A DNA stretch of 24,105 bases from a virus, in IMG/VR virus record IMGVR_UViG_3300035670_001224, positions 1 through 24,105 of that record; one strand, written 5' to 3'. Below, in pieces: positions 1-24,105 of the stretch. Both the position numbers and the translations under genes were made by a program. Numbering within the stretch: the stretch's first letter is position 1; each line of letters begins with the position of its first letter. The notes under the pieces were generated by a model, which saw nothing but the letters and a program-made list of their open reading frames with translations, had not been told where the DNA came from and ran no database searches.

Positions 1-18
1 AAGATTAAATAATTATTG

Positions 19-90
19 TGGGGCTGGTTGGACTTGAACCAACGATAGGCCGTGTATAAGACGACTGCTTTACCCCTAAGCTACAACCCC
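19..90 (-). tRNA. tRNA-Ile, anticodon UAU (reads AUA)
   Basis: Read on the minus strand, the 72 bases fold into a complete cloverleaf. The acceptor stem is GGGGTTG with CAGCCCC (one G-U), the D stem GCTT/AAGC, the anticodon stem GTCGT/ACGGC, the variable loop five bases, and the T arm GTTGG-TTCAAGT-CCAAC. The seven-base anticodon loop is CTTATAC, so positions 34-36 are UAU, which decodes the isoleucine codon AUA. CCA is not encoded: the bases after the discriminator A read CAA. Most bacteria read AUA with a lysidine-modified CAU tRNA, so an UAU species is uncommon. A phage-encoded copy fits the frequent ATA codons of the structural and lysis genes. No convincing promoter was found upstream. 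Confidence 0.93.
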
Positions 91-203
91 CTCTAAAACG
101 CTCCAAAATGCCCCAGGATTAACGAAACCCCCCAAGATGATACTTACTACCACCTATAGAAAATTGAGGCTTAAAATTGATTTTAGTGCGTTGTGATAAA
201 ATA

Positions 204-230
204 GTGCCCTTCGACGTTTTGGGCACGTTT
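204..230. terminator. Hairpin between the leftward genes and the tRNA
   Basis: GTGCCC (204-209) and GGGCAC (221-226) form a perfect six-base-pair stem with an 11-base loop. On the plus strand it is followed by GTTTTG, on the minus strand by TATTTTATC, so it could be a weak bidirectional terminator. The rest of 91-334 shows no gene and no clear promoter for the tRNA. Confidence 0.35.
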
Positions 231-334
231 TGATACGATAGTATTTTTCGTCGCCAGCGTCAATAGTGCGGTTGGGGATAACTCGGTGGATATGTGGTAT
301 AACTCAATATGTAAAAATCACACCACGACACACG

Positions 335-365
335 AAAAAAGCCACACACTCGTAAATGTGTAGCT
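335..365 (-). terminator. Intrinsic terminator of the leftward gene group
   Basis: On the minus strand AGCTACACA and TGTGTGGCT form a nine-base-pair stem (one G-U) with an eight-base loop, followed directly by a run of six T. It lies about ten bases after the stop codon of the last leftward gene and closes that group. Confidence 0.85.
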
Positions 366-374
366 TTATTCGGC

Positions 375-530
375 TTATATTAAGTCGCTCGTAATGGCAA
401 CGCCTTTATTCACTTTTTTAATGCTAACTCCACCACCATACGCAAGATTATACTCTTGCTGTAGGTATTCGGCTTCGTCCTGGGTTTCGGCCTCGTCTAT
501 CTCCTCACCTTTCCATAATAGTATATACAT
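375..530 (-). CDS. Small phage protein, 51 aa, unknown function
   Basis: A 51-residue acidic protein starting MYILLWKGEEIDEAET and containing EYNLAYGGGVSI. A longer reading frame begins at 650, but that would overlap the gene upstream by over 100 bases. The ATG at 530 lies two bases after that gene's stop codon, so it is the better start. The wording (W-x-GEEIDEAET, EAEYL, AYGGG) resembles small proteins I have seen in phages and plasmids, mostly of Firmicutes. No function is known to me. It is the last gene before the terminator at 335-365 and probably shares a transcript with the two genes upstream. Confidence 0.7.
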   Translation of the reverse strand: MYILLWKGEEIDEAETQDEAEYLQQEYNLAYGGGVSIKKVNKGVAITSDLI

Positions 531-532
531 GG

Positions 533-799
533 TTAGGTGTTTAGATCCGCAAGCCGATACTCTCCGCTCTTTATCTTGGCTTTGATGGTCTTCGTGTCCT
601 CGCCCAAAAAGTAATTGCGCCAGCGGCTCGTGGTCTTGGAGTAATCCCAATAGTGGGAGTCAAGCCAAGTAATGCCGTTGTGTATCTTTACAATTATACT
701 TTTATAGCTCTGAAAGTATCGCGCCCCGTCATCTCCGGTTATCTGGAATTGATTGGCGACTGCTCGCCCCCGGTCGTTGGTGATTTGCTCTACTCTCAT
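533..799 (-). CDS. Small phage protein, 88 aa (YWDYS/IKSGEY family)
   Basis: An 88-residue soluble protein. It contains NQFQI near residue 17, YFQSYKSII near 28-36, DSHYWDYSKTTSRWRNYFLGE in the middle and KIKSGEY near the end. This motif order matches a small family recurring in phages and mobile elements of several phyla (probably the one called DUF8033, from memory). Function unknown. Its ATG overlaps the stop of the upstream gene as ATGA (796-799), a translational-coupling arrangement, and the next gene starts two bases after its own stop. Confidence 0.75.
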   Translation of the reverse strand: MRVEQITNDRGRAVANQFQITGDDGARYFQSYKSIIVKIHNGITWLDSHYWDYSKTTSRWRNYFLGEDTKTIKAKIKSGEYRLADLNT

Positions 800-1347
800 A
801 CGCTTTGTACAACTAGACGGCGCGTTGTCCGCCCCTGTAAGTCCTCGTTGATGATGTCAACAGCCCCGGCGTAGCAGTTCATCTCTGTATGCTCGTCGGT
901 GTCCTCATAGTACCCCCCTTGTCGGCTAACTTGTCGCCCCATATCGTCGGTGATGGTACACTCGTACACATTCCCGTTAATATAGTCGTTCCAGGTCTTT
1001 ATAAGGCCCTTGGCGTGTAAACGTGCGTTATACTTGTCGGCCGCGATAGTTCGCGCCACAAACACTAGCCCATTTTCCAGGCCCTCTTGCTCTGGTGTGT
1101 TGGTGTCCACGTTATCTTTTAGTGAAAACGTAGGCAAACCAACCTCCCAGCGCAAGCGACAATCGAAAACGTGGTGCGTTTCCGTCATTCGCCGTATAAT
1201 GCCGTCAATAGCGGTGTACTTTGGCGGTATGTCTATCAGATCGTGTGAACAAACTAGAAACAGCTCCGGCCCCCCGAAATCGTGAGGCGATACTGTGTCG
1301 CGTTGTTTCTCGATACTAATAGAATACCCCTTGTATTTTAGAACCAT
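796..1347 (-). CDS. Phage accessory protein, 183 aa, unknown function
   Basis: A 183-residue protein. The N-terminus (YSISIEKQRDTVSPHDFGG, then LFLVCSHDL) and the C-terminus (LIKTWNDYINGNVYECTI, then GGYYEDTDEHTEMNCYAGA) resemble a widespread phage protein family. Its members read roughly SPRxWDNxGxMxCxHxxY at the start and YLxGDVYGYxIxxxxG..GFYG at the end. That match is from memory. The family is usually found among early or accessory genes and has no firm function. It is first in a three-gene coupled group. A perfect TTGACA lies upstream on the minus strand (1393-1398), but the -10 region at the right spacing is poor. Confidence 0.72.
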   Translation of the reverse strand: MVLKYKGYSISIEKQRDTVSPHDFGGPELFLVCSHDLIDIPPKYTAIDGIIRRMTETHHVFDCRLRWEVGLPTFSLKDNVDTNTPEQEGLENGLVFVARTIAADKYNARLHAKGLIKTWNDYINGNVYECTITDDMGRQVSRQGGYYEDTDEHTEMNCYAGAVDIINEDLQGRTTRRLVVQSV

Positions 1348-1369
1348 ACATGGTAATAATTAGGGTCTT

Positions 1370-1398
1370 GTAATTTTAAGTAAGTATGAAATTGTCAA
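1370..1398 (-). promoter_or_regulatory. Possible promoter of the leftward three-gene group
   Basis: TTGACA on the minus strand (1393-1398) is a perfect -35 box. At 17 bases it is followed by AATTAC, a weak -10, with TAAAAT available only at 14 bases. A TAATTA lies nine bases before the ATG at 1347 and could serve instead. Confidence 0.3.
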
Positions 1399-1404
1399 GG
1401 AACA

Positions 1405-1476
1405 CGCCTATACAGGCGATATGAGGGTATCCGGCCCCCTCTCCGCCGTATCATACTGTGATGGTACGGTGTGGAG
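1405..1476. other. Hairpins in the gap 1348-1492
   Basis: Two inverted repeats lie between leftward genes. CGCCT-ATAC-AGGCG is a perfect five-base-pair stem at 1405-1418. At 1441-1476, CTCC..CCGTA pairs with TACGG..GGAG around an internal loop. Neither is followed by a T run. They may terminate or attenuate leftward transcription from the small gene at 1493-1639. Confidence 0.35.
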
Positions 1477-1492
1477 GTGGTGGGATAGTAAA

Positions 1493-1639
1493 CTAGCGTC
1501 CGTAGCGTTTTAGTATGTCGTATACTCGCCCCAATACTTCGTTGCGGGTCTTTCCGAAAATGTAAAAATATACACCTTCATAAACACCACTTGCGCGCCA
1601 CTTTTCGTCTGTGATTGTTTCGACTTTTTCAATGGTCAT
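1493..1639 (-). CDS. Hypothetical protein, 48 aa
   Basis: A 48-residue open frame on the minus strand starting MTIEKVETITDEKW and ending DILKRYGR before TAG. It contains GVYEGVYFYIFGKTRNEVL, where an aromatic run followed by FGKTRNEVLGRV suggests a small alpha/beta fold. It is preceded by an extended -10 box (TGC-TATAAT) about 30 bases upstream and sits in a gap of the right size between two leftward genes. I do not recognise a family. Its own promoter and protein-like composition favour a real gene. Confidence 0.6.
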   Translation of the reverse strand: MTIEKVETITDEKWRASGVYEGVYFYIFGKTRNEVLGRVYDILKRYGR

Positions 1640-1668
1640 ATACACTTGGTTATTTTTCTAATACTTAC

Positions 1669-1677
1669 ATTATAGCA
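1669..1677 (-). promoter_or_regulatory. Extended -10 promoter of the 48-aa gene
   Basis: Minus strand TGC-TATAAT is a perfect extended -10 element. It begins just past the stop codon of the upstream gene (1683-1685). No good -35 is present at 17 bases (GCGGAT), as is common with extended -10 promoters. Confidence 0.6.
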
Positions 1678-1682
1678 CTAGA

Positions 1683-2021
1683 CTATTTTATATCCGCGTC
1701 GATACTGTTGATAACCTCACGTATGTGTGCATAATCAACAAAGGGTGAAACCTCCGTGGACTCAATCAACCGCGCCCCCATGATCTCTATGGCCTCAAGC
1801 CTTGCCCTCTCTAGGTTTACCCCCTCGCGCTGTTGATAGATATCACGCGCCATGGCCTCAAGTTGACACTCCAGGCTAATACAACGATACGAAACAGCCT
1901 CAGCATGAGGCAACCGCGCCACTATCAAGTCGCCAAACACCAACCAACCCACCACGACCACCGCCACCCCATACCCTACAACATGCCTATACTTTAGATA
2001 CTCTTTTGTTTTCTCCTTCAT
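1683..2021 (-). CDS. Small membrane-anchored protein, 112 aa
   Basis: A 112-residue protein with a basic N-terminus (MKEKTKEYLKYRH), one hydrophobic segment at about residues 13-36 (GYGVAVVVVGWLVFGDLIVA), and a charged helical remainder with possible coiled coil (QLEAMARDIYQQREGVNLERARLEA). It should be a single-span membrane protein with the bulk on one side. A frame start ten codons upstream (2051) lies inside a perfect hairpin (2042-2063), so the ATG at 2021 is preferred. TAATAA seven bases before it could act as a -10 for a leaderless mRNA. No family recognised; roles such as Rz-like spanin or superinfection exclusion cannot be judged from sequence. Confidence 0.65.
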   Translation of the reverse strand: MKEKTKEYLKYRHVVGYGVAVVVVGWLVFGDLIVARLPHAEAVSYRCISLECQLEAMARDIYQQREGVNLERARLEAIEIMGARLIESTEVSPFVDYAHIREVINSIDADIK

Positions 2022-2041
2022 AGTTAAGTTATTAACAACAA

Positions 2042-2063
2042 AGGGGCGCACAATCGCGCCCCC
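2042..2063 (-). terminator. Perfect GC-rich hairpin between leftward genes
   Basis: AGGGGCGC (2042-2049) and GCGCCCCT (2056-2063) form an eight-base-pair stem with a six-base loop. On the minus strand it is followed by TTTGTTGTT, so it may terminate or attenuate leftward transcription just before the gene starting at 2021. Similar hairpins occur at 2237-2274 and 2611-2636. Confidence 0.55.
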
Positions 2064-2284
2064 TCGCTGTTTTGCCGTTTATAATTTACAGGCCACCGCG
2101 CCCACGTGGTCGCCTGTACTTACACAATACCACGCCCCCGGCGTACACATGGCAAGTTATCCCCACAACATAAAAGACGCGCCACCGTTACGTGTACGCG
2201 CCCCCTATGAGTGTATAAGACTTGCCACCGTTGCCGGTAGCATAGGACGCGCGACAATCACGCGCCCCTGCTACTTACAACCGT
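2064..2284. repeat. Gene-free stretch with GC-rich inverted repeats
   Basis: No gene is supported here. The strand is rich in CGCGCC words (for example ACGCGCCCC near 2195 and 2259, and GCCACCGTT twice, near 2182 and 2225). The longest structure is an imperfect hairpin at 2237-2274. Outer arms GTAGC/GCTAC and an inner arm AGG-x-CGCG pair with CGCG-x-CCT around a loop containing ACAATC. The loop and arms echo the hairpin at 2042-2063, so they look like copies of one element. Confidence 0.5.
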
Positions 2285-2569
2285 CTACGCCCTATGCTTA
2301 CCGCACAATGAACACATGCCATGCTCATCTGGCAACACCTCCCCGCCATAATTGGGGCAATACTTGGCCGGCACATCTGTAAATATCCGTATAGGGTTTT
2401 CTGTACGGTACACATCAAAGTGTTTTATTCTTAGCGTGTACTCGTGAAGGCCGTTGATCTTGTTTATTGACTCGATAACCACTATCCCCATGCCCTCGTT
2501 TATCGTATGGTGGTAGATGGTTTGGCCAACGGTATCAAGTACTAGCCTGCGCCCTGTTTTTTTACTCAT
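2285..2569 (-). CDS. Hypothetical protein with C-terminal zinc-ribbon-like end, 94 aa
   Basis: A 94-residue protein. The first 65 residues are a mixed strand/helix region with no recognised family. The last 27 look like a zinc ribbon: YCPNYGGEV, a spacer, then MCSLCGKHRA. The usual CPxCG first knuckle has Tyr instead of its second Cys (CPNYGG), so only three Cys remain, with nearby His residues that could complete the site. TATAAG lies ten bases before the ATG, so the mRNA should have only a few leader bases. DNA or RNA binding is a guess from the ribbon alone. Confidence 0.65.
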   Translation of the reverse strand: MSKKTGRRLVLDTVGQTIYHHTINEGMGIVVIESINKINGLHEYTLRIKHFDVYRTENPIRIFTDVPAKYCPNYGGEVLPDEHGMCSLCGKHRA

Positions 2570-2579
2570 CTTATTTAAT

Positions 2580-2600
2580 CTTATACACCACGGTGTGTAA
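2580..2600 (-). promoter_or_regulatory. -10 box with overlapping palindrome (promoter/operator)
   Basis: On the minus strand TATAAG (2580-2585) lies ten bases before the ATG at 2569. It overlaps a near-perfect palindrome, TTAtACACC-ac-GGTGTgTAA (2581-2600, nine of ten paired positions complementary apart from one mismatch and the centre). This is where a repressor would block RNA polymerase. Confidence 0.5.
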
Positions 2601-2610
2601 TCCGTAGTAC

Positions 2611-2636
2611 ATGAGGCGCAACCAATCGCGCCCCAT
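2611..2636. repeat. GC-rich hairpin, third copy of the GCGCCCC type
   Basis: GGCGC (2615-2619) pairs with GCGCC (2628-2632), extended after one mismatch by ATG/CAT. The loop is AACCAATC. It lies ten bases past the stop codon of the upstream leftward gene, in terminator position, but no T run follows on the minus strand. Confidence 0.5.
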
Positions 2637-2645
2637 AACTAGTGA

Positions 2646-2975
2646 CTACTCTACCAAGTCATGCGCCATAATGATGGCATCACCCCATGAACCCGTACAC
2701 AGCCCCCCAAAACTATCATTCTCCTCAACTCTAGCCTGGTGGTCTTTATACACTGTATAATAAAACCCTTGCTGCTCCAATGCCTCGCTAATGATGACAA
2801 CCCGGCCCCTAATCTCTAGTACCAAGTCAACCTCTAGGGTAAATTGGCGGTGGAAGTCGTCGATAATTGATTGTGCACTCTCTACCCCGTCCTCCTCCTC
2901 ATTAACGTAGTGGCTACAACTTGCCATGTCGTTATCATCACCCAGCGCTGTTACTCGTATCTCGTATCCTTTCAT
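2646..2975 (-). CDS. Hypothetical protein, 109 aa
   Basis: A 109-residue acidic soluble protein starting MKGYEIRVTALGDDND and ending IIMAHDLVE. It has no membrane segment and no catalytic motif I can name. Predicted strands (YEIRVTA, EVDLVLEIRGRVVII, FYYTVYKD) alternate with helices, suggesting a small alpha/beta domain. It is the first leftward gene at the strand-switch region. Its promoter (TATAAG ten bases before ATG) resembles that of the next gene and carries an inverted repeat, so it is probably an early, regulated gene. Confidence 0.62.
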   Translation of the reverse strand: MKGYEIRVTALGDDNDMASCSHYVNEEEDGVESAQSIIDDFHRQFTLEVDLVLEIRGRVVIISEALEQQGFYYTVYKDHQARVEENDSFGGLCTGSWGDAIIMAHDLVE

Positions 2976-2985
2976 TGCTTATTGT

Positions 2986-3015
2986 CTTATACACTAGAGT
3001 CTTTTAACCTCTAGT
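2986..3015 (-). promoter_or_regulatory. Leftward promoter with operator-like inverted repeat
   Basis: Minus strand TATAAG (2986-2991) lies ten bases before the ATG at 2975. Immediately upstream, ACTAGAG (2993-2999) and CTCTAGT (3009-3015) form a perfect seven-base inverted repeat with a nine-base spacer. It covers the space between -10 and -35, the classic place for a repressor site. Confidence 0.55.
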
Positions 3016-3285
3016 AACAACAGCATACGCGCCCCTCCACTACAAGTCAATGACTGTTATACACACCAGCACGTAACACGCGCCCTAATACAACCCAAAC
3101 AACACACACCCTACACTATAGTATAAGTACATACACCACTAAACTCTACACAAGGTTAATACTAAAAGGCTATCGCACGTGGGTATGTGCTCATGTGTAC
3201 GTGTGTATGTGTCATGTATGTACACCGTAAGTAGCTACCCTCACCCCCACCTCCCACCCCATAGAAAAATAGTAGAGTAGTAGCA

Positions 3286-3319
3286 GGCACGTGCACACGT
3301 GCACAGGCACAGGCACGTG
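3286..3319. repeat. Clustered CACGTG repeats
   Basis: Three CACGTG palindromes (3288-3293, 3296-3301, 3314-3319) sit within 34 bases, set in repeated GGCACGTG/AGGCAC words. A further CACGTG lies at 3176-3181. The cluster reads like an iteron or a multi-copy protein-binding site. Confidence 0.6.
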
Positions 3320-3472
3320 ATTATATGGCTTATTACAAGGCTACAGGGGGAGGGGTACGGGGACAATGGAGCGGGATTTATGTATAACTACCACCACCAA
3401 AATTTATATAATATCCATAGGAATATATGTGACACAGGCTGCTAGATAGGCCCCATATGCTTTAGCGGACTT

Positions 3473-3503
3473 GACTGATTCTATCAGTCATGATAGAATA
3501 GTC
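3473..3503. other. Long hairpin upstream of the packaging genes
   Basis: GACTGATTCTATCA (3473-3486) pairs with TGATAGAATAGTC (3491-3503) apart from a single bulged base, with a four-base GTCA loop. It is a very stable structure and about 150 bases before the terminase genes. No T run follows on either strand. It could be an operator, an origin or packaging hairpin, or the end of a leftward RNA. Confidence 0.6.
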
Positions 3504-3560
3504 TTACTTGAAATAGAGACTCTCGCTGATGAATATAATATCAGGTACGCTGTCTTGCTC

Positions 3561-3636
3561 CGGTAAATACCGCCACATTCTATAAGTTGACCTAATCTTC
3601 TCTCTGAGAGGATATTTTTCGTTAACATATATTAAC
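3561..3636 (+). promoter_or_regulatory. Candidate promoter and operators for the packaging genes
   Basis: TTGACC (3587-3592) and GATATT (3611-3616), 18 bases apart, form a moderate sigma70-type promoter. The palindrome CGGTA-AA-TACCG (3561-3572) lies just upstream. The near-palindrome GTTAACATATATTAAC (3621-3636) lies at the expected transcription start. The arrangement suggests control of the rightward operon. The ATG of the small terminase follows at 3655 without a Shine-Dalgarno. Confidence 0.45.
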
Positions 3637-3654
3637 ACGTTAAGCGTCGCAGAC

Positions 3655-4266
3655 ATGACACTGCCTAAAGCACCAAAGCCATACTGGCAATTAATAGGAA
3701 CAACCAAGAAGATTGAGTTCTATAAGTCTTTAGTGACTAAGAACTATTTTGAGGCCGCCAAAGAGATTGGCATGGACAAGCACTACCAGCCGATTACTCT
3801 GAGGTCTATTGGGTATCAGTTGTACAAGAGTATCGACCCTAAAGAGTTGGGCATATCTGAGGACATCGTTAAGATGGTCCAGGAGGCGATTGCACAGCGC
3901 AAGATGAGCAAGACGGTCAAGGTCAAGGAAGACACCACAGATATCCTGTTTACGCCCTCAGAGATGATTAATCCTGAGGACAATAAGCAGGTGGTCATCC
4001 ACGGTCGTAATAAGGCAGCCATGCTCCTGCACAAGAAGATGGACCGAATTAATAGCAATAAGAAGCTCCTCGACGCAGTATCTCTAACTCAGCTTGCCAC
4101 CACGTTTGCTATCATGTTCGACAAAGCCCAGATAATTAATGGTCAGGCAACAGAGAATATAGCAGTCATGGCCAAGATTGACGACAATCTATCACCTGAG
4201 CAGGCCCTGGATATGGTTTTACAGATGCGTGAGCGTGAGGTAGCGGAGAAGTCTGAGCAGAAATAG
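3655..4266 (+). CDS. terS: Terminase small subunit (putative)
   Basis: A 203-residue protein directly before the large terminase, the standard place for the small subunit that recognises phage DNA and hands it to the packaging motor. The N-terminal half (about residues 20-70: FYKSLVTKNYFEAAKEIGMDKHY, then ITLRSIGYQLYKSI) could hold a helix-turn-helix. The C-terminal part (residues about 145-170) reads LTQLATTFAIMFDKAQIINGQATE, a pattern I associate with small terminases (L.TT..I..DKxQ...G.PTE). It ends in a charged helix. No Shine-Dalgarno precedes the ATG. The stop is separated by one T from the start of the large subunit. Confidence 0.75.
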   Translation: MTLPKAPKPYWQLIGTTKKIEFYKSLVTKNYFEAAKEIGMDKHYQPITLRSIGYQLYKSIDPKELGISEDIVKMVQEAIAQRKMSKTVKVKEDTTDILFTPSEMINPEDNKQVVIHGRNKAAMLLHKKMDRINSNKKLLDAVSLTQLATTFAIMFDKAQIINGQATENIAVMAKIDDNLSPEQALDMVLQMREREVAEKSEQK

Positions 4267-4267
4267 T

Positions 4268-5887
4268 ATGGCAGAACTCTTAGATGTAGAGAAAGAACTG
4301 GCGCGACGTGACCAGCTTTTCAGGGATTACATGATTAACCCAGAGATGCACAAGAAGCGTATAGAACGACTAAAGCTCAACGATGCCGGAAAGAACAACG
4401 TAGAGGCCCGTGCAATGCTCTGGCAGCTCTGTTCTCGCCCAGACGCTCCAGCGGAGGGTTGTATATTCTTTATTGAGAACTTTGGCTTCACGTTCGACCC
4501 CCGTAAGGAAGTAAAGCATATACCGTTCTTTCTGTTCGAGTACCAGAAGGAGGCAATACGTTGGCTTGTAGACCACATAGACAACGGCCACGACGGACTT
4601 ATCGAGAAGTCACGAGACATGGGAGTAACCTGGATTGTTGTATGGGTGTTCTTGTGGTACTGGTTATTTAGGGATGGAACCAACCTGCTTATGGGTTCTT
4701 ACAAGGAAAAGCTGGTAGACGACCGTACTGACGACTCTCTGTTTGGTAGACTTGACTATGGTATAGATTCGTTGCCTAAGTGGCTTGTACCTAAAGGATT
4801 CAACAAGAAGAAGCACCGCAATCACCTCAAGTTAATTAATCCAGTAAATGGAAACCTTATTGCTGGAGAGTCTATGTCACCAGAGTTTGGTACTGGTATG
4901 CGTAAACTCGCGGTATTCTTTGACGAGTTAGGGGCCTGGGATTACGCACAGCCAGCATGGCGCACCTGTGGAGACGTAACATCATGCCGCATCGCGAACT
5001 CCACTCCAAAGGGATTTAACTTCTATGCTAAACTACGACAGTCAGGTATAGACGTACTAACCTTACACTGGACACGACACCCACTCAAGGACCAGCAATG
5101 GTATGAGTTTGAGCGTCAGCGTCGCGATGAGGTTGAGGTCGCCCAAGAACTTGATATATCTTACCATGCCTCCCAGGAGGGTAGAGTATATCCAGAATGG
5201 AATCAAGATAACGTAGAGCGTGGTATATTCAACTATGACCCAGGATTGCCGCTGTATGTTGGTTGGGACTTTGGAAAGACTGACGATACAGCAATCATCT
5301 GGGCACAACCATTCAACAGCAAAATACGGATTATTGATACATACTCTCGCTCTGGCCAGAATATCGACTTCTTTATTCCTTTCATTACTGGAATCTTACC
5401 ATCAGATTCTTATCGATACTCCAAACAGGAATTTGACATTATTGAAAATCATCGTAATTGGAAACGAGGAGTACACTTCGGAGACCCGGCAGGACGGTTC
5501 AAGAATGGTGTTACAGACGCTACAGTGCTCTCTACGCTTCGAGATGCCGGTATAATAGTAAACTATAAGGATTCATGGAAAGAGCACCAGAATCGACGCA
5601 GGGCAGCAAAGCAGCTAATCCGGGCTGGCATAGCACTAAACAATAACGAGAGGGCAGACGACTTCAATCTCTGTATGGAAAACGCGGCATACCCAACTCC
5701 AACTGTAGAGGGAGAAAGACAGGTTCGCTCAGAGAAACCAAAGCATGACTGGACATCACACTTCCGTTCTGCATTTGAATACCTCAGTCTCGGCATTGTT
5801 GAGTATACATTCAGACAGGCACGACCAGTAGACAAGATAGAACGAGAACAGTACGTTAATGGTAAGCGACGAGCACTAAGATACTAA
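4268..5887 (+). CDS. terL: Terminase large subunit (ATPase and nuclease)
   Basis: A 539-residue packaging motor. It translocates DNA into the prohead using ATP and cuts the concatemer. Visible ATPase parts are an adenine-binding-like segment around residues 88-100 (FEYQKEAIRWL), a Walker A-like SRDMGVT at 115-121, Walker B AVFFDE at 215-220 and motif III NSTPKG at 244-249. The RNase H-like nuclease domain has its acidic residues at D334 (YVGWDFG), D406 (HFGDPAG) and D494 (KHDW near the end). Length is typical. It starts one base after the small subunit stop (TAG-T-ATG) and overlaps the next start by one base (TAATG). Confidence 0.97.
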   Translation: MAELLDVEKELARRDQLFRDYMINPEMHKKRIERLKLNDAGKNNVEARAMLWQLCSRPDAPAEGCIFFIENFGFTFDPRKEVKHIPFFLFEYQKEAIRWLVDHIDNGHDGLIEKSRDMGVTWIVVWVFLWYWLFRDGTNLLMGSYKEKLVDDRTDDSLFGRLDYGIDSLPKWLVPKGFNKKKHRNHLKLINPVNGNLIAGESMSPEFGTGMRKLAVFFDELGAWDYAQPAWRTCGDVTSCRIANSTPKGFNFYAKLRQSGIDVLTLHWTRHPLKDQQWYEFERQRRDEVEVAQELDISYHASQEGRVYPEWNQDNVERGIFNYDPGLPLYVGWDFGKTDDTAIIWAQPFNSKIRIIDTYSRSGQNIDFFIPFITGILPSDSYRYSKQEFDIIENHRNWKRGVHFGDPAGRFKNGVTDATVLSTLRDAGIIVNYKDSWKEHQNRRRAAKQLIRAGIALNNNERADDFNLCMENAAYPTPTVEGERQVRSEKPKHDWTSHFRSAFEYLSLGIVEYTFRQARPVDKIEREQYVNGKRRALRY

Positions 5888-6360
5888 TGAAAGAATTCAA
5901 ATATCATTTTATACAGGACTGGGGAACTTACGGAAACCAGACCTTAGTTATTGTTGGAGAGCAAGACATTGAGAAGGTTCTTCGTAAAACCAAGACTCCT
6001 GAGGAAATTATCGAGGAATATAAAAATTCTGATTGTGAGGTTGCGGCAAGGGAGGCAGACGGATTTGTATATGATTTCCAGAACTCAGCAACCATACTCT
6101 GGCTTAAAAAGTACGATCCAAAAGACTGGAGTACATTCGACACCATGGTTCATGAGATTGTCCATCTAATACAGAAAGCAATGATGGAGATGCGTGGTAT
6201 GGAGAAAGAGTACGAAGCCCAAGCATACCAAGTTGAATACTTATTTAAAAATATTCGCAATAAGATTAACAAAGAATATGAACGACGGAACAAGGTGGTT
6301 CAGGCGGTTCCAAAAGGAGCTAAAAAGAAAAAGTCCTCACCTAAGGCTAAAGAAGATTAA
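5887..6360 (+). CDS. HExxH metallopeptidase-like phage protein
   Basis: A 157-residue protein with the zinc-peptidase signature HEIVH at residues 89-93, followed 15 or more residues later by KEYEAQAY (E108 or E110 could be the third ligand). Small zincin-like proteins of this kind (HExxH followed by a helix with E-A-x-AY) occur near the terminase and portal of many phages. Their substrate is not established; capsid or scaffold processing is one possibility. The C-terminus is a lysine-rich tail (AKKKKSSPKAKED). It starts on the last base of the terL stop codon and overlaps the next gene in another frame. Confidence 0.75.
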   Translation: MKEFKYHFIQDWGTYGNQTLVIVGEQDIEKVLRKTKTPEEIIEEYKNSDCEVAAREADGFVYDFQNSATILWLKKYDPKDWSTFDTMVHEIVHLIQKAMMEMRGMEKEYEAQAYQVEYLFKNIRNKINKEYERRNKVVQAVPKGAKKKKSSPKAKED

Positions 6361-6646
6361 GTACGGATTCTACCGTATTTACTTCAAAGGATTCTATATT
6401 GGCGAATGTTTTAAAGACATGCCGCCAAAAGGATATGACAAAGAGGATGATAATCCACAGCTACTGAGTAAAAATTACTACGAGCAGTATGAAGACAATA
6501 TTGAAACGATAAGAAAAGTAAAGAACTTTGTTGAGGGCTATTACGATAACATCAAAGATATGACAACTCGACTGTACATGCTTCGTAATGACCAGGAGTT
6601 TTATGAAAATTCAAAGCGTGCTTACCAGCAAATGTACGTTAAGTAA
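6278..6646 (+). CDS. Hypothetical protein of the packaging module, ~122 aa
   Basis: The frame continues past the upstream gene and encodes a clearly protein-like region: YGFYRIYFKGFYIGECFKD, then PPKGYDKEDDNPQL, then EQYEDN, VKNFVEGYYDNI and a helical end NSKRAYQQMYVK. I recall similar proteins (KxxYGxYRxYFxGxxIG; EGYYxxI; RAYQ) beside portal genes of environmental phages, without known function. The start is uncertain. An ATG at 6278 gives 122 residues and an 83-base overlap with the upstream gene. An ATG at 6194 gives 150 residues. A +1 frameshift from the upstream gene is conceivable, but no standard slippery site is seen. Confidence 0.65.
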   Translation: MNDGTRWFRRFQKELKRKSPHLRLKKIKYGFYRIYFKGFYIGECFKDMPPKGYDKEDDNPQLLSKNYYEQYEDNIETIRKVKNFVEGYYDNIKDMTTRLYMLRNDQEFYENSKRAYQQMYVK

Positions 6647-6675
6647 TTGCCATAATAATTTTAATGTGTTATAAT
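6647..6675 (+). promoter_or_regulatory. Sigma70-type promoter before the portal gene
   Basis: TTGCCA (6647-6652) lies 17 bases before an extended -10, TGT-TATAAT (ending 6675). The -35 begins on the first base after the upstream stop codon. The ATG follows 11 bases after the -10, so the transcript would carry only about four leader bases and no Shine-Dalgarno. Confidence 0.75.
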
Positions 6676-6686
6676 TTACGCAATAT

Positions 6687-8726
6687 ATGGCAAAAGAGAA
6701 AAGTGTACTAGCACTGGCTAAATTGTTTTATGCTGATGGGGAGCAGTTTTATTGTTCAGAGAAAGAGAAGGCCGTACTCGCAGACATTGTAGATTTATTT
6801 AGAAAGACTCAGGCCGCACGAGACCAGCGGTTCCAATACTTTGATGGTCAGAATCTAATTGAATATATCGAAGACTCAGTGCTTCGCTTTAATACAAACG
6901 TAGACGAACGAGAAGGTATCGAAGACTGGCAGGCTGCTGTAAATGACGGCTTTACTCGCAACAAGGTACTTGCTATCCTTGGTAAGATACGAGAGGTATT
7001 GCCTATTGCTACGTTTACTGGTCGTGGAGATGAGGACTCTCAGAAGGGTATTATACTCTCAACTCTGTATCAGTACGTTGAAGACATGGACGACTATGAA
7101 GAGTTCATGACCCACTATCTTCTTGAGGCTATTGTCAAAGGAACTGCTATTGGATACGAAGATGTTCATTACCAGAACAAGAAAATTCGTGACGTAACGG
7201 GTATCGGTGACGGTATCAAGATAAGCGAGAAGAATGAGAAGACGACTAAACTCTTCGCTTCTATTGTGCCGCTTGAGGAGTTCTATCCATCAAGCCCGTC
7301 AATCCGTAAGATTAAGGACATGCCTTACGCCTTCTGGCGCACAGTAATGTCTTACTCAACATTCGTAGAAGGTTTTGGTCACTATCGAAAGTCTGAGCTA
7401 GTAACCCCAAAGCAGTCTTTCCTGGACAACGAAATGAAGCCATACTACTATGACTTTATGGATGAGTCTACCGCAGATGGCTCTGTTGAGGTAATTCGAT
7501 TCTATGACAAGCTTAATGACCAATTTGTTATTATAGCAAATGGTATATGGCTTAACTCAATCGTTACATCAGACGACGCGGAAGAAATATCTCCACTTCC
7601 ATGGTCACACAAAGACTTGCCGTTCTTTGATACAAAGTTTGATTTCTTTGGTTCAGACTTCTTCTATGGTAAGTCACTGCCAGACCGACTCAAGTCAATG
7701 CAGGACATTCTTAATGTTCTCACAAACATGCTTCTTGACCAGTCATTCCTCACAATCTTCCCACCACTTCTCACAAACGGATTTGACTCAATAGAGGATG
7801 ACTATTTGCGACCAGGAAGACGAACGCCAGTAGACACGCAAGGTTTACCAATTAGTCAGGCATTCCAAGTCTTACAGTCACCAACGCCGTCAGGATGGCA
7901 CCAGTACATTCTTGAGTACACTCGTCAAGTAATGGAAGAGGCATCCATTGACAAAGTAAGTCAAGGTATGGCAGGAGCAGGAGACCGAACTACGGCTCAA
8001 GAGATTCGTGTTGCAGCCTCTGGTGTTGCCGCCATGCTTCAACTCTTTGCAACAATGGTTCATACAGCAATCAAGCGTAAGGCCATGCTTAAGACAAGCA
8101 ATATCTTACAGTTTGGTATGAATCCAGAGGCTCCTATTGTACGAGCTGTACTAGGAGACTCAGCATCAGAAGACCTCCAGCGTGCGTTCTCAATCATCAA
8201 GGTTGATAACTCTGTACTAAGTCAGGGCAAGAGAGGAACTCGTGTTATTGAAATGTACAAGAGCAAGGCCGAACTTCCAACCCCATCGAATGTTCGTGCT
8301 CGCGCCAAGATAAATAAACTAGAATCAGGCAACGAGGTTGAGATTGTGGCAATACCTCCAACCTATCTCCGTAACTTTGAATTTGACGTTAAGGTAGTAC
8401 CAAATCCAGCTTCGCAGTCAACTAAGGAGGTGGAAAAGGCATTACAGCTAGAAAAGCTACGAGTTTACTTAAGTTTCTTCCCAGAGCTTGTAAATAAGAA
8501 AGAGCTTGCAGCACAGACAGCAGAAAAAATGGGTGACGACCCAGCAAAGATTCTTCTTGGAGAAGCATTTGGAATACCACCAGCCAACGAGAACAACCCA
8601 GAAATGGACCCAGGTATGTCAACGGAACCTAATGGCAATACCGCAAACAATCTAGCTCGTTCAGTAAGGGGCGGAGAACAAGGAGGCGCAGAGATGGCAG
8701 CATTAATGGGTAACATCACAGGTTAA
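6687..8726 (+). CDS. Portal protein
   Basis: A 679-residue protein in the canonical place after the terminase. The portal is the twelve-subunit ring at one capsid vertex through which DNA enters. The middle and C-terminal parts fit a portal. After a mixed alpha/beta clip region, LPDRLKSMQDILNVLTNMLLDQS and the following long helices (QYILEYTRQVMEEAS, then TAQEIRVAASGVAAMLQLFATMVHTAIKRKAML) resemble the stem and wing helices of podovirus-type and P22-like portals. The C-terminus is Gly/Asn-rich (NGNTANNLARSVRGGEQGG). Its promoter is immediately upstream. It ends in TAATG, overlapping the next start by one base. Confidence 0.88.
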   Translation: MAKEKSVLALAKLFYADGEQFYCSEKEKAVLADIVDLFRKTQAARDQRFQYFDGQNLIEYIEDSVLRFNTNVDEREGIEDWQAAVNDGFTRNKVLAILGKIREVLPIATFTGRGDEDSQKGIILSTLYQYVEDMDDYEEFMTHYLLEAIVKGTAIGYEDVHYQNKKIRDVTGIGDGIKISEKNEKTTKLFASIVPLEEFYPSSPSIRKIKDMPYAFWRTVMSYSTFVEGFGHYRKSELVTPKQSFLDNEMKPYYYDFMDESTADGSVEVIRFYDKLNDQFVIIANGIWLNSIVTSDDAEEISPLPWSHKDLPFFDTKFDFFGSDFFYGKSLPDRLKSMQDILNVLTNMLLDQSFLTIFPPLLTNGFDSIEDDYLRPGRRTPVDTQGLPISQAFQVLQSPTPSGWHQYILEYTRQVMEEASIDKVSQGMAGAGDRTTAQEIRVAASGVAAMLQLFATMVHTAIKRKAMLKTSNILQFGMNPEAPIVRAVLGDSASEDLQRAFSIIKVDNSVLSQGKRGTRVIEMYKSKAELPTPSNVRARAKINKLESGNEVEIVAIPPTYLRNFEFDVKVVPNPASQSTKEVEKALQLEKLRVYLSFFPELVNKKELAAQTAEKMGDDPAKILLGEAFGIPPANENNPEMDPGMSTEPNGNTANNLARSVRGGEQGGAEMAALMGNITG

Positions 8727-9025
8727 TGATAGAAAAAATACTGAATAAGTTCGGTTATGTCAAGGCCCCATTAGACCCACTATACGAAGCGGCCAAAGTA
8801 ATCGGAGACCCAAACGAATACGAAGTACACCCAAAGCTAGAACAACAGATATTCGACCACCTCTCTTCTGTAGAAGGCTTAGCCGAATACCTGCGAGCCA
8901 CAATGGCTAAAGATATGCAACGGGCATTCTCATCCACTCCTGACCAGTCCCAAATTATACATGGGGCATTTGCAAGAACTTCTTACTTGCTATCACGAAT
9001 CAAAGATACACGAGCCAACAAATAG
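8726..9025 (+). CDS. Small protein between portal and scaffold, 99 aa
   Basis: A 99-residue mostly helical protein (MIEKILNKFGYVKAPLDPLYEAAK at the start; HGAFARTSYLLSRIKD near the end). Its ATG shares a base with the portal stop, so translation is likely coupled. Small helical proteins at this site occur in many phages, but I do not recognise a function. The next gene has its own strong promoter starting on the base after this stop codon. Confidence 0.75.
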   Translation: MIEKILNKFGYVKAPLDPLYEAAKVIGDPNEYEVHPKLEQQIFDHLSSVEGLAEYLRATMAKDMQRAFSSTPDQSQIIHGAFARTSYLLSRIKDTRANK

Positions 9026-9054
9026 TTGTCAGATACTATAACTCGTGTTATAAT
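9026..9054 (+). promoter_or_regulatory. Consensus promoter for scaffold and capsid genes
   Basis: TTGTCA (9026-9031), a 17-base spacer and TATAAT (9049-9054) preceded by TGT. This is the closest match to a consensus sigma70 promoter in the window and begins right after the previous stop codon. It should drive high expression of scaffold and capsid proteins. Confidence 0.88.
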
Positions 9055-9061
9055 AAAAGCG

Positions 9062-9205
9062 GTTTGTACATTCTCTCTCGTCATGACTAAGTTGTGGCGA
9101 GGATAGACTGCACAAGCAGTCCTTAGGTCAACTTATGCTGGACCCACCCAGCCTTGGACCCGCACCAAGTAAAAACAGGGACAGTTAGTAAATAAAATAG
9201 GGGAG
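9062..9205 (+). promoter_or_regulatory. Structured RNA leader of the scaffold gene
   Basis: About 150 bases separate the promoter from the scaffold ATG and contain consecutive inverted repeats. An outer stem TAAGTTG/CAACTTA (9088-9094 with 9129-9135) encloses a perfect stem GACTGC-ACAA-GCAGTC (9106-9121). Two adjacent hairpins follow, GCTGG-ACCCAC-CCAGC (9137-9152) and CTTGG-ACCCGCA-CCAAG (9153-9169), with similar ACCC loops. After an unpaired A-rich stretch, AGGGGAG (9199-9205) lies six bases before the ATG, the one clear Shine-Dalgarno in the window. No known riboswitch or ribozyme core was recognised. Confidence 0.7.
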
Positions 9206-9211
9206 TTGAAT

Positions 9212-9841
9212 ATGTCAGAAGACAATCGAGACGACATCGAGGCTGAGATAGCTAAAGCGAAAGCGGAAGTCGAAGAGCGACTAAAGCAGGAGAAAGACGC
9301 TGTTGTAGCCGAGCTTATTGCTGAGCGGAAACGCCGACAAGAAGCTGAGGAACTTAACAAGGGAAAGCAAGACGACGGTAAAGAGGACGACCCAGAAAAG
9401 GTTATCGAAAAGGTTCTAGAGCGTAAGCAGCAAGAATCCTTCAAACAAATCAAGGAATCGACGATAGAAGCATTTAAACGAAAGCATCCAGAGTTCTCAC
9501 CAGAGAATGATGCCGCAGGACTAGCATTTGCAAAGTTCCAGCGTGAGTTGCAGAAGTTTAATGAATCATCTGTTCGGTCCAAAGAGGAGTACGAAGAATT
9601 ACTTTCAGATGCTTACGAGTTTATGAACCGTAAGAAGCGTAATGATGAGAACCCAGTTCCATACTACGCAGGCTCTAATGCCAACCTAGGCTCGTCACCA
9701 CGCGCCGATGATAATGCTGGTCTCAATGATGCAGAGAAAAGATTAATAGCTTCGGTTGGATGGACCAAGGAGAAATTCCTAGACCAGAAGGCCAAGCGAC
9801 CATCCTACGTTGCATCACTCCTGAGAAATTATCAACGATAG
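9212..9841 (+). CDS. Capsid scaffold protein (putative)
   Basis: A 209-residue, highly charged, mostly helical protein between portal and capsid genes, the normal position of the scaffold that guides prohead assembly and then leaves. The N-terminal half is a predicted coiled coil rich in Glu, Lys and Ala (IEAEIAKAKAEVEERLKQEKD...ERKRRQEAEELNKG). A middle segment IEAFKRKHPEFSPENDAAGLAFAKFQREL and a C-terminal motif GWTKEKFLDQKAKRP...YVASLLRNYQR complete it. A frame start TTG at 9206 also exists, but the ATG at 9212 has AGGGGAG at the right distance. Confidence 0.8.
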   Translation: MSEDNRDDIEAEIAKAKAEVEERLKQEKDAVVAELIAERKRRQEAEELNKGKQDDGKEDDPEKVIEKVLERKQQESFKQIKESTIEAFKRKHPEFSPENDAAGLAFAKFQRELQKFNESSVRSKEEYEELLSDAYEFMNRKKRNDENPVPYYAGSNANLGSSPRADDNAGLNDAEKRLIASVGWTKEKFLDQKAKRPSYVASLLRNYQR

Positions 9842-9853
9842 TTTCATTAAGTT

Positions 9854-9889
9854 CCATAGATATTAATTAATCTTATTTTTAATCTATGG
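9854..9889 (+). promoter_or_regulatory. Inverted repeat covering a start codon
   Basis: CCATAGAT (9854-9861) and ATCTATGG (9882-9889) are perfect eight-base arms around an AT-rich 20-base interval, with further TAA/TTA pairing inside. The right arm contains the ATG (9886-9888) of the decoration-like gene. In RNA it would hide that start. In DNA it could be an operator. Confidence 0.55.
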
Positions 9890-10404
9890 CAATGATTAAA
9901 GTAGGTAGTCTCAATCCACACGGAGCACCAGTGCTTCGCAAGGCCATTCTTTCCAACTCAATTACTTCAACAGTAATGGATTCAATCAAGTTGGCATCAG
10001 GCTTTGCAGCTCTCGGTACAACCGGAGCGTTGGTTTTTGGACACCTCACAAATCACAAAGACCCAGATGGTGTTGGTTTGCTCACCACGGGCGTAGCAGG
10101 AGCTGAAATTGGTTCTTATGTTGGAACATATCTTACTGCTTCAAACAACCAGACCGTAGGATTGGTAGCAGCAGAATGTGATATTTCTACATTCTCTCTC
10201 TATTCTGCAGAAGTAGACGCAGCAATCGGAACCACCACTGGTTCTGACCTCGCTGGTTACAAGATGGACCTTGCTGATGAAGACACACTTGATGAGTCTA
10301 CAGCAGCTTTGACAACCTTCCAGTACAACGGCTGGGGTGTAGACCCTGAGGATGCAACGAAGGCGATTGTGAACATTTATGAGAGCCAAGTATTTGGTGT
10401 ATAA
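9886..10404 (+). CDS. Capsid decoration-like protein
   Basis: A 172-residue protein between scaffold and major capsid protein. The N-terminus is MAMIKVGSLNPHGAPVLRK. The middle is Gly/Ala/Thr-rich (GTTGALVFGHLTNHKDPDGVG). The C-terminal two thirds read as beta-rich (AECDISTFSLYSAEVDAAIGTTTG, LAGYKMDLADEDTLDESTA, FQYNGWGVDPEDATKAIVNIYESQVFG). The series 'VDAAIGTT..G..LAGYKMDL....LDEST....FQ..GWGVDP' resembles small decoration or head-fibre proteins encoded beside capsid genes of environmental phages, a similarity from memory. The true start may be the first ATG (9886) or the third codon (9892). Confidence 0.65.
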   Translation: MAMIKVGSLNPHGAPVLRKAILSNSITSTVMDSIKLASGFAALGTTGALVFGHLTNHKDPDGVGLLTTGVAGAEIGSYVGTYLTASNNQTVGLVAAECDISTFSLYSAEVDAAIGTTTGSDLAGYKMDLADEDTLDESTAALTTFQYNGWGVDPEDATKAIVNIYESQVFGV

Positions 10405-10405
10405 T
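10400..10405 (+). promoter_or_regulatory. -10 box of the major capsid gene
   Basis: TATAAT (10400-10405) overlaps the stop codon of the upstream gene and lies 13 bases before the capsid ATG. The downstream sequence (C-T-A-ACGCAATA) is nearly the same as that after the portal promoter (T-T-ACGCAATA), so both start regions share one element. The -35 region is weak. Confidence 0.6.
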
Positions 10406-10418
10406 CTAACGCAATAAT

Positions 10419-11384
10419 ATGGAATCAAGAGGAACATGGACTGACCTGATTGCCGGCGTTGGACTCCAGATTGCCGAGGTCTTTGACCAGGGGCAAGAGG
10501 AGTACACACCAGGCATCAGCTCTCTCCTTATCACAACCACTGGTACTGGAGCTGAAAAGCACTTTACTGGTAAAACCGGCCTTGGCCGTCTCACTCGCTT
10601 TGACGAAGGAGACAATATCGCCGTAAAGCGTCGATATAAGACATATAAGACTACGGTTGCTTACAACTTCTATGGTGAAGCAATCCAGGTCACTAAGGCA
10701 AATATCGAAGACCGTGAGTTTGAAGCACAGCTTGATGAGATGAAGGATCTCTCAGTTGCAGCTAACTACTCACAAGATGAGTCTGGTATGCAGCTCTTCA
10801 ATGGTGGTTTCGCCACCACAGAATCTGTAAATGGTTATGTAATGAATTTCTACGGAGATGCAGTACCAACCTTTTCTACAGTTCACCCATCAGTAGTTCC
10901 TGGTGCAAGCACGCAGTCAAATGCAAGCTCAACTGGTATTACTCTTGGTATGGATAACATTGAGACCGCTAAGGTAGCAATGACGCTCCAGCAAACTGAC
11001 GATGGACTCGCTCTCGCGATGATGGGCAAGCCAACATTGGTTGTTCCAGTTAACCTTGAACGTGAAGCTCGTGAAATTACTGAGTCAACTCTTGACCCAG
11101 AAAACGCGAACAACACTATCAACGTACACACTGGTACTACCAACATGGTAAGTTCACTCTTCCTTGATGCTGTTAACGGAGGTTCTAACACCGCTTGGTT
11201 CATGGTCATTCCTGGCCAGAGCAAGATGTACCACGAAGTACGTCAGGCTCCAGAACTTGAGCAGGATGTAGATATTCTCTCGAAGAACGCAACCTTTACC
11301 ATTGATGCTCGATGGGCAAACTATGTGAAGGATTGGCGACGCACTTGGGGTTCTAAGGGAGACGGAGCAGCTTACTCAAGCTAA
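10419..11384 (+). CDS. Major capsid protein
   Basis: A 321-residue protein following scaffold and decoration genes. The N-terminal part (DLIAGVGLQIAEVFDQGQEEYTPG; RYKTYKTTVAYNFYGEAIQVTKANIEDREF) looks like the N-arm and E-loop of an HK97-fold capsid protein. The later part (LALAMMGKPTLVVPVNLEREAREITES and NVHTGTTNMVSSLFLDA, ending in WANYVKDWRRTWGSKGDG) matches the general style of Mu gpT-like head subunits. It should form the icosahedral shell. It has its own -10 box, no Shine-Dalgarno, and a hairpin after the stop. Confidence 0.88.
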   Translation: MESRGTWTDLIAGVGLQIAEVFDQGQEEYTPGISSLLITTTGTGAEKHFTGKTGLGRLTRFDEGDNIAVKRRYKTYKTTVAYNFYGEAIQVTKANIEDREFEAQLDEMKDLSVAANYSQDESGMQLFNGGFATTESVNGYVMNFYGDAVPTFSTVHPSVVPGASTQSNASSTGITLGMDNIETAKVAMTLQQTDDGLALAMMGKPTLVVPVNLEREAREITESTLDPENANNTINVHTGTTNMVSSLFLDAVNGGSNTAWFMVIPGQSKMYHEVRQAPELEQDVDILSKNATFTIDARWANYVKDWRRTWGSKGDGAAYSS

Positions 11385-11398
11385 TCTTTCTTACTTTA

Positions 11399-11425
11399 CT
11401 TACTTCCTCTTACTGGGGAGGTAAG
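11399..11425 (+). terminator. Hairpin after the major capsid gene
   Basis: CTTACTTCCTC (11399-11409) pairs along its full length with GGGGAGGTAAG (11415-11425), including G-U pairs, around a five-base loop. It lies 15 bases after the capsid stop. No T run follows, so partial termination, processing or 3'-end protection of the capsid mRNA is more likely than strong termination. Confidence 0.5.
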
Positions 11426-11469
11426 ATAAAGTTGGAAACAGCTTTAGGAATTAGAATTAAGTTAGAATT

Positions 11470-11877
11470 ATGAAATCACCTACAGTTTTTAGTAACCTTA
11501 ATGCTCAAGAATTAATTTCTTCTAAGGCAACAGTTACTACAATTAACACCGCCGGAGCTGTTACACTCACAGCGGCACAAGTAGCAGGAGGACTTATCCT
11601 TCGTGACCCAAATGGTGCTGGCCGAGCTGACCTCGTACCAACAGTTGCAGCACTTTATACTGAAATTGGAAGCCCTCTCAAGATTGCTGGTTTGTCTTTT
11701 GACTTCACCATTCGCAATACTGCAGATGCTGCTGAAACCATTACAGTCACAACCAATACTGGTTGGACTCTTAGCGGAACAATGACTATTGGCCAAAACA
11801 ACAGCAAGACTTTCCGTGTTGTATTTGATACCGCCGCTGCCGCAACTCTCTATTCACTTGGAACAGTAGTTCACTAA
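11470..11877 (+). CDS. Capsid-associated beta protein (putative cement/head fibre)
   Basis: A 135-residue protein. After an N-terminal 40 residues it contains AAQVAGGLILRDPNGAGRADLVP and then FDFTIRNTADAAETITVTTNTG...GTMTIGQNNSKTFRVVFD. I recognise this combination (GGLILRDPxGA, FTIRNTADAAETIT, GTMTIxQNN) from small beta-rich proteins downstream of capsid genes in many environmental phages, where they are annotated as structural or hypothetical. It may decorate the capsid or serve as a small trimeric fibre. No Shine-Dalgarno. The capsid hairpin separates it from the major capsid gene. Confidence 0.68.
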   Translation: MKSPTVFSNLNAQELISSKATVTTINTAGAVTLTAAQVAGGLILRDPNGAGRADLVPTVAALYTEIGSPLKIAGLSFDFTIRNTADAAETITVTTNTGWTLSGTMTIGQNNSKTFRVVFDTAAAATLYSLGTVVH

Positions 11878-11880
11878 AAT

Positions 11881-12114
11881 ATGAATCGCTTCCTGTCTCC
11901 AATAGGAGGCTTCGCAAAGAAAATATTGTCATCTAAGCCAGTAACTTATACCAGGAACCAGTCAATGATTCCACAGAACCAGTCTGGCTCAACGACAGCA
12001 AAAGCCCCCTACACATTACCGAAAGTAACACCAAAGCCACAACCAAAACCAACGATACCTCAGTATGGCGACAAGCGATACAAGCCATCAACAGGCAAGG
12101 GAGTGGGACACTAA
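11881..12114 (+). CDS. Small Pro/Lys-rich protein, 77 aa
   Basis: A 77-residue basic protein with no predicted globular core. The first 20 residues are amphipathic (MNRFLSPIGGFAKKIL). The rest is rich in Pro, Lys, Gln and Thr (TLPKVTPKPQPKPTIPQYGDKRY). It is likely disordered. It starts three bases after the upstream stop and precedes the next gene by one base (TAA-T-ATG). Function unknown; a flexible linker or small virion component is possible. Confidence 0.6.
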   Translation: MNRFLSPIGGFAKKILSSKPVTYTRNQSMIPQNQSGSTTAKAPYTLPKVTPKPQPKPTIPQYGDKRYKPSTGKGVGH

Positions 12115-12115
12115 T

Positions 12116-12334
12116 ATGAAAATTTATAACCCAACAGAAAACGAAGTACGAATTGTCATCGAGGGTATTCTTTACACTGTAGATGCCAATAGTTTTGTTC
12201 AAGTTAAAGACTCAGTTGGAACACACTGGCTCAAAGTACATGAATTTCTCCGTTCTTCGGAAGAGTCTGTAGAGATGCCTAAAGAAGTAAAGGCAAAGAA
12301 AGTGGAAGAAAAGAAAGAAGAGGATTCTGAATAA
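12116..12334 (+). CDS. Small protein with acidic/lysine-rich tail, 72 aa
   Basis: A 72-residue protein. The first 45 residues look like a small beta domain (MKIYNPTENEVRIVIEGILYTVDANSFVQV and HWLKVHEFL). The last 25 are a Lys/Glu-rich tail (KEVKAKKVEEKKEEDSE). A longer frame opens at 12065, but the ATG at 12116 sits one base after the upstream stop, matching the junction pattern of this operon. Proteins of this form (an N-terminal strand pair plus a charged tail) are common next to capsid genes. Function unknown. Confidence 0.62.
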   Translation: MKIYNPTENEVRIVIEGILYTVDANSFVQVKDSVGTHWLKVHEFLRSSEESVEMPKEVKAKKVEEKKEEDSE

Positions 12335-12343
12335 TATTTAAAT

Positions 12344-12796
12344 ATGGGACTTTATTACGAAACACAACCAACACAAGTACTGATAGGTACTAAGACCGAG
12401 GCCGGCACACGAACTGGTGTTGCTCTTACTGGTTCCTATCAAGCAGAAGGTGCTGGTTCGCCAACCCGAACAATAAAAACAGGATTGTATTCTAAAATCA
12501 ATCTTGACATATTGTATACAATGGGTGCGGCCGAAACAGGAAACTCCATTGAAATTATTGCAGAAGGCAGTCCCGACAACGTAAACTTCTATCGTCTTCC
12601 AAATGATAATACGTCAGGAGCAACGTCAACATTGACGGCTCGACAGTTTACATTTACAGGAGCGGACGCTGCAGCAACTACAATATCAATAGGTCTTGAT
12701 ATATTCTATAAGTGGATGCGATTTTCATTTAGAGAAGCAGGAGTTGTTACCAACGCAGGAAGCGTATTTGTCGAATCAACCCTAAGCGGTAAATAA
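12344..12796 (+). CDS. Beta-rich structural protein, 150 aa, unknown
   Basis: A 150-residue protein rich in Thr, Ser, Gly and Ala with alternating hydrophobic strands (KINLDILYTMG, NSIEIIAEGSPDNVNFYRLPND, FKWMRFSFREAGVV-like end, SVFVESTLSGK). The pattern 'L.I.Y......S..I.IE.S.D..NFY' followed by 'WMRFSFRE' suggests a jelly-roll or discoidin-like beta sandwich used in virion proteins. It lies in the structural operon and ends one base before the coiled-coil gene. No close family recognised. Confidence 0.65.
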   Translation: MGLYYETQPTQVLIGTKTEAGTRTGVALTGSYQAEGAGSPTRTIKTGLYSKINLDILYTMGAAETGNSIEIIAEGSPDNVNFYRLPNDNTSGATSTLTARQFTFTGADAAATTISIGLDIFYKWMRFSFREAGVVTNAGSVFVESTLSGK

Positions 12797-12797
12797 A

Positions 12798-13556
12798 ATG
12801 GATAAAGATTCTTTCAAGGATACTCAGCGTGTACTAAACGCTCGTGAGTTTTTACGAATACTCAATGATGAAATTGAGACCAACTCAATTATTTTGGCGA
12901 AAATAAAACGAGACCAAGTAGAAACGGAGAAGAGTAACCAAGAAAGATTAGCTTTTGTCAAATCAGAAGAGGATAGAATTGAATTAGAAAAAGCAATTCT
13001 AAAAGAGGAAAGAGAATCTGTTTCTATTTTAGCCACCAATCTTGTAAAAAAAGATAAGGAGCTAAAAGAAAAAGAACTACAGATTCAGAAGAAAGAATCA
13101 GAGTCGTTGTCTAGAATTTCTGATGCTGAAAATAAACACACCAGCCTAATCGCCGACAAGACTAAGCAGCTCAAAGATGTTGAAGATAGAATCAAATCTG
13201 CTGAGAGGTCCTACAATGACCTACAATTTGTAAAACAGGCTGAGATAGATAATCTATCATCTTCGATAAAATCTCTCAACCTAGAGCATTCTGTGGCCTC
13301 ACAGGCCTATGCTAAGCTGCTACATGATATAGAAATAGCAACTAATGAGTTGAAGGCTGTCTATGCAGAGATTACAGAAGCAGAAAAGCGGAACAAGAAG
13401 GAGGCTGTAAAGATTGCAGAAGCTAACAATTCACTGAAAGTACGAGAGCAAGATATCCAGAGACGAGAAAGAGATTACTTAATACTTAAGATGAGACTAA
13501 GTAAGCTTCTTGAAAAATTATACCCCGGCCAAAACATAGATAATATTCTTAAGTAG
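12798..13556 (+). CDS. Long coiled-coil protein, 252 aa
   Basis: A 252-residue protein that is almost entirely predicted coiled coil from about residue 30 to 230 (heptad-like runs rich in Glu, Lys, Leu and Ile, e.g. KKDKELKEKELQIQKKE and ITEAEKRNKKEAVKIAEA). A short C-terminal end reads LEKLYPGQNIDNILK. No membrane segment. In this position, between head and fibre genes, it may be a rod-like virion part or an assembly chaperone. It is shorter and less hydrophobic than a tape measure protein, so I would not call it one. Flanking junctions have one base between stop and start. Confidence 0.65.
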   Translation: MDKDSFKDTQRVLNAREFLRILNDEIETNSIILAKIKRDQVETEKSNQERLAFVKSEEDRIELEKAILKEERESVSILATNLVKKDKELKEKELQIQKKESESLSRISDAENKHTSLIADKTKQLKDVEDRIKSAERSYNDLQFVKQAEIDNLSSSIKSLNLEHSVASQAYAKLLHDIEIATNELKAVYAEITEAEKRNKKEAVKIAEANNSLKVREQDIQRRERDYLILKMRLSKLLEKLYPGQNIDNILK

Positions 13557-13557
13557 T

Positions 13558-15852
13558 ATGTCATTTTTCTCACCACAAAACCCTGGTATTGATGGTTTAG
13601 ATGAACTAACCTCAGCAGAGGAGTCAGTAGTACAAACCATCGCAGCACTTGGTACTCCTTTGTACTACCTGCGTGTTAATGCCGGTGGTACGGGTGTTGA
13701 GTGGGCTTCTGTAGCTGCTGGTGGTGGAGATGTAACGAAAGTTGGTACACCAGTAAACAATCAAATTGGTGTATGGACTGGAGACGGTACTATTGAAGGA
13801 GATACAGCTCTAATATTTGATACAACTACAGATACACTCTCAACTGTCAATGGAGCATTTTCAGGTGACGTAACTGTTGCTGATGATGTGTACGATGCCA
13901 CGGCCTGGAATGGAAGTTTAGAGGTTCCAACCAAGAATGCAATCCGAGACAAAATAGAGGCTCTTGGAACTGGGGTGTCAGATGGAGACAAGGGTGACAT
14001 AACCGTATCAAGTTCTGGCACTGTGTGGACAATAGATGCTGGCACCGTAACTCTTGCTAAGCAAGCTGACGTTGCAACTGGAACTATATTTTATAGAAAG
14101 ACAGCGGGAGCTGGTTCACCAGAAGTGCAGACTCTCGCCACACTTAAAACAGACCTCGGACTAACTGGAACAAACTCTGGAGACCAAACAACTATTGTTG
14201 GAATTACTGGGACAAAAGCAGAGTTTGACACAGCAGTTACAGATGGAAACTTCTTATATGTTGGTGACATAACCCAATACACTGATGAGTTAGCTCAAGA
14301 TGCTGTGGGTGCAATGGTAGACACAACAATAGTCTACACAGACGGGACTCCGCTACTAAGCAGAGCTGCGTTGACTGGGGCAATAACTGCCAGTGCTGGT
14401 TCTAATACAACTGCTCTTGGTAGTTTTACAAAGGCCCAACTGGACACAGCCGTATCGGATGGTGATGTTCTATATGTTGGCGATGTCACATCCAATGCAA
14501 CCCACACAGGTGAAGTAACCGGAGCAACTGCACTTACTGTAGATAAGACAGCAATAACAAACAAGACCCTGGTAACGGCCGCCGTCGGAGACCAGATTCT
14601 TATTGCCGACGCATCTGATACAGATAACCTTAAGCGAGTAACTGTACAGACCATAGTAGACCTTGCCGGTGGAAGTGGAAACACTTTTAATGATATTTAT
14701 ATTGACCAGTCTGGTGGTACGTCTGATACTTATGGTGCACTATCTGGAACAATCAACGGCTCCAACGCGCTCTTTACGGTATCTCAAAGTGCCTACGCAA
14801 GTGGAACCCTTAAGGTCTGGCTAAATGGCCAGTTGATGACACAGGGTACTGGAGAAGACTTTGTTGAAACAACTCCAGCATCAGGCACATTTACATTCAA
14901 CACCGCGCCAGCAACTGGCTCTCTCATTACTGTTGAGTACCAGAAAGTTGTAACAAACTCAAGTACTATCGGTGATGTACAAGGTCCTGGCTCCGCAACT
15001 GATAATGCTGTCGCCAGGTTTGATTTAGCGACCGGTAAAGTAATTCAAAATAGTGGTGTAATAATAGACGATGCCAACGGAATTACAACAACCATTGCGG
15101 ATGGTGGTAATAGTGCTGGTCTTGTAATAAACCAAAACGATGTAACTAATTTTAAAGCGGCCATTGAAATTAATACTCCAGTTGAAGCAAATACATTTAT
15201 TGTTACCAGTACCTCCAACACATCTACTGGCCCTTCTTTCCAGACTTATCACAATAGTTCTTCTCCAGCAGCAAATGACCAGATATTTAACTGGACTGTA
15301 AGGGGTATGGATACTGCGTCAAATAATCAAATTTATGGCTCTTTTCGACATGATATCATAAGCCCAACAAGTGCATCTGAAATTAGTAAATGGATATTTA
15401 GAACATCCTTAGGAGGTTCTGTACAAGAAACTTTATTAATTGGGGATAGTGAAAACGGAATAAAAGTAGGAGCAGCAACTGCAGATGGTATTGTTTCATC
15501 TAACGGAAATAATGATCTGGTTCTACGCACTGGCAATGCAGCCACTGGAAATATAACTATAGCAGATGGAACTGACGGAAATATAACAATAACTCCAGAT
15601 GGCGCAGGAAAGGTTGTTGCAGGAAAGGACCTGGAAGTTCCAGATGAGGCCTACGGGGCTGGCTGGAATGGCTCTGTTGAAGTGCCTACAAAGAACGCTG
15701 TATACGACGCAATGATTACGAGGGTTGTTCGTGTAGTTCATGGAGCAACGGCAGGGACTGCAAGACCGTCTGATGCAACATATGTTGAGTGGGTTGGAAG
15801 TGTCGAGCCAACTAACGCCACTGATAATGATACATGGGTAGAAACCGCATAA
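13558..15852 (+). CDS. Large repetitive tail-fibre-like protein
   Basis: A 764-residue protein rich in Thr, Gly, Ser, Asp and Ala, typical of trimeric phage fibres. Recognisable fibre words are GTNSGDQTT at about 204-212, KGDITVSSSGTVWTID at about 144-160 and IGVWTGDGTIEGDTAL at about 70-85. Two internal repeats stand out: DATAWNGSLEVPTKNAIRD (113-131) is echoed near residues 700-718 (GWNGSVEVPTKNAVYD), and AEFDTAVTDGNFLYVGDIT (221-239) is echoed at 293-311. The C-terminus may be the exposed tip (VRVVHGATAG... WVGSVEPTNATDNDTWVE). It probably binds the host surface. Confidence 0.75.
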   Translation: MSFFSPQNPGIDGLDELTSAEESVVQTIAALGTPLYYLRVNAGGTGVEWASVAAGGGDVTKVGTPVNNQIGVWTGDGTIEGDTALIFDTTTDTLSTVNGAFSGDVTVADDVYDATAWNGSLEVPTKNAIRDKIEALGTGVSDGDKGDITVSSSGTVWTIDAGTVTLAKQADVATGTIFYRKTAGAGSPEVQTLATLKTDLGLTGTNSGDQTTIVGITGTKAEFDTAVTDGNFLYVGDITQYTDELAQDAVGAMVDTTIVYTDGTPLLSRAALTGAITASAGSNTTALGSFTKAQLDTAVSDGDVLYVGDVTSNATHTGEVTGATALTVDKTAITNKTLVTAAVGDQILIADASDTDNLKRVTVQTIVDLAGGSGNTFNDIYIDQSGGTSDTYGALSGTINGSNALFTVSQSAYASGTLKVWLNGQLMTQGTGEDFVETTPASGTFTFNTAPATGSLITVEYQKVVTNSSTIGDVQGPGSATDNAVARFDLATGKVIQNSGVIIDDANGITTTIADGGNSAGLVINQNDVTNFKAAIEINTPVEANTFIVTSTSNTSTGPSFQTYHNSSSPAANDQIFNWTVRGMDTASNNQIYGSFRHDIISPTSASEISKWIFRTSLGGSVQETLLIGDSENGIKVGAATADGIVSSNGNNDLVLRTGNAATGNITIADGTDGNITITPDGAGKVVAGKDLEVPDEAYGAGWNGSVEVPTKNAVYDAMITRVVRVVHGATAGTARPSDATYVEWVGSVEPTNATDNDTWVETA

Positions 15853-15853
15853 T

Positions 15854-17746
15854 ATGGCAACAAGACTAAAAACAGTTAAATTTGCATTTCCAATGCTTGC
15901 GTCACTCACTGATGCAACACTAACAAACCTAACTCAGATAACTACATATATACCAGAAACAGTTTCTGCTTTTCGTTCGGCTTTCATTGAGTTCACAACC
16001 CAAGATATTATTACAGCAACTGGTGGAACAGCGACAGAATGGCGTGTTGGCTTTAGACTTGGTGCTGCCGGATATACAACCGTGACAGAATTGAACGATG
16101 CTACTAACTCAGGTGAAAACTTGAGCGCAAAGTTTATTGTTGATATGACATCACACTTCACGACTAACTGGACTGGCACTAGCATGACCGCCGACTGCCA
16201 GGTGTATGTTGACCAAAGTACAGGGACAACACTCGGCCAGCGCAATGTCGCGGCTGTGCTCACCATAACGTATGAGTACGATGACACGGCCAGCACTCAC
16301 ATAAAAACAGTTTGTGTACCTCTCGATAGTCCGACAGGTGCTCTAAATACTGCTTCACTAACGGAAATTGGTACGAACCAGATACCAAACCTTGATACCT
16401 TCCTACCTGAAACATCGAAAGTATATCGAGACATTTTCTTTGTCATAGAGGGGAATGAATCAAGTAGTGGCAGTACTACGGATAGAACACTTGAAGCAGC
16501 TCTCGATGCAGAGGCAGCGACATCCTTCGGGACAACAGAACGTGCGTTAGCAACAGACAGATTTGTGAGATTTGTGTGGAGTAGAACAGACATGACAACG
16601 AATGCCACACACCAATTCAAACTCCGTTCAAACGCCACAGCCGGATTTAACCATGTAACCATCAGATTGTATGTCACTTATGAGTTTGATTCTTCATCAA
16701 CTAGCGCGATGGTGTCGGTGGCCTTACCATTTGAAATACCTAGTCCAATGGGTGGTACAACGTCTGGCGACGCATCTAAAGTAACACGCGATTTATGGAT
16801 TGAGGAAGACGCAACCATCACTATGGCTCGCGCAGCCACCCTCCTTCACTACAATACTGCCGCTCCAGTGGCTGGACTAAATATCCGCACGAATAATGAG
16901 GGTGCAACTACTCAGGCATACCAAGCATATACAGATAATTCCAGCGTGTTAGCTGGAGGCGTTCAGCTTATGCGACGCTTCGATACTGCCGTTACACTTG
17001 CGCGAGGGCGCAATACGATTGTTGTTGAAGTATATCGTACAGACACAGCCGATTTAGGCTACAATATTTCAGGACTTATCATTGTTAACTACACCTGTAC
17101 TGTCCCATCAGGTGGGCATGGCGCAATAAACCATACTGTTGAGAATCTACTTATTGCCTCAAATGGTGCAGCAGCCTCTAGTACAAGACTGTCGGCATCA
17201 ACGGCTCTTGTGGCAATTCCTGAGACAGACTGGTTTGCCAGCTCACTAGGGGCTCGACTAACGATATTCAAAACAGGAACTGGTACAATTGGTGGAATTA
17301 GTCTTATTTCAGAGGCTGGTACTGGTGGTTGGTTTCCATTATATTCAGATATATTGATTACCGACGCAGAAGCGGGTGTGTCAGAAGCATATTGTGCATT
17401 TCGCTCTGATTTCTTGAGATGGTCAGGCGATGTGGCAGACGGTAGAAGTAACCCTGAAAATGCTCGCTTATGGCGTGTTACTACGGGTACAACAGCCTTT
17501 TACGCTCTAGTTGGCATGGTGACGTACCACTCAAATACATTTACTGCCGCAGATTCAATCTCTGGATTCACTGGCACAGTCAATCTTGGACTACACAGAA
17601 GTTCTACTGGAGAAAAGGTTCTAGAAACAACACGTAGCGGAGATGGGGCTTTTAGCTTTACTTGGTTTGATGACACAGAAAGTTTGTTTGTTTCTGCAGA
17701 GGATGGTACAAATGTTGGCAGAAGTGAAGACACATTAGCAACATAG
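15854..17746 (+). CDS. Four-repeat beta-domain surface protein with C-terminal CnaB-like domain
   Basis: A 630-residue protein. Four segments of roughly 130 residues start with a V-x-x-x-x-P strand (near 8, 152, 288 and 425) and end with a matching strand (VAAVLTITYEYD, VTIRLYVTYEFD, SGLIIVNYTC, ALVGMVTYHS). They therefore look like tandem copies of one beta domain with divergent sequence. The last 60 residues (FTGTVNLGLHRSSTGEKVLET, then GDGAFSFTWFDDTESLFVSAED) match the pattern of carboxypeptidase-regulatory or CnaB-like beta domains often found at the ends of phage baseplate and fibre proteins. It lies one base after the fibre gene. Confidence 0.68.
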   Translation: MATRLKTVKFAFPMLASLTDATLTNLTQITTYIPETVSAFRSAFIEFTTQDIITATGGTATEWRVGFRLGAAGYTTVTELNDATNSGENLSAKFIVDMTSHFTTNWTGTSMTADCQVYVDQSTGTTLGQRNVAAVLTITYEYDDTASTHIKTVCVPLDSPTGALNTASLTEIGTNQIPNLDTFLPETSKVYRDIFFVIEGNESSSGSTTDRTLEAALDAEAATSFGTTERALATDRFVRFVWSRTDMTTNATHQFKLRSNATAGFNHVTIRLYVTYEFDSSSTSAMVSVALPFEIPSPMGGTTSGDASKVTRDLWIEEDATITMARAATLLHYNTAAPVAGLNIRTNNEGATTQAYQAYTDNSSVLAGGVQLMRRFDTAVTLARGRNTIVVEVYRTDTADLGYNISGLIIVNYTCTVPSGGHGAINHTVENLLIASNGAAASSTRLSASTALVAIPETDWFASSLGARLTIFKTGTGTIGGISLISEAGTGGWFPLYSDILITDAEAGVSEAYCAFRSDFLRWSGDVADGRSNPENARLWRVTTGTTAFYALVGMVTYHSNTFTAADSISGFTGTVNLGLHRSSTGEKVLETTRSGDGAFSFTWFDDTESLFVSAEDGTNVGRSEDTLAT

Positions 17747-17747
17747 T

Positions 17748-17948
17748 ATGGCATTTCAAGTAACATCAAACACTAGTACCGGGTTCAGCATATCTCTTGC
17801 TGGCTCACCTACTGTTATCTGGGGTAAGATTAAGTTATCAGGAACTTTTGTGGATATTATTGATAAAAAGTTTAAAGTATCTGGAGCATTTGCTAGTGCA
17901 GTGGGTTATAAAATTAAAATAGGTGGTGTGTTTGTGGACCTCGTGTAA
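17748..17948 (+). CDS. Small protein of three short repeats, 66 aa
   Basis: A 66-residue protein. Its second half consists of three related units: GKIKLSGTFVDII, KKFKVSGAFASAV and YKIKIGGVFVDLV, each a K-x-K-hydrophobic-(S/G)-G-x-F-(V/A) strand pair. The pattern recalls the KxWxGSxW repeats of small structural proteins in other phages. Starts one base after the upstream stop. Function unknown; a small virion collar or tip component is possible. Confidence 0.62.
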   Translation: MAFQVTSNTSTGFSISLAGSPTVIWGKIKLSGTFVDIIDKKFKVSGAFASAVGYKIKIGGVFVDLV

Positions 17949-17958
17949 TTATACTAAA

Positions 17959-18360
17959 ATGGCAACAACTAAAATACAAAAAGAATATCTTGACGACGAG
18001 CTTGTTTCGTTAGATGGTACGCAAACGCTAACAAATAAGCGTAAAACTCTTCGTATAACTACAGAGGCATCTTCTGCAACACCAACAATAAATACAGATA
18101 ACTGTGATGTTCATCGTATAACTGCCCTTGCTGCCGACGTAACATCATTTACTACAAATTTAAGCGGTACTCCAACAAGTATGCAAGTACTTGGTATTGA
18201 AGTAACTCCTACAGCAACTCGTACAGTAACTTGGGGTTCTTCTTTTGAGGACGGCTTAGAGTATACTCTTCCAACTTCTTTTACTGGAACGACTACTGGC
18301 TTATATCTATTCTACTGGAACACAATAACAAGTAAGTGGAGATACGGAGGCAAGCTTTAA
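17959..18360 (+). CDS. Beta-rich phage structural protein, 133 aa
   Basis: A 133-residue protein. It begins MATTKIQKEYLDDELVSLDGTQTLTNK, followed by the string SSATPTINTDNCD, then ITALAADVTSFTTNLSGTP. This signature (TLTNKR...SSATPTINTDN.D...ITALA..ITS.T.NLSGTP) occurs in fibre-like and hypothetical proteins of very many phages. An internal frame opens at 17923, but the ATG at 17959 fits the family start. TATACT lies three bases before the ATG. Probably a small fibre or tail component. Confidence 0.75.
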   Translation: MATTKIQKEYLDDELVSLDGTQTLTNKRKTLRITTEASSATPTINTDNCDVHRITALAADVTSFTTNLSGTPTSMQVLGIEVTPTATRTVTWGSSFEDGLEYTLPTSFTGTTTGLYLFYWNTITSKWRYGGKL

Positions 18361-18386
18361 ATAATAAAAAATAACAATAACTAATT

Positions 18387-18809
18387 ATGTATACAGTAAC
18401 TTACGATGAAAAAAGAAAAAACGCGGCTACTAGACAAATTGAGCTATTAGTCACTGTCACAAATAGCTTGGATGGAGCAAGTTTTCCATACACATTTCGG
18501 TTTCCTCTCTATACATCGTTGGCCCAAATAAATCGAATTGTAAAAGACTTTGTAGAAGAATTAGAGGCTGGTGATACGCTTGGTGACACTATTCCTCTTG
18601 GGTCAGTTGATTTAAGTGTTGTTGGTAGTGACGTAACACCAGAGAAAGCTGCCTTTTTAGAGTTTGTGAAAGACGTAGCAAAACGTGAGCGTGTGCAGAA
18701 GCTTATTGATTGGGCGATTATACCAGACACTAGCCCAAAAGTGGTCGCACTTAATGATAAGATTAAAGCCGCTCTCCAGACTAACCCAACCTTCTTAGAC
18801 CAAATCTAA
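18387..18809 (+). CDS. Hypothetical structural-region protein, 140 aa
   Basis: A 140-residue protein. The N-terminal 70 residues read as a beta-rich domain (MYTVTYDEKRKNAATRQIELLVTVTNS; PYTFRFPLY). The C-terminal half is helical (EKAAFLEFVKDVAKRERVQKLIDWAIIPD). The stretch 'R..KLIDW..I.......L...I..AL' resembles proteins I have seen beside tail genes, such as chaperone-like or baseplate-associated ones, but I would not name a function. It is flanked by large adhesin-like genes. No Shine-Dalgarno; an A-rich leader of 26 bases precedes it. Confidence 0.6.
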   Translation: MYTVTYDEKRKNAATRQIELLVTVTNSLDGASFPYTFRFPLYTSLAQINRIVKDFVEELEAGDTLGDTIPLGSVDLSVVGSDVTPEKAAFLEFVKDVAKRERVQKLIDWAIIPDTSPKVVALNDKIKAALQTNPTFLDQI

Positions 18810-18810
18810 T

Positions 18811-20064
18811 ATGGCAGGCTGGAGCTACGAACAGAATTTCGACAGTCTATCAACTGGTAACCTTTCGGGCCAGGATAGTTGGACGTATGTGGCCGGCTCA
18901 CAACCTCAGGTGCAGGGTTCTGTTTTTGAAAGCTCACCCTACGCCATATCAGCAGACCCCGATACAAACGCAAATACTTACCGAGACGTAACTGCGGCAA
19001 ATGACGACGGTACGATTGTTTATGTGTCTATGCGTATGACAAGTGCTTCGACGGTGGATAATGTGGGTGTTCGTTTTGGTAGTGGGGGAACAAATATCGC
19101 GACCATGTACATGAATGCTCAGAACGCGGGCGACCTATCAGTTCGTGACCCAAACATTGGAACCTACCAAAACATCACTACAGGAATTAGTGCTGATACA
19201 TGGTATCGACTCGGTATTGAGTTTGACTTCACCAACGACCGTGTCCGTGGCAACTTCAACAACGGGACAATGTCCGCCTGGCTAAACCTGTCTGCCTTTT
19301 CCCAAATTTCTCGAATAACCCTTGAGGCCAATAACGGAGATGGAACAGCTACAACTTGTTATTGGGATAATATCAGTGCATCTTATGATGTGCCTGGTGT
19401 GATTCGTTTTGATTCACAATCAACCGTAAACTCTACAACCGGCACTTCTTTGACATTCCCTTTTAATAATGCTGGGGGCAACTTTATTATAGTAGTTGGA
19501 CACGATACGGACACTGGTGGTTCATCCGCAGTAACTGGGGTGACGTACAATGGAGTAGCTTTGACTGCTGGTCCAACAGCCCAAACTCCGTCTGACCGAT
19601 ATGTTACTCTTTGGTACGGCAACACCTCAGCCACTGGCTCTAATGATGTTGTGATCTCTGCATCAGCTTCGGTCCCCCTACGGTTTTCGGCGTATTCATA
19701 CTCTGGGGTGGCATCTGCATCTCCTATTGATGGTTCTGACACCTCGACTGCGTCAACTGTTACTACAGTATCTACAGACATCACCACTGTGACTGACAAT
19801 GCGTGGATGTTCATGTTCACTAAGGATAATTCTGGAGGTAAAATAGCAACATCATCAACAGGCGACATAGTACGAATGACTAATGATGCTGGTGGACATT
19901 CAGTAATTGACACTGGTGCACAAATTACACCAGCAGGAGCAAATACAATGACTATTAACTGGACAGGGAATACAAATGTTGCAGCCTTGGCTATTGCTTT
20001 AAAGCCATACACAGGTGCCGTCACTACCAAAACAAGTTTTTTACTTTTTCAATTAGGATTCTAA
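18811..20064 (+). CDS. Two-domain lectin-like surface protein
   Basis: A 417-residue protein. Residues 1-195 look like a concanavalin/LamG-type beta sandwich. Typical words are EQNFDSLSTGNLSGQDSW, the STVDNVGVRFGSGG strand, DTWYRLGIEFDF and a closing CYWDNISASYDVP. Residues about 197-400 form a second beta domain (VTGVTYNGVALTAG, VTLWYGNTSATGSNDVVISAS, AYSYSGVASASP). This 'VTYNGVALT...WY...G...V.........YSGV' domain recurs in surface proteins of bacteria and phages. It ends in the hydrophobic SFLLFQLGF. It probably binds glycans on the host surface. Confidence 0.7.
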   Translation: MAGWSYEQNFDSLSTGNLSGQDSWTYVAGSQPQVQGSVFESSPYAISADPDTNANTYRDVTAANDDGTIVYVSMRMTSASTVDNVGVRFGSGGTNIATMYMNAQNAGDLSVRDPNIGTYQNITTGISADTWYRLGIEFDFTNDRVRGNFNNGTMSAWLNLSAFSQISRITLEANNGDGTATTCYWDNISASYDVPGVIRFDSQSTVNSTTGTSLTFPFNNAGGNFIIVVGHDTDTGGSSAVTGVTYNGVALTAGPTAQTPSDRYVTLWYGNTSATGSNDVVISASASVPLRFSAYSYSGVASASPIDGSDTSTASTVTTVSTDITTVTDNAWMFMFTKDNSGGKIATSSTGDIVRMTNDAGGHSVIDTGAQITPAGANTMTINWTGNTNVAALAIALKPYTGAVTTKTSFLLFQLGF

Positions 20065-20065
20065 A

Positions 20066-20329
20066 ATGATAGAGCACATTTATTTTGTAATAGGATTAAT
20101 CTCGTACATTCTTGGTGCGGTATCATTCATGGTCCTGAAAGATAATGAGGTTGACCTAGAGAAAAGGGTCGCCTTGCTAATACTTGCTGGCTGGTTTAGC
20201 TTTTCCATGATGGCGTACTTCCAGGAGAGAGAATTAAATTTATTCTTCAACGCTGCTGGACTTGGTGCTGTTGGTAACTTACTAGGAATAAAGACCTCTG
20301 ACCTTCTTAAGTCGATACTCAGAAAATGA
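20066..20329 (+). CDS. Small two-TM membrane protein (holin candidate)
   Basis: An 87-residue protein with two predicted membrane spans, about residues 5-24 (IYFVIGLISYILGAVSFMVL) and 35-52 (VALLILAGWFSFSMMAYF), and a C-terminal part with LGIKTSDLLKSILRK. Size and topology fit a holin or antiholin. It is the first gene of the lysis cassette, starts one base after the upstream stop (TAA-A-ATG), and overlaps the next start as ATGA. Confidence 0.72.
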   Translation: MIEHIYFVIGLISYILGAVSFMVLKDNEVDLEKRVALLILAGWFSFSMMAYFQERELNLFFNAAGLGAVGNLLGIKTSDLLKSILRK

Positions 20330-20535
20330 AAAACTTCCTTTTAAATTATCTAATAAATGTTATAATAGCGTTGTTTGTTTTAAATACAATCAACACTTTT
20401 GTAAACATAGACCAGAAGATGATGGTTGGAATAATAATTATTAGCTGGCTATTAATCGCCGAAATACTTTATGCAACGAGAGAAACTAATCAAACTACTG
20501 ACCGCACTGATACAACAGCTCATAGTAATCCTTAG
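20326..20535 (+). CDS. Small two-TM membrane protein (holin/antiholin candidate)
   Basis: A 69-residue protein with two hydrophobic spans, about residues 4-22 (LLNYLINVIIALFVLNTI) and 32-50 (MMVGIIIISWLLIAEILYA), then a polar tail (TNQTTDRTDTTAHSNP). It overlaps the preceding gene by four bases (ATGA) and the endolysin frame by 65 bases. A TGT-TATAAT word inside it (20358-20366) might be a promoter for the endolysin. Holin or antiholin is inferred from size, topology and neighbours. Confidence 0.68.
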   Translation: MKNFLLNYLINVIIALFVLNTINTFVNIDQKMMVGIIIISWLLIAEILYATRETNQTTDRTDTTAHSNP

Positions 20536-20980
20536 GGAGATGCAAAAAGAGGGTGGTGCCTCAAATCGTGAGAAGCTACACTCAGCAGCTCTATCTTTCT
20601 TGGGTAAGGATGCGTCACCTAATGATGTCGCACCCGATGAGCTTGGCTGTGCAGAGTCAGTAAATGATATATTTATTTCTGTATTTGGTAAGCCTATTGG
20701 TGGTGATGTATCAACCTACAGAATGTACGCCGCTCTACAGACAGACCAAAGATTTATACGAGTTGACTCACCAATGGCTGGAGATATAGTATTATCTCCG
20801 ACTGGATATGGTAACGGAGGACTGTCCGCGGGTCATGTAGGTATAGTTGACGTAGATGATAAAATAATGTCTAATAGTTCAGCCACAGGTAAGTGGACAC
20901 AGAACTATACAATAAAGACATGGACGGATTATTATAAAGGAAAGGGGGGATACCCAGTACTATTTTTTAGAGTAATATAA
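20471..20980 (+). CDS. Endolysin, CHAP or NlpC/P60-like (cysteine peptidase/amidase)
   Basis: A 169-residue peptidoglycan-cutting enzyme. The catalytic Cys is probably C60 (PDELGCAESVN). The His is H122 (AGHVGIVD). Family words follow: SPTGYGNGG at 109-117, IMSNSSATGKW at 132-142, then NYTIKTWTDYY and GYPVLFFRV. Similar enzymes occur in Patescibacteria and environmental phages, by memory. The first 24 residues form an amphipathic helix (LIKLLTALIQQLIVILREM). The ATG at 20471 overlaps the membrane-protein gene by 65 bases. An in-frame ATG at 20540 follows that gene's stop by four bases (GGAG) and would give 146 residues without the helix. Confidence 0.82.
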   Translation: MQREKLIKLLTALIQQLIVILREMQKEGGASNREKLHSAALSFLGKDASPNDVAPDELGCAESVNDIFISVFGKPIGGDVSTYRMYAALQTDQRFIRVDSPMAGDIVLSPTGYGNGGLSAGHVGIVDVDDKIMSNSSATGKWTQNYTIKTWTDYYKGKGGYPVLFFRVI

Positions 20981-20981
20981 T

Positions 20982-21275
20982 ATGTTTGAAAATATTGACA
21001 ACATTCTTAATATCGACCCAACCTACATTGCCTTGTTTGGTGCGGTCGTTCTATCATCGGTTCAGTTACTAAAGAATATCTTTCCATTTACTGGGGGATA
21101 CTCAGTAGCTGTGACTTCTATTATATCAATTATATTTGCAGTTTGTGTAAGTCTAGAATGGACCAAAGTAATTGAGATACTGGTCCTGGGATACCTTATT
21201 GCCGCTGCAGCATCTGGAACCTATTCTTGGACCCAGACAAAGCAGAAGGGAGTAGAAGACTTGTTCAAGGAGTAA
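20982..21275 (+). CDS. Three-TM membrane protein (holin candidate)
   Basis: A 97-residue protein with three predicted spans, about residues 16-36 (IALFGAVVLSSVQLLKNIFPF), 43-58 (AVTSIISIIFAVCVSL) and 63-83 (VIEILVLGYLIAAAASGTYSW), and a charged C-terminal tail (QKGVEDLFKE). Three spans and a charged tail are typical of class I holins. It directly follows the endolysin (TAA-T-ATG). With two other small membrane proteins before the endolysin, it is unclear which forms the membrane hole. Confidence 0.72.
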   Translation: MFENIDNILNIDPTYIALFGAVVLSSVQLLKNIFPFTGGYSVAVTSIISIIFAVCVSLEWTKVIEILVLGYLIAAAASGTYSWTQTKQKGVEDLFKE

Positions 21276-21289
21276 AAGTATTGTATAAT
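21261..21289 (+). promoter_or_regulatory. Promoter giving a leaderless mRNA
   Basis: TTGTTC (21261-21266), a 17-base spacer and TATAAT (21284-21289) with TG just upstream. Only six bases (CATTAA) separate the -10 from the ATG at 21296, so transcription should start at the A of the ATG. The promoter overlaps the end of the holin-like gene. Confidence 0.75.
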
Positions 21290-21295
21290 CATTAA

Positions 21296-22012
21296 ATGTT
21301 AGACTGGCAAATAGAACAGGAAATAAAGCAGCTTCGAGCAGAAGTAGACACCCTTAAATCTAAGGATGTCATTACTCGTGACATGAATGCTCAGACTAAG
21401 GACGTGTTCAAGGAGCTAATGAAGGATATTATTTTTGACCTAGTGTGGGATGAAGTATTTTACATATCCTCTATGGATGGTCCGGCCGCAACCACCACAT
21501 CTGCATCTGAGTTATTCTCATCAGCAACTCGACAGGCTGATACTTCTGCTGAAAGCTTTCTTTCTACAGACAGGATAAGTAAGTTCCGTTGCCACTTCTA
21601 CTTTAATGGGACTGACGTAACCGATTGTACTGCATACATTGGTAGTATGGGAACCGCAACAACTGATACTGGTATAACCTCTATTAACCAGGCTGGCATG
21701 GAGTACTTAGCAATTAAGGTTACAAACGGAGTTGTTACACTTGTTTCTAAATCACACCTTGGTTCCAAGGAAAAGTCAACTCAGTACACAATAACTGACG
21801 ACACAACATACCGATTAGATATTAATTATTTTCCACGTGAGCGTGCCGAGTTCTATATCAATGGAAAGTTTGTTGGAGGTATGACAGAGTACCTACCGGG
21901 CCAACCAAACATAGTCACCTTCTTCCCACTCATGGTGTCTATTACTCGCGGTGGTGCAACAAATAGGAATGTTACAGTAGAGTCGTGGGAGTTTATTCAA
22001 GAAAGACAATAG
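21296..22012 (+). CDS. Coiled-coil plus lectin-like tail/fibre protein
   Basis: A 238-residue protein. Residues 1-45 form a helical or coiled-coil stem (EQEIKQLRAEVDTLKSKDVI...VFKELMKDI), which may trimerise. The rest is a beta sandwich of concanavalin-like type: STDRISKFRCHFYFNGTDV, TYRLDINYFPRERAEFYINGKFVGGMTEYLP and the final VESWEFIQE strand. The word 'Y.L.I.Y.P.ERAEFYINGK.VG' is typical of such folds in phage fibres and baseplate proteins. It has its own leaderless-type promoter and probably begins a separate late transcript with the next gene. Confidence 0.72.
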   Translation: MLDWQIEQEIKQLRAEVDTLKSKDVITRDMNAQTKDVFKELMKDIIFDLVWDEVFYISSMDGPAATTTSASELFSSATRQADTSAESFLSTDRISKFRCHFYFNGTDVTDCTAYIGSMGTATTDTGITSINQAGMEYLAIKVTNGVVTLVSKSHLGSKEKSTQYTITDDTTYRLDINYFPRERAEFYINGKFVGGMTEYLPGQPNIVTFFPLMVSITRGGATNRNVTVESWEFIQERQ

Positions 22013-22013
22013 T

Positions 22014-24105
22014 ATGGCATCAATTACAATAGATTTATCTGGAGCTGCAGGACTAGTACCACAATCACACGGAGATGTAAACCAGAATGTTGCTGGCACT
22101 AATCTTCGTTATCTTGGCGCAGATGGCCAGATGGCTTCTGGTTATTACAACCCAATTAAAAAATATGGTTATCTTTCTCCAGCAGTGGGAACAGCTAAGG
22201 AGCTTACAGGGACTATTTCTGGCCCCATTAACGCCATACATTTTGAACCAGAAGGCGGAGACTTATATATAACACAAGGAGACAATGAGATTCTTACATT
22301 GTCTAGTCTTTCTGATACGAGTCTGTCTGTATACAAGACACTAACTTCGGCATATACGGTTATTGATTCCGAACTATATGAGTTAAATGGCAACAAGGCA
22401 CTCTTCTACCTTATAAATAGCGGAACAGATATTGCTGACGGCGGAAATGGATACGTGGTTGGTTTCTCATTTCTTGACACCGCAGATAATGCTACAGCTA
22501 TTGATTCAGGAGTAAACTTACTAACCTCTGATGTCGCGCTCTCGGTTGACCTAGTTAGGTCAGCCTCTGAAGGTATTGTTAGCCAAGATGGACGTAAACT
22601 TGCTCAGCAGTTTTACTCTGATGATTTAGAGGGCTTACAGCTTTCTGGTGTAGATTTAATGCTCTCTCTAGAGGGCGGAACTGGCGCAGGAATAACAATC
22701 AAGGTCTCAATACAGACAGAAGCAGACTCCGCAACATCTCCATATACTTCACGTGGGGCATGGAGCAATGCAGTTACTGACTATGTAGTTAATGACACTG
22801 TTACTAACGGAGGTAACACCTGGGCTTGTATACAGGCTCACAACGCATCATCTACAGCCAACGACGAGCCAGGTGTTGGTTCTGATTGGGAGTTGTACTG
22901 GGTTCTTTTTGGGTCTCCGTCCGGTACAGAACTTACATCTGCAACATTCTTACTTAGCTCAATAAGCAATTACGCTTCTTCTGATTCAACAAGAAAGAGC
23001 TTAATATTTTCTAGCCCAATTACTCTTACTGCCGCAACCAAGTATTGGATAGTAATTGAAGAGTCTGGTTCTAACATGGGTGCTTCTGACAAAATGTCAT
23101 GGAAGCATACAACAAACGGCAATGGCACTTACGCACGACTCGGTAGAATAAATTACTCAACTGGCGGCTACTGGTTTGATATTAACTTAAATGGAGACAC
23201 GCTCTCCGCAAACCACGACAACTTTGACTTCCGGTTAAATGTAAACTCATCAGAAACCTGGTCTAAGGACATAGCCTACGGGAAGTTTAATCAAGAAAGA
23301 ATACCATCGGGAAGTATTTATGACCAGAGAACCTTCCTTCATATTTCCGACAATGCTTTGATGTACTGGGTTGTTGGTAATAAGATGCACACTATTGATG
23401 GCTCAATCACTGGAGGAGAATATGGCAAGATAAGTGAGTCAGTTATTCAGTTCCCTGCTTACTTAAACATTGTTGACATCGCAGAGACTCGCTCCAGAAT
23501 GTATGTAGGAGTACAGACCTCTACACCAATCACTGGTTCTACATCGGAGTTTTATGAAGCACAGGTCTGTGGAGTGTTTGTGTGGGATAGAAAGAGTCAA
23601 GTGCAGGGGCAGGCAGAGTTATATCAGTGTCCTGGCGCAATGTCTATAGCTCAGCTATACACATCTTCTAATGGTAGTGTGTACGCCATAACAATAAACG
23701 CCACTGGAGAGGGAGAGATACGAACAGCTAACGGAAATCAGTTTGAAGTAATTCGTAAGATAGGACAAAAGGCATGGCCATCAACTCGAAGGTCTGTAGT
23801 AAATACTGGTGGTCTGTCTGTTTGGCTTGGAGTTGATAGTAATATATACGGTTTTGGTTCACCATTCCCTGGTGAGAAAGAAGGATTCTTTACTCTTGGA
23901 AGTCTGTTTGCATACACAGCTTCTGACCTTCTTAACTGTACTGTTGCCTTTGCTGGTAACACTGACAACACTAGCCCCAACACCGCCGTACTGTTTGGAA
24001 CACAACCATTCAGTACTTCAACTTACGACATCTTTAAGTGGATACCTAATGGTGAGGGAACGCTAGACTCGGTTGCTCAAACAGCAATGCAGGGTGATAT
24101 ATATA
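22014..24105 (+). CDS. Large tail/adhesin protein with chitin-binding-like module (partial, no stop)
   Basis: The frame opens one base after the upstream stop and runs without interruption to the right edge, giving at least 697 residues. It is beta-rich. It starts MASITIDLSGAAGLVPQSHGD. Near residues 250-296 a compact module reads WSNAVTDYVVNDTV, TNGGNTWACIQAHNAS and GSDWELYW. This is the W..........Y..ND.V..GG..W.C...H......P.....W pattern of CBM5/12 (ChtBD3-like) carbohydrate-binding modules. Downstream parts resemble a beta-propeller or repeated-strand fold (ISDNALMYWVVGNKMHTIDGS; LYTSSNGSVYAITI). It may form the tail tip or a receptor-binding protein. Confidence 0.78.
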   Translation, partial: MASITIDLSGAAGLVPQSHGDVNQNVAGTNLRYLGADGQMASGYYNPIKKYGYLSPAVGTAKELTGTISGPINAIHFEPEGGDLYITQGDNEILTLSSLSDTSLSVYKTLTSAYTVIDSELYELNGNKALFYLINSGTDIADGGNGYVVGFSFLDTADNATAIDSGVNLLTSDVALSVDLVRSASEGIVSQDGRKLAQQFYSDDLEGLQLSGVDLMLSLEGGTGAGITIKVSIQTEADSATSPYTSRGAWSNAVTDYVVNDTVTNGGNTWACIQAHNASSTANDEPGVGSDWELYWVLFGSPSGTELTSATFLLSSISNYASSDSTRKSLIFSSPITLTAATKYWIVIEESGSNMGASDKMSWKHTTNGNGTYARLGRINYSTGGYWFDINLNGDTLSANHDNFDFRLNVNSSETWSKDIAYGKFNQERIPSGSIYDQRTFLHISDNALMYWVVGNKMHTIDGSITGGEYGKISESVIQFPAYLNIVDIAETRSRMYVGVQTSTPITGSTSEFYEAQVCGVFVWDRKSQVQGQAELYQCPGAMSIAQLYTSSNGSVYAITINATGEGEIRTANGNQFEVIRKIGQKAWPSTRRSVVNTGGLSVWLGVDSNIYGFGSPFPGEKEGFFTLGSLFAYTASDLLNCTVAFAGNTDNTSPNTAVLFGTQPFSTSTYDIFKWIPNGEGTLDSVAQTAMQGDIY

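Follow-up and report, generated by a model that had tools for sequence, protein, structure and literature searches.

PreQ1-I and other H-type pseudoknot riboswitches are built on a short hairpin loop that pairs with a downstream A-rich or purine strand near the ribosome binding region, and the E. coli rpsO (S15) operator is a single pseudoknot for which a ribosomal protein is the known ligand. The rpsO pseudoknot is part of an operator through which a protein controls its own translation (PMC3014915). For phage mRNA, the precedent for a pseudoknot operator is the T4 gene 32 leader, which a 2010 review described as possibly the sole viral pseudoknot used in translational autoregulation (PMC3014915). 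In the gene 32 operators of T4, T2 and RB69, protein binds cooperatively along an unstructured A+U tract, the binding being nucleated by a single pseudoknot that lies 67 nt upstream (PMC3014915). The STAXI motif is a tandem array of at least two similar pseudoknots, and its copies are located near genes for DNA-handling proteins (PMC2864571).

The leader analysed here is located in a 24-kb viral fragment (24,105 nt, hereafter the window) that belongs to a family of uncultured phages with genomes of approximately 50 kb. Comparison of homologous leaders showed that it almost certainly forms a conserved nested double pseudoknot, closed by a helix (P0) and reaching the start site of one gene. The arrangement resembles the T4, T2 and RB69 gene 32 operator as a phage mRNA leader with a pseudoknot upstream of the start, and in the putative control, at the level of translation, of a protein that is required in defined amounts (PMC3014915). 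Unlike gene 32, two nested pseudoknots supported by covariation and a closing helix reach the AUG here, the regulator is one that we only infer, and the gene lies between the portal and MCP genes and encodes an all-helical protein of no single-stranded DNA-binding family. The two similar pseudoknots in tandem recall STAXI (PMC2864571), whose pseudoknots are independent of each other, whereas the pairing here is nested, closed by P0 and without an Rfam match. The ACGR tetraloops that characterise both hairpins of Guanidine-II were absent, the loops being 6-7 nt long and of ACUC, GCAU or ACCC type, again with no Rfam match. The short hairpin loop pairing with a downstream A-rich or purine strand is shared with preQ1-I and other H-type riboswitches, but the element is doubled and nested, its loop letters are not fixed, and it has no metabolic gene and no Rfam match. 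With the rpsO operator it would share the placement of a pseudoknot in a translational operator. Pseudoknot operators in phage mRNA are very rare, and a family-wide covarying double pseudoknot would represent a second, architecturally different case. The leader would also offer a defined RNA for testing how phages set scaffold-to-coat ratios and for studying the gating of translation where Shine-Dalgarno (SD) sequences are unused.

The protein encoded downstream of the leader, in the position of a scaffold, retrieved no relatives in viral contigs, and MCP and portal were therefore chosen as queries. Searches of IMG/VR with these two proteins produced some tens of related contigs, the longest of approximately 51 kb. 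Among isolated phages, MCP relatives were no closer than 26-27% identity (four records) and portal relatives were not found, while a search of bacterial genomes with the MCP alignment for proviruses, as a clue to the host, also found none. The gene order portal, p99, leader, 'scaffold', p172 and MCP was conserved in the relatives. The element was found in every relative with an MCP identity of at least about 48% and enough upstream sequence, once per genome and always directly ahead of the same gene.

A sigma-70-type promoter was identified by sequence at positions 9026-9054 of the window, with TTGTCA (9026-9031) separated by 17 nt from TATAAT (9049-9054) with a TG extension, as had been described previously; this promoter predicts a transcript start at about 9061. 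A TTGnnn..TGnTATAAT promoter was also present upstream of the core in most relatives. The conserved core spans 9128-9211 (all features of the leader are on the plus strand). It starts with the 5' strand of P0, UCAACU (9128-9133), followed by hairpin H1, GCTGG-ACCCAC-CCAGC (9137-9152, loop 9142-9147), and by the abutting hairpin H2, CTTGG-ACCCGCA-CCAAG (9153-9169, loop 9158-9164). After an A-rich linker, E1 (GGG, 9178-9180) was assigned as the 3' strand of pseudoknot 2 with CCC of loop 2 (9159-9161), and E2 (GGGG, 9200-9203) as the 3' strand of pseudoknot 1 with CCC of loop 1 (9143-9145), both on the basis of co-change. The loop 1-E2 pairing lies outside and the loop 2-E1 pairing inside, and P0, supported by a permutation test on flank pairing, closes around H1 and H2 with its 3' strand AGUUGA (9204-9209), which stops 2 nt short of the AUG (9212). 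The preliminary description had listed TAAGTTG (9088-9094), CAACTTA (9129-9135), GACTGC-ACAA-GCAGTC (9106-9121), the A-rich linker, AGGGGAG (9199-9205, which contains E2) and the ATG, and all of these letters are present. Its two tandem hairpins with ACCC loops were correct in sequence and stems but are not simple independent units, as their loops take part in the two nested pseudoknots.

Visual comparison of the leaders showed a common core even though the DNA could hardly be aligned end to end. In each, a first flank is followed by the two abutting hairpins, then by one A-rich stretch containing E1 (GGG/GUG) and another containing E2 (GGG/GUG), and finally by the complementary flank and the AUG. 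In total, 51 distinct leaders were parsed; a descriptor handled most of them, and the remaining few were parsed manually. The descriptor demanded pairing in H1 and H2 and made no demand on the match between loops and E1 or E2; the 100% pairing in the two hairpins is therefore partly a result of selection, and all four Watson-Crick types were present in their stems across the leaders. Co-change was scored as A at the third loop letter against U at the second letter of the partner, with L004 excluded. For loop 1 and E2, A was found with U in 8/8 leaders and otherwise in 0/42, and for loop 2 and E1 in 20/20 and 0/30, respectively. Further loop and partner pairs were CAC/GUG, CUC/GAG, UCCU/AGGA, UCCC/GGGA and GCA/UGC. 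The Fisher values for this co-change ignore kinship. Independent contrasts on the MCP tree agreed in 4/4 cases for loop 1-E2 (sign test 0.125) and in 7/7 for loop 2-E1 (sign test 0.016). The swapped pairing (loop 1-E1 and loop 2-E2) was rejected, as it showed no association (p 0.70), was near chance on the MCP tree and had its key pairs broken in 17/43 rows each.

The MAFFT alignment (A2) misplaced E2 in several rows and the pseudoknot counts were therefore made on anchored pieces joined by fixed artificial spacers (A3), on which the covariation measures beat nearly all shuffles. The tertiary pairings comprise just 3-4 bp, and a G-U pair occupies the centre of many of them. For P0, the native flanks paired at -8.2 kcal/mol compared to -5.3 kcal/mol when reshuffled, and none of 20000 permutations was as good. 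The start region also paired upstream (native -7.0 vs -6.1 kcal/mol reshuffled; 16/20000) in a test that overlaps P0. L088 is an exception in which pseudoknot 2 was broken. L084 was considered as a member without one of the hairpins and rejected as such, both being present 12 nt apart. Compensatory changes, which the preliminary description had named as its own test, were thus abundant in homologous leaders, but for a different structure than the one drawn; the claim of a structured cis-acting leader of the scaffold-position gene holds through this conserved covarying core. Folding of the region, also suggested there as a check, did not support a structure when the window sequence was folded by itself (MFE z-score -0.93, with 34 of 200 shuffles folding as well or better), whereas the evidence from comparison of leaders is very strong.

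A covariance model, with the window in its training set, was run over the full length of 20 records. In 19 there was one clear copy each, with a doubtful second match (E 0.33) in one of them. Loci that had been held out were recovered by the model in the homologous position, among them L124 (34% MCP identity), whose loops GCAU and ACUC match its E2 (GUGC) and E1 (GGG), respectively. A profile built without the window had its sole window match at 9128-9210 (E 9e-8). A strict descriptor produced zero off-site matches and zero matches in 1.2 Mb of shuffled sequence; it also misses the window, a somewhat deviant member with a 7-nt loop 2 and CA before E1.

The gene downstream of the leader (9212-9841, plus strand) encodes a 209-aa protein located between portal and MCP. 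No sequence family match was found for it; its predicted model was all helix (pLDDT 84, pTM 0.45), and a structural search with this model gave no match at E ≤ 0.001. Position and helical character suggest that it is a putative scaffold protein. In the proposed mechanism, transcription from the local promoter would be followed by folding of the leader into P0 closing H1 and H2, with the H1 and H2 loops pairing back to E1 and E2 as two nested pseudoknots. The distance from the ends of P0 and E2 to the AUG is between a few and about 30 nt, and in many relatives a P0 extension pairs over the AUG, so that the fold could keep ribosomes off the start site and the folded state would presumably be OFF. 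Gating of translation by the leader is likely. We propose with some confidence that the leader is a cis-acting translational control RNA, a lock on the scaffold-position gene whose gating would set the level of this protein relative to the capsid protein. The regulator, the least certain step, would be one of the assembly proteins: the most likely candidate is the product of the gene itself, acting autogenously in its free form, with the coat protein as the alternative; sensing of an assembly protein by the leader is suggested tentatively. It is conceivable, at a similarly low level of confidence, that the leader represents an undescribed phage RNA class in which nested pseudoknots locked over the start codon by a closing helix sense free capsid-assembly protein and set the scaffold-to-coat ratio in phages of hosts that initiate without SD sequences.

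The AGGGGAG box had been considered the only clear SD in the window, and the scaffold-position gene is the only gene there with a strong purine box ahead of its ATG. Across the family, E2 was GUG in 8 of 51 leaders, changing together with its loop partner, and the distance from E2 to AUG ranged from 6 to 33 nt. SD-like 4-mers preceded 9.9% of the longer ORFs compared to 14.4% of background positions family-wide and were thus not enriched. In 7/10 portal genes, the -10 box lay just 5-18 nt ahead of the AUG, so that near-leaderless portal transcripts are likely. These data favour reading E2 as a strand of a pseudoknot; a family SD was rejected on the GUG variants, the spacing and the lack of enrichment, as E2 is neither a conserved box complementary to the anti-SD nor at a fixed spacing from the AUG, and the SD label is probably a misreading. 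Within the window alone, the sequence and spacing of E2 also suit an SD, and it may have a double role there. In the window, TATAAT was also observed only 6-12 nt ahead of the ATG at 6665-6687 (portal) and 21280-21296 (gp238), which are likely leaderless or near-leaderless.

The same initiation pattern would suit an IRES-like recruiter or enhancer: where the host makes little use of SD sequences, a compact fold could bring in the 30S subunit and boost the expression of a late structural gene. The unenriched SD-like 4-mers, the strong consensus promoters and the occurrence of a long structured leader only at the scaffold-position gene, next to near-leaderless portal transcripts, are consistent with it. 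However, P0 and its extensions tend to draw the start region into pairing, and the variable distance between E2 and AUG is unlike that of a ribosome-positioning element, which makes recruitment unlikely.

A small-molecule translational riboswitch, comparable to the preQ1-type pseudoknots with A-rich tails, is still less probable. Compact hairpin-type pseudoknots, an A-rich third strand and conserved loop letters point in that direction, but the element is confined to a single phage family, where it precedes a single structural gene, and its loop letters drift freely while the pairs are kept, leaving no obvious invariant binding pocket. The search of bacterial and archaeal genomes with one exact pattern gave a single chance match inside a Bacteroidales gene. 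In agreement with the earlier statement that no known riboswitch was matched, the Rfam 15 covariance models found only a tRNA on the window, away from the leader, and, with E-values relaxed, nothing of note on the core of L001, L007 or other loci. Literature searches covering the autoregulation of scaffolds, structured leaders in phages and double pseudoknots also turned up no account of the element.

Upstream of the core, the window has a dispensable variable domain (9061-9127) with a long hairpin, CTCGTCATGAC/GTTGTGGCGAG, and the GACTGC-ACAA-GCAGTC hairpin. In relatives this domain consisted of long hairpins of unrelated sequence, of nothing in L006, L091, L113 and L120, and of a tRNA-Met (CAU) gene in L003 (L003:3591-3662), between promoter and pseudoknot core, where tRNA processing would cut the leader. 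The nested stem TAAGTTG/CAACTTA drawn previously was rejected as part of the fold: CAACTTA pairs downstream in P0 (TCAACT/AGTTGA), the two pairings are mutually exclusive, the stem is not conserved in relatives, and upstream competitors for the P0 5' strand were no better than reshuffled ones (5587/20000 as good). A switch between this stem and P0 was likewise not conserved and is conceivable for the window alone. The small GACTGC/GCAGTC hairpin may be a genuine feature of some members, as near relatives have look-alikes with compensatory letters (GACTAC/GTAGTC in L002, GACTAT/ATAGTC in L003 and GATTAC/GTAATC in L034). In many leaders the variable domain carries a 5' hairpin of very high stability, which could indicate a stability element that merely shields an abundant late mRNA from nucleases; with the conserved part being the start-proximal core, and with the four leaders without any 5' hairpin, this reading is very improbable. 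A trans-acting RNA, for packaging or regulation, whose overlap with the gene start is incidental would fit the ornate structure, the single copy and the adjoining packaging and head genes. It is, however, extremely improbable, as in all members the P0 3' strand ends at a distance of a few to about 30 nt from the AUG of that same gene.

Other observations were made in the leaders and their surroundings. The sequence GGTCGAT was found near the apical loop of otherwise differing long 5' hairpins in L004, L023, L025, L028, L031, L033, L050, L054 and L110, while L099, L105, L107, L108, L109 and L115 had a 5'-terminal hairpin with a loop like CGGCCCTCGG and a stem whose letters differ between leaders but still pair. 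An inverted repeat, CCATAGAT/ATCTATGG, spans the p172 start codon in the window (9852-9890); it was rejected as a family element, being present in the window but not conserved in relatives. In L039 (6249-8055), the MCP gene is seemingly split near residue 150 by an insert of roughly 840 bases. A phage tRNA-Ile whose anticodon, UAU, is unusual was identified at 18-90 on the minus strand of the window. Finally, p135 (11470-11877) had a match (E 1e-26) to PHROG 673 'head scaffolding protein', over the C-terminal half of that family; its location after MCP is unusual for a scaffold.
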